Assembly (NCBI GenBank): GCA_030706685.1
Contig: JAUZOA010000039.1
Location: forward strand, 1-45,296
Length of the DNA stretch: 45,296 nt
Source of the DNA: Bacteroidota bacterium
Lineage (GTDB): Bacteria; Bacteroidota; Bacteroidia; Chitinophagales; Chitinophagaceae
Direction: 5' to 3'
Positions 1-45,296 of the stretch are shown here, one piece after another. A program made the position numbers and the translations under genes. A model generated the notes under the pieces. The model ran no database searches. It was given only the letters and a program-made list of their open reading frames with translations, and was not told where the DNA came from. Each line of letters opens with the position of its first letter. Position 1 is the first letter of the stretch.

Positions 1-112
1 AGCCAAGGTTAGTTTATCAATAAGACATTGATATTCAATATATAATACTTTAATAGCATAACCAAAGCCTTAATCTGTTGATCCTGGGCTATCTATGAGT
101 GATCCATGCTTC

Positions 113-206
113 ATCCTTGTGCTATCCTTGTGCTATCCCTTAGTCAATACGCCTTTACTCACAAGGATGGCACAAGGATAGCACAAGGATGACACAAGGA
201 TAGCAC
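113..206. repeat. 11-bp tandem repeat forming a 26-bp inverted repeat
   Basis: Four tandem 11-bp units of the form ACAAGGATRGC lie at 161-204. Two units in opposite orientation lie at 113-138. The left arm 113-138 and right arm 165-190 are complementary over 26 bases with one mismatch, around a 26-nt loop. No gene is seen in 1-254, so this element is the only structure in that stretch. It lies just beyond the 3' end of the HD-domain gene and could act as a transcript end or be a short interspersed repeat; the function is inferred only. Confidence 0.8.
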
Positions 207-254
207 ATGGTTGATACATGTGGACTATGTGCTTATTGATTTGACAGAGACGAG

Positions 255-857
255 TCAGGATACTTCTTTCTGGTGGTCAATAATAAACTGGATTAGCTCT
301 TCCAGGGAGGTATCGGTCCGTGACAGGGCATCGGCAATATCTTCCCGGCTCACCTGCGCGGCGAAAGAAGGGGTCTTTAATCTTTTCAATACGCTTTTTA
401 CTTCCAGTCCTTCATAGCGGGTCGGCCTTATCAGCGCGGCAGCATGAATAAATCCGGATAATTCATCAATCGCATAGATCATTTTATCCATATTGTTTAC
501 CGGTTCCACGCCGAAGTAATTAGGGCCGTGGGAAGCGATACAATGGATGATATCGGGGTCAATATTTCTTTTTTCCAGCTCTTCAATAATGATGCGGCAA
601 TGATCATCGGGATATTTTTCCCAGTCGGCGTCGTGCAGAAGGCCGGCCAGTTCCCATTTCAGGGCAGTTTTTTCGTCGGCTTTTTCTTTTTCAAGAGCCC
701 AGGCTTTCATCACGGCAGCTACCTGTTTCATGTGAAGACGGAGCCGTTCATTGGGCACCCATTCATTCAATAGTGCATGGGCTTCTTCAATCGTCATCAG
801 GTTGCCGGCATTTTTAGGATCACCGAAAGTGAAGCGGTTGAGATGATGTGTTGGCAT
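255..857 (-). CDS. HD-domain phosphohydrolase-like protein
   Basis: A 200-residue cytosolic protein with the metal-binding pattern of HD-superfamily hydrolases: His42, the His75-Asp76 pair in LLHDADWEKYPDDH, His110 in CIASHG, and Asp131. Families of this size hydrolyse phosphomonoesters or phosphodiesters of nucleotides; the substrate here cannot be told. Its ATG shares one base with the TAA stop of the HigA-like gene (TAATG), so the two are probably translationally coupled and co-transcribed with the toxin-antitoxin pair. An internal Met at residue 21 is an alternative start. The HD fold is well supported; a functional tie to the toxin-antitoxin pair is inference from overlap only. Confidence 0.85.
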   Translation of the reverse strand: MPTHHLNRFTFGDPKNAGNLMTIEEAHALLNEWVPNERLRLHMKQVAAVMKAWALEKEKADEKTALKWELAGLLHDADWEKYPDDHCRIIIEELEKRNIDPDIIHCIASHGPNYFGVEPVNNMDKMIYAIDELSGFIHAAALIRPTRYEGLEVKSVLKRLKTPSFAAQVSREDIADALSRTDTSLEELIQFIIDHQKEVS

Positions 858-1228
858 TATATATTCAGCTTATATTCTTTGGTAAGCGCGTCAGCAGGGA
901 TACGGAGCATCTTGCTGAATTTGCGGATCATGTTAAGAGAAAGAGGTTGTTTATAATTGAGAACCTTGCTCACCGTTCCTTTATCACCGTATTCTTTGGC
1001 AAGATCGGAGGCGGTATAACTGAAATCTTCCATTCTTATTTTGATCATTTCGATAGGATCGACTTCAGGAATGCTCCACTGCTTCTCTTCATATTGATTA
1101 ATCAGAAAAGCAAGTAGTAATTTCTCTTTGTGTTCTACTGCCCCTTTTTTTGCATCATGGATTTCCTCGTAGCGGTTAGTGGCTTTTTCATAATCATCTT
1201 TATTTTCTATTAAAAACCATTGTTTCAT
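857..1228 (-). CDS. higA: HigA-type antitoxin, XRE-like HTH
   Basis: A 123-residue protein whose C-terminal half (about 65-120) has the helix-turn-helix pattern of HigA antitoxins: SYTASDLAKEYGDKGTVSKV, then a segment ending LNMIRKFSKMLRIPADALT. The N-terminal half is charged and probably helical, as in antitoxins that carry a toxin-binding arm before the DNA-binding domain. It lies 9 nt after the HigB-like gene, in the toxin-first order typical of hig loci, and overlaps the next gene by one base. By family knowledge it neutralises the toxin and represses the shared promoter. A palindrome next to the toxin start (1533-1553) is a candidate operator. The symbol is by family and not proven orthology. 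Confidence 0.82.
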   Translation of the reverse strand: MKQWFLIENKDDYEKATNRYEEIHDAKKGAVEHKEKLLLAFLINQYEEKQWSIPEVDPIEMIKIRMEDFSYTASDLAKEYGDKGTVSKVLNYKQPLSLNMIRKFSKMLRIPADALTKEYKLNI

Positions 1229-1237
1229 ATTTAATAT

Positions 1238-1531
1238 TTAAATGGTCGCGGGATCAATTCGGTCATATTCATTATGTGTTCCGATGAAACGTATCTCTAC
1301 AATTCTGTCATCATAATCAATATAAGCAATGAGTCGGTAGACATTATGGACTATTTCAAATCTTGCCCTGTAGTTCGCAATCATCTTGGCTTTTGGAAAA
1401 TCTCTTAATACATCCTGTTTGTTCTTCCATATTGCCTCCTCTGTGGTTGCTTTCCAAGTTGCCAGGCTTTTTCTGGCGTTAGCATGGTTTTTGGCAAAGG
1501 CATTCAATTTTTCTAAATACACGATAAGCAT
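1238..1531 (-). CDS. higB: HigB-type mRNA interferase toxin
   Basis: A 97-residue protein that matches the HigB branch of the RelE superfamily over its full length: an N-terminal helix pair, a Trp-x-x-x-x-x-x-A-x-W segment (LATWKATTEEAIWKN), and the conserved end VYRLIAYIDYDDRIVEIRFI followed by GTHNEYDRID. The Arg, His and Tyr in the C-terminal part (Arg in IRF, His in GTH, Tyr in EYD) are the residues usually tied to ribosome-dependent mRNA cutting. It is the first gene of a three-gene minus-strand unit with the HigA-like antitoxin and the HD protein. The ATG lies only about 2 nt from a palindrome, so the leader may be very short. Full length argues that it is active rather than decayed. 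Confidence 0.87.
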   Translation of the reverse strand: MLIVYLEKLNAFAKNHANARKSLATWKATTEEAIWKNKQDVLRDFPKAKMIANYRARFEIVHNVYRLIAYIDYDDRIVEIRFIGTHNEYDRIDPATI

Positions 1532-1532
1532 A

Positions 1533-1553
1533 TTGACTCATTTTGTGAGTTAA
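1533..1553. promoter_or_regulatory. Palindrome at the higB start, candidate HigA operator
   Basis: TTGACTCA and TGAGTTAA flank a 5-nt TTTTG centre (8-bp arms, one mismatch), immediately upstream of the higB ATG at 1531. A related half-site, TTTTGAGT, recurs near 1567-1574. Placement at the start of the toxin gene fits autoregulation by the antitoxin, which is inferred from family behaviour. Confidence 0.45.
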
Positions 1554-1792
1554 TAATTGTGGTTAACCTTTTGAGTAAACAAGAAGTAAATGATTTTCAC
1601 CACGCTTATCGTTACCGACAAACTTGTTTTTCTAAGAATAGTGGATGGATGCAAAGTAAATATTGGTTGGTTATTTGCCAACTTTTTCGGGATATTTAAT
1701 TTTTTAGGCAAAATTTTTATTGAAAAACAGACATTTATAGAGGCCCGATAAAAATTCTTCTCCCATTCTTAGGTTAAGAATCCTCATAAACC

Positions 1793-1800
1793 TATCTTCG
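1793..1800 (+). promoter_or_regulatory. Candidate -7 box for rplM operon
   Basis: TATCTTCG, followed by CACCCC, is close to the Bacteroidota -7 consensus TAnnTTTG and lies 56 nt upstream of rplM. The same octamer occurs upstream of pyrH at 5738-5745. No clean TTTG -33 box is seen at the expected distance. In the 1532-1856 gap nothing else beyond this and the hig operator is recognised. Confidence 0.45.
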
Positions 1801-1856
1801 CACCCCATTTTTAAAACCAGTTGCCGGGATAGCGGCGACAAAAACAAGATCAAAAA

Positions 1857-2300
1857 ATGAGCAAACTACATTTCACCACCAAACACGCGAACGAGGCTAC
1901 CGTGCAACGTACCTGGTATGTTGTAGACGGTACTAATCAAACCGTAGGTCGTATGTGTGCTAAAATCGCTGCGATACTACGCGGTAAGAATAAGGCATAC
2001 TATACACCTCATGTTGACACCGGCGATTATATCGTCGTGATCAATGCCGAAAAAGTTGTTTTAACCGGCAAGAAATTAGATCAGAAAATGTATGATCACT
2101 TCACCGGTTATCCCGGCGGATTAAAAGAAGAAGCAGCAATTAACCTGCAACGCCGCCGCCCTGAAGTAATAATCGAAAGGGCCGTTAAAGGAATGCTTCC
2201 CAAGAATCGCCTGGGCCGCAAGATGTACAAAAAATTATTCGTGTACGCCGGAGCAGAACATCCGCACGGAGCACAACAACCTAAAGAATTGAAATTTTAA
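1857..2300 (+). CDS. rplM: 50S ribosomal protein L13
   Basis: A 147-residue protein with the L13 pattern throughout: [19 protein letters not shown] near the N-terminus, the [18 protein letters not shown] core, FTGYPGG, and the C-terminal [20 protein letters not shown] with [10 protein letters not shown]13 binds 23S rRNA early in large-subunit assembly. It starts the usual Bacteroidota run rplM-rpsI-rpsB-tsf. The N-terminus is about ten residues longer than in E. coli, as is usual in this phylum. The ATG at 1857 is the first in frame and is preceded by A-rich sequence, without a clear Shine-Dalgarno site. Confidence 0.97.
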
Positions 2301-2306
2301 CCATAA

Positions 2307-2357
2307 GCTGTTAGCTATTAGCTGTTAGCCAGCTGGTAGCCAAAGGCTAAAAGCTAT
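2307..2357. repeat. TAGCTATTAGCTGTTAGC-family interspersed repeat
   Basis: The rplM-rpsI gap is filled with AGCTGTTAGCTATTAGCTG-like units followed by the opposite-strand form GGCTAAAAGCTA. The same family fills the rpsI-rpsB gap (2762-2850) and recurs in the metH leader (21478-21491). The units are partly self-complementary and can form hairpins in the ribosomal protein transcript. Confidence 0.7.
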
Positions 2358-2363
2358 ACAAAA

Positions 2364-2753
2364 ATGGAAAAACAAAGAAACGGAGTAGGTCGTCGTAAAG
2401 AAGCTGTGACCAGGGTTTTCCTGGTGAAAGGGGAAGGTAAGATCACGGTGAACGACAAGGACTACAAAACATATTTCCCGCTGGTATACCTGCAAAACCA
2501 GGTGGAGCGTCCCTTCAAAACCATTGATGCTGTTGGCAAATTTGATGTAAAGATCAATGCGGCAGGCGGTGGCGCCAAAGGACAGGCTGAAGCTGCCATG
2601 CTCGGCATTTCACGTATACTGGTTGAGCTTAATCCCGATTTTCGTCCTGCCTTAAAAGCAGCCGGTTTGCTGAAACGCGACCCGAGATCAGTCGAGCGTA
2701 AGAAATTTGGTCATAAGAAAGCAAGAAGAAGCTACCAGTTCTCTAAACGTTAA
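2364..2753 (+). CDS. rpsI: 30S ribosomal protein S9
   Basis: A 129-residue protein, full length for S9. It has the N-terminal NGVGRRKEAVTRVFLVKGEG, a central AAGGGAKGQAEAAMLGISR and the diagnostic basic tail GHKKARRSYQFSKR, whose last Lys-Arg reaches the P-site tRNA in known ribosomes. It follows rplM by 63 nt of repeat sequence, and the two are co-transcribed in nearly all bacteria. Nothing is unusual in the protein itself; the odd part is the repeat-filled spacing on both sides. Confidence 0.97.
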   Translation: MEKQRNGVGRRKEAVTRVFLVKGEGKITVNDKDYKTYFPLVYLQNQVERPFKTIDAVGKFDVKINAAGGGAKGQAEAAMLGISRILVELNPDFRPALKAAGLLKRDPRSVERKKFGHKKARRSYQFSKR

Positions 2754-2761
2754 TTGGAATA

Positions 2762-2850
2762 AGCTTTTAGCTATTAGCTGTTAGCTATTAGCTAAAAGAA
2801 GAGTAATATTAATCTTAAACAAGCTAACGGCTGACAGCTAATAGCTAAAA
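2762..2850. repeat. TAGCTATTAGCTGTTAGC-family repeat pair
   Basis: Two clusters of TTAGCTATTAGCTGTTAGC-like units lie in the rpsI-rpsB gap. The left one (about 2762-2796) and right one (about 2821-2850, AGCTAACGGCTGACAGCTAATAGC split by one or two changes) are in opposite orientation, so the whole gap can fold into a long imperfect hairpin. It probably moved as a pair. Confidence 0.7.
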
Positions 2851-2863
2851 GCTTAAATATAAA

Positions 2864-3763
2864 ATGGAAAGTAACCCTTCATTACAACAACAACTTCTCG
2901 AGGCCGGTGTACATTTCGGTCACCTGAGAAAGAAGTGGAACCCCAAGATGCTGCCTTACATCTTTGCTGAGAAAAAAGGAATTCATATCATTGATCTTAA
3001 CAAAACAGTCGAGTGCCTGCAGGAAACAGCGGCCGCTATGAAACAGATAGCCCGCAGCGGTAAAAAGATCCTGTTCGTCGGTACCAAAAAACAGGCGAAA
3101 GATATCGTCAACGAATGCGCCCGGAGAGTAAACATGCCTTTCGTGACTGAAAGATGGCTTGGAGGTATGCTGACCAATTTCAATACAGTCCGCAAGAGCG
3201 TGAAGAAAATGCAGAGCATAGAAAAAATGCTCGGCGATGGTTCATTCGACAGTATTACTAAGAAAGAACGTTTGACATTGAGCCGTGATAAAGAGAAAAT
3301 GGAAAAAGTTCTGGGTGGTATCGCTCAACTGGGCCGTGTACCTGCCGCTTTATTCATTGTCGATATTGGTCATGAGCATATTGCATTGGCTGAAGCAAAA
3401 CGTCTTGGCATCACTACGTTTGGCGTAGTAGATACCAATTGCGATCCTAATAAAGTTGATTTCGCAATACCTGCCAACGATGATGCTACCAAATCCATCG
3501 CTATCATCTCTAATTACCTTACAGCGGCTATAGCGGAAGGTCTTGCAGAACGCCAGGCCGCTAAAGAAGAAGAAACGGAAGAAATGAGTGATGATGAAAA
3601 AGAAAGGAAAGCAGCTCGTTTGGAAGCCGAAGCACAGGCTGAAGGTGGTCGTAGCGGCGGCGGCAGAGGCGGCAGAGGTCCTGGCGGCGGTGGTGGTCAG
3701 AGACGTCGTACTCCCGGCGGAGCCGGTGGTGGTGGCGGACAAAGAGGTGGTGGAAGGAGGTAA
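2864..3763 (+). CDS. rpsB: 30S ribosomal protein S2 with Gly/Arg-rich tail
   Basis: A 299-residue protein. Residues 1 to about 235 are a standard S2: QLLEAGVHFGHLRKKWNPKM, the ERWLGGMLTNFNTVRKS motif, and GVVDTNCDPNKVDFAIPAND near the end of the core. S2 joins the small subunit late and is needed for binding S1. After a charged linker rich in Glu and Lys, roughly the last 38 residues are almost only Gly and Arg, with RGG-like units (GGGRGGRG, GGGGGQRRR). This makes the protein about 50 residues longer than a typical S2. The tail may bind RNA; that is inference. rpsB and tsf form the usual pair, here split by a repeat element. Confidence 0.97.
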   Translation: MESNPSLQQQLLEAGVHFGHLRKKWNPKMLPYIFAEKKGIHIIDLNKTVECLQETAAAMKQIARSGKKILFVGTKKQAKDIVNECARRVNMPFVTERWLGGMLTNFNTVRKSVKKMQSIEKMLGDGSFDSITKKERLTLSRDKEKMEKVLGGIAQLGRVPAALFIVDIGHEHIALAEAKRLGITTFGVVDTNCDPNKVDFAIPANDDATKSIAIISNYLTAAIAEGLAERQAAKEEETEEMSDDEKERKAARLEAEAQAEGGRSGGGRGGRGPGGGGGQRRRTPGGAGGGGGQRGGGRR

Positions 3764-3847
3764 CCCCCATCCCCTAAAGGGGTGCGAAGGGTTTGGCATT
3801 ACAACTATATTATTAATTTAAAATAAGTCCCCTTTAGGGGCTTGGGT
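3764..3847. repeat. Paired inverted repeat element between rpsB and tsf
   Basis: The gap is bounded by two near-complementary ends: ACCCCCATCCCCTAAAGGGG on the left, and CCCCTTTAGGGG followed by CTTGGGT on the right. Each end contains its own 12-base palindrome (3771-3782 and 3829-3840). The element begins at the rpsB stop and ends directly against the tsf ATG at 3848, so it supplies the whole 5' region of tsf. Related ends occur at 5124-5160 and 22487-22609. It looks like a small non-coding mobile or REP-type pair. Confidence 0.7.
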
Positions 3848-4687
3848 ATGAGTACAGTAACAATAAGTGCACAAGATATCAATAAACTTCGCCAGGCTAC
3901 TGGCGCAGGTATGATGGATTGCCGGAAGGCATTAACAGAAACCAATGGCGATTTTGAAGCCGCTATCGACTGGTTGCGTAAGCAAGGTCAGAAAGTAGCG
4001 GCTAAAAGAAGTGACCGCGAAGCCAAAGAAGGTGTAGTGATCGCAAAGACAACAGCCGATAATAAAACAGGTATTGTTGTTTGCGTAAGCTGCGAAACAG
4101 ATTTTGTCTCCAAGAATGCCGATTTCGTTGCTTTTGGACAGGCCATAGCTGATGCAGCTATTACCAATAATGTAAAAAGCATTGATGAGTTGTTATCCGC
4201 TAAAGCGGGTGGCAATGCTACCGTAGCCGAATTGGTGAATGATAAATTAGCGTCTATCGGTGAAAAGATCGGTGTGACCAAGTTTGAAAGAATAGATGCG
4301 CCCTATGTAGCTTCTTATATCCATGGGGCTTACAGGATCGGTGTGCTGGTAGGATTGAATAAAGTCAGCGCTGAAGCAGGAAAAGATGTAGCGATGCAGA
4401 TCGCGGCATTGAATCCTGTAGCGGTAGATGCAGCCAGTGTTCCTGCAAGCGTGATCGCAAGGGAAAAAGATATTATCATTGAAGTGATGAAACAGGATCC
4501 CAAGATGGCCGGTAAACCTGATGAGATGCTGGCCAAGATCGCTGAAGGCAAGATGGGAGCTTTCTTTAAAGAGCAGACTTTAACCGCCCAGGCTTTTGTA
4601 AAAGATAGCAGCAAAACTGTCGGCGATTACCTGAAAGAAGCCGGTGATATAAAAGTAACCGAGTTTAAGAGAGTAGCCCTGGGATAA
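3848..4687 (+). CDS. tsf: Translation elongation factor Ts
   Basis: A 279-residue protein from the ATG at 3848 (an upstream in-frame TTG at 3842 lies inside the repeat and is not preferred). The UBA-like N-terminus INKLRQATGAGMMDCRKALT is followed by the TDFVSKN core motif (Cys-Glu-Thr-Asp-Phe-Val) and EF-Tu-binding segments. The length is normal for EF-Ts. EF-Ts exchanges GDP for GTP on EF-Tu. It sits downstream of rpsB as in most bacteria and ends at a strong rho-independent terminator, so the rplM-to-tsf unit probably stops there. Confidence 0.97.
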   Translation: MSTVTISAQDINKLRQATGAGMMDCRKALTETNGDFEAAIDWLRKQGQKVAAKRSDREAKEGVVIAKTTADNKTGIVVCVSCETDFVSKNADFVAFGQAIADAAITNNVKSIDELLSAKAGGNATVAELVNDKLASIGEKIGVTKFERIDAPYVASYIHGAYRIGVLVGLNKVSAEAGKDVAMQIAALNPVAVDAASVPASVIAREKDIIIEVMKQDPKMAGKPDEMLAKIAEGKMGAFFKEQTLTAQAFVKDSSKTVGDYLKEAGDIKVTEFKRVALG

Positions 4688-4723
4688 TTGTAAACGATCA
4701 GGGTAAATTAATATAATTAACCG

Positions 4724-4749
4724 AAGCGTCCTGCCATGGACGCTTTTTT
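4724..4749 (+). terminator. Rho-independent terminator after tsf
   Basis: AAGCGTCC (4724-4731) pairs perfectly with GGACGCTT (4738-4745) around a 6-nt loop, followed by a T run. It lies 37 nt past the tsf stop and just before the methyltransferase start. Confidence 0.9.
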
Positions 4750-4763
4750 ATGCTGGAGGCATT

Positions 4764-5615
4764 ATGGAAAATTATGATCAATATTTCAGCGCCAATAAAG
4801 AGCTCTGGAACCAGCGAACTGCTGTTCATAAGGATTCTTCCTTTTATGATGTGGCCGGATTTAGAGCAGGTAAAAATACTCTCACGCCTATCGAATTAGA
4901 GGAAGTAGGTGATGTAAAAGGAAAATCATTATTACATCTTCAATGTCATTTCGGATTAGATACCATGAGCTGGAGCCGTTTAGGCGCAAAATGTACAGGG
5001 GTAGATCTGAGCGATGATGCTATCAACATCGCAAGAGAGATTAATAAAGAGACGAAACTGGATGCGAAATTTGTTTGCTGCAACGTCTATGACCTGCACC
5101 CGGAAAATAAGGAATCTTCTCAGGTCTCTCCACCAATTGGTGGAGGAGATTTAGAGGGGGCCGCCGCTTTCGACATCGTATTTACTTCTTACGGAACAAT
5201 TGGGTGGTTGCCTGATTTAAATAAATGGGCGGAGATCATTTCGTATTATTTAAAGCCCGGCGGCATGTTTTATATGGCCGATTTTCATCCCGTCATCTGG
5301 ATGTTTGATGATGAGTTTACGCATATCAAATATTATTATGATAACAGGGAGACGATCATTACAGAGAATTACGGTACCTATACTAACCGGAAAGCCCCTA
5401 TTACCGGGAAAGAATATGGCTGGAACCACGGCATCAGCGAGATATTGAATGCGTTGATAAACCAGGGCCTCGAAATACAACAGTTCAATGAATTCATGTA
5501 TTCACCCTATCCCAACTTCAGCAATACCATACAGGGAGATGAAGGGCATTGGTACATCAAAGGCATGGAAGGCAAGATACCGATGGTGTATTCAATCAAA
5601 GCAATAAAAAAATAA
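4764..5615 (+). CDS. Class I SAM-dependent methyltransferase
   Basis: A 283-residue cytosolic protein with class I methyltransferase motifs: motif I as LLHLQCHFGLDTMSW (about residues 55-70), the acidic motif II GVDLSDDAINIA, and the post-IV segment YYLKPGGMFYMADFHPV. This arrangement is seen in the Methyltransf_25-type family; the substrate is unknown. Residues 121-132 (QVSPPIGGGDLE) are encoded by an interspersed repeat related to those at 22567-22597 and are unlikely to be part of the original fold. The gene sits between tsf and pyrH but after a terminator, so it has its own control. The start is the first ATG, 15 nt past the terminator. Confidence 0.88.
   Translation: MENYDQYFSANKELWNQRTAVHKDSSFYDVAGFRAGKNTLTPIELEEVGDVKGKSLLHLQCHFGLDTMSWSRLGAKCTGVDLSDDAINIAREINKETKLDAKFVCCNVYDLHPENKESSQVSPPIGGGDLEGAAAFDIVFTSYGTIGWLPDLNKWAEIISYYLKPGGMFYMADFHPVIWMFDDEFTHIKYYYDNRETIITENYGTYTNRKAPITGKEYGWNHGISEILNALINQGLEIQQFNEFMYSPYPNFSNTIQGDEGHWYIKGMEGKIPMVYSIKAIKK
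5124..5160. repeat. In-frame interspersed repeat inside the methyltransferase gene
   Basis: The stretch has the form GTCTCTCCACC, AATT, GGTGGAGGAG, then ATTTAGAGGGGG. It matches the AAGTCTCCCC...GGGGAGATTTAGAGGGG repeat at 22567-22597, with a perfect GAGATTTAGAGGGG end. It keeps the reading frame and adds about 12 residues between motif II and motif IV. Confidence 0.75.
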
Positions 5616-5737
5616 AGCAACTGTCTCAAAAGTATTGATCGATTAAATTGCCCGGAAGGCGGTAAGACGTAAAATTGAACCTTATAGGTTGAGGTTGGGT
5701 GCGGCTTCCAACTTTCTACGCAAAGCCTGAATTCCCC

Positions 5738-5745
5738 TATCTTCG
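5738..5745 (+). promoter_or_regulatory. Candidate -7 box for pyrH
   Basis: TATCTTCG, identical to the octamer upstream of rplM, lies 45 nt before the pyrH ATG. A possible TTTC -33 box sits about 21 nt upstream (5713-5716). This fits a separate pyrH promoter. Confidence 0.45.
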
Positions 5746-5789
5746 CAACGCCAATTTAAAATTTTCAATTTAAAATCTTCAATCGGCTC

Positions 5790-6503
5790 ATGCTGCCTAA
5801 GTACAAACGTATTCTGCTGAAACTTTCGGGTGAATCATTAATGGGGGATAAGAATTTTGGGCTTGACTCCAATGTGATAAGCCTGTATGCCCAGGATATA
5901 AAATCGATTACTGAACTGGGAGTGCAGGTGGCCATTGTGATCGGGGGTGGTAATATTTACAGGGGCATGAATGAGGCGGAGACCGGTATTGAAAGGGCAC
6001 ATGGCGATTATATGGGAATGCTGGCTACTGTTATTAATGGCATGGCATTACAGGCGGGTCTTGAAAGGATAGGAGTATATACCCGCTTACAAAGCGCTAT
6101 TAAAATGGAGCAAATCGCCGAACCTTATATTCGCCGGAGAGCTATCCGCCATCTCGAAAAAGGGCGTGTCGTGATATTTGGGGCTGGTACAGGCAATCCT
6201 TATTTTACCACGGATACAGCGGGTTCCCTTCGCGCTATCGAGATCAGCGCAGATGTCATATTAAAAGGAACAAGAGTAGATGGTATCTATACGGCCGATC
6301 CCGAAAAAGACCCCTCTGCAACTAAATTCGGCACTATTACTTTCCAGGAATGTCTTACCAGCAATCTCCGGGTAATGGATATGACCGCCTTCACTCTTTG
6401 TATGGAAAACAATCTGCCGATTATTGTTTTTGATATGAACAAAGAAGGCAACCTCCGCCGTGTAGTAACAGGAGAAAAAGTAGGAACGCTGGTAAGAGGA
6501 TAA
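5790..6503 (+). CDS. pyrH: UMP kinase
   Basis: A 237-residue protein, full length for bacterial UMP kinase of the amino-acid kinase fold. It shows [14 protein letters not shown] at the N-terminus, the [10 protein letters not shown] glycine loop, the [12 protein letters not shown] nucleotide-binding segment and [12 protein letters not shown]. It phosphorylates UMP to UDP in the cytosol and is usually regulated by GTP and UTP. In many bacteria pyrH is followed by frr; here the next gene is convergent, so frr must lie elsewhere. The ATG at 5790 gives the usual N-terminus. Confidence 0.97.
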
Positions 6504-6508
6504 GCTTG

Positions 6509-7555
6509 CTATTGCAGCAGTTTTTTGAATGAGGGCTTCAGAAAACCTTCGAATTCTTTGTAAGGAACAAAGATCAGGATATCTCCCATGGCAAAAGGAC
6601 CTATTTCATAAGGGGCATAGTTGAACCCAATGCCTTTGCTGGTGATGAGGACATTATCAGTCATAGGTATCTGCTCAACCAATAATGTTTCATTCAACGC
6701 CTGTTTTTCATCAAGAGCATATTTTTTCCTGAAATATTTTTCGAGTATCCCCGGGATAAATGGCCGGATAGTAAGTGTGTCTATTATATCACCCAGGTTC
6801 AGTTGTCTTTTGTTTGGCCAGTCAAAGCAGAAATAACTTGTTCCATATATGCCATGAGCCCCGCCCATATCCGTATAAATAAAATGCGAAAGAGATAACA
6901 GGTTTTTATTTTGATAAGCTACCCGCAGGCTTTCATTGACCTCGTATTCATCTCCACGCTTTGCCGGATACAGGAACTCTTTCTTTTTTCGAAGCAGGAT
7001 ATTACCAATAGCCGCAGTATCTTCTTTTGTGTCAAATTCCCGGCGGATTATTTTTTTTAAAAAATAAGTCAATGAATCGGGCGGCCCTTTTTGGGGCCAG
7101 ATGGAAGAAGCGGTATAGGTAAGTTCCTCCCTGTCATAAGCCTCTTTCTTCTTTATTTTTCTATTCCCGGTAACGAATATATAATCAAAGGAAGGCTGAA
7201 CCTGTGTAAGGGCCAGTGTAAAAGGCAATACTTTTTTCCCGCTTTTCCACGAACCAATAAATGAATTATTTGTCAATATTCCTTCAAAGCTTTCTTCCCC
7301 GGGAGTCGTATAAGCAGGGAGTGCCAGCTTTCCACTATTTAGTTTGCCGTTGCCCAGTTCAATGGGTTCCCCCCTGGAATTGTAATAATAAAACCCCTCA
7401 TAGTTATTACCGGATTTGTATAAATGGAGGGTAACCGGGTACTTATCAATGGTCCCGGTGAAATACTTGTACCAGCTTGCATCCTGGCTGAAAGCTTCTG
7501 CTGACAAGCAATACATGGCTGCAACCCAAACTGCCAATAGCCTGTTTTTTATCAT
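6509..7555 (-). CDS. Secreted DUF3298 / RsiV-like domain protein
   Basis: A 348-residue protein with an N-terminal signal peptide (hydrophobic VWVAAMYCLSAEAFSQ) and thus probably exported. The C-terminal half carries the DUF3298 pattern also found in RsiV: DMGGAHGIYGTSYFCFD, a basic middle region, and the ending YEIGPFAMGDILIFVPYKEF. The N-terminal part is a beta-rich region without a recognised family. RsiV is an anti-sigma factor that binds lysozyme, but this protein lacks a membrane anchor and cytoplasmic sigma-binding part, so only the extracellular domain is shared. It is convergent with pyrH, and the two stops are 5 nt apart. Confidence 0.8.
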   Translation of the reverse strand: MIKNRLLAVWVAAMYCLSAEAFSQDASWYKYFTGTIDKYPVTLHLYKSGNNYEGFYYYNSRGEPIELGNGKLNSGKLALPAYTTPGEESFEGILTNNSFIGSWKSGKKVLPFTLALTQVQPSFDYIFVTGNRKIKKKEAYDREELTYTASSIWPQKGPPDSLTYFLKKIIRREFDTKEDTAAIGNILLRKKKEFLYPAKRGDEYEVNESLRVAYQNKNLLSLSHFIYTDMGGAHGIYGTSYFCFDWPNKRQLNLGDIIDTLTIRPFIPGILEKYFRKKYALDEKQALNETLLVEQIPMTDNVLITSKGIGFNYAPYEIGPFAMGDILIFVPYKEFEGFLKPSFKKLLQ

Positions 7556-7679
7556 CGTTTAAAGGTTATGACGGGGTTTAAATATAGCATTTATCCGGGG
7601 CCCCGGTAGCGGTTTGTGAAAAACTAAGAATTGTTATTAATTCATTTTTTCATATTTTCAACAAGTTTAACTACAGGTT

Positions 7680-8720
7680 ATGGGCACTATCCTTGCGTTA
7701 TCTGTTCTGGAGATCAGCCTGCTTTTTTTTGGGGCGGTCATACTTGGGATAACCATTCATTTTGCCATTACAAGCCGGCGGAGCCTCAAATTATCCATGA
7801 ATGATAAAGATGAAGTGAATAAACTCAGGGATGAATGGAAGCTGCGTTATTTCAATGATATGGAAGCAAAGGATAAGGAGCTTTCCTTGTTGCGCGAACA
7901 ATTGTCCCGGGTAAAAGAACAACTGGCAGAGGCGGAAGAGAATGTCAATATCTATACCATTGAAGCGGAAGAAATGCGGCGGGAGAATAAAAAATTACTG
8001 GAAGAAATAGAGAATCTGCCAAAAATGGTTCACCGGCCGGCTGAAAAGGAAAAACCCGACTACATGGAACAATTGAGGTCAGCGCAAAGCAATCTTCTCG
8101 AACACAATGAAAAGATCAACCAGTTATTGGAGAATATAGAAGCTTTTAAAGAAAAGGAAGAAAAGCAAAGAGAAATATTGAAAGATAACGAAGAACTTTC
8201 CATGCAGATCGCCGATCTGCGGTTAAAATTGATGGAAAAAGAAAAAGAAGTCAGTAATATCCGCCAGAAAGAACACCTGACCAAAGAAATGGCTTCTATG
8301 CTGGATAATGCTTATAATGAATTTGGTGTTCTGCAAAGCAAGATGCAAAAACTCGAACTGCAGGTAAGCTCTTCAAAAATGATCAATATTGAATACGAGG
8401 ACCTGAAAGAAAGTTATCATAAAATAAGCCGTGAATTTGAAGAACAGAGATCAAAACTGAACAGTTTCTCTGCAGACAATCAGAATTTGCAAAATCAATT
8501 GATGGAAACAGAGGAAAAATTGCGGGAATCCAATTTTCAACGGCAGCAATTGCAAAAAAGAGTGGCTTACCTGGAGGAGCTCAATAACGATATGCAGGCT
8601 GTTTCCGATGCTAATAAAAAATTAGAGAACCAATTGAAACGTATCGGTGAACTGGAAAGCCTGCTCAACGTGGCAGCGGAAGAACGCGATCAATTGATAC
8701 GCCGGAAAGTGGAGAAATGA
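7680..8720 (+). CDS. Membrane-anchored coiled-coil protein
   Basis: A 346-residue protein with one N-terminal membrane helix (about residues 5-30) followed by an almost unbroken coiled coil, rich in Glu, Lys, Leu and Gln with heptad spacing, to the C-terminus. No enzymatic motif is seen. The topology suggests a cytoplasmic rod tethered to the inner membrane, as in proteins that act in cell shape or division, but no family can be named with confidence. The gene stands alone and ends at a clear terminator. Upstream is an AT-rich stretch with TATTTTCA as a possible -7 box. Confidence 0.8.
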   Translation: MGTILALSVLEISLLFFGAVILGITIHFAITSRRSLKLSMNDKDEVNKLRDEWKLRYFNDMEAKDKELSLLREQLSRVKEQLAEAEENVNIYTIEAEEMRRENKKLLEEIENLPKMVHRPAEKEKPDYMEQLRSAQSNLLEHNEKINQLLENIEAFKEKEEKQREILKDNEELSMQIADLRLKLMEKEKEVSNIRQKEHLTKEMASMLDNAYNEFGVLQSKMQKLELQVSSSKMINIEYEDLKESYHKISREFEEQRSKLNSFSADNQNLQNQLMETEEKLRESNFQRQQLQKRVAYLEELNNDMQAVSDANKKLENQLKRIGELESLLNVAAEERDQLIRRKVEK

Positions 8721-8754
8721 TAATGATATTTAAAATGATCTGCAAGTTTTATGG

Positions 8755-8777
8755 AAGAGCCCTTACGGGCTTTTTTA
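8755..8777 (+). terminator. Rho-independent terminator after the coiled-coil gene
   Basis: AAGAGCCC pairs with GGGCTTTT around a TTAC loop (stem about 8 bp with one G-T), followed by a T run. It lies about 35 nt past the stop at 8720. Confidence 0.88.
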
Positions 8778-8800
8778 TTTGAAGAGAAGGCGGGGAACAA

Positions 8801-9160
8801 TTGCCCCGGGGATATGAAGCTGTGATAAAAGGAAATAAATATATAAGGTATATAAGTATAAGCCCCTGGCTTTCCTGCGCTTTACTTATATACTTATTTA
8901 CCTTATATATGAAAACGCCCGTCTACTTACTCTTTTTGGCTGCTTTCTTTTTTACCTGCGCGGGCCTGCTTTTACCGAATGAGCCCTTAAAACGTTTTCC
9001 TTTTGCTGTTTTTTTATCACCTCTTCCCATACTATTTTTTTTACTGGTTATTATATCAATGAAAAGCCGGATGGCTCAATTAAAAAGCTCCGTCTCAATC
9101 CGGCGGAAACGAGAAGGAGCTTTTAATGATGTAATGGTGCAATTACAATTTAGCTGCTAA
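8801..9160 (+). CDS. Doubtful small membrane protein
   Basis: An open frame of 119 codons from a TTG, or 84 codons from the ATG at 8909. The translation has three hydrophobic stretches (for example YLLFLAAFFFTCAGLLL and FLSPLPILFFLLVIIS) and a basic tail. Against it: no family is recognised, the 5' part lies in a long inverted repeat (8839-8910), and the 3' part overlaps both the hup terminator and the last codons of hup on the other strand. It is either a small membrane protein starting at 8909 or an accidental T-rich frame. Confidence 0.28.
   Translation: MPRGYEAVIKGNKYIRYISISPWLSCALLIYLFTLYMKTPVYLLFLAAFFFTCAGLLLPNEPLKRFPFAVFLSPLPILFFLLVIISMKSRMAQLKSSVSIRRKREGAFNDVMVQLQFSC
8839..8910. repeat. 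AT-rich inverted repeat, 22-bp arms
   Basis: The arms ATATATAAGGTATATAAGTA... (8839-8860) and its complement (8889-8910) match at 21 of 22 positions around a 28-nt loop. Units of AAGGTATATAAG are typical of short interspersed repeats. It lies between the coiled-coil gene terminator and the hup terminator, in sequence with no well-supported gene. Confidence 0.75.
9082..9124 (-). terminator. Rho-independent terminator after hup
   Basis: Read on the minus strand, AAAAGCTCC and GGAGCTTTT (plus-strand 9116-9124 and 9083-9091) form a 9-bp stem, extended by TCTC/GAGA after one mismatch, and followed by five Ts. It begins 19 nt past the hup stop. Confidence 0.85.
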
Positions 9161-9412
9161 TTCTTTACCAGCTTTGAAGCGGGCAACTTTTCTTGCTTTA
9201 ATATTAATTTCTGCTCCGGTTTGAGGATTGCGTCCTTTACGGGCTTTCCTTTTAGAAACGGAAAATGTGCCAAAACCAACCAGGGTAACTTTACCACCGC
9301 CTTTTAATGTTTTTGTAACTGCTTCAATGAAAGAATCCAGGGCAGCATTAGCCTGTGTCTTAGTAACGCCGGCATCATCGGCTACTTTTGTGATCAATTC
9401 TGCTTTGTTCAT
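9143..9412 (-). CDS. hup: HU family DNA-binding protein
   Basis: An 89-residue histone-like protein from the ATG at 9412. It shows MNKAELITKVADDAGVTKTQ at the start, the GKVTLVGFGTF core and the DNA-intercalating arm RKARKGRNPQTGAEI with its conserved Arg-Asn-Pro, ending in FKAGKELAAKL. The frame stays open further upstream, but that extra part contains the promoter, so 9412 is chosen. HU bends and compacts DNA as a dimer. It stands alone, with a consensus promoter and its own terminator. Confidence 0.97.
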   Translation of the reverse strand: MNKAELITKVADDAGVTKTQANAALDSFIEAVTKTLKGGGKVTLVGFGTFSVSKRKARKGRNPQTGAEINIKARKVARFKAGKELAAKL

Positions 9413-9445
9413 AAACTTGATTTTATAATGTTTTAATAACTGCGA

Positions 9446-9475
9446 CAAAATTAGACGGATTTTGATTCCTGCAAA
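9446..9475 (-). promoter_or_regulatory. hup promoter, Bacteroidota type
   Basis: On the minus strand TTTG (9472-9475) is followed after 18 nt by TAATTTTG (9446-9453). This is an exact match to the TTTG / TAnnTTTG boxes of the main sigma factor of this phylum. The -7 box ends about 33 nt before the hup ATG. Confidence 0.8.
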
Positions 9476-9706
9476 AAAAAATATGACCTGGTGCAAAACT
9501 TTTTGATCTCACCGAATCCGCACGGGGTAAGGATTTTGCAGGATTTACTGTTTTGAAATGAATAACGTGTACATTTTCAACATGCTGAAACCCTTTACTG
9601 TAGCTGATTTCAGGGCAGACCCTCTGAAATACAGGCGGGATAAGCCTTTGGTGGGAATATACAATTGTTTCTGGACCTCCAAATAAATAAATAATCTTTT
9701 GCACAA

Positions 9707-10012
9707 TCAATCCACAGATTGCATTACAGTTCGGAATGCAATGAATTTATCACCCCATTTGGCAAAAGCTTTTTGACGGAGCATTGCAGAAAATTCGTTG
9801 ATGTATGTATTGTAATGATCCATAGAAGGTGAAAAGTATTGTATGACATAAGTAATACCATCACTTTCATTTTGCTCCAACAAGCGATAGAATTTATATT
9901 CAATAAACTGGCTGGTTGCCATTATATCCGGGATATGCTCCTGGTGCTGCCACCTGGTCCATTCGGCTTCAATATCCGCGGGAATCTTCAGGGTGATATT
10001 GTACACTATCAT
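9707..10012 (-). CDS. DUF4286 family protein
   Basis: A 101-residue cytosolic protein with the DUF4286 pattern: MIVYNITLKIP at the start, a WTRWQHQEHIPDIMATSQF segment, and YVIQYFSPSMDHYNTYI. The fold is a ferredoxin-like dimeric alpha-beta barrel type (inferred from the pattern of strands and the His-Ile-Pro segment). The function is unknown; the family is nearly limited to Bacteroidota. It stands 27 nt upstream of the end of no partner gene and follows the DUF2339 gene on the same strand, whose start is further upstream, so co-transcription is possible but not shown. Confidence 0.8.
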   Translation of the reverse strand: MIVYNITLKIPADIEAEWTRWQHQEHIPDIMATSQFIEYKFYRLLEQNESDGITYVIQYFSPSMDHYNTYINEFSAMLRQKAFAKWGDKFIAFRTVMQSVD

Positions 10013-10041
10013 AAACGATGTTTGCCAGTATAGTTATTTTA

Positions 10042-12444
10042 TTATTTCCCGGGGTCGTCAATAATTAATTTTTTCAACCGTTGGTACATGAAAGATACGA
10101 TCAGCAACAATACGCCAAGCAAAATGAATGCAGCGATCTTGCCACCCGGGGGAATATTCTGGAGATCAAAAATAAAAAGTTTGATCAGTGTAACAGTGAA
10201 TAAGGTCAGCGAAATAACCCGGAGCGTTTTGAACTTATATTTCATGCCCAGCCACATCATGGTAAAAGAACATAGCCCCCACAAGATACTTAAGCCTGCT
10301 TTGTAATAGAGATTTTCCCAATATTCCCAGTCTCCCCCGTTACGGTAATTAATCCACATATTGACCTGGTAGATTTCGATGCTTAGCAATGAGACCAGGC
10401 AAATGGCGGCGATCCAGGTAAACGGGATCTCATAATCTTTTAACTTGTTTTTTTGTTTGCGGAAATAAGCAATCAGGTCATATAATAGCCAGGTAAGTAA
10501 AACCGCGCTTATCCAATGCGCGATGAAATGCCCGGTATACTTCCCGGTAACAAGCATTTGCACCGAGATAATATAATTAATGTGAAGGTTATTAATATAT
10601 AATACCACTCCCGCAATTGTAAGTATGAATTTTAAGAATATAAACCAGGGCGATTTTTTGAATGAGGGTAATAGAAACAGGATAAATGCAAAGCTGTATA
10701 ATTGCAGGTAGGCTGCATAAATGGATGTACCGGGAAGGCGTGTCCCGAACTGGTAATAAATCTCCCATGCACCTGCAGAATAGCCAAGGATTATTCCTGT
10801 GAGTAAAAAAATATTCCGGACCAGCTTATTGGTTATCTCCTGCAGATAAAATGTATCTGCTTCTTTACGCATCCTGCTATAATATAAAAGAAAGGCCGCG
10901 GCAGTTGCCAGGGTAGTTATAAATCCTTTATTCACTATCACAGGCAATAGATTTATATTACCGGCATATACCTGGTACCAATCCATGAATAAACTGATCA
11001 GTAAGGGGATTACGATCAGCAGCGAAGCGATTTTTAAAAGAATGAGACGTGACCGTTGATACATCCAAAACAAAACAACTGACTCTGCAGCCCAGAATAG
11101 TGTGATATAATTTCCTTTTAATTGTACCGGTCCCGTCAATGAAATAAAAGTCAGTGTGAGACCGACCAGGAGATAAACAAAATTCCGGTCCGCTCTTTTC
11201 TGTTTTAAAAAAATCAATGCGAGAAGAAGGTTGACGACACCAAGCGCTGCTGTAAACAGGCCCTGGTAGTCGCCATGGTTCCAATACCGGAGAGTAACCA
11301 TTCCGGCGACATAATACAGGAAATTAATACTCAGCAAAAGAATAAAATCAAAAGCGCCGAATTTAATTTTCAATTTCAGGTTGTTGATAATATTGATCGC
11401 AACAGACAAAGCGTAGAATAGTGTAGCGAAGAAGAGAGCCCACCGGAAGGGAAAAATTTCGTTTTCATCGAATAGCTGGCGAAAGAGCCAACTGCCATAA
11501 ATGGTGATGGTAAAAAATAAGGCAATGATATTAATGGCTTTCCATCGTTTGAACCAGGATAATACCAGTAGCCCCGAATTCAGAATACAGAGATAGGAAA
11601 ATAAGGCTATATAATTATTTTGGCCGGTACTCACGAGGAAAGGGGTGATAAAACCACCGACGACAGCCAGTATAGCCAGTTCTATCCTGTCGTAATATAA
11701 AGAAAGAATAACTGCAAAGCCGGTAATAATAACCATGATAATAAAAGCGGCCTGCTGGTTCAGTAAATGATATTGGTGGAATGCGAAGGCGATACTGAAA
11801 TAAAAAACCGTTAACCCGCCTCCGACCAATACCGAACTAAAAGAACGATAGGAATTTCGGATAGAATGAGCCAATGCGATAAGTATTCCCCCGCTGACAA
11901 GGCCAATAACCACCCTGCCGGTCTCATTGATCCAGTTTTTATCTATAGCGAATTTTACAAAAAATGAAATGCCCAGTACTAATACCGCTATTCCGATCTT
12001 ATTGGCAAGGTTCTCACCGATGAATTTTTCCCAATCTGTTTTATCATCCGCAACAGGAGTACCGGGAAATGAAGAGAACAAATCCGGTATAGCTTCTTCT
12101 TTTTGAATGGCAGGAGAAACGGGTATTTCCGCCTTCCCTGTTTGTTTTTCATTGACAACAGCCGGCTTTTCTGCCTTTGGGATAATGGCCGGCTCGGCAA
12201 TTGTTTCCCGTTTAATAATTGGCTGTACGGGTTCTTTCTTTATTTCCGGGATTTTTATTACCTCTTTATTTTTCAGATCTTTTATCTGCATACCCAGGTC
12301 ATATAGCTGATCTCTTAATTGATTCAGTTTGTTAGCCAGTGAATCAAAGGATTGCTGGTTTGAACTGACTTTTCCAAGAATAATTATTAATAAAATAAAA
12401 GAAACAATGAAGATCAGTATGACAAGAACAATTATTCCGTCCAT
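10042..12444 (-). CDS. DUF2339 multi-spanning membrane protein
   Basis: An 800-residue protein. It opens with a membrane helix (IIVLVILIFIVSFILLIIIL), then a coiled-coil stretch (about 28-62), then a Pro/Glu/Lys-rich linker. The family signature follows: DWEKFIGENLANKIGIAVLV and the GRVVIGLVSGG region. The rest, to the C-terminus, is about twenty hydrophobic segments. DUF2339 proteins are large inner-membrane proteins of unknown function, common in Bacteroidota and Proteobacteria. It sits between the DUF4286 gene and exonuclease III on the same strand, with no sign of a shared pathway. Confidence 0.85.
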   Translation of the reverse strand: MDGIIVLVILIFIVSFILLIIILGKVSSNQQSFDSLANKLNQLRDQLYDLGMQIKDLKNKEVIKIPEIKKEPVQPIIKRETIAEPAIIPKAEKPAVVNEKQTGKAEIPVSPAIQKEEAIPDLFSSFPGTPVADDKTDWEKFIGENLANKIGIAVLVLGISFFVKFAIDKNWINETGRVVIGLVSGGILIALAHSIRNSYRSFSSVLVGGGLTVFYFSIAFAFHQYHLLNQQAAFIIMVIITGFAVILSLYYDRIELAILAVVGGFITPFLVSTGQNNYIALFSYLCILNSGLLVLSWFKRWKAINIIALFFTITIYGSWLFRQLFDENEIFPFRWALFFATLFYALSVAINIINNLKLKIKFGAFDFILLLSINFLYYVAGMVTLRYWNHGDYQGLFTAALGVVNLLLALIFLKQKRADRNFVYLLVGLTLTFISLTGPVQLKGNYITLFWAAESVVLFWMYQRSRLILLKIASLLIVIPLLISLFMDWYQVYAGNINLLPVIVNKGFITTLATAAAFLLYYSRMRKEADTFYLQEITNKLVRNIFLLTGIILGYSAGAWEIYYQFGTRLPGTSIYAAYLQLYSFAFILFLLPSFKKSPWFIFLKFILTIAGVVLYINNLHINYIISVQMLVTGKYTGHFIAHWISAVLLTWLLYDLIAYFRKQKNKLKDYEIPFTWIAAICLVSLLSIEIYQVNMWINYRNGGDWEYWENLYYKAGLSILWGLCSFTMMWLGMKYKFKTLRVISLTLFTVTLIKLFIFDLQNIPPGGKIAAFILLGVLLLIVSFMYQRLKKLIIDDPGK

Positions 12445-12536
12445 ACAAAGTGGTTTTGGTGAAGAATGGGTACTGCAGGTACATTGCAGTGAATTAAACA
12501 GGTCAGTGCGGGCCGGTCAGGCTAAACAGGTCAGTT

Positions 12537-13298
12537 TTACAATGCTAAATATACCGGACAATGATCAGAATGTTTAACATCAGGGAAGATGTCAGCGTCT
12601 TTTAAAGATGATTTTAAGTTTTCGGTAACATTAATATAATCGATACGCCAGCCTTTATTCTGCAGCCTTACGGTAGGGAATCGCTGGCTCCACCAGCTAT
12701 AGCGGTGTGGTTCAGGGTGAAATTGTCTGAACGTATCTGTCCAGCCATGTTTAAAAAATTTATCCATCCATGCTCTTTCTTCCGGCAGAAACCCGGAAGA
12801 TTTTTTATTGCCTTTAGGATCATGAATATCAATTTCTTTATGCGCAATATTATAATCACCGCAGAGGATAAGCTTTGGGCGTTTTTTCTTTAATTCATTC
12901 AGGTAAACAAAAAATTCATCCAGCCATACATATTTAAAACTCTGGCGTTCATCGCCGCTGGTGCCGGAAGGAAAGTAGGCATTGATCAGCCGTATATCAC
13001 CAAAATCAAGCTGTAACACTCTTCCTTCATCGTCACTTACTTTATGTCCTGTACCATATTCCACGTGCGCTGGCTTTATTTTAGTAAAAACTGCTACGCC
13101 GCTATATCCCTTTTTTTGTGCACTGAACCAATAATCCTGGTAGCCAAGATCATGAAACAATGTATGGTCTACATTTTCTTTTACAGCTTTTGTTTCCTGT
13201 AAACAGATTATATCAGCAGGATCAGTTTTTAACCATTCCAGCAAGCCTTTGTTTATTGCCGCGCGGATGCCGTTTACATTATAAGATATGATACGCAT
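12537..13298 (-). CDS. xthA: Exodeoxyribonuclease III
   Basis: A 253-residue protein of the endonuclease/exonuclease/phosphatase fold, full length for ExoA/XthA types. Visible motifs are MRIISYNVNGIRAAI, LQETKA (catalytic Glu), the Tyr-Ser-Gly segment KGYSGVAVFTK, LCGDYNIAHKEIDIHDPKGN (Asp and Asn of the metal and phosphate site), and the final KHSDHCPVYL with the catalytic Asp-His. It cuts at abasic sites and trims 3' ends in base excision repair. It is divergent from the LOG-family gene. The ATG at 13298 starts exactly at the family N-terminus. Confidence 0.96.
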   Translation of the reverse strand: MRIISYNVNGIRAAINKGLLEWLKTDPADIICLQETKAVKENVDHTLFHDLGYQDYWFSAQKKGYSGVAVFTKIKPAHVEYGTGHKVSDDEGRVLQLDFGDIRLINAYFPSGTSGDERQSFKYVWLDEFFVYLNELKKKRPKLILCGDYNIAHKEIDIHDPKGNKKSSGFLPEERAWMDKFFKHGWTDTFRQFHPEPHRYSWWSQRFPTVRLQNKGWRIDYINVTENLKSSLKDADIFPDVKHSDHCPVYLAL

Positions 13299-13393
13299 AT
13301 TTTACCACCTGTAAGAAAATTATAAGATTTTTTACCCTCTTTAAGCAGTTGGAGGTTTTAATCATTAAATTGTCCGGCAATTTACATTTTACT

Positions 13394-14140
13394 ATGAAAG
13401 CAGCAACAAAAGAAATGGCCGCTCCTATTGTTCCTTCCAAAGAACATATCTATCTCGAAGGGCCCAAGAGCAGGGGATATGAACTGAAATTTGCATTAAA
13501 AGTATTCTGGCAATTCATAAAAGGATTCCGGGCATTGCATTTTGCAGGTCCCTGCATCACTGTATTCGGATCGTCAAGGTTCAAAGAAGATAATATCTAT
13601 TATCAGCAAGCAAGATCAATGGGCAAACTCATCGCTGAATTAGGTTTTACCACAGTGACCGGCGGCGGACCGGGTATCATGGAAGCCGCTAACCGGGGTG
13701 CTTTTGAAAATGGAGGTATGTCAATAGGCTGTAATATTCAATTGCCGTTTGAACAAAAAGCGAACCCCTACACACAAAAGTCAGTCACTTTCGAGTATTT
13801 TTTTGTCCGTAAAACAATGCTGACAAAATATTCTTACGCCTTTATTATTATGCCGGGCGGTTTTGGAACCATGGATGAATTCTTTGAAACATTAACGCTT
13901 GTGCAGACAAAAACGGTTACTGGCTTTCCTATTGTATTATTCGGAAAAGAATACTATAAATACCTGATGTCAACTATAGAAGATATGGCAAAGCAGGGAA
14001 CAATAACTCCCGGAGATATGTCACTCGTATTGCTGACGGATGATGTCAATGAAGCTATCAATCATATCCGGAAATATATCACCGAGAATTATACAATAAA
14101 GCCAAGGAAACGCTTGTGGTGGTTATTTGAAAAGCGCTGA
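13394..14140 (+). CDS. LOG family protein (TIGR00730), nucleoside monophosphate phosphoribohydrolase-like
   Basis: A 248-residue protein from the ATG at 13394; an upstream in-frame TTG at 13349 would add 15 residues but has no support. It carries the two family motifs: TVTGGGPGIMEAANRGAF and MPGGFGTMDEFFE (PGGxGTxxE). The fold is Rossmann-like. The family splits nucleoside 5'-monophosphates into base and ribose 5-phosphate, and some members make cytokinins. The old name lysine decarboxylase is wrong for it. It is divergent from xthA and 90 nt upstream of the GH31 gene, on the same strand. Confidence 0.9.
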   Translation: MKAATKEMAAPIVPSKEHIYLEGPKSRGYELKFALKVFWQFIKGFRALHFAGPCITVFGSSRFKEDNIYYQQARSMGKLIAELGFTTVTGGGPGIMEAANRGAFENGGMSIGCNIQLPFEQKANPYTQKSVTFEYFFVRKTMLTKYSYAFIIMPGGFGTMDEFFETLTLVQTKTVTGFPIVLFGKEYYKYLMSTIEDMAKQGTITPGDMSLVLLTDDVNEAINHIRKYITENYTIKPRKRLWWLFEKR

Positions 14141-14230
14141 CAGGAATGTGTATTTTATACATAAACTTGTTACCTTCACGTGCCTGATCTACCCGGGATC
14201 CCCGGTTTGGCAGCATTAAATAATATATTC

Positions 14231-16579
14231 ATGAAGAATACAGTATTGCTTGTCCTGGCGCTTGTTTATTTTCCTGTCTTATACTCTCAGCAAAATCGTT
14301 TAAGTGAACAAGCGGGAAAGATCGCCGGCAATAAAAAGATCCCTTCCGGGTATGAATTTCAATTATCCAATGCAATTGCGCGTATTACGGCGTACAATGC
14401 TACGACTATCCGGGTCAGGGTAGCCCGGCAAAAGATGACAGATGATTTTTCTTTTGCTATTGACGACCTGCAGCCAAAAGGAAAGTTATCTGATCTCAAA
14501 ATATCGGGGACTATTTATTCTTTTAGTACTGATTCATTAACGGTCAATATTAATAGTGATCCTTTCCGGGTTTCTGTACTGAATAGCAGGGGTGAGGATT
14601 TATGCAGTGATGAGCCCGGCCTGGGTATCTCCTGGTTTGGTAACCAGGTTAGTTGTTATAAGAAGATGTATGCGGATGAAAAATTTATCGGGCTGGGAGA
14701 GAAGACCGGCGATATCAACAGGCGGGGTAATTTTTATCAAAACTGGAACAGCGATATTCCTGGTTATAACCTCAACCAGGATCCGCTTTATTCCACGATC
14801 CCCTTTTTTATCGGTATACATGGAAAAGTAGTGTATGGGATATTCTTTGATAATACGCATAAATCTTATTTCAATTTTGGAGGAGGCGCTGATGAAGAGT
14901 TATTTCATTTCGGGGCCGATGACGGGGAAATGAATTATTATTTTTTTGGAGGATCTTCTGTACAACAGATCATCAAAGATTACACTTTATTAACGGGTCG
15001 TACACCCATGCCGCCTTTGTGGAGCCTGGGTTTTCAGCAAAGCCGTTATGGATATAATAGTCAGAAACAATTACTGGACGTGGCGACATCCTTCCGGGAA
15101 AAACAATTACCGGCCGACGCGATTGTAAGTGATATCAATTACATGGATAATTACAAGGTCTTCACCTGGAGCAATAAATATCCTGATGTAAAAGGAATGA
15201 TGGACCAGATGAAACAAATGGGCTTTGATGTAGTTACCATTATTGACCCGGGTATTAAAGTGGAGAAAGGATATAAACAATACGATGAAGGAGTTGCCAA
15301 CAATTATTTCGCGAAATATCCTGATGGTCATTACTATATCGGGCATGTATGGCCCGGCCGTTGTCATTTCCCCGATTTTACTAAGCCTGCCGCTGCGGCA
15401 TGGTGGGGCAGGAGCTTTAAAGAGGCTTATGTTGCCAACGGTATCCGTGGTTTCTGGAATGATATGAATGAGCCGGCCGCATGGGGAAGGGAGTTTCCCA
15501 ACCTGATCGAGTTTGGCGAGGGTAAAGACAAGAAAACATTGTTTACAGTTAAAAACGCATATGGTTTATTGATGGCAAAAGCTACCTTTTTAGGTACAAA
15601 GGATTTATTGAATGGCCAGCGGCCATTTGTACTGACAAGAGCAGCTTATTCAGGGGTACAGAAATATTCAGCGCAATGGACCGGTGATAATGTAGCATCT
15701 GATGATCATATGCTTCTTGGATTCCGCTTACTGAACAGTATGGGCCTTAGCGGTATTCCCTTTGTAGGGATGGATGTGGGTGGCTTTGTAGGCAATCCTT
15801 CGGCAGAATTATTTGTTCGCTGGATGAGCCTTGGCGCTTATTCGCCTTTTTTCAGGAATCATACTGCCATCGATAATAATTACCGTGAACCCTGGTTGTT
15901 TAATGATTGGAATACGGATAAGATCAGGAAGATACTGGAACAGCGTTATACGCTGATGCCTTATCTCTATAGTATGTTTTACCGGGCACATACTACCGGT
16001 ATGCCTATTAACAGGATGTTGCCCATTGACTATACATTTGATGAAAATGTATATAGTGATAAATTTAAAAACCAGTTCTTATTCGGGGATAATATGCTCG
16101 TATGCCCTGTGGCTTCTACGCAAAACATACTGGAAGTTTATTTACCCGGTAATACTTCCTGGTACCGGTTTAGTGATAATAAAATATATGAAGGCGGCCA
16201 ACCCGTCTATGTTCCCTCCCCGCTGGATGACTTACCCGTGTTTGTAAAGGCCGGGGCTGTCATTCCGATGCAAAGTGTAGTGCAAAACACGAAAGAAAAG
16301 GGAGATGGGATATTATACCTGCATGTGTGGAAAGGTAAAGGCAAAACATCATTTACGTATTATGAGGATGACGGCAATACGTATAACTATGAAAAGGGAG
16401 ATTACTGCAAAAGAGAAATTGTATATGATGCGGCGGCATCCACAGTAACGATTGAAAAGAAAGAAGGCAATTATATTTCAAAGTTTAATAAAGTGAAAAT
16501 GGTTTTACATGGTTTTGGAAAGCCTCCCGGAAAAGTAGCTGACCTGCCGGATGATACCATAACGATAACCATTCCATAA
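14231..16579 (+). CDS. Secreted GH31 alpha-glucosidase
   Basis: A 782-residue protein from the ATG at 14231, which gives a clean signal peptide (NTVLLVLALVYFPVLYSQ); the longer frame from a GTG adds a non-signal stretch. The GH31 catalytic barrel is clear: GFQQSRYGYNS, the nucleophile region RGFWNDMNEPAAW, the acid/base region QWTGDNVASDDHM, and GMDVGGFVGNPSAELFVRW with YSPFFRNH. The N-terminal beta domain and C-terminal beta domains, with a DUF5110-like end, frame it. It hydrolyses alpha-linked glucose from oligosaccharides, probably in the periplasm. SemiSWEET and HAD genes follow closely, suggesting a sugar-uptake operon. Confidence 0.95.
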   Translation: MKNTVLLVLALVYFPVLYSQQNRLSEQAGKIAGNKKIPSGYEFQLSNAIARITAYNATTIRVRVARQKMTDDFSFAIDDLQPKGKLSDLKISGTIYSFSTDSLTVNINSDPFRVSVLNSRGEDLCSDEPGLGISWFGNQVSCYKKMYADEKFIGLGEKTGDINRRGNFYQNWNSDIPGYNLNQDPLYSTIPFFIGIHGKVVYGIFFDNTHKSYFNFGGGADEELFHFGADDGEMNYYFFGGSSVQQIIKDYTLLTGRTPMPPLWSLGFQQSRYGYNSQKQLLDVATSFREKQLPADAIVSDINYMDNYKVFTWSNKYPDVKGMMDQMKQMGFDVVTIIDPGIKVEKGYKQYDEGVANNYFAKYPDGHYYIGHVWPGRCHFPDFTKPAAAAWWGRSFKEAYVANGIRGFWNDMNEPAAWGREFPNLIEFGEGKDKKTLFTVKNAYGLLMAKATFLGTKDLLNGQRPFVLTRAAYSGVQKYSAQWTGDNVASDDHMLLGFRLLNSMGLSGIPFVGMDVGGFVGNPSAELFVRWMSLGAYSPFFRNHTAIDNNYREPWLFNDWNTDKIRKILEQRYTLMPYLYSMFYRAHTTGMPINRMLPIDYTFDENVYSDKFKNQFLFGDNMLVCPVASTQNILEVYLPGNTSWYRFSDNKIYEGGQPVYVPSPLDDLPVFVKAGAVIPMQSVVQNTKEKGDGILYLHVWKGKGKTSFTYYEDDGNTYNYEKGDYCKREIVYDAAASTVTIEKKEGNYISKFNKVKMVLHGFGKPPGKVADLPDDTITITIP

Positions 16580-16603
16580 CATTTTCAACGTGTAATCTTC
16601 ATT

Positions 16604-16864
16604 ATGACTTTCGCTGATATTCTTGGCTATTCTGCCGGGTTCGTCACTTCGCTCACATTTTTGCCGCAGGTAATCAAAACCTGGAAAGATAAATCGGCAC
16701 GGGATATATCTTTGCTGATGTTCATTATCGCGGCTGTCAACGAAGTGATGTGGATCGGTTACGGTGTATTACTCAGCCCGGCCAACTGGGTTATTATTTT
16801 GACCAATTTGCTTGTGCTTAGCATGTCTTTGACCATGATCGTATTAAAACTTCGTTATACCTGA
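16604..16864 (+). CDS. SemiSWEET sugar transporter
   Basis: An 86-residue protein with three membrane helices forming a single triple-helix bundle, the size of a SemiSWEET. It has the N-terminal GYSAGFVTSLTFLPQVIKTW with the PQ-type LPQV hinge and the RDISLLMFIIAAVNEVMWIG segment, whose Asn and Trp line the sugar path in known structures. Two copies form one pore that moves sugars down their gradient across the inner membrane. It starts 24 nt after the GH31 stop, and its TGA overlaps the ATG of the HAD gene, so the three genes are probably one operon. Confidence 0.92.
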   Translation: MTFADILGYSAGFVTSLTFLPQVIKTWKDKSARDISLLMFIIAAVNEVMWIGYGVLLSPANWVIILTNLLVLSMSLTMIVLKLRYT

Positions 16865-17478
16865 TGGCGGCTATTACTACAATTATTTTCGACCTGGGCA
16901 ATGTATTGGTTGACTGGAGCCCGATGCATGTCTATCGTGATTATTTTGATTCGGAAGAAAAGAAGAATTATTTCTTTGAAAATATCTGTACTCCCGACTG
17001 GAATGAACAACAGGATGAAGGAAGGTCCATTGTGGAAGCCACACAGGAGCTGGTGGTGAAATTTCCGGAGTGGGAACAACCCATTCGCGATTTTTACGGG
17101 CGCTGGACAGAAATGCTTAACGGGCCTGTCCATGGAACAGTAGAGATATTCCGCCAATTAAAGGAAAGCGGCAAGTATAAGCTCTATGCATTGACCAACT
17201 GGCAAACCGGCCTTTTTGATATTGCGCTGGTCCGTTATAATTTTCTGCACTGGTTCGATGGCCGGGTGGTGAGCGGGGAAGAAAAGACAAGAAAACCTTT
17301 CCCAGAGTTTTATCAGCGATTACTGGATCGTTACCACGTTCATCCTTCTGAAGCTTTATTTATTGATGATAGTTTGAGGAATGTGAAGGCGGCAGAGGCT
17401 TTGGGCATCAAGAGTATTCATTTTCAAAATCCGAATCAACTAAGAAATGAGTTATTAGCCAATAGCATTATGGTATGA
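16864..17478 (+). CDS. HAD-IA hydrolase, YihX-like phosphatase
   Basis: A 204-residue protein with the four HAD motifs: IIFDLGNVLVDW (nucleophile Asp10; the second Asp of the motif is Asn13, as in YihX-type proteins), YALTNWQ (Thr), RKPFPEFY (Lys) and LFIDDSLRN (acidic pair). YihX of E. coli acts on alpha-D-glucose 1-phosphate; the same activity would suit its place behind an alpha-glucosidase and a sugar transporter, but this is inference. The ATG overlaps the SemiSWEET stop by one base (TGATG), which implies coupled translation. The unit ends near a hairpin at 17574-17606. Confidence 0.9.
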   Translation: MAAITTIIFDLGNVLVDWSPMHVYRDYFDSEEKKNYFFENICTPDWNEQQDEGRSIVEATQELVVKFPEWEQPIRDFYGRWTEMLNGPVHGTVEIFRQLKESGKYKLYALTNWQTGLFDIALVRYNFLHWFDGRVVSGEEKTRKPFPEFYQRLLDRYHVHPSEALFIDDSLRNVKAAEALGIKSIHFQNPNQLRNELLANSIMV

Positions 17479-17573
17479 AAAATGATTGCAGAAATTCTTT
17501 TAGCGGATTTAAATCTTCTAAAATCCCGGATCTGAAAATAGTTGCTATGATTTTTCCTCAATTTTTTTTAAAA

Positions 17574-17606
17574 TAATAAGCAAATCTGATGATTCTATGC
17601 TTATTA
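17574..17606. terminator. AT-rich hairpin between convergent genes
   Basis: TAATAAGCA (17574-17582) and TGCTTATTA (17598-17606) form a 9-bp stem with a 15-nt loop, flanked by a T run on the left and an AAAAT on the right. It lies between the HAD stop and the metH stop on the opposite strand and could end transcription in either direction. It is weak in GC, so the call is tentative. Confidence 0.4.
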
Positions 17607-17620
17607 AAATATTTAAGAAT

Positions 17621-20356
17621 TTATTCAAGTACCGGTCTCAGCCATCTCGTCATTTCATCTTTACTCATTCCTTTTCTTTTGGTATAATCTTCCAGTTGAT
17701 CAGGTTGAATTTTTCCCACTCCAAAATACTGGCTTTGCGGATGACTGAAATACCAGCCGCAGACGGAAGATGCAGGGAACATGGCTAATGATTCAGTGAG
17801 GGTGATGCCGGTAGCTTCTTTTCCGCCCAGCAAGTCAAACAATTTATATTTCTCCGTGTGATCGGGGCAGGCAGGATAACCGGGTGCCGGGCGAATACCT
17901 GTATAGGTCTCTTTGATCAGCTCTTCATTGCTGAGGTTTTCATCTTTTACATAACCCCAGTATTCCTTTCTTACTTTTTCATGTAATAACTCGGCAAAGG
18001 CTTCTGCCAAACGGTCGGCCAGTGCCTGCAACGTGATCTTATTATAATCATCGTGTGCTGCTTCAAACCTTTTGATATGAGATTCGATACCCTGTATGGT
18101 CACAGCAAAAGCGCCGATGAAATCGGGAGCGGTGAGTGGTGAGTGGTGAGCCGGGCCCGGTTTAATAAAATCAGCTAATGATAAATTGGGTTGGTCAGCC
18201 GCTTTCTTGATTTGCTGGCGTAAAGATTCTAATCTGACTTCAGACTTCAGACCTCTGACTTCAATAGTATCCGCGCCTGTTGCAGCCGCTTCCCAGAATC
18301 CGATCGTTCCTTTAGCGGTCAGCCATTTTTCTGCGATCAATTTATCCAATAATGAATTCGCGTCGTTATAGAGTTTGGTAGCTTCTTTCCCGATAACCTT
18401 ATCACTTAATATCTGGGGAAATTTTCCATGCATTTCCCAGGCAATAAAGAAAGGCTGCCAGTCAATATATTTCCTGATATCGGCGAGGCTATAATTATCG
18501 AATGTCTTTGTTCCTGTAAAAGTGGGAACCGGGGGGATATAGTTACTCCAGTTGATCTTTAGTTTATTTTGTTGCGCTTCAGCAAATGACAAATATTGCT
18601 TAACTGTTTTCTTATTGGCAAAATCTTCTGCCAGTTTTGTGTATTCTGCCCGGGTGGAACTGAGTAATTCCGGTTTTTGTTCCGCATTCAGCAATGAACC
18701 CGCTACGGTAACGCTTCTTGAAGCATCCAGTACATGCACTACGCCATTATCATACTGCGGGGCTATCTTAACGGCTGTATGCATACGCGAAGTAGTGGCG
18801 CCGCCAATCAGCAAAGGTTGTTTCATTCCCCGGCGTTTCATTTCATGGGCCACATGCACCATCTCATCCAAAGAGGGTGTGATAAGACCACTTAAGCCAA
18901 TGATATCTGCTTTTTCCTTTTCTGCTGTATCGAGTATCTTATCGGTTGGTACCATTACCCCAAGATCAACAATATCATAGCCATTGCAACCCAATACCAC
19001 CCCGACAATATTCTTGCCTATATCATGTACATCGCCTTTAACTGTTGCCAATAAGATTTTTGCGGCGCCTGCTCCCTCTTCGTTTACGGTACCGGCTTTA
19101 ATATGCGCCTGTCTCCGGAGTTCTTTCTCAGCCTCTATATAAGGAGTAAGGATGGCGACGGATTTTTTCATTACCCTCGCGCTCTTTACGACCTGTGGCA
19201 GAAACATTTTACCCGAACCGAAAAGATCGCCTACCACATTCATCCCATCCATCAACGGCCCTTCGATCACATCCAGCGGCTTGGGATATTTTTGCCTGGC
19301 TTCTTCAGTATCTATATCAATATAGTCGGTGATGCCATTGACCAACGCATGTTTCAAGCGTTCTTCTACGGAAGCGCTTCTCCAGGCATCGTCTTTCTTT
19401 TCTTCTTTATCTTTCGCTTTTACCGTTTCGGCGAATGTGATCAATTTTTCTGTGGCTTCGTTATTGTCATTGTTGCGATTGAGGATCACATCTTCACATA
19501 ATTTTCTTAGCTGTGGTTCTATCTCGTCATATACCACCAACTGTCCTGCATTGACAATGCCCATATCCATGCCGGCCTTGATGGCATAATACAGGAATAC
19601 TGAATGCATGGCTTCTCGTACCGGCTCATTGCCCCGGAAGGAAAAAGAAAGATTACTGACGCCGCCACTTACTTTGGTCAATGGCATCAGTTGCTTTATT
19701 TCCCTGGTGGCTTCAATAAAATCGACCCCATAATTATTGTGTTCTTCCAGGCCGGTGGCAATGGCGAATATGTTCGGATCAAAAATGATATCCTGCGGAT
19801 CGTAGCCTACCTGCTCCGTTAATATTTTATAGGCCCTGTGGCAAATCTCTACTTTGCGTTGTTTGGTATCCGCCTGTCCCTTTTCATCAAAAGCCATTAC
19901 AATCACGGAGGCGCCATAGCTCTGGCAGATAATGGCCTGTTCAATGAATTTCGCTTCCCCTTCTTTCATGGAAATGGAATTCACAATGCATTTACCCTGT
20001 ACGCATTTTAATCCTGCTTCAATGATCGCGAACTTACTGCTGTCAATCATGATGGGGATCTTGGCGATATCCGGTTCGCTTTGAAGGAGGTTCAGGAAAG
20101 TGGTCATGGCCTGTACGCCATCGAGCAGGGCGTCATCCATATTCACGTCAAGTACCTGGGCGCCATTCTCCACTTGCTGACGGGCGACGCTTAAGGCTTC
20201 TTCATATTTATTTTCCCTGACCAGGCGGGCAAACTTCTTGGAGCCGGTAACGTTGGTGCGTTCGCCCACGTTCAGGAAATTGGATTCGGGCCTCACAACG
20301 AGTGGCTCCAGCCCGGATAAACGTAAGTATGGTTTGATAACGACGGTGTCCTGCAT
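17621..20356 (-). CDS. metH: Methionine synthase, folate/cobalamin/activation part
   Basis: A 911-residue protein with the last three modules of cobalamin-dependent methionine synthase. They are a pterin-binding barrel ([18 protein letters not shown], about 25-290), the cobalamin module with DVHDIGKNI, whose His binds cobalt, plus [13 protein letters not shown] and [15 protein letters not shown] (about 330-600), and the SAM-binding activation module to the end ([32 protein letters not shown]). The homocysteine module is a separate gene upstream. Residues 699-708 and 736-742 of the activation module are encoded by interspersed repeats kept in frame. It is translated from an ATG directly after the stop of a 32-codon ORF. 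Confidence 0.96.
18131..18150. repeat. GGTGAGT triplicate inside metH
   Basis: Three copies of the heptamer GGTGAGT/GGTGAG lie in tandem. On the coding strand they encode part of PAHHSPLT in the activation module. GTGAGTGGTGAGTGGTGAG-like runs are a known style of low-complexity repeat in this family and are unlike the surrounding codons. Confidence 0.65.
18233..18262. repeat. TCTGACTTC/GACCTCTGAC repeat inside metH
   Basis: The stretch alternates CTGACTTC, AGACTTC and GACCTCTGAC and encodes [10 protein letters not shown] in metH. It shares GACCTCTGAC with the intergenic copy at 27811-27841, which has the same style (GAAGTCTGACCTCTGAC then CAGACCTCTGA). Confidence 0.7.
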
Positions 20357-20455
20357 TTATGAACTCTTTTTTACGAATAACTTCCTGACGAGTGAAAAGT
20401 TATTTACGACAAGAATAACCATGGATACTATTAAAAGGATCCGGGCAGTTGTCAT
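20357..20455 (-). CDS. 32-residue membrane peptide bridging the two metH genes
   Basis: A 33-codon ORF that exactly fills the space between the metH halves. Its ATG (20453-20455) overlaps the TGA of the homocysteine module (20452-20454) as ATGA, and its TAA (20357-20359) is directly followed by the ATG of the second metH gene. The peptide has a short N-terminus, a hydrophobic stretch ([12 protein letters not shown], residues 6-17) and a basic tail ([10 protein letters not shown]), as in single-span membrane peptides with the tail inside. Perfect junctions at both ends argue that it is translated, at least as a coupling device. No family is recognised. Confidence 0.6.
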
Positions 20456-21465
20456 ACTAATTCCTTTTCTACTACAGGTAATGGTCTTGGTTTAATCTTT
20501 TTTACATGTTCCGCGATATGCCGGATATGATCCGGCGTAGTACCGCAACAGCCGCCTACAATATTCACAAAACCCTCTTTGGCCCATTCTTCAATGAAAT
20601 GGGCGGTATCTTCCGGTTGCTCATCATATTCACCCATGGCGTTGGGCAGTCCTGCATTCGGATAGGCTGATACATAGCAACCGGCTATTTGCGACAATTC
20701 TTCAATATGCGGGCGCATTTCTTTGGCGCCTAATGCGCAATTCAGTCCAATACTCAAAGGCCTGGCATGCATCACAGAAGTGTAGAAGGCCTCAAGGGTC
20801 TGACCGCTTAGTGTTCTTCCGGATGCATCCGTGATGGTTCCACTGATCATAATAGGCAGGGGTTGCTTCTTTGTATCACGAAAATATTTCTTGATAGCGA
20901 ATATGGCGCCTTTAGCATTCAATGTATCAAAGATCGTCTCGATCAGCAAAAGGTCTACGCCGCCATCTACCAATCCTCTCACCTGGTCATAATAGGCGGC
21001 TACCACTTCATCAAAAGTGACGGCACGGAAACCGGGATTGTTTACATCCGGTGAAAGGGACAATGTTTTATTAAGCGGGCCCATAGCCCCGGCGACAAAA
21101 CGGGGTTTAGCCGGATTTTTCTTTGTGTACTCATCTGCAGCCTTGCGCGCCAATTTTGCGCCTTCAACATTCATCTCATAGGCAAATGCTCCAAGCTCAA
21201 AATCGGCTTGTGGTATCGAAGTAGCAGCGAATGTATTTGTTTCAATGATATCCGCCCCGGCCTCCAGGTATTCCCGGTGAATACCTTCTATTATAGAAGG
21301 CTGTGTAAGATTTAAAATATCGCTATTGTTTTTTAAATCAACGGGCCAATTTTTAAACCGCTCACCGCGGTAAGTAGCTTCCGTAGGTTTATGGCGCTGA
21401 ATCATGGTGCCCATAGCGCCATCAATGATCAGGATACGTTTTTGGAGTTCTTGCTGGATGCTCAT
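20452..21465 (-). CDS. metH: Methionine synthase, homocysteine S-methyltransferase part
   Basis: A 337-residue protein equal to the N-terminal barrel of Met[14 protein letters not shown] at the start, [18 protein letters not shown], the [17 protein letters not shown] segment, and the zinc site made by the Cys in GLNCALGA and the Cys pair in [15 protein letters not shown]. It transfers the methyl group from cobalamin to homocysteine. It forms one enzyme with the downstream gene; the two are separate chains with a small ORF between. The promoter at 21665-21695 and a leader of about 195 nt precede it. Confidence 0.95.
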
Positions 21466-21477
21466 AGTATTATGTTT

Positions 21478-21520
21478 TTAGCTGTTAGCTTTTAATCCCG
21501 CATGCCTGAGGGCAGGCGTT
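21478..21520. repeat. Repeat fragments in the metH leader
   Basis: TTAGCTGTTAGCTTTTA (about 21478-21494) belongs to the same family as the repeats around rpsI. Next to it GCCTGAGGGCAGGC (about 21504-21517) is a short hairpin. Both would lie in the last 70 nt of the metH leader RNA. Confidence 0.5.
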
Positions 21521-21544
21521 AGTTAAAGCCAACCAGGTTATTGA

Positions 21545-21560
21545 ATGATGAATTCATCAT
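21545..21560. promoter_or_regulatory. 16-bp perfect palindrome in the metH leader
   Basis: ATGATGAATTCATCAT is perfectly symmetric. It lies about 105 nt downstream of the predicted transcript start and could be a repressor site or an RNA hairpin. No regulator can be named. Confidence 0.4.
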
Positions 21561-21567
21561 TACTATT

Positions 21568-21623
21568 GAACTATGTAAACGCTGGGAAACCTGAAGTGGA
21601 GTTTCGTTGACGTTTATTAGTTC
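21568..21623 (-). ncRNA. Structured element in the metH 5' leader
   Basis: On the minus strand three nested stems are formed: GAACTA with TAGTTC, AAACG with CGTTT, and GAAAC with GTTTC, closing a 10-nt loop, with small internal loops between. The 56-nt element begins about 37 nt after the predicted transcript start of metH. It does not match the SAM-I, SAM-II, SAH or cobalamin riboswitch patterns that I know, and no B12 box is seen. A regulatory role is inferred from the place and the nested pairing. Confidence 0.45.
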
Positions 21624-21664
21624 AGTTTTACAGGCCGAACAATAAACAAATCCGCCTGAAGCCG

Positions 21665-21695
21665 CAAAGCTACAATAAGTATTTATAATATCAAA
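21665..21695 (-). promoter_or_regulatory. metH promoter, Bacteroidota type
   Basis: On the minus strand TTTG (21692-21695) is followed after 19 nt by TAGCTTTG (21665-21672), an exact fit to the TTTG / TAnnTTTG consensus. It predicts a transcript start near 21660 and a leader of about 195 nt, unusually long for this region. Confidence 0.8.
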
Positions 21696-21712
21696 GAAGA
21701 AGGGCCATTAGG

Positions 21713-21752
21713 GGAATTGGGAAAAGTAGGACTGGGATCCCTCTTGCATCGG
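21713..21752. repeat. GGAATTGGGA / GGGATCCCTCTTGCATCGG interspersed repeat
   Basis: GGAATTGGGAAAAG (21713-21726) also occurs at 30542-30555, and TGGGATCCCTCTTGCATCGG (21733-21752) occurs without change at 36363-36382. Here the element lies between the recR stop and the metH promoter, and the sequence near 21806-21836 is partly its inverse, so a paired element of about 125 bp is possible. Confidence 0.7.
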
Positions 21753-21832
21753 AGGGAAATTGTCTTTACATTGAACCCCATCTTGCTTTTGATAAATTTC
21801 TCAATTTCCCGATTGCATTTTCCAAAATACCC

Positions 21833-22468
21833 CTATCCTGACACATATTTATCTACCGGCATCCTGTTCTGCAAGCTTCTTCCAAGTGTAAGCTCATCGG
21901 CATATTCGAGTTCGCCGCCAAAGGCAATACCCCGTGCAATAGTAGTGACGCGAAGGTTGAGCGGATGCCCTATTGAGGCCGGGGACAGTTTTTTCTGTAT
22001 GTAATATATAGTCGTATCTCCCTGTATGGTAGGATTAAGGGCAAAGATCAGTTCTTCGGTTTTCTCTTTTTGAACGCGGCTAACCAGTGATTCAATCGTC
22101 AACTGGTCGGGGCCAATGCCATCAAGAGGGGAGATAACGCCACCCAATACATGATAAGTGCCGCTGAACTGCTGGGTGCTTTCGATAGCGATTACATCAC
22201 GGATATTCTCTACCACGCAAATGATCTCCTGTTTGCGCAGGCTGTTGGCGCAGATGGAGCAAATGTCAGCGTCGGCTACATTGAAACAACGTTGGCAAAA
22301 TTTTATTTCACTGCGCATCCGGGCAATCACTTCGCTGAAATTATTTACATCTCCTGTATCTTGTTTGAGCAGGTGTAATACCAAACGCAATGCTGTTTTT
22401 TTGCCAATCCCGGGAAGCTTGGCAAACTCGCTGACAGCATTTTCGAGAAGAGAGGAAGAGAATTGCAT
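21833..22468 (-). CDS. recR: Recombination mediator RecR
   Basis: A 211-residue protein, full length for RecR. It has the helix-hairpin-helix AKLPGIGKKTALRLVLHLL, the four-Cys zinc finger (CQRCFNVADADICSIC), and the Toprim domain starting IICVVENIRDVIAIE with LGGVISPLDGIGP. It acts with RecO to load RecA on gapped DNA. A perfect -7 box lies only 5 nt from the ATG, so the message may be nearly leaderless. Its stop abuts an interspersed repeat downstream. Confidence 0.97.
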   Translation of the reverse strand: MQFSSSLLENAVSEFAKLPGIGKKTALRLVLHLLKQDTGDVNNFSEVIARMRSEIKFCQRCFNVADADICSICANSLRKQEIICVVENIRDVIAIESTQQFSGTYHVLGGVISPLDGIGPDQLTIESLVSRVQKEKTEELIFALNPTIQGDTTIYYIQKKLSPASIGHPLNLRVTTIARGIAFGGELEYADELTLGRSLQNRMPVDKYVSG

Positions 22469-22472
22469 GAAG

Positions 22473-22480
22473 CAAAGATA
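22473..22480 (-). promoter_or_regulatory. Candidate -7 box for recR
   Basis: TATCTTTG on the minus strand is a perfect TAnnTTTG box 4 nt upstream of the recR ATG. TTTG occurs only 14 nt upstream of it, which is too close for a standard -33 box. A leaderless or very short-leader transcript would follow. Confidence 0.4.
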
Positions 22481-22486
22481 CGAAGA

Positions 22487-22609
22487 AGCCCCACCAAACC
22501 TCCTCCCGGGAGAGGCCTACGCACCTTCATTAAATAAGAAATTTTTCTTCCTATCCGGGTCTTCGAAAGTCTCCCCTTGAGGGGAGATTTAGAGGGGTTT
22601 CCCCCTACA
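22487..22609. repeat. Paired inverted repeat element between recR and the lipoprotein gene
   Basis: The left end contains AAGCCCCACCAAACCTCC and the palindrome TCCCGGGA. The right end reads AAGTCTCCCCTTGAGGGG followed by AGATTTAGAGGGG. The two ends are roughly inverse to each other, as in the rpsB-tsf element. The right end is the same unit found in frame in the methyltransferase gene (5124-5160). Confidence 0.65.
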
Positions 22610-24017
22610 GCTTTATTTCAAACTCATTATCCCAGTTCGACTTTATAGTCAGCTTTCGTTCGATAGGCTTCGCAATCTCCGGCTGCCGGTGTTTACCAAA
22701 GAATGAGCCGGGATCCCAAATCCCGTTTTTATTGGCATCGTTCAGAATGCGGAGGTCATATTCTCCCGGCAGGAAAAGGTCCTGTGAAAGAGTGGTACTC
22801 GTGAGCGGAAATGAACTCTCGACTTCTCCGCTTTGTACAAATTGCAGTACGGGATTTTTGGTAAGATCGAGATTACGGAAACGGATCATCAATTTGCCGT
22901 AATCCGAATTCTTCATTGTCCTGAAAGTAATCGTATCGGCCTTTAATAATTGGTGATTAAGCGTATCCGTAGCGAAGTCTTTTTCAAGGATAAGATGGTA
23001 TAAAGTATTTTCCCGCCAGGAACAGGCCAGCGTTATTTTTTTCTTTGAAGTATCAATTGACCAGCTATAACCCCTTTCAGGAATATAAGCAGAATCCGTG
23101 CTGAAATGAACCTTTGCAGAATCAAATTGTCTTACAGGCCGGTCAAAAATAAAACTGAATTGCTGCAGCAGGTCCTGGGATTTATTACCACTTCTCAGGG
23201 AAGTTTGAAATTTTAATCGTTTATCCGTCGCACTTTGCCCCTGGCTTCCCGTGGTTGAAGTGGTTGGCTTAGGCTTTGCTTCCGCATAAGCATATAAAAT
23301 TACAGGCTTTGTATCCCGTTGTACGATTACCGGCGAGTCGGCAAAAGCAAAAAGCTTTCTATTGTCCAGGTACCGGTATGTTCTTGCCGCATCATCTAAT
23401 GCATATACATAGAAAGTACCGGCAGGAAGATTATGAAAAACAAAATTTCCCTTATTATCGAGCTTCGCCATATAGCGGGGACGTTCCTTTACCACGGCGG
23501 AGTCTTCTGACTTTTTGTGGAGGATCACAATCAATGTACTATCTGTCTTACCTGTTTCCGCCAATATTACACTACCGGCAAATGAAAGGGAATCAATGAC
23601 CCGGCCGGTTGAAAAAACATAAGTGAAATCCTTCATGATGTTGCCTTCATTGAAGTCCTTGATTGATTTGCCAAAATTGATCGTATACGTTGTATTAGGT
23701 TCCAGGGAATCTTTTAACCTGATGGACAGTGTATTCAGCTTGCGGGTGGGTTGGGGCATGCTCTTCGGAATAGGAGATATGATTGCATTTTGAAGGAAAT
23801 TATCTATATCAATATATTCATTAAAAGAAAAGTTTATCCTGTTGGTGGCAAAATTTACGGAGGAATCAGGGGGTGTCACTTTTATAAGCACGGGAGGAAG
23901 TGAATCTCTCGGCCCGCCCTGGGGAGGTACGATATTGGCGCAACCTGTACCGCTGAGCACACTGATTAAAATGATCAACCCGGCAAACAGGACAGGTATT
24001 ATATTTCTTAAATTCAT
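22605..24017 (-). CDS. Lipoprotein with N-terminal Ig-like (Big_5) domain
   Basis: A 470-residue protein with a lipoprotein signal ending LSGTGC (lipid-bearing Cys26) and the motif ANIVPPQGGPRDSLPPVL, found at the start of many Bacteroidota lipoproteins of this type. The Big_5 domain follows (about 40-135): FSFNEYIDIDN, RLKDSLEPNTTYTINFGKSI and DFTYVFSTG. A carboxypeptidase-like or prealbumin-like repeat may follow (NFVFHNLPAGTFYVYALDD), and the C-terminal part is beta-rich. It is probably anchored in the outer membrane. The function is unknown; some relatives sit near gliding or cell-envelope genes. Confidence 0.85.
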   Translation of the reverse strand: MNLRNIIPVLFAGLIILISVLSGTGCANIVPPQGGPRDSLPPVLIKVTPPDSSVNFATNRINFSFNEYIDIDNFLQNAIISPIPKSMPQPTRKLNTLSIRLKDSLEPNTTYTINFGKSIKDFNEGNIMKDFTYVFSTGRVIDSLSFAGSVILAETGKTDSTLIVILHKKSEDSAVVKERPRYMAKLDNKGNFVFHNLPAGTFYVYALDDAARTYRYLDNRKLFAFADSPVIVQRDTKPVILYAYAEAKPKPTTSTTGSQGQSATDKRLKFQTSLRSGNKSQDLLQQFSFIFDRPVRQFDSAKVHFSTDSAYIPERGYSWSIDTSKKKITLACSWRENTLYHLILEKDFATDTLNHQLLKADTITFRTMKNSDYGKLMIRFRNLDLTKNPVLQFVQSGEVESSFPLTSTTLSQDLFLPGEYDLRILNDANKNGIWDPGSFFGKHRQPEIAKPIERKLTIKSNWDNEFEIKL

Positions 24018-24027
24018 AAACAGGCTG

Positions 24028-24035
24028 CAAACTTA
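24028..24035 (-). promoter_or_regulatory. Candidate -7 box for the lipoprotein gene
   Basis: TAAGTTTG on the minus strand fits TAnnTTTG exactly and lies 10 nt before the ATG at 24017. No clear -33 TTTG is found at 18-20 nt. Confidence 0.4.
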
Positions 24036-24081
24036 GGAGGTTTGCTCTTAATGAATTGTTTTTAAAATCATAATTAATCCC

Positions 24082-27000
24082 TTAATCATTTATATCGGAG
24101 GTTTCTTCTTCGTTTAATTCATGAAGGGAAACAGCCATGTTATTTGTTTTAACAAAATTGCACCAATGGCAATCCTCTTTCCCGCAACCGGTATAAAAAT
24201 CATGATCCTGTATCTTTTGCCAGACTGCGCTGATCTGTTGTGTGACCGTAGTAATATCGGCAGGTGTGATGACTAATTTTTCTTTATGGTAGTTTTTCTT
24301 CTTATCCGGCTCAATGAAATCAAATTCTGTACTGATCACTTTCCAGTCTTTTTGCCCATAATTATCAACCAGTATCTTATAAAAAACACCCTGCCGCCAG
24401 TAATCACCGCCATTCGGTTCTTTTTCATTCGGGCCCTTTAGCTTGGGAATGGCTTTGTCGGGATCGCCGGTTTTATAATCCACAACATTCACTGATTTCC
24501 CATCAAACTCCAGTTTATCCAACTTTCCTTTTAAAGGAACGCCATTCACTACCACGTTCCGGATATTGCGCTCAATAGCGACGATTTTATTAAATGAGCG
24601 GATATATTTATCGTAATAATTACCCAGTACTTCATGCCCGTATTCTTTACGCCTGTCAAACTGCTCCTGCGTAAAACTTTCACGGTGCCGGTTCATATAC
24701 CATTCAAAGTCGGCGATAAATTCTTGTTTCGATGGAAACTGTTCTTGTTTTCCATCCTGCATTTTCCGGAATAGTTGCTCCAGCGCATAATGAACTGACG
24801 AGCCGAATTCAGTAGCTTCATTCTTCGGTGAGGGAATCCGCACAAGATTTTTGAAGTAAAACTCCAATGGACATTTCAGGTAATTATTCAGCGCCGTTAC
24901 ATTCATCACAAATTTTTCCAGCAGGCGATCCGCGAACTCCGCTTCTATTTTTTCAATTTCAGGCGCAGTAGCTTCACCAAAATACAATGCCTGGAATTCC
25001 GCCAATGCTTCCGGTGAGATAATCACCTTCTGAACGGGTAATTCCTGCTGCTCCTGTATCTCGGCAATGAACATGGAGGGTTCAAGCTCTTTTCCATCCA
25101 TTTTAAAACGGCTGTAAGAGATATAAAGATGCTGCTCTGCCCTGGTCAGGGCTACATAAAACAAACGGCGCAATTCCTCTTCTTCCTTATGTTTGGGTTG
25201 TGAGGCAAATAGGGTATCCGGGAAACTAAAACCGCCGCCTGGCTTGCGTTTCTTCTCCCATGAATTGGTATTGGCGCCCGCCAGGAAGACATATTCAAAC
25301 TCCAACCCTTTTGAGCCATGTGTTGTCAGCAGGTTTACCCCTTTATCATTACCGCTTACCTGTACCAATGGTAAAGAGAGGTCCTCTTTTTCCATTAATT
25401 CAATAATATTCACCAATTCTTTTAACCCTAATAATGGGTTACGTCTTGTTTCATCCTTTACAAAATCAAACAAGCCGGTAAGCACCTGCATCAGCCAGAA
25501 TTTATCCGGGTTCTGCATAACATAACTTAGTATAGCGCCTTCCCTGATAATATTTTCAAAAAGAACCTGTAATGTTACATTGGGGACATCCGTTATCCAT
25601 TTTTCCAGGAGAACGCTTGCTTTTTTTAATCCCTCATGAATGCTGCCGGAAAAAAGATCTTTGGGAACTGCATTGGCCTTTTCGTTTAATAAACGGCGGA
25701 GCGATATCGCCTGGCCAGCAGATCTTTTATCCGCTGCTTCGATACTTAGTTTGGCAATTTCGATAGGCGGAATATGAAACCAGTCGAAGTGCAGTAATTC
25801 AAACAGCATCTCATCGCCACCATAAGAAATATCATGTTCGGCGGCCAGGTATTTTAATATCAAAACGATCTTTTGAGCCAACGGGATATGGAGGATGTTC
25901 AGGCTTCGTTTACTGTAGGCGGGAATATTGCGAAGCTTAAAATATTGTGCCAGCTCTTCCCCGTATTTATTCTCTTTGTATAATATGCCGATACGCCCGG
26001 GCGGCGTTCCCTGCTGCAAGAGCTTTTCGACCTGCAGGGTAATATCAATCATTTCCTGCCGCTGTGTTTCATATTCTTTGATGACAGGAGTATGCGATAA
26101 TTGACTGACCAATTCACCGGATGACAGAAGTTGCTTACTGAGATGCGGGATTTGCTCCACCAATCTTTCCTTATTCCGGTCAATCAGTGTTTTGGAAGCG
26201 TCCAATATGGGTTGTGTAGAACGGTAATTGTTGGTCAGGACTACCGTGAGCAGGTCGTTCTTATAACTATTGGCAAACATCATCATATTCTCTATGTTGG
26301 CGCCCTGGAAGCGATAGATACTCTGGTCATCATCCCCTACAACGAATACATTGGGTTTATCCCAGTAACTGATGAGCAGTTCCACCAGCCGGTTCTGCGT
26401 ACCACTGGTATCCTGGTATTCATCCACGAGTATGTATTGAAAACGTTCCTGGTAGTTGGCCAGTAAATGCTTATTTTCTTCAAAGGCTTTAATGACCCAG
26501 TTGATCATATCATCAAAATCATATCGGTTCTTTTGCCGCATCATTTTTTGAAAACGATCAAATTCATTCGCAGCCGCCCGCAACTTTTCCATTCTTTCCG
26601 TTTCTTCTTCCAGTTTATCCTTCTTCAGGTCGCCGGCATTGAACTCTTTATATTTTCTTTTATAGATAAATTCTTCCCGGGTGGGGAGATCGGCCAGGTA
26701 TTCATCAATCTTCCGGTTGATGAATTCCGGGGTCCAGCCTTCTCTTTTCATGATGCTGAAAAGAGATTGCAGGTTATTGATCTCAAAATACACATCACCC
26801 CTGTATCTCTTTAACGGGTGATTTTTCGGGAATGAATCGATTAATTGTTTCAGCAATTCAATACGCTCGAGATCAGAGATAGGGTCCAGCGAGTTTTTCT
26901 CAAACAAAGAAAGATTTTCCTGTATTACGTCATTACAGAATGCATGGAAAGTATAAATCCCCACTTTGTATGCATCCGGGCCGATAAAATCCAGCAGTCT

Positions 27001-27243
27001 TTTGCGCATAGCGATCACACCGGCATCGGTATAAGTAAGACAGAGTATAGTGGAAGGATCCGTATCCGTGTCTAATAATATCTTACCGATGCGGGCGGCG
27101 AGTATCTGCGTCTTTCCTGTACCCGGCCCGGCAATCACCATCACGGGACCATCAATATGATCCACAGCCTTACGCTGCTGTTCATTCAGGCGTTCATAAT
27201 CCTGCAAAAACTTTTTTTCCAGCCTATCTTTACTAAATGACAT
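24082..27243 (-). CDS. UvrD/PcrA-like helicase fused to a PD-(D/E)XK Fe-S nuclease
   Basis: A 1053-residue protein. The N-terminal 700 residues are a superfamily 1A helicase: Walker A AGPGTGKTQ (residues 38-46), LVDEYQDTSGTQNRLVELL, VVGDDDQSIYRFQGA, LTNNYRS, LLTTHGSKGLEFEYVFLAG and RRLFYVALTRAEQHLYIS. The C-terminal 300 residues are a RecB-type nuclease (KGKLDKLEFDGKSVNVVDYK, with Asp and Lys) framed by a Cys in YLKCPLEFYFKN and three Cys in GCGKEDCHWC, the four ligands of an AddB/AdnB-type Fe-S cluster. A role in double-strand break processing is probable; no second subunit is seen nearby. Confidence 0.92.
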   Translation of the reverse strand: MSFSKDRLEKKFLQDYERLNEQQRKAVDHIDGPVMVIAGPGTGKTQILAARIGKILLDTDTDPSTILCLTYTDAGVIAMRKRLLDFIGPDAYKVGIYTFHAFCNDVIQENLSLFEKNSLDPISDLERIELLKQLIDSFPKNHPLKRYRGDVYFEINNLQSLFSIMKREGWTPEFINRKIDEYLADLPTREEFIYKRKYKEFNAGDLKKDKLEEETERMEKLRAAANEFDRFQKMMRQKNRYDFDDMINWVIKAFEENKHLLANYQERFQYILVDEYQDTSGTQNRLVELLISYWDKPNVFVVGDDDQSIYRFQGANIENMMMFANSYKNDLLTVVLTNNYRSTQPILDASKTLIDRNKERLVEQIPHLSKQLLSSGELVSQLSHTPVIKEYETQRQEMIDITLQVEKLLQQGTPPGRIGILYKENKYGEELAQYFKLRNIPAYSKRSLNILHIPLAQKIVLILKYLAAEHDISYGGDEMLFELLHFDWFHIPPIEIAKLSIEAADKRSAGQAISLRRLLNEKANAVPKDLFSGSIHEGLKKASVLLEKWITDVPNVTLQVLFENIIREGAILSYVMQNPDKFWLMQVLTGLFDFVKDETRRNPLLGLKELVNIIELMEKEDLSLPLVQVSGNDKGVNLLTTHGSKGLEFEYVFLAGANTNSWEKKRKPGGGFSFPDTLFASQPKHKEEEELRRLFYVALTRAEQHLYISYSRFKMDGKELEPSMFIAEIQEQQELPVQKVIISPEALAEFQALYFGEATAPEIEKIEAEFADRLLEKFVMNVTALNNYLKCPLEFYFKNLVRIPSPKNEATEFGSSVHYALEQLFRKMQDGKQEQFPSKQEFIADFEWYMNRHRESFTQEQFDRRKEYGHEVLGNYYDKYIRSFNKIVAIERNIRNVVVNGVPLKGKLDKLEFDGKSVNVVDYKTGDPDKAIPKLKGPNEKEPNGGDYWRQGVFYKILVDNYGQKDWKVISTEFDFIEPDKKKNYHKEKLVITPADITTVTQQISAVWQKIQDHDFYTGCGKEDCHWCNFVKTNNMAVSLHELNEEETSDIND

Positions 27244-27314
27244 ACTCCTGTAAACTTTTTATCTTTCCGGCCATTATTTAAACAAGTTAGCTTAAAAGCA
27301 GGAACTTATTTTCT

Positions 27315-27812
27315 ATGGCGGTACATTCCATTAAAAACGTGCAAAAGATCCCGATCACTCTCCAGCAAGCCTGGGATTTTTATTCTGATCATGCAAATTT
27401 ACAAACGATTACCCCGCCGAAAATGAAGTTTAAAGTTATTTCACAACATCATGGCGAAAAGCTTTACCCCGGCCAGATCATTGAATACCAGGTAAGCCCG
27501 GTGCTGGGCATTCCTCTTTACTGGATGACGGAAATAACCCATATTATGCCTCCTGTTTTTTTCGCAGACGAACAACGCAAAGGGCCTTACCAATTCTGGC
27601 AACACCAGCACCATTTTAAAGCGATTGAAGGAGGAGTGGAAATGACGGATATCATTCATTACAGGAATCCCTTATGGCTGCTGGGCAAACTGGCCAATAT
27701 TTTGTTTGTAAAAAGAAAGCTGCGGGCCATTTTTGAATATCGTTTTCATAAAGTAGAAGAGTTATTTGGAAAGTGGCCCGGCGGACAGGAGATGGTGATT
27801 GAGTTGAGGTAG
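27315..27812 (+). CDS. SRPBCC-family (polyketide cyclase/START-like) protein
   Basis: A 165-residue protein with the SRPBCC ligand-binding pattern: IPITLQQAWDFYSDHANLQT at the start, KFKVIS, YWMTEITHIMPPVFFADEQR, GPYQFWQHQHHFKAIEGG and a C-terminal long helix (RKLRAIFEYRFHKVEELF). This matches the CDP-paratose epimerase-like group of ligand-binding SRPBCC proteins. The ligand is unknown. It is divergent from the helicase gene and followed by a GACCTCTGAC-type repeat. Confidence 0.88.
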   Translation: MAVHSIKNVQKIPITLQQAWDFYSDHANLQTITPPKMKFKVISQHHGEKLYPGQIIEYQVSPVLGIPLYWMTEITHIMPPVFFADEQRKGPYQFWQHQHHFKAIEGGVEMTDIIHYRNPLWLLGKLANILFVKRKLRAIFEYRFHKVEELFGKWPGGQEMVIELR

Positions 27813-27841
27813 AAGTCTGACCTCTGACACCAGACCTCTGA
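27811..27841. repeat. GAAGTCTGACCTCTGAC repeat
   Basis: Two tandem, slightly different units (GTCTGACCTCTGACAC and CAGACCTCTGA) fill the gap between the SRPBCC stop and the convergent GH20 stop. The same unit is found in frame in metH at 18233-18262. Confidence 0.65.
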
Positions 27842-29755
27842 TTAATTAATCTTCGCCCTCTTCTTTAACTCCGCTATTGGCATATTGATGATCTTACCCA
27901 TTTGCTCTTTTCCACGATACGTTACTACTTTTAAATTAGCCGCGTCTTTGGGTACGGATAATGGAGCCCTATAAGCCGGGTAAAAATTATCAGGATAGGT
28001 TTCATCGAAGCTGTAGTAAATAGTCAATCCTTCTATTTCGGTGCTCAACACTATTTGTAATTGCCCGCTTGAATCTTTTACCGCTGTAAAGATGGGATCG
28101 TACAGGCTGCGGGAATATTTTATCTCTTCGATATCAAAGCGGTGAAATTGGTTTTCTACACGATGAACAAAATCATTCCAGTTCTTTTTCCCTTTTGGCG
28201 ACCAGACAGATTCTGCGATAGCCAACCCGCGCGGCCATAGCATGTATTGGGCATGACGCATGGTGTATAATCTTTCGCTCCAGAGATTACACTGCCCGCC
28301 CAGTATATACTGTGAGTCTACACCCGGTGGCAACGGATCAAACTGGTAAGATTTACTCAACCGCAACATAGAATAAGTGGGAGGCTCCGCTACAGGATCG
28401 CCCTGGTAGAGATCCACATAAGCATAATCATTAGGCGACATGACTACGGCATGTTTAACGGCTGCCGCAGCTGTACCGCCTTTCATTCCCTGCCAACTCA
28501 TGACAACAGCACTATCGGCAAGTCCGCCATCCATGATCTCATCCCAGCCCATCATCTTTTTTCCTTTGGAGCTAATGATAGCCGATACCCGTTTTACAAA
28601 GTAGCTTTGCAACTCATGCATGTCTTTTAACCCTTCTTTTTGCATCAGTTGTTTACACGCTTCACTTTTTTCCCAATAACCTTTATAACATTCATCACCT
28701 CCCATGTGGATATACGGGCAGGGAAACAGCCGGGCTACTTCTGTAAATACCTTATCTAAGAATTCATATACTTTTTCATTGGCAGGGCAAAGGGTATTAT
28801 CCAATAGTCCGTAAAAAGTACCATTGCCGGGCCAGATCATAAAGCGATTGCCCGCATTCACCTCGTAGGTGCTATCGGTAGTACAGGTCAATTCGGGATA
28901 AGAAGCAACTGCGGCAAGACTGTGCCCCGGCACATCTATTTCCGGCAATATGGTCACGTATCTTTCTTTGGCATATTGTATCAACTCGCGCATATCATCC
29001 TGGGTGTAAAAACCGCCATAGGTCTTTGGCTCATCAGGAGCAGGTTTGGTGAATTCGCCCCATCTTCCAATCCTTGGAGCGCGCCAGGCGCCTACTTCCG
29101 TGAGTTTGGGTAAACTTTTTATTTCTAATCGCCAGCCCTGGTCGTCGGTTAAATGTAAATGCAGCACATTGAATTTGAACTGGACCATATCATCAATAAA
29201 ATCTTTTACCTGCTGTTTGGTAAACCAATGGCGGACGACGTCCAATAAAATCCCGCGCCAGCCAAAGCGGGGATAGTCTTCGATGGTAACTGCCGGAATG
29301 GTCCATTGTTTGACATCTGCCAATGTCTTACTTAGAATTTCACCGGGAAGTAATTGGTAAAGTGTTTGTATCCCATAAAAAATGCCTGCAGGTTCCGCGG
29401 CCGTTAAAGAAACAGCAGCGGGAGTTACTTTTAACCGGTAGCCTTCCTTTGGAATAGAATGATCAGCGGATAAAGAAAGAAAAATAGATTTTGGCAGCGC
29501 TGCTTTCGCTTCTTTGATTGTAACCGGGTGTCCTCTTACGAGTGAAAGCCGGCCGGCAAGCTGTTGCGCGATCTTTTTTAATTCCTTATTACCTGTTGTG
29601 ACAATGATTAATTGGTAAGGCAATGTAAACGACCCTTCGCCTTGCAAAATAGAAACCGGCTGGGGAATAAGATAAATGTTCTTTTTTGCCGTTCGCTGGC
29701 TAAACGCAGCACAGCTAATACCTAAAAGCAATATGACAGGCAATACTTTTTTCAT
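27842..29755 (-). CDS. Secreted GH20 beta-N-acetylhexosaminidase
   Basis: A 637-residue protein with a signal peptide (VLPVILLLGISCAAFSQ), the GH20b beta domain (about 30-165, with PQPVSILQGEGSFTLP and AEPAGIFYGIQTLYQLL), and the GH20 barrel: DYPRFGWRGILLDVVRHW, LHLTDDQGWRLEI, EIDVPGHS and the catalytic pair HMGGDECYKGYW (Asp-Glu), then GWDEIMDGG and WPRGLAIAESVWS. A C-terminal beta domain ends it. It removes terminal GlcNAc or GalNAc from glycans or chitin oligomers. It stands alone, before the TPR gene on the same strand. Confidence 0.95.
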   Translation of the reverse strand: MKKVLPVILLLGISCAAFSQRTAKKNIYLIPQPVSILQGEGSFTLPYQLIIVTTGNKELKKIAQQLAGRLSLVRGHPVTIKEAKAALPKSIFLSLSADHSIPKEGYRLKVTPAAVSLTAAEPAGIFYGIQTLYQLLPGEILSKTLADVKQWTIPAVTIEDYPRFGWRGILLDVVRHWFTKQQVKDFIDDMVQFKFNVLHLHLTDDQGWRLEIKSLPKLTEVGAWRAPRIGRWGEFTKPAPDEPKTYGGFYTQDDMRELIQYAKERYVTILPEIDVPGHSLAAVASYPELTCTTDSTYEVNAGNRFMIWPGNGTFYGLLDNTLCPANEKVYEFLDKVFTEVARLFPCPYIHMGGDECYKGYWEKSEACKQLMQKEGLKDMHELQSYFVKRVSAIISSKGKKMMGWDEIMDGGLADSAVVMSWQGMKGGTAAAAVKHAVVMSPNDYAYVDLYQGDPVAEPPTYSMLRLSKSYQFDPLPPGVDSQYILGGQCNLWSERLYTMRHAQYMLWPRGLAIAESVWSPKGKKNWNDFVHRVENQFHRFDIEEIKYSRSLYDPIFTAVKDSSGQLQIVLSTEIEGLTIYYSFDETYPDNFYPAYRAPLSVPKDAANLKVVTYRGKEQMGKIINMPIAELKKRAKIN

Positions 29756-29810
29756 ACGACTAATTAAGCGGAGTGAAAATTGGCAGTAAATTCCTCTTTA
29801 AGCTCTTAGC

Positions 29811-30461
29811 TTATCCCGGCATCCTTGTAATATATTTCTCGATCTGCTTGATCTGGTCAACGATCTGCTGAGTGGTTGGCTTTAACGCTTTGGCTTTGCG
29901 AAAAAAATCTTTCGCCGCCCTGAACTCACGTTTATTCATCATGATGCTGCACATTTGTAAATAAGCAGCCGCTTCGTTCTCTTTGTCCGGTAAACCTTTA
30001 CGGATCGCCTGGCGGATATAAGATTCCGCCTGTTTCAGGTCGTTCTTTTGCATATGAAGCATTCCCATCTGCAACATGCTGGCGCCTTCGGCTTCCTTCA
30101 TGGGCATACCGAGATCAAGGCCTTTTTTCATCATCTTTTCAGCTCCGTCAAAATCCTGCTTCATCATGGCTACATTGCCTTTCAAGGTATAGTATACCGA
30201 CCGGATCGGTTTATATAGCAATCCCGGGAATTTGATGGAGCCCAGTACTTTTTCAGCTCCTTCCATATCGCCGTTTTCCATGTATTCCTGTATCAGGCGA
30301 AGCGGCCCAAAGAAAAAATGCCCCGCGATTAATATTACTCCAACAAGATAAAGGGGAAAAGCGGGCCAGAAACTACTGGCATAATTCACATAGATGCCCA
30401 GGGCCACCAGCACAACACCAATCCAGAGGCGGTATTTGATAATAAGATTATAAAACTTCAT
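29811..30461 (-). CDS. Membrane-anchored TPR protein
   Basis: A 216-residue protein. Two closely spaced hydrophobic segments (LWIGVVLVALGIYVN and FPLYLVGVILIAGHFFF) are followed by TPR-like helical pairs from about residue 60 on (GDMEGAEKVLGSI, QDFDGAEKMMKKGLDLG, NDLKQAESYIRQAIRKG, REFRAAKDFFRKAKALK). TPRs bind other proteins; the partner is unknown. A perfect -7 box lies 21 nt upstream of the ATG. The gene is followed by the GH20 gene on the same strand, 55 nt away, so they might share a message. Confidence 0.82.
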   Translation of the reverse strand: MKFYNLIIKYRLWIGVVLVALGIYVNYASSFWPAFPLYLVGVILIAGHFFFGPLRLIQEYMENGDMEGAEKVLGSIKFPGLLYKPIRSVYYTLKGNVAMMKQDFDGAEKMMKKGLDLGMPMKEAEGASMLQMGMLHMQKNDLKQAESYIRQAIRKGLPDKENEAAAYLQMCSIMMNKREFRAAKDFFRKAKALKPTTQQIVDQIKQIEKYITRMPG

Positions 30462-30482
30462 AACAGACTATTGAAGGGAGTG

Positions 30483-30490
30483 CAAAGATA
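30483..30490 (-). promoter_or_regulatory. Candidate -7 box for the TPR gene
   Basis: TATCTTTG on the minus strand, followed by CACTCC, lies 21 nt before the ATG at 30461. No convincing -33 box is seen. Confidence 0.4.
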
Positions 30491-30607
30491 GGAGGTTGGC
30501 GGAATAAGCGGCTAGATTACTGATCGGAGGTGAGGCATTTTGGAATTGGGAAAAGGAGGATTTTTCTCTTGTTTATTTATTTGGCGGATAGGTTATTTAT
30601 TTGAAGT

Positions 30608-30667
30608 ATGAAAAAAGTATGTTTATATCTACTCTTGTTGTTTAGTTCTGATACGGACTTGGGGTAG
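30608..30667 (+). CDS. 19-residue mini-ORF before a terminator
   Basis: An ATG-initiated frame of 19 codons (MKKVCLYLLLLFSSDTDLG) looks like the beginning of a signal peptide that stops early. A strong rho-independent terminator follows 28 nt later. It could be a leader peptide, a toxic or signalling micropeptide, or the remains of a truncated secreted-protein gene. The pairing of start-like codons with a terminator is the only evidence. Otherwise 30462-30808 holds only a short GGAATTGGGA repeat. Confidence 0.28.
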   Translation: MKKVCLYLLLLFSSDTDLG

Positions 30668-30695
30668 ATATTGCATTTTCATAAATGAATTTAAG

Positions 30696-30719
30696 CCCCG
30701 ATTTTTTTCGGGGTTTTTT
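30696..30719 (+). terminator. Rho-independent terminator
   Basis: CCCCGA (30696-30701) pairs with TCGGGG (30708-30713) around six Ts, followed by TTTTTT. It has the shape of a strong intrinsic terminator on the plus strand, though the only frame upstream on that strand is the 19-codon mini-ORF. Confidence 0.85.
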
Positions 30720-30808
30720 ATTTTAGTCCCGTAGGCCAATTGGGGAGAGTCGTCTGAATTAGGATCAGGATGTTTTAGGTTAATCCTGTTATGTGTTTAC
30801 AATATTAG

Positions 30809-31250
30809 TTAATTGTCTTTGTTTACTCCACTTTCTGTTGACCAATAATCGCTCGTGGTAAGAATAAGTATATCCCAGTCGCTTTGCACATTGCAGGCGT
30901 CCGAGGCGCGGTTACCGAACAACATTAATCCGGCATCGGGGATCTGTTCGGTTTTTTCAAATATGGTCCCATACCCATTGGTGAGCAGGAATCGTTTTAC
31001 GATGGCACGGAAAACCTTGTTAGGCAGAACCCGCAGCATTTCACAGGCCCATTGGGATCGGCGGTGATCTTTTTGGCCGATAGGATGGCCAGTTGCATCT
31101 GATCATTGGCGTCTTTTTGTTTTTGGGAAAGCTTCCTGCCCGATATATCGGGCGCCCCCGTTATCACGGTTTTACCCTTGTCTGCTTCACGACTATGTTC
31201 GTCAGCTTTCCGGAGACGCCAGCTAATAGGGAATTGTCTGTCACAATCAT
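30809..31250 (-). pseudogene. Frameshifted small-protein gene joined to a nucleotidyltransferase fragment
   Basis: Reading from the ATG at 31250, three frames join into one plausible protein. NSLLAGVSGKLTNIVVKQT stops early; a shift near 31174-31179 leads to GKTVITGAPDISGRKLSQKQ and onward to AKKITADP; a second shift near 31047-31055 leads to CEMLRVLPNKVFRAIVKRFL. The pattern GASGKxxxxVVKQ...GKTV...PDxS recalls a small Bacteroidota protein family of unknown role. The last part (GLMLFGNRASDACN then SDWDILIL) looks like the G-S/N-R...DxD core of a MNT-type nucleotidyltransferase cut short. The two parts do not belong together, so this is a decayed junction. Confidence 0.6.
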
Positions 31251-31850
31251 GCCCTGATTAACTTTAGATGAAAGCATGTAAATATCATTATATTTTCATG
31301 CTAAAATCATAGCTACTACGTTCATCTTCCATTATTTAATGGAAGATGAATGGAGAGTCTATGGAAAAATTATGTATATTAGATGGTAAAACAATGATTT
31401 CAATGAGGGAGCATTCCGGTTAAGGTCTGGAATAGCCGGGCTTGCCATTCACATTTTTACGATTCATGTATACCGCCATCGATGGGCTTTATTTATGATC
31501 TTATCCTCCGGCCAATCAATTGGACCAGATCAAATTCAAGGAGAACATTCAGAGCCCGATTCTTCGTAGTGTTCTTCCTGATCTGTAATAAAATCAGAAA
31601 CTTCAGGTTGTTATGCTTTGTCCCAACCCTTGCTATGGAATAAATAAATATTGCAACGAAGTATGGCATCAAAGAGGCCGCCAAAGTAAAACATGAAAGC
31701 AGTCATCATAATTCTTTGATTTTTACTAAATCTTCTAAACAGTAGTTCGAACAATCTCTTGCTTGGGCTATAAATGTGAATGAAGCTAGCCTGGTAGAAG
31801 CATCGATCTGAAAAACCGGGGAGTTTGTTCAATTCAAACCATTCACGCAA
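31251..31850. other. Gene-poor region
   Basis: No supported gene is seen in these 600 bases. Short minus-strand frames near 31493-31850 have no recognisable family and unlikely composition. The only clear structure is the palindrome at 31321-31350. With the pseudogene on one side and the tRNA-like sequence on the other, the stretch has the look of an eroded insertion site. Confidence 0.5.
31321..31350. repeat. Perfect 14-bp inverted repeat
   Basis: TTCATCTTCCATTA and its exact complement TAATGGAAGATGAA are separated by only TT. It could be a hairpin in RNA, a protein-binding site or the end of a lost mobile element. Confidence 0.75.
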
Positions 31851-31936
31851 GGGATGGCGGCTGGCAATGGTGGAGCCACGGGGGCTGTAAACCCGGACAT
31901 TAGAAACTCAGTAGAGTTCGAATCTCACCTATCCCA
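31851..31936 (+). tRNA. tRNA-Tyr(GTA)-like sequence, probably decayed
   Basis: The 86-nt stretch has the layout of a class II tRNA. The acceptor GGGATGG pairs with CTATCCC (7 bp, one G-T); the D-arm has GGCT and AGCC; the anticodon loop CTGTAAA carries GTA at 31887-31889 with U33; the variable region is about 15 nt; the T-loop is TTCGAAT with CTCAC as 3' stem. Faults are C instead of U at position 8, two mismatches in the anticodon stem (GGGGG against CCCGG) and two in the T-stem (TAGAG against CTCAC). Bacterial tRNA-Tyr is class II, so size and anticodon agree. It is either a diverged or a dead copy; no CCA is encoded. Confidence 0.5.
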
Positions 31937-31999
31937 CATTTTGTCTTTTTTTCCTATAATCAAAATTATATTACGGTCTATTCAAAACTATTCCTGACC

Positions 32000-32638
32000 T
32001 TAATTAGTAGTATAAGGAAACTTTTTTGTGGCGTTTCTCATGAGCGCGTCTACAAGTCTCGTAGTAGATGATCCCACAGACCCCGAAGCTTCATAATCAT
32101 ATTTCCATAAGAGCTCACCGCTTTTTCCGTCATGAATATTAATAGCTGTCTGTACTTTGTTCGTGTTTCCCCATGCTCCGACAAGAAGACCCACCGCTAC
32201 CGCGGCTCCTTCCGACATAGGCTTTTCCGAAATAGTTTTTCCCTGCATCACCGCGTCCACGCCTAATATTTTTGCCAGGTCTGCCCTGTCCTTGCTTTTC
32301 AAATCTTCATAAGCTATCCCGGCATCTTTCAATTTCGCATTGGTTTTATTGATGTCCTGGAAACTAACTGTATAATGAAATTTATCGGACCTTCTCAAAA
32401 ACCAGCCATACATTTTATCCTGGATATCATAAGCTGTCTTATTCACAAGCTCATTCTGCTGTTCGGCGCTTAATTTTTTTGCTTCATTGGGCCGAAGTTG
32501 AATAGTACACTCAGCGGGCAGTATCGCGACAGTTTTATGCCTGGCAAGGGCGGCTGAGAAGTTATTGGACTTGTAAATTTTAGGTCCGCAGGCGGCCATA
32601 AAAAAAGTAACAATGACAAATAGGGTAAATCGTTTCAT
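32000..32638 (-). CDS. Lipoprotein related to DUF799/CsgG-like stress lipoproteins
   Basis: A 212-residue protein with a lipoprotein signal (FVIVTFFMAAC, Cys17). The mature part starts with a KTVAILPAECTIQLRP strand, as in CsgG/GNA1162-like periplasmic proteins. It continues with a helical region (SAEQQNELVNKTAYDIQDKM), ILGVDAVMQGKTI, a Gly-Ala-rich segment and VQTAINIHDGKSGELLWKYD. The fold seems to be the alpha/beta one shared by TolB-N-like lipoproteins; the exact family is uncertain. It may sit in the outer membrane. It has no close partner gene. Confidence 0.7.
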   Translation of the reverse strand: MKRFTLFVIVTFFMAACGPKIYKSNNFSAALARHKTVAILPAECTIQLRPNEAKKLSAEQQNELVNKTAYDIQDKMYGWFLRRSDKFHYTVSFQDINKTNAKLKDAGIAYEDLKSKDRADLAKILGVDAVMQGKTISEKPMSEGAAVAVGLLVGAWGNTNKVQTAINIHDGKSGELLWKYDYEASGSVGSSTTRLVDALMRNATKKFPYTTN

Positions 32639-32832
32639 ATCCGGTGGTTTAATGTTTAAAAAGCAGGTTATAATAATTTTATGATTAGACGGGGAGTGCG
32701 GGAGTTCTCCTGTTCAAATGCTCACTATCAAAAAGTTTAAGATGCGCGATTTCATGAGCACAAGAATAGTAATTTTCGTGAGAAAAAAAACTAAATGGAA
32801 TGCTAAAATAATAAAGGGGAACAATCAGCCGC

Positions 32833-33303
32833 CTATTCCTTTGCATCGTTGATCTCGATCCAGTAACCATCAGGGTCCTGCAGCCATAATTGGTTAATTC
32901 CATCTACCCGCTTGCTGACTGTATTTTTTTTACCGTTTACATCTTCATAACTGATCCCGTTCTTCTTCAGTATGCCGGTAAAACCTTCCATGGAAGCTAC
33001 GCTGAAACAGATATGATTGTTCTTATAATATTCTTTTTTGTTTTCCGCTCCCTGTATAATATGCAGGGCAATGCCGGGACCTATTCTAAGCCAGGTATGC
33101 TTGCCGTCATGAAATGGTTCGGGGATCGTATCCAGGCCAATAATATCCCGGTAAAACGAAGTGCTTTTAGTAAGGTCAACGACATATACAGCGAGATGAT
33201 TCACCGTAGCCTTGGTTTTAGTTGTGCTCATTTGCGCCAGGATTAATGTGGAAGTAAACAGGAATATCGCCAAAAGTAAAAAAGGCCGGGTTTTGGTTAA
33301 CAT
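32833..33303 (-). CDS. Secreted VOC (glyoxalase/dioxygenase) family protein
   Basis: A 156-residue protein from the ATG at 33303, which gives a signal peptide (RPFLLLAIFLFTSTLILAQ); the frame extends further upstream only into repeat DNA. The VOC core has paired beta-alpha-beta-beta-beta units: VNHLAVYVVDLTKSTSFYRD, GLDTIPEPFHDG, LRIGPGIALHIIQG, HICFSVASMEGFTGILKKNG and LWLQDPDGYWIEI. Metal ligands typical of the fold are His near the start (NHLAVY), His in ALHII and Glu at the end (WIEI). The reaction is unknown. Export of a VOC protein is less common. Confidence 0.88.
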   Translation of the reverse strand: MLTKTRPFLLLAIFLFTSTLILAQMSTTKTKATVNHLAVYVVDLTKSTSFYRDIIGLDTIPEPFHDGKHTWLRIGPGIALHIIQGAENKKEYYKNNHICFSVASMEGFTGILKKNGISYEDVNGKKNTVSKRVDGINQLWLQDPDGYWIEINDAKE

Positions 33304-33356
33304 TTTATAAGTGTTTGATGAAAGGTAGTTAATTTTTATCGTCATTTCTTTTATGT

Positions 33357-33618
33357 GTTTTTGGGATACTGTACCAATTTGGTTTCTCGCAGCGTTCGCA
33401 GCGGCCTGGCGACGCAGCGAACGTTGCTCCGTTTCGTTGCGTGAATATATTTTCAAACTGGTGTATTACCGTTTTTGGTGATACTTTACCAGTTAGTTTG
33501 GTTTCTCGCAGCGTTCGCAGCGGCCTGGCGACGCAGCGAACATTGCTCCGTTGTGATCGTTGCGTGAATATATTTTCAAACTGGTGCATTAGCGTTTTTG
33601 GGGATACTGTACCAGTTT
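33357..33618. repeat. Two and a half direct repeats of 114-123 bp
   Basis: Copy 1 spans 33357-33470, copy 2 33471-33593, and a third copy begins at 33594. Each starts GTTTTTGGNGATACTNTACCA, contains TTTCTCGCAGCGTTCGCAGC and GCGACGCAGCGAAC, and ends near CTGGTG. Inside each copy CGCAGCGTTCGC and its partner can fold. A lone piece (GATAGTGTACCAGTTT) occurs at 35821-35836. This fills most of the 424-nt gap 33304-33727, where no gene is seen. Confidence 0.85.
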
Positions 33619-33626
33619 GAATATTC

Positions 33627-33706
33627 TTTCCCACGAAGACACGAAGGCCACAAAGAAATTTCAATTAATCATAGGCGCTTTGTGATCTTCGTGTCTTGGT
33701 GGGAAA
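33627..33706. repeat. CACGAAGACACGAAGG inverted repeat
   Basis: The arms 33627-33655 and 33678-33706 (TTTCCCACGAAGACACGAAG... and its complement) match at about 26 of 29 positions around a 22-nt AT-rich loop. This motif is a widespread interspersed repeat of this phylum. It follows the direct repeats and lies 21 nt from the stop of the HTH gene. Confidence 0.75.
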
Positions 33707-33727
33707 TATGCCCCGGACCTTTCTCTC

Positions 33728-35041
33728 TCATTTTCCGAAATCATTACTATAAATACTTTTTCCATCCTGTGTTTTTAAACTTACAAAATCAACCTCACAG
33801 ATACCATTGGATATAAAGCCAAGGCCCGTGATCAACCCTGACGGTTCCTGGTAAGATGTGGTAAATACTTCGGCCTTGTTTATCCGGATCGTCACCTTCC
33901 TGTTTTTTACATTTACTTCAACATCCTGCCATTCTTTTACATCGGTTCCCATGGCGGAAAGATCATGGGTCTTCCCGCTGGTAAAGTTTTCTCCGTATTG
34001 GGCGTTTATTTCACTGCTGCAGCCTTTGGGAGTACTTGTAAAGAACATAAAATTTTTCTGGCAAAAGACTTCGCACATAAAGTAAGGGCAGAAATTATGT
34101 CTCAATTCGTTGACCCTGACCCTGCAATTCAAAATGAAATTATCACTGTTGCTTTCAAAGACGGAAGGAAAATAGACCTGTATATAGGTATTTTCTTTTT
34201 GTATATCTACCTGGCTATTCAGTATTTCATCTTTATCCATCCCGAGTTTCCCGTCTTTAAAGCCATTCGCCAGGGAAATATATTTAGGAATGCTGCGGGG
34301 TATTTTTTCTTTAGCATAAAAAAACCAGCGGTCAGTAGGGATACTCACAGGAAGCGTTTTTATGACCTGGTCATTGGCGATCAGTTTGGCGTTATGATAG
34401 CCAGGCTCGTAATAAATATCGGTAAGGGTATAGCTCTTCTTGTATATTCTAACCCTTCTGTTCCTGTCCCAGGATTGCTGGATAAAAAAACTGTCCGCAT
34501 TGACATCATCAATATTATAATTGAATACTACGGTATTGGGAAGGTCATTGCTCGTCGTCTTATTTACGGTAAACACAGCTTTCTCAAAATTAGCGGGCGG
34601 GTGTTTCCCCGGCTTTAGCATAAAAAATAATCCAAGCGCAGTAAAGATCAAAAGACCGGCCGGAAGGAGCAGCCGGGTATAGGAAAATCGTAGAAGAGGA
34701 AGCGTGCGCTGCGCGGCTAATTTCTCTTTATTTGCGCCATTAATAGACCCATTTGGCGCTGGCGCCTTACTCAATTTGAACTCCTGCCAGTTTTGATAAC
34801 CCAGGAACATGGAAATAGCATTAAGCGTCGCTATTTGGGGCAAACGGGAAAATTGCCCGTTCATTAAACGTTTAATAGTGGACAAGCTTATTAATACTCC
34901 CGTTTTTGCTTCGATACTATCACATAAAAACTCCAGGTCACGCTGAACCATGTTTTGACAGTCGGCAAATCCTGCTTTACTGCACAACTCTGTCATGCAT
35001 TTTTTTACCAGGTCACGTTCGCTGGTTGCTTTTGCCTCCAT
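33728..35041 (-). CDS. HTH-like domain / single membrane helix / lectin-like domain protein
   Basis: A 437-residue protein from the ATG at 35041 (the open frame continues 37 codons upstream without support). Residues 1-92 carry a pattern seen in many Bacteroidota proteins: LISLSTIKRLMNG...LPQIATLNAISMFLGYQNWQEFK, an HTH-like cytoplasmic domain. A membrane helix (LLLPAGLLIFTALGLFFML) follows at about 120-140. The outer part is beta-rich and ends with a concanavalin-like sandwich typical of family-16-like lectin domains (WQDVEVNVKNRKVTIRINKA, LITGLGFISNG). The layout suggests a sensor linking an outside ligand to an inside DNA- or protein-binding domain; that is inference. Confidence 0.72.
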   Translation of the reverse strand: MEAKATSERDLVKKCMTELCSKAGFADCQNMVQRDLEFLCDSIEAKTGVLISLSTIKRLMNGQFSRLPQIATLNAISMFLGYQNWQEFKLSKAPAPNGSINGANKEKLAAQRTLPLLRFSYTRLLLPAGLLIFTALGLFFMLKPGKHPPANFEKAVFTVNKTTSNDLPNTVVFNYNIDDVNADSFFIQQSWDRNRRVRIYKKSYTLTDIYYEPGYHNAKLIANDQVIKTLPVSIPTDRWFFYAKEKIPRSIPKYISLANGFKDGKLGMDKDEILNSQVDIQKENTYIQVYFPSVFESNSDNFILNCRVRVNELRHNFCPYFMCEVFCQKNFMFFTSTPKGCSSEINAQYGENFTSGKTHDLSAMGTDVKEWQDVEVNVKNRKVTIRINKAEVFTTSYQEPSGLITGLGFISNGICEVDFVSLKTQDGKSIYSNDFGK

Positions 35042-35283
35042 TTTGAATGTATTTGAACGGGTTTTGACCGTGAAATTAAAATTATCAGGAGATATTTTGC
35101 CTGAAATAATTAAGAGTGGAGGATTGTGATCAGCATATATTTTTTTTATCAAGGAGGCTTTGAAGAGGAAGAAGCCATTATTGGTTTTGGGGTGTATTTC
35201 TTCAGCCTCCGTTTTTGTATCCTATTGGAGATCTGGCAGGCAAGGTCGAACCCGGGCAATTTCAAATCACCAAATAAAGCAAT

Positions 35284-35772
35284 ATGAACCGGTTTTTTAA
35301 AGCAGTCATCATCACCTGGTTGTTCGTTGGCACCAACGATCTTGTCGCTGCGTACATAAGCCAATGGATCAAAACAGGGAAATTCGCCGACAAAATGCTA
35401 TTTTATATCGCAGGCGGCATACTCGGGTTGGACACATCCATGCAGGGCGGCAACTGGATAGCATTCCTGGGATTATGCATTCATTATTCCATCGCGTTTT
35501 GCGCTACGCTGTTCTTCTTCCGGATATTTCCGAAAATAAAATTCCTGTCTTTTGATAAATACGTGATCGGGATGTTGTACGGTATTGTCGTAAACCTGGT
35601 GGTGGCGCAGGTCATCCGTTGGTTTACTCCATTACCTGCCAGCTCATTTGTACTTTCCAATGCGATCATAGCCTGGCTTATCTTAGGCGTGGTGCTGGGA
35701 ATTCCTATTGCTTATAATTCCTATAAATATTACGGGGTGCAAATACCTAAGCCTGGAAGTGAGAGAACCTGA
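35284..35772 (+). CDS. Four-helix integral membrane protein
   Basis: A 162-residue protein with four hydrophobic helices: FFKAVIITWLFVGTNDLVAA, FLGLCIHYSIAFCATLFFF, VIGMLYGIVVNLVVAQVI and LSNAIIAWLILGVVLGIPIA. Charged or polar residues in helices (Asn-Asp in the first, His in the second, Asn in the third) may be functional. No family is recognised with confidence. It stands alone and divergent from the HTH gene. The ATG at 35284 follows an A-rich stretch (ACCAAATAAAGCAAT). Confidence 0.7.
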   Translation: MNRFFKAVIITWLFVGTNDLVAAYISQWIKTGKFADKMLFYIAGGILGLDTSMQGGNWIAFLGLCIHYSIAFCATLFFFRIFPKIKFLSFDKYVIGMLYGIVVNLVVAQVIRWFTPLPASSFVLSNAIIAWLILGVVLGIPIAYNSYKYYGVQIPKPGSERT

Positions 35773-35931
35773 GCTTCCATGAAGGAGATGAGCAGGAAGA
35801 GGATCAATATTCTCATTTTAGATAGTGTACCAGTTTAAACGGTAACTGGTTATTCGGGTCTTATCACTCCGATGAACGGGGAAATCCAAAAGATTGAAAA
35901 CGATTTTTAGAATTCTAAACTCATACACTCA

Positions 35932-36318
35932 TTATTTCCCAATCCCCTGGTGGAGGATCTTTATTCTCATTACCGTTGAAATGCTGAGAGCTCTTTGTTT
36001 GGCTAAGAGGGCTTTCTCTCCTTCAAATAATTCATCCACCGTGGTTGTAAATAATAGAACCCACCGGTTAAAATGCTCTTCGTTTAACGGAAAAAGATTG
36101 TGTAGCCGCTGGTGCGATATCATAGGATTACCCGAATAAGTACCGGTATAAAAAAGAGTATTTTCCCAGAAGTCGAACATCACCGGCAAATGTTTTGCCC
36201 AGTTTACTTTGACCACCGTTGTAAAAATGTGACCAATAACGGGATCGGTCTTGACTTTTTCATAAAAAGTTCTGACCAGTAATTCTATATCTTCCCTTGT
36301 GCTTATGTCTTTTTTCAT
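35932..36318 (-). CDS. Group III truncated haemoglobin
   Basis: A 128-residue protein from the ATG at 36318 (an upstream Met in frame lies in repeat-like DNA). The 2-on-2 globin pattern of group III is clear: HIFTTVVKVNWAKHLPVMFD (residues 30-49), FWENTLFYTGTYSGNPM and the proximal-His region SHQRLHNLF (His69 or His73). Proteins of this group bind NO and oxygen and in Campylobacter protect against NO. It lies 82 nt downstream of nosY on the same strand, after an interspersed repeat, so it may be the last gene of the nos unit. NO scavenging would suit that place. Confidence 0.9.
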   Translation of the reverse strand: MKKDISTREDIELLVRTFYEKVKTDPVIGHIFTTVVKVNWAKHLPVMFDFWENTLFYTGTYSGNPMISHQRLHNLFPLNEEHFNRWVLLFTTTVDELFEGEKALLAKQRALSISTVMRIKILHQGIGK

Positions 36319-36357
36319 CTTTTTCTGTTTATAACCGGAATTGCCGGATAACATTTT

Positions 36358-36390
36358 GGAATTGGGATCCCTCTTGCATCGGGACCCCTT
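36358..36390. repeat. GGAATTGGGATCCC interspersed repeat
   Basis: GGAATTGGGATCCCTCTTGC and the following ATCGGGACCCC lie between nosY and the haemoglobin gene. Twenty bases (36363-36382) are identical to 21733-21752. GGGATCC/CATCGGGACCCC can fold back weakly. Confidence 0.7.
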
Positions 36391-36400
36391 TTCAAAATAT

Positions 36401-37168
36401 TTACAGGTCTTTCCTGTTAAATTTTCTCAGCGATAACCAGAAAGTAGTTATTATCCAGGAAAGCAGTATGCCTATTGCGATGATAAAGCCCGATTGTGTT
36501 CCGAAGAAATCCCGGAAGACCGCGCCGGTATAACCCATCAACGCGGAAATATCCATTTTGAGCAGGATTAATATCCTTCCCAGGTCAATAGGATTGAGGG
36601 CGCTGGCGACTACCATAAATTTCTCCAGCGGGTAATCTTCAAACTGGAACAGGATAAATAAAACCAGGCCATCGAAGAGCAAAGAGAAATACAGCCACAA
36701 AAAGATGGAAATGCCGATGCCCTTTGCCTTATCCCTTGTGATGACGGCAGCAAACATGGCAATAGCCACAAAGATCACTGTCAGCAGCAGTCCCATTCCC
36801 GTCATGACAAGACCAATATCCATGGGTGTATAAATCATGACCGGGAGACCCGCGCCTACCAAAAAAGAAAGCGATAAGGAACCGGCGAGTCCTGTAAAAA
36901 GACTCCCCCATATATGTTTTCTTTTCAGCGGCTGGCTTACCAGCAGTTCGATAAACTCAGCGCTATTGTATATATAGATCGTCGAAAAAATAATGGATAC
37001 CAACGGAACAATGATCAATATAATATTCAAAAGACTGAGCAATCCTTTCGAGCTATTGTCCTCGAGGTTGAATACGCTCATCGAGATCAGCAATAAAAAA
37101 ATAGTATAACCCAGTACGATTTTATTCCGGAGAATATCAGCAAACACATATTTGATGATCTTTTTCAT
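36401..37168 (-). CDS. nosY: NosY, ABC transporter permease
   Basis: A 255-residue membrane protein with six hydrophobic helices, as in ABC-2-type permeases: VLGYTIFLLLISMSVFNLED, LLSLLNIILIIVPLVSIIFS with IYIYNSAEFIELLVSQPLKR (the typical NosY/ABC-2 segment), LAGSLSLSFLVGAGLPVMIY, LLLTVIFVAIAMFAAVI and two near the C-terminus. With NosF and NosD it is needed for copper-sulfur cluster maturation of NosZ. It begins 4 nt after the nosF stop. It is full length. Confidence 0.93.
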   Translation of the reverse strand: MKKIIKYVFADILRNKIVLGYTIFLLLISMSVFNLEDNSSKGLLSLLNIILIIVPLVSIIFSTIYIYNSAEFIELLVSQPLKRKHIWGSLFTGLAGSLSLSFLVGAGLPVMIYTPMDIGLVMTGMGLLLTVIFVAIAMFAAVITRDKAKGIGISIFLWLYFSLLFDGLVLFILFQFEDYPLEKFMVVASALNPIDLGRILILLKMDISALMGYTGAVFRDFFGTQSGFIIAIGILLSWIITTFWLSLRKFNRKDL

Positions 37169-37172
37169 AACT

Positions 37173-37883
37173 CTACTTTTTCAGCATGACTGATGCGATT
37201 GCCCTGGATAATTTTTGTTCACCGGTATCTTTTTGCAGGTCACCGATTTTTTTATGAAATAAAAGATTTCCATCCTGCATATAAATGATATGTGTGATCA
37301 GGTCATCCAGCTCGCTGAGCACATGGGAAGTGATGAGAATAAGTTTGCCTTTTGATTTTTCACCGGTAATCTTTTCTTTTAGTATTTCCGATGCCACCGG
37401 GTCAAGCCCTGCTGTAGGCTCATCAAGGATCAGCACATCCGGATCAAAGAGAAAAGCGAGAGAAGCGCTTACCTTTTGCCTCGTTCCTCCCGATAGAGTC
37501 CTCATTCGTTTATGCAATAATTCATTGAGCCCAAACTTCTCTGCCAGGGATTCATCTGTCTGGCCGTTCTTTCCGTCCGACCGTATATCCTTCATCATAT
37601 TAAAGACCTGTCCAATCGTCATATTGTCAGGATAGCGTCCTATCTGCGGCATATAGCCAATGTGCCGGCGATATAGCCAGTCATGCACGATATTCTTCCC
37701 GTTGAATGTAATAAAGCCGCTGTCGGGCACCACCATTCCAAGAATGCTTTTGATAAAAGTCGTTTTCCCGCTGCCATTCGGACCCACCAGGGCAATACAT
37801 TCTCCCTTATTACAAGTAACAGATACATTGTTTAAGGCTTTGAGCTTGCCAAACTTCTTCGATACATTATTAGCGATGATCAT
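37173..37883 (-). CDS. nosF: NosF, ABC transporter ATP-binding protein
   Basis: A 236-residue ATPase with Walker A GPNGSGKTTFIKSIL, the Q-loop region YMPQIGRYPDNMT, the signature LSGGTRQKVSASLAF, Walker B DVLILDEPTAGLDP and the switch His in ITSHVLSELDD. NosF energises the NosDFY complex, which supplies sulfur or copper species for the CuZ centre. Its ATG overlaps the nosD stop (ATGA), and nosY follows 4 nt after, so the three are tightly coupled. Confidence 0.95.
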   Translation of the reverse strand: MIIANNVSKKFGKLKALNNVSVTCNKGECIALVGPNGSGKTTFIKSILGMVVPDSGFITFNGKNIVHDWLYRRHIGYMPQIGRYPDNMTIGQVFNMMKDIRSDGKNGQTDESLAEKFGLNELLHKRMRTLSGGTRQKVSASLAFLFDPDVLILDEPTAGLDPVASEILKEKITGEKSKGKLILITSHVLSELDDLITHIIYMQDGNLLFHKKIGDLQKDTGEQKLSRAIASVMLKK

Positions 37884-39118
37884 AGATGCAGGGGTTTCAT
37901 GATTGGATAATTGTCTTTCAGGTTTTCAGGAGTAAGCGTGGGTAAGATCTTTTCCGATTTATCGAGTAAGGAGGTCATGAAACTCCTGAAGAGCATCATA
38001 GAAGCAGGATTCTTTTCCACGATCATGGAATAAAGGCTTACGGGGCGATAAGGTATATCGCCGGTATTGTCTTTATTCAAATCATAGCCTTCGTATTTAT
38101 CCCAGTAGTTATGATCAAAACTATTCATCACCAGCGAGCCATTGGTGCCCACATCAAATGTGTTGGACAGGAAATTATTATGGGTAATCGTATTATCCAG
38201 GCAACTGGCCTGTATCTTCATTCCCCAGCCATTACTGCTGAATTCGTTTTTCTCTACCAGGATACGACTGGTGCCTTCCATATAAATGCCGCTGGTATTG
38301 CGCAGGAACTTGTTTCCTGCAATATAGCTGTCAGATATTTCCTTGAGAAATATCCCATAAGCCGCATCTCCCCAGTTCTCTTCAAAAACATTATTGAACA
38401 TCTTTACGCCATGAGTAAACATGACAGAAACACCGGCCCCGTTATTCTGGAATATATTACAGATATAAGCGTCATTATGCGAAAACATGAAATGTAGTCC
38501 ATACCGCTTGTTCCTGAAAGAAATATTTCTCCAGATCACAGAGTTGGTGACAAATTCAAAATAGATACCATCGCGGTGACCTGTAACCGTATTGCCGATG
38601 ATACGCATACTGTCACACTTCCAGCAATGAATACCGTTCCCGCTTTGTTGTTCGGTAGTGCCAATAGCCGTCAGTTTATTGTTTTCAATAAGGCAATTAA
38701 CGCCTGCCTGGGAATAGATACCGAAGAAAGTATCTTCCAAAATATTACCCGATATGTTTACGTCATGCCGGTTGTAAATCTTTATTCCGGCGATATCCTC
38801 CATACTGGATACACCGGAATGTATAAGCCGGAACCCTTTCACCGTAACGCCATCCGCTTTTATGGAAATGATTTCATATTTATGCTCACCATCCAGCACA
38901 GGATAATTATTTCCAACCAGGGTAATGGTTTTATTGATGAGAATATTTTTTTCACGGTAAATGCCATTATCCACCCGGATACTGTCGCCATTGACAGCAG
39001 CGGCGATAGCGGAGTTGATGGAGGTATACTGCCTGCCTTTTCCTACGAACAGGGTTCTGCCAAAAGAAGTACAGCAAATCATCAATATACCCGCTAATAT
39101 GTATACTCTCTTATTCAT
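37880..39118 (-). CDS. nosD: NosD, periplasmic copper-maturation beta-helix protein
   Basis: A 412-residue protein with a signal peptide (VYILAGILMICCTSFG) and a right-handed beta-helix built from NosD/CASH repeats: DVNISGNILEDTFFGIYSQA, NCLIENNKLTAIG, MRIIGNTVTGHRDGIYFEFV and RILVEKNEFSSNGWGMKI. NosD works with NosFY in making the CuZ cluster of NosZ in the periplasm. It overlaps the end of nosL by 8 bp and the start of nosF by 4 bp. Full length for clade II clusters. Confidence 0.95.
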   Translation of the reverse strand: MNKRVYILAGILMICCTSFGRTLFVGKGRQYTSINSAIAAAVNGDSIRVDNGIYREKNILINKTITLVGNNYPVLDGEHKYEIISIKADGVTVKGFRLIHSGVSSMEDIAGIKIYNRHDVNISGNILEDTFFGIYSQAGVNCLIENNKLTAIGTTEQQSGNGIHCWKCDSMRIIGNTVTGHRDGIYFEFVTNSVIWRNISFRNKRYGLHFMFSHNDAYICNIFQNNGAGVSVMFTHGVKMFNNVFEENWGDAAYGIFLKEISDSYIAGNKFLRNTSGIYMEGTSRILVEKNEFSSNGWGMKIQASCLDNTITHNNFLSNTFDVGTNGSLVMNSFDHNYWDKYEGYDLNKDNTGDIPYRPVSLYSMIVEKNPASMMLFRSFMTSLLDKSEKILPTLTPENLKDNYPIMKPLHL

Positions 39119-40136
39119 TACTGTAGAGTTGACCCCATTCCATGATGGTGCCTTTGTATACCGTCATCATTTTATCAAGGCTGTCTTTGCTGCTGAATGC
39201 GGCGATATTTCCCGCCATCGGGCTTTTTAAATCTTCACTTTTCAGAAGAAAGACATTACCCGCTTTAATAAGTGAATGGTCATCGCTGAAATCGGTGAAA
39301 TAAATTTCTTTTACCTGTTTATGATCAAAACCATCTGCTTTCAGGAATGAAAGAAGACAATGCGCGTCATCAAATTTATAGGCCTTACCTTTTTTAGTTA
39401 TCACCTCGGCGCCAAAACGGTTGTCGCTGACGGTCATTTTGCAAAAATCACAATGATCCTTTCCGGGCACGATGGCTTCGGGTCCCGTATTACAACTGTT
39501 CAGGGAAACGAGAAAGATCATGCCGGCTATAGCTTTCACGGCCCCGCTTCGTTTCAATTTCCGGCGGATCCTCCATTCGAAAGCAACCAATAACAAAAGC
39601 AAGCCACCTACTCCTGCAAAGATCCAACCACCCATATCCGGCGTTGAATAGGCGCCGAAATTGAGCAACTGCTTAAAACCTATCAATGGCGGCTGGTAGG
39701 CCATTCCGGGCACAACAATCGCTGCATCAGGATTCAGATGGTGACCATAGTTGTATTCCCATCTCCAGAAATCAACCATGGCTATCACGCCAAAGCTTAC
39801 AAAAAGGAAGAACAAAATATAGAACCATTTCCTGTTGCCCAGTAAAGCAACCAGGATAAACGCGGCCACAAAAAAAATGATAATATAAGGTAATACCGTA
39901 AACTCCATAAAATCGCCTGTATGAAGTGTTTTCATGCCAATATAATGGTTGAGACCATTGACAATATCCACGTCACCCGCGAGCCGGTTGGCATAGATCA
40001 ATAGTTTCAATCCTTCCGGGTATTGCGGGGCATTCAGTTCAATTCGCCACATCGGCACTTTCAAAACAGCGATCAAAGCAAGACCACCTATCACTAAAAG
40101 CACTCTTGTTACCTTACTGATTTTACGGCTATTCAT
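39111..40136 (-). CDS. nosL: NosL copper chaperone fused to a four-helix membrane domain
   Basis: A 341-residue protein from the ATG at 40136. Residues 1 to about 200 contain four membrane helices (VTRVLLVIGGLALIAVLKVP, the FTVLPYIIIFFVAAFILVAL region, FYILFFLFVSFGVIAMVDFW, GGWIFAGVGGLLLLLVAF) with the conserved loop WEYNYGHHLNPDAAI. A second hydrophobic segment ends in an internal lipobox-like LVSLNSC (Cys215). The NosL domain follows, with the copper site CDFCKM (Cys229, Cys232, Met234), KGKAYKFDDAHC and a C-terminal SPMAGNIAAFSS. NosL binds Cu(I) and passes it to apo-NosZ. The join of both parts in one frame, with no stop between, is visible. Confidence 0.92.
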   Translation of the reverse strand: MNSRKISKVTRVLLVIGGLALIAVLKVPMWRIELNAPQYPEGLKLLIYANRLAGDVDIVNGLNHYIGMKTLHTGDFMEFTVLPYIIIFFVAAFILVALLGNRKWFYILFFLFVSFGVIAMVDFWRWEYNYGHHLNPDAAIVVPGMAYQPPLIGFKQLLNFGAYSTPDMGGWIFAGVGGLLLLLVAFEWRIRRKLKRSGAVKAIAGMIFLVSLNSCNTGPEAIVPGKDHCDFCKMTVSDNRFGAEVITKKGKAYKFDDAHCLLSFLKADGFDHKQVKEIYFTDFSDDHSLIKAGNVFLLKSEDLKSPMAGNIAAFSSKDSLDKMMTVYKGTIMEWGQLYSNE

Positions 40137-40152
40137 ACTTGATGGTTGAAAG

Positions 40153-40198
40153 AAAAGAGAGTTATGGTTGTCCTGTTGCCGGGTCACAACTCTCTTTT
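40153..40198 (-). promoter_or_regulatory. Hairpin between nosZ and nosL
   Basis: AAAAGAGAGTT (40153-40163) and AACTCTCTTTT (40188-40198) are exact complements, 11 bp, around a 24-nt loop. It fills most of the 70-nt gap. In the transcript it would protect the 3' end of nosZ or reduce read-through into nosL; it lacks a T run long enough for a full terminator. Confidence 0.6.
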
Positions 40199-40206
40199 GC
40201 GAATGC

Positions 40207-42207
40207 TTATTTAGTTCCGGTACCGGTACTATCGGATTTGGGAAGGTTAGTGCCTGTGCTAAAGCTGATGGGTGTATTGCTGCCGGCAGGTGAAACTCTC
40301 AAATAGCCCTGCATTTCCTGGTGCAATGCACTGCAGAAATCGGTGCAATAGAAAGGAAACATACCTGTTCTGTCCGGCGTCCATTTTAATGTAGCCGTTT
40401 CACCGGGCATCACCAATAACTCGGCGTTGTTGGCGCCTTTGATAGCGAAGCCATGCGGTACATCCCAGTCCTGCTCAATATTGGTGGCGTGGAAATAAAC
40501 TTCATCTCCCATTTTAATACCTTCAATATTGTCGGGTGTAATATGCGAACGGATGAGTGTAAGATAAACATCTACTTTATTTCCATTGCGTACTACCTTA
40601 GTAGCCGATTCGCCTTTGGAGACATACGCATTGTTATTCTCTTCAATCTTAAAGAACTTAACCGATTTATCGCGGATCATACTGGCTTCAACAGCCTGTG
40701 CATAGTGCGGTTCGCCGATAGTCGGAAAATCTAATATCAATTGCATTTTATCCCCGGTGATATCAAACAACTGTGCGGCCTGTGCCAATTCGGGGCCTGT
40801 TGGCAAATAACGGTCTTTCGTTATTTTATTATAAACAATTACATATTTACCATTGGGTTTCCTGGTATCTCCGCCCGGAATACATAAGTGACCGGGAGAA
40901 TAATAAGTCGGTTCCCGGTCAATGATCTTCAGGTCCTTGATATTCCATTTGACGATCTCTGAAGACACGAAGAAAGTAGTGATCGCGTTACCTCTTCCAT
41001 CAAATTCTGTATGCAAGGGGCCTAAACCGGGTTTTTGCACCTCGCCATATAAAGCGGATTCGTATTTGATGACAGGTATTCCATCATAATCACCTATATA
41101 ATCTTTTGCTGCAATCGCTTTTTGTATTTTATCAAAACTAAAAACGGGGATCAACGCGGCGAGCTTGCCGCTTCCTACAATGTATTCTCCTGTGGGATCA
41201 ACATCGCAACCATGCGGTGATTTGGGACAGGGAATGAAATAGCAAATGTCTTTCAGGTCTTTTACATCCAATACAGTTACTTCTGTTTTTATTTCAGAGG
41301 TGGCCGTATGTGTTTTTTCATTATAAACGTTGTGCGCATACTTAACCGCCTGCTTCCTGCCTTTGCCGGCTTTAAAATACTCTTCCGCTTTCTTCCAGTT
41401 TACCGCCATGATAAAATCCTTGTCACGCTTGGACGCATTTACTTCCAATAAAGTATTTGCCTTTTCTGTATTATAGCAACTGAAGAAAAACCATCCGCTT
41501 GACGGGCCTTTACCTGTATGACTCAGGTCGAAGTCTACACCGGGGCATTGCAACTGGAAGGCGATATCCATAGCGCCGCTGTTTTTATCTACACTGATAA
41601 AACTGATCGTGCCTTTAAAATTATCCTTGTAGGTATTGATGGGAACATCGCCATTTTTATCATCCGGGGGCACACTAAACCTTGTGCCTGCTACAACATA
41701 CTCCGTGTTTTCGGTGATGAATGGAGAACTGTGGTTACCCGCGCTGTTGGGCAGTTCAATAATCTCATCGGTATGGAAAGTTGACAGGTCTACCCTTGCC
41801 ACACGTGGTGTGTTATTAGCATTGGCAAATATCCAGCGGCCATCAATTTCACCATTGGTTTGAGACAGATCCAGGTGGTGCTGATCATCCCAGGGGATAA
41901 AACCATGTGATGTATTCAACATGGGCTTTGTTTCTTCTGAATAGCCCCATCCGTTTTCAGGGTTAACGGAAAAGATGGGAACGACTTTCAGCAGTCGTCC
42001 GCTTGGTAATCCATATACACTCATCTGCCCGCTGAACCCGCCGGATACGAAATTGTAAAACTCATCATATTTCCCGGGAGCTACATACGTTTTAGCGGCG
42101 GCGTCCCCACTAACAGCATTTCCGGCATTTTTTGGTTTGCATGAATAGGTAGTCACTAAAAGGATGATGACAGCAGTTGTCAATATCCGGGATGTTGTCT
42201 TTTTCAT
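40207..42207 (-). CDS. nosZ: Nitrous oxide reductase, clade II (Sec/lipoprotein type)
   Basis: A 666-residue protein. The N-terminus is a Sec/lipoprotein-like signal (ILTTAVIILLVTTYSC, Cys23) without a twin-arginine motif, which marks clade II NosZ. The beta-propeller contributes CuZ ligands, among them His110-His111 in WDDQHHLD and the His in HSSPF, SHTGKG, SPHGCDVDP, GPLHTEFDGRG and EPHYAQAV. The C-terminal cupredoxin has the CuA site: PHGFAI and FYCTDFCSALHQEM (Cys621, Cys625, His629, Met632). It reduces N2O to N2 in the periplasm. About 30 residues rich in Ser, Thr and Gly follow the cupredoxin. It lies 37 nt after the cytochrome c gene. Confidence 0.97.
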   Translation of the reverse strand: MKKTTSRILTTAVIILLVTTYSCKPKNAGNAVSGDAAAKTYVAPGKYDEFYNFVSGGFSGQMSVYGLPSGRLLKVVPIFSVNPENGWGYSEETKPMLNTSHGFIPWDDQHHLDLSQTNGEIDGRWIFANANNTPRVARVDLSTFHTDEIIELPNSAGNHSSPFITENTEYVVAGTRFSVPPDDKNGDVPINTYKDNFKGTISFISVDKNSGAMDIAFQLQCPGVDFDLSHTGKGPSSGWFFFSCYNTEKANTLLEVNASKRDKDFIMAVNWKKAEEYFKAGKGRKQAVKYAHNVYNEKTHTATSEIKTEVTVLDVKDLKDICYFIPCPKSPHGCDVDPTGEYIVGSGKLAALIPVFSFDKIQKAIAAKDYIGDYDGIPVIKYESALYGEVQKPGLGPLHTEFDGRGNAITTFFVSSEIVKWNIKDLKIIDREPTYYSPGHLCIPGGDTRKPNGKYVIVYNKITKDRYLPTGPELAQAAQLFDITGDKMQLILDFPTIGEPHYAQAVEASMIRDKSVKFFKIEENNNAYVSKGESATKVVRNGNKVDVYLTLIRSHITPDNIEGIKMGDEVYFHATNIEQDWDVPHGFAIKGANNAELLVMPGETATLKWTPDRTGMFPFYCTDFCSALHQEMQGYLRVSPAGSNTPISFSTGTNLPKSDSTGTGTK

Positions 42208-42244
42208 AATTTGTTTATTAAAGTTATTGGCCTGTATTACCTGT

Positions 42245-42718
42245 TTATTTTACCCCGTCGTTTTTGCGCATGAACTCGTAAATATCGCGTGCATCCTCGT
42301 CAGTGAGATTTTGATTGGGCATACGCACCAGGCATATTTCGAGCAATGCCTGTGCTTTGGGATCCTTACTCAGCATAACATCGGTGTTGGTGGCAAAATT
42401 CATGATCCATTCCGCGGTGTGCCTGCTGGTAACACCTTTCCAGCCGGGACCAACTAATTTTTCATCGGTCAATTTGTGACAAGCGCTGCATTTCACGGCG
42501 AATACTTTACTTCCGCCTTCTGCTTTGGCTACGTCCAAAGTAGGACTTACATCCACTTTAGTAAATTTTCCTTCACCTCTTTGTGGGTCGTAGGAAGGAT
42601 TCCCGCTGGTTGTTTCGTTGGGAGTGGAAGAGGGCGATTCCTTTTTGCTGCCCGAATCGTTGCTACCGCAAGCGGTAAGGCTTAAAGCGATGATACCTGC
42701 AATGAGTATTTTCTTCAT
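42245..42718 (-). CDS. Cytochrome c lipoprotein, probable NosZ electron donor
   Basis: A 157-residue protein with a lipoprotein signal (IAGIIALSLTAC, Cys17), a Ser/Pro/Glu-rich linker (about 18-60) and a single class I haem domain: CSACH (Cys77, Cys80, His81), KLVGPGWKGVTSRH and the distal Met133 in LVRMPNQNLTDEDARDIYEF. Tethering and position as first gene of the nos unit suggest that it passes electrons to NosZ, as in other clade II clusters. Proof would need biochemistry. Full length; the ATG at 42718 follows an A-rich stretch. Confidence 0.93.
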   Translation of the reverse strand: MKKILIAGIIALSLTACGSNDSGSKKESPSSTPNETTSGNPSYDPQRGEGKFTKVDVSPTLDVAKAEGGSKVFAVKCSACHKLTDEKLVGPGWKGVTSRHTAEWIMNFATNTDVMLSKDPKAQALLEICLVRMPNQNLTDEDARDIYEFMRKNDGVK

Positions 42719-42743
42719 AAAAAAAATGTTTTTAACTGAAGTG

Positions 42744-42799
42744 CAAGATTAAAGCGGTCTTTTTTGTCATTTTATGCGTTGAATCATAAGAGTGATCAA
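42744..42799 (-). promoter_or_regulatory. Candidate nos promoter with Crp/Fnr-like site
   Basis: TTGAATCA and TGATCAA flank TAAGAG at 42779-42799, close to a dyad of TTGA...TCAA type used by Crp/Fnr proteins. About 30 nt downstream on the minus strand TAATCTTG (42744-42751) is one base from TAnnTTTG. The site is centred about 50 nt before the predicted transcript start and lies beside a Crp/Fnr gene transcribed away from it. Confidence 0.4.
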
Positions 42800-42928
42800 T
42801 TGCCCGGAATTTAGCAGTGGTCGCTTTGAATGACAGGCTTCAATCAATTTATTTTATCATAGCATGCCGGCTATGCCTTCACGAAGAAAACCGCCAGGTA
42901 TATTATTTTTTATTATAAAGTCAAACTT

Positions 42929-43065
42929 TGATAATAACCCGGGCCTAATGGTAAACCTATACCTTCCCTTTCCGTACCACTTTGCCGGCAATGATTTCCA
43001 ACAATTTCACGGCTTTCCGTACCAAAAAATATGATATTAATCAGCTAATCCTCCGGTTATTATCA
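42929..43065. promoter_or_regulatory. Distant inverted repeat in the nos/crp intergenic region
   Basis: TGATAATAACC (42929-42939) and GGTTATTATCA (43055-43065) are exact complements, 115 nt apart. TCAAACTTTGA, itself a dyad, overlaps the left arm at 42921-42931. The pair could be two operators of one dimeric regulator. The rest of the 379-nt gap 42719-43097 shows no gene. Confidence 0.4.
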
Positions 43066-43097
43066 TACCTTGTATTGCAGGCCAAAAGATATTTTTG

Positions 43098-43724
43098 ATG
43101 TCTTCAACCAATCAAATCGTTTACACTATGATGATCAATATCGACACCCTGCTGGCATGGGGCGCTACTTACAGGAAGGTGGCTGCCGAAGAAACAATTT
43201 TCCGGGAAGGAACCAGGGGACATTTCTATTACCAGTTAGTCAGCGGTTCTGTACGGTGGATCAGCGTCACGGAAGACGGGAGAGAATTTATTCAACACAT
43301 GATCGAGCCGGGCGAAAGCTTTGGTGAATTACCCCTTTTTGACGACAGCCTGTATGGCGCTTCCGCTATTGCCAATAAAGATTCTGTTATCCTCCGGCTG
43401 CACAAGGATACTTTTCGCCAGATATTAAAAGAAGACCCCGAGATACATTTTGCTTTCAGCCGGCTGATGGCGCAACGTATGCGATTTAAATTCATGCTCC
43501 TGAAAGAGCTCGCCTGCAGTGATCCCGAACACAGGATAACGAGTTTGTTTTCTTATTTCAAGGAGTCTAAAACGAATATTTGCAATGATTGTAACCGGGT
43601 ACAGCTTACGCGTCAGCAGATTGCTAACATGACCGGCCTGCGCGTAGAAACCGTTATCCGCGCGATTAAGAATCTCCAGTTTAAAGGCTCCCTTGTTATT
43701 GATAAGGGTAAAGTATATTGTTAG
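43098..43724 (+). CDS. Crp/Fnr family transcriptional regulator
   Basis: A 208-residue protein from the ATG at 43098; Met codons at 43128 and 43131 are alternatives. The N-terminal cyclic-nucleotide-binding fold is seen (ETIFREGTRGHFYYQLVSGS, IEPGESFGELPLFDDSLYGA), then the dimer helix, then the winged helix (LTRQQIANMTGLRVETVIRA). It has no N-terminal Cys cluster like FNR. Instead Cys140, Cys162 and Cys165 (ICNDC) lie between dimer helix and DNA-binding domain, and Cys208 is the last residue. Its place, divergent from nosZ, suggests control of the nos genes in response to NO or oxygen; this is inference. Confidence 0.9.
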   Translation: MSSTNQIVYTMMINIDTLLAWGATYRKVAAEETIFREGTRGHFYYQLVSGSVRWISVTEDGREFIQHMIEPGESFGELPLFDDSLYGASAIANKDSVILRLHKDTFRQILKEDPEIHFAFSRLMAQRMRFKFMLLKELACSDPEHRITSLFSYFKESKTNICNDCNRVQLTRQQIANMTGLRVETVIRAIKNLQFKGSLVIDKGKVYC

Positions 43725-43769
43725 TTGGCAAGAGCCTTGTTACGCTCTGCCATATTCTTCTTTCAAGAA

Positions 43770-43793
43770 TCCCCTTCTCCAGAATGGGGAAGG
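43770..43793. terminator. GC-rich hairpin after the regulator gene
   Basis: CCCCTTCTCC and GGGGAAGGG, separated by about 5 nt, form a stem. There is no long T run, so it may be a repeat fragment rather than a true terminator. Confidence 0.35.
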
Positions 43794-43894
43794 GCGAATT
43801 TAAACTTTATAACTGCCTTAGAGTTTTGGGATGAGGCGGGTTTTATGATCCTGCGCATATATTAAATTTCTCTCCCGCTGTTATTTTGCCCCCT

Positions 43895-45145
43895 ATGCCA
43901 GGAATGAACCCGTCTTTGCGCCGGTGGCTGCAGGTTTCCCTCTTCAATTTAATGCTGATAGCATTGGTCGGGGTGATTATGCGGTACAAGATCGCGTATT
44001 CGCTTCCCATTGTAAACCAGAAATACTTATTGCACGGGCATTCCCATTTTGCCTTTGCCGGCTGGATCACGCAGGCCCTGATGAGCTTATTAGTGGCTTA
44101 TCTTTCTGAAAAAGGAGATACAACCGCTTTTGCCCGGTACAGGAAGATACTTTATGCCAACCTGGTTACTGCGTACGGGATGTTGCTGACCTTCCCCTTT
44201 GAAGGATATGCTTTATTATCCATTACTTTTTCAACGCTCTCTATTTTTGTGTCGTATTGGTTTGCGGTGGTCTATTGGAGGGATTTGAACCAGTCGCTGG
44301 TAAAAAATACCAGTCACCATTGTTTTAAAGCCGCTGTTTTGTTTAATGCCCTGTCATCACTGGGCGCTTTTTCGCTGGCTTTTATGCTGGCGACAAAAAA
44401 TATTCTCCCGGAGCGGTACCTGGCTTCCATTTATTTTTTCCTGCACTTTCAATACAATGGTTGGTTCTTTTTCGCATGTATGGGGCTTTTGATGTATCAA
44501 CTGAGTAAATACGGCGTAGCGGATGATCAACTGAAAAAAGTGTACCTGTTATTTGTGGCGGCCTGTGTGCCTGCTTATTTCTTATCGGCTTTATGGTTGC
44601 CCGTTCCTAAATGGGTATATATATTGGTGGTGATAGCGGTCTTTTTACAATTGGCAGGGTGGTGGTGGTTGATCCGGCAGGTAAGGCCGGCTTTACCCGC
44701 AATAAGAAAGAGCATACCGCTATTGTCTCAACGTTTGTTTTTGTTATGCTGCATCGCCTTAACGATCAAACTATGCCTGCAGGCGGGATCGGTCATTCCT
44801 TCATTGAGTCAACTGGCATTTGGTTTTCGCCCGATCGTTATCGGTTACCTGCACCTGGTATTGCTGGGTGTCATCACGCTTTTTATTATAGCTTATATGG
44901 TTGCCGGGAATTGTATTCCTGTTAATAAAACAACTGCTGCCGGGATGATCCTCTTTACCGCGGGGATCATTATCAATGAAGCATTGCTGATGATACAGGG
45001 AATAGCTGATTTGAGTTATAAACCGGTACCCTTCATGAGTGAGAGCTTACTGGGAGCGGCCTGTATATTATTTTGCGGGATGCTGGTCATTAATTACGGG
45101 CAAAGGGTTCCCGCAACGTCTTTGCCCCGCCGTGAGAAATTCTAA
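43895..45145 (+). CDS. Polytopic membrane protein with haem-copper/NnrS-like histidines
   Basis: A 416-residue protein (ATG at 43895; 43904 also possible) with about twelve hydrophobic helices. Histidines sit at helix positions typical of haem proteins: His47, His49 and His51 in LLHGHSHFAFAGW, His184 in FFLHFQYNGWFFF, and His320 in GYLHLVLLGVITLF; His141-His142 lie in a loop. The pattern recalls NnrS and the haem-copper oxidase subunit I fold but lacks other signatures I would expect, so the family is uncertain. It lies between a Crp/Fnr gene and a ScdA/RIC gene, both tied to NO, so a role in NO handling is inferred. Confidence 0.72.
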   Translation: MPGMNPSLRRWLQVSLFNLMLIALVGVIMRYKIAYSLPIVNQKYLLHGHSHFAFAGWITQALMSLLVAYLSEKGDTTAFARYRKILYANLVTAYGMLLTFPFEGYALLSITFSTLSIFVSYWFAVVYWRDLNQSLVKNTSHHCFKAAVLFNALSSLGAFSLAFMLATKNILPERYLASIYFFLHFQYNGWFFFACMGLLMYQLSKYGVADDQLKKVYLLFVAACVPAYFLSALWLPVPKWVYILVVIAVFLQLAGWWWLIRQVRPALPAIRKSIPLLSQRLFLLCCIALTIKLCLQAGSVIPSLSQLAFGFRPIVIGYLHLVLLGVITLFIIAYMVAGNCIPVNKTTAAGMILFTAGIIINEALLMIQGIADLSYKPVPFMSESLLGAACILFCGMLVINYGQRVPATSLPRREKF

Positions 45146-45216
45146 AAAACTTCCCCCATATGACCCGGCGCATAAACCCGGGAGAAACAAATAGCGAGGT
45201 TTGAAAAAAATTAGTC

Positions 45217-45296
45217 ATGACAGATATTACACAACAAACATTGGCCGGTATTGTAACGAATGATCACCGGGCAGCACTGGTACTGGAAAAATATAA
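45217..45296 (+). CDS. ScdA/RIC iron-sulfur repair protein, N-terminal fragment
   Basis: The gene is cut by the window end after 26 codons. The visible part, starting MTDITQQTLAGIVTNDHRAA and continuing LVLEKY, fits the short N-terminal ScdA_N (DUF542) domain of di-iron iron-sulfur cluster repair proteins (RIC, YtfE), in which IVxxxxRAAxVFEKYGIDFCC is typical. These proteins repair clusters damaged by NO or oxidants. It starts 71 nt after the membrane protein on the same strand. The Cys pair and the haemerythrin-like part would lie beyond the end. Confidence 0.8.
   Translation, partial: MTDITQQTLAGIVTNDHRAALVLEKY

Follow-up and report, generated by a model that had tools for sequence, protein, structure and literature searches.

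The vitamin B12-dependent methionine synthase gene (metH) is split in two in this genome, and between its halves lies a gene for a 32-residue protein (32 codons, positions 20357 to 20455, reverse strand) that has homologues between the metH halves of related bacteria and is almost certainly a real protein under purifying selection. In the window, the whole stretch of 45,296 nucleotides that was analysed, both halves were identified with Pfam and NCBIfam: metH-N (20452 to 21465, reverse strand, 337 aa) encodes the homocysteine S-methyltransferase half (PF02574, E 9.9e-102), and metH-C (17621 to 20356, reverse strand, 911 aa) the pterin-binding, B12-binding and activation domains (PF00809, PF02607, PF02310 and PF02965; TIGR02082). 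The ATG of the peptide gene overlaps the TGA stop of metH-N as ATGA, and its TAA abuts the ATG of metH-C; re-reading of the sequence confirmed the coordinates, length and both junctions given by the initial annotation. In dinucleotide shuffles of the intervening bases (n = 20,000), with length and overlapping ATG fixed, 13.2% of cases kept an open frame and 2.2% combined it with a flush stop, so that the single genome alone is weak evidence for an ORF. That the ORF is not due to chance is shown chiefly by homologues in 21 of 394 genomes of the family.

Of 294 genomes sampled from the family, 288 had a MetH-N match, and 80 more metH loci were added from named genomes, these being the best 80 of 577 encoding a relative. 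The same peptide was present in several genera among the first 114 loci. A profile built from 11 peptides (A1) was run over 394 Chitinophagaceae genomes and matched 21 of them (8 of 101 genera by a tally of the match table), with E-values from 3.8e-18 to 1.0e-8; the next match had an E-value of 0.0018, with none in between. At a loose cut-off of E 1, 268 of the 394 genomes show some match, nearly all weak. Each of the 21 strong copies has a metH-N match on one side and a metH-C match on the other, and profile A1 found no strong match away from metH in the 394 genomes; nine loci with weak matches (L136–L144) contain no match to either metH half. Together with two named loci (L038 and L059), the 21 profile loci gave a set of 23 sequences, of which 21 (two near-copies omitted) made up a second profile, A2. 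Run over the order, A2 matched 8 of 396 genomes, seven of them from Chitinophagaceae and the eighth (G609) over only 11 columns within a 114-codon frame (E 4e-4). Run over the phylum, it matched 2 of 395, both Chitinophagaceae.

The 23 copies are 30–32 residues long, and all have a hydrophobic stretch, the motif NN(F/Y) and a basic tail. Among nearest pairs (n = 16), pN/pS is 0.24, and the first, second and third codon positions differ 102, 43 and 200 times, the binomial p for these counts being descriptive only, as the pairs share ancestry. All pairs together (n = 253) average 0.27 for pN and 0.79 for pS (pN/pS 0.35). Residues L7, I14, N18 and N19 are invariant (23/23), position 20 is F in 20 copies and Y in 3, and K29 is K in 22, while positions 31 and 32 are free to vary (N/S/K/D and S/I/T/P, among others). 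At hydrophobic positions, I, L and V replace one another as they do in membrane helices. All 23 copies carry a net charge of 0 to +1 ahead of the hydrophobic span and of +2 to +5 beyond NN, and hydropathy and charge thus bear out the single hydrophobic span and basic tail first noticed in the window peptide. AlphaFold predicted one helix, residues 3–29 (mean pLDDT 87.8), the input alignment having just 4 sequences. By the positive-inside rule, the peptide would cross the membrane once and keep its basic tail on the cytoplasmic side.

Scans of 3 of the 23 peptides against Pfam and NCBIfam gave no match at E 1 or better, and a profile search of the PDB gave none either; PHROGs returned weak, scattered matches only (E 0.037–0.25). 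Literature searches, judged by title and the start of the abstract, listed no paper that describes this peptide. The term undescribed is used here in the sense of these Pfam, NCBIfam, PDB and literature searches, with PHROGs weak; the global smORF catalogue (PMC11364881) lies outside this scope.

The two junctions are not equally kept. On the metH-C side, the peptide gene is flush in 17 of 21 loci, overlaps by 1 nt in 3 and is 3 nt apart in 1. On the metH-N side, the ATGA overlap occurs in 12 of 21, and the other 9 have their own start 10–32 nt past the metH-N stop, one of these starts being GTG. Of the two tight junctions first noted, the one with metH-C is therefore kept throughout (21/21) and the overlap with metH-N in 12; the conserved link of the peptide gene is that with metH-C, not that with metH-N.

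Comparison of relatives with the same metH split, the check first suggested for this ORF, gave a divided answer: most have no such ORF (373 of the 394 family genomes have no peptide match at E 1e-8), but the carriers share the peptide sequence. In the genus of the window, the peptide is present in 5 of 7 genomes; one has none (G001), and one has a broken copy (G006; loci L006/L054). In the latter, the ATGA overlap is kept but a shortened 20-codon frame stops before metH-C; as this genome is 64% complete, an assembly fault is a possible cause. On a quick MetH tree (118 distinct rows, 817 columns), peptide presence needs 10 changes, of which 5 are forced by well-supported branches; shuffled labels need 21.3, and none of 500 shuffles was as low as the observed 10. 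Given these changes and the absence of the peptide from most family genomes, MetH evidently works without it. Peptide distances track those of MetH-N (r 0.42) and MetH-C (r 0.48), with 0 of 5000 permutations as high in each case. Because the copies resemble one another and share one location, a single early gain followed by many losses would be the simplest account of this history.

The patchy presence on the MetH tree is also what might be expected of a passenger gene, for which the metH gap is a landing slot and the operon a means of expression only, with a function unrelated to MetH. Other genes do occupy this gap in 16 of the 118 distinct MetH loci (L027, L033, L039, L042, L045, L050, L053, L062, L066, L071, L072, L085, L086, L098, L106 and L113), and the gap appears as a repeated landing site inside the operon for unrelated guest genes. 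Four of the 16 guests were scanned and contain PDDEXK_3 (GxxExxY), ORF6N, DUF1016 (YhcG) and META; the other 12 were sorted by eye. The first three types share their site with the peptide but are larger proteins, in which a small membrane helix is not the main feature, and they mostly recur at other sites of the six genomes tested: PDDEXK_3 matches number 9, 14, 9, 10, 3 and 0, and ORF6N matches 7, 5, 1, 1, 9 and 1, where split genes count as several and copies at metH are included. The peptide, unlike PDDEXK_3 and ORF6N, was not found elsewhere in 394 genomes, and its junction with metH-C is kept exactly. The low family occupancy (21/394) favours a passenger as much as it opposes a function with MetH. 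A passenger in a much-used slot is the main rival to the tether or assembly role discussed below, and we consider it rather unlikely.

The kept junction bears directly on how metH-C is translated. As the peptide stop never strays beyond –1 to +3 nt from the metH-C ATG (21/21 loci), translation of metH-C is probably coupled to that of the peptide, and the coupling part of the originally proposed ribosome bridge is supported. The microprotein gene is the middle cistron of metH-N, peptide and metH-C, and metH-C would be made largely by ribosomes that have just completed the peptide. The Lys-29 and Lys-30 codons (AAAAAG, 20366 to 20371, reverse strand) coincide with an A-rich stretch that spans –15 to –10 relative to the metH-C ATG; among the 21 peptide loci, A occupies –12 in all, –14 in 95% and –13 in 86%. 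At –3, U is found in 86% of these loci, as against A in 66% of 92 peptide-less loci, which include a few duplicate genomes. In Flavobacterium johnsoniae, A at –3, –6, –12 and –13 is described as positive for translation, and U at –3 as less common among genes that are translated well (PMC6847099). Judged by these preferences, the metH-C start of the peptide loci looks weak at –3. The Lys-30 codon is AAG in 16 of 16 cases, and the MetH-C parts of the same 21 loci use AAA 556 times versus AAG 196 times. We infer that the Lys-Lys codons serve the peptide tail and the metH-C start signal at once.

If only the act of translation mattered, the peptide would be a pure bridge that sets the ratio of the two chains, as had initially been proposed. 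The kept 3' junction and the A-rich stretch within the peptide tail are compatible with such a role, but its amino acids are conserved (pN/pS 0.24), and of the 92 loci that lack the peptide, 56 have just a spacer of at most 40 nt, 18 a gap of 41–200 nt and 18 one of more than 200 nt (median over the 92 loci, 23.5 nt). Keeping ribosomes moving is contradicted as the sole role, and we regard a pure bridge as improbable. Still less probable is stop-codon readthrough yielding some membrane-anchored MetH-C: peptide and metH-C share a frame in 18 of 21 loci, but the frames differ in 3 (L125, L128 and L134), and TAA, TAG and TGA all serve as peptide stop. These three loci also rule out, as a general mechanism, both readthrough and a frameshift at AAAAAG, which we take to be a possible slippery site after the manner of dnaX.

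The peptide might instead act while still on the ribosome, sensing a metabolite or the state of the cell and tuning metH-C by stalling, as do regulatory leader peptides such as MifM, TnaC and SpeFL, which are likewise short and translated just ahead of the gene they precede. Its position directly before metH-C with a kept 3' junction, and a hydrophobic chain that lies within the ribosome tunnel at termination, are in keeping with this. Known stalling peptides usually keep residues near their end, whereas the last two residues here vary freely, and I, L and V stand in for one another at the hydrophobic positions; unlike MifM, TnaC and SpeFL, the peptide is conserved in the style of a membrane helix. 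A regulatory nascent peptide is accordingly an improbable reading, if a somewhat better one than the pure bridge.

What fits best, on grounds of linkage and shape, is a role in tethering the two-chain MetH at the inner membrane or in its assembly, although as a specific function this stays somewhat short of an even chance. A membrane tether, as first suggested, is plausible, and the single helix, basic tail and exclusive linkage to metH agree with it. Since a 32-residue chain is still almost wholly in the ribosome tunnel at termination, docking of the translating ribosome at the membrane is unlikely and the peptide would insert after release, forming one helix and leaving its basic tail in the cytoplasm. 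Once inserted, it may act as a small accessory subunit, keeping the two chains of methionine synthase at the inner membrane or aiding their assembly. The fuller proposal, of a split cobalamin-dependent methionine synthase held by a dedicated, co-translated membrane-tethering subunit, a third chain of 30–32 residues whose Lys-Lys codons double as the next start signal, is more tentative.

Among known systems, the peptide would work most like CydX, although it belongs to no family searched. As described in PMC4325964, CydX is a 37-aa subunit of cytochrome bd oxidase, and the two are alike in being small, with one hydrophobic helix and few invariant residues, encoded in the partner's operon and patchy among relatives. 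As in operon-encoded small membrane subunits generally, the metH peptide has no more than 50 residues and one predicted hydrophobic helix, and its gene is kept beside the partner genes (21/21). It differs in that the gene sits between the two halves of its partner, and no sequence match to CydX or another known small-protein family was found in Pfam and NCBIfam (3 peptides) or the PDB (profile). CydX and well-studied small membrane proteins like it also partner membrane complexes, unlike the likely partner here, methionine synthase, which is usually taken to be a soluble enzyme. The peptide is thus a narrowly distributed operon microprotein of a generally known kind with an unusual partner.

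No MetH residue was tied to the peptide once relatedness was allowed for (5 independent pairs on supported branches). By Fisher's test there were strong associations, for example Lys at MetH-N 248 in 23 of 23 peptide loci versus 23 of 95 others, but they were rejected, as 5 independent pairs are too few for any of them to reach significance. At MetH-C residue 2 (20351 to 20353, reverse strand), Gln occurs in 17 of 23 peptide loci versus 1 of 51 others with data; about 4 of 5 supported-branch pairs go in the same direction, again too few for significance.

Two further features of metH-N were observed. Near its start (about 21101 to 21400, reverse strand), the window is 76–78% identical to a locus of another genus (L129) and 53–65% identical to four loci of its own genus; the stretch upstream is 80–87% identical to the same four, a mosaic suggestive of a recombined patch. 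Two genomes of a single genus show a break in the MetH-N protein match near residue 113, which marks some 490–510 extra bases inside the gene (L130, 320–808; L131, 2268–2774).

Upstream of metH-N lies a conserved, pseudoknot-like leader RNA (21567 to 21658, reverse strand). Its core reads CAGGC G GATTT GTTTATTGTTC G GCCTG, followed by a variable loop and then GAACTAATAAACG, and stands a median of 185 nt (range 97–342) from the metH-N start. Exact core and partner are present in 103 of 118 distinct metH loci; of the other 15, 4 have too little upstream sequence and 11 no exact match, L039 and L099 being near matches. In P1 (CAGGC/GCCTG), both sides change in 4 of 5 pairs (58 rows). The 11-bp P2 never varies, and covariation therefore says nothing of it, its invariance being partly by construction, as the 58 rows were picked by the exact core. 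An alternative hairpin competing with P2 is no more than an idea: 87.5% of cells pair, but 111 of 500 shuffles reach that value and 99 of 500 the covariation score. A TANNTTTG element lies upstream of the leader at 21665–21672 and, by the pattern given in PMC6847099, would place the RNA start near 21660.

The exact core occurs once only in its own genome, at metH, and the one-mismatch matches inspected there all lack the partner. The leader pattern was found in 6 of 295 Bacteroidia genomes, all Chitinophagaceae, of which the sample holds 7. Rfam gave no match to the leader in the window region or in 11 loci. The SAM-II riboswitch model (RF01726) matched none of the same sequences at E 10 or better and did not exceed its cut-off in any of the 7 genomes of the genus, the 7 weak matches of G000 lying on other contigs. 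SAM-V and SAM-II are described as H-type pseudoknots (PMC6061858), which makes a SAM- or SAH-responsive switch a fair guess for the putative function of the leader. Literature searches found nothing on a methionine riboswitch of Chitinophaga, and the leader is perhaps an undescribed riboswitch of Chitinophagaceae.

For the split methionine synthase of these bacteria, the peptide provides a testable third component. The tail of one protein and the start signal of the next gene may be the same bases, and a central B12 enzyme whose gene encloses that of a conserved small membrane protein would suggest that methionine synthesis is under spatial control.
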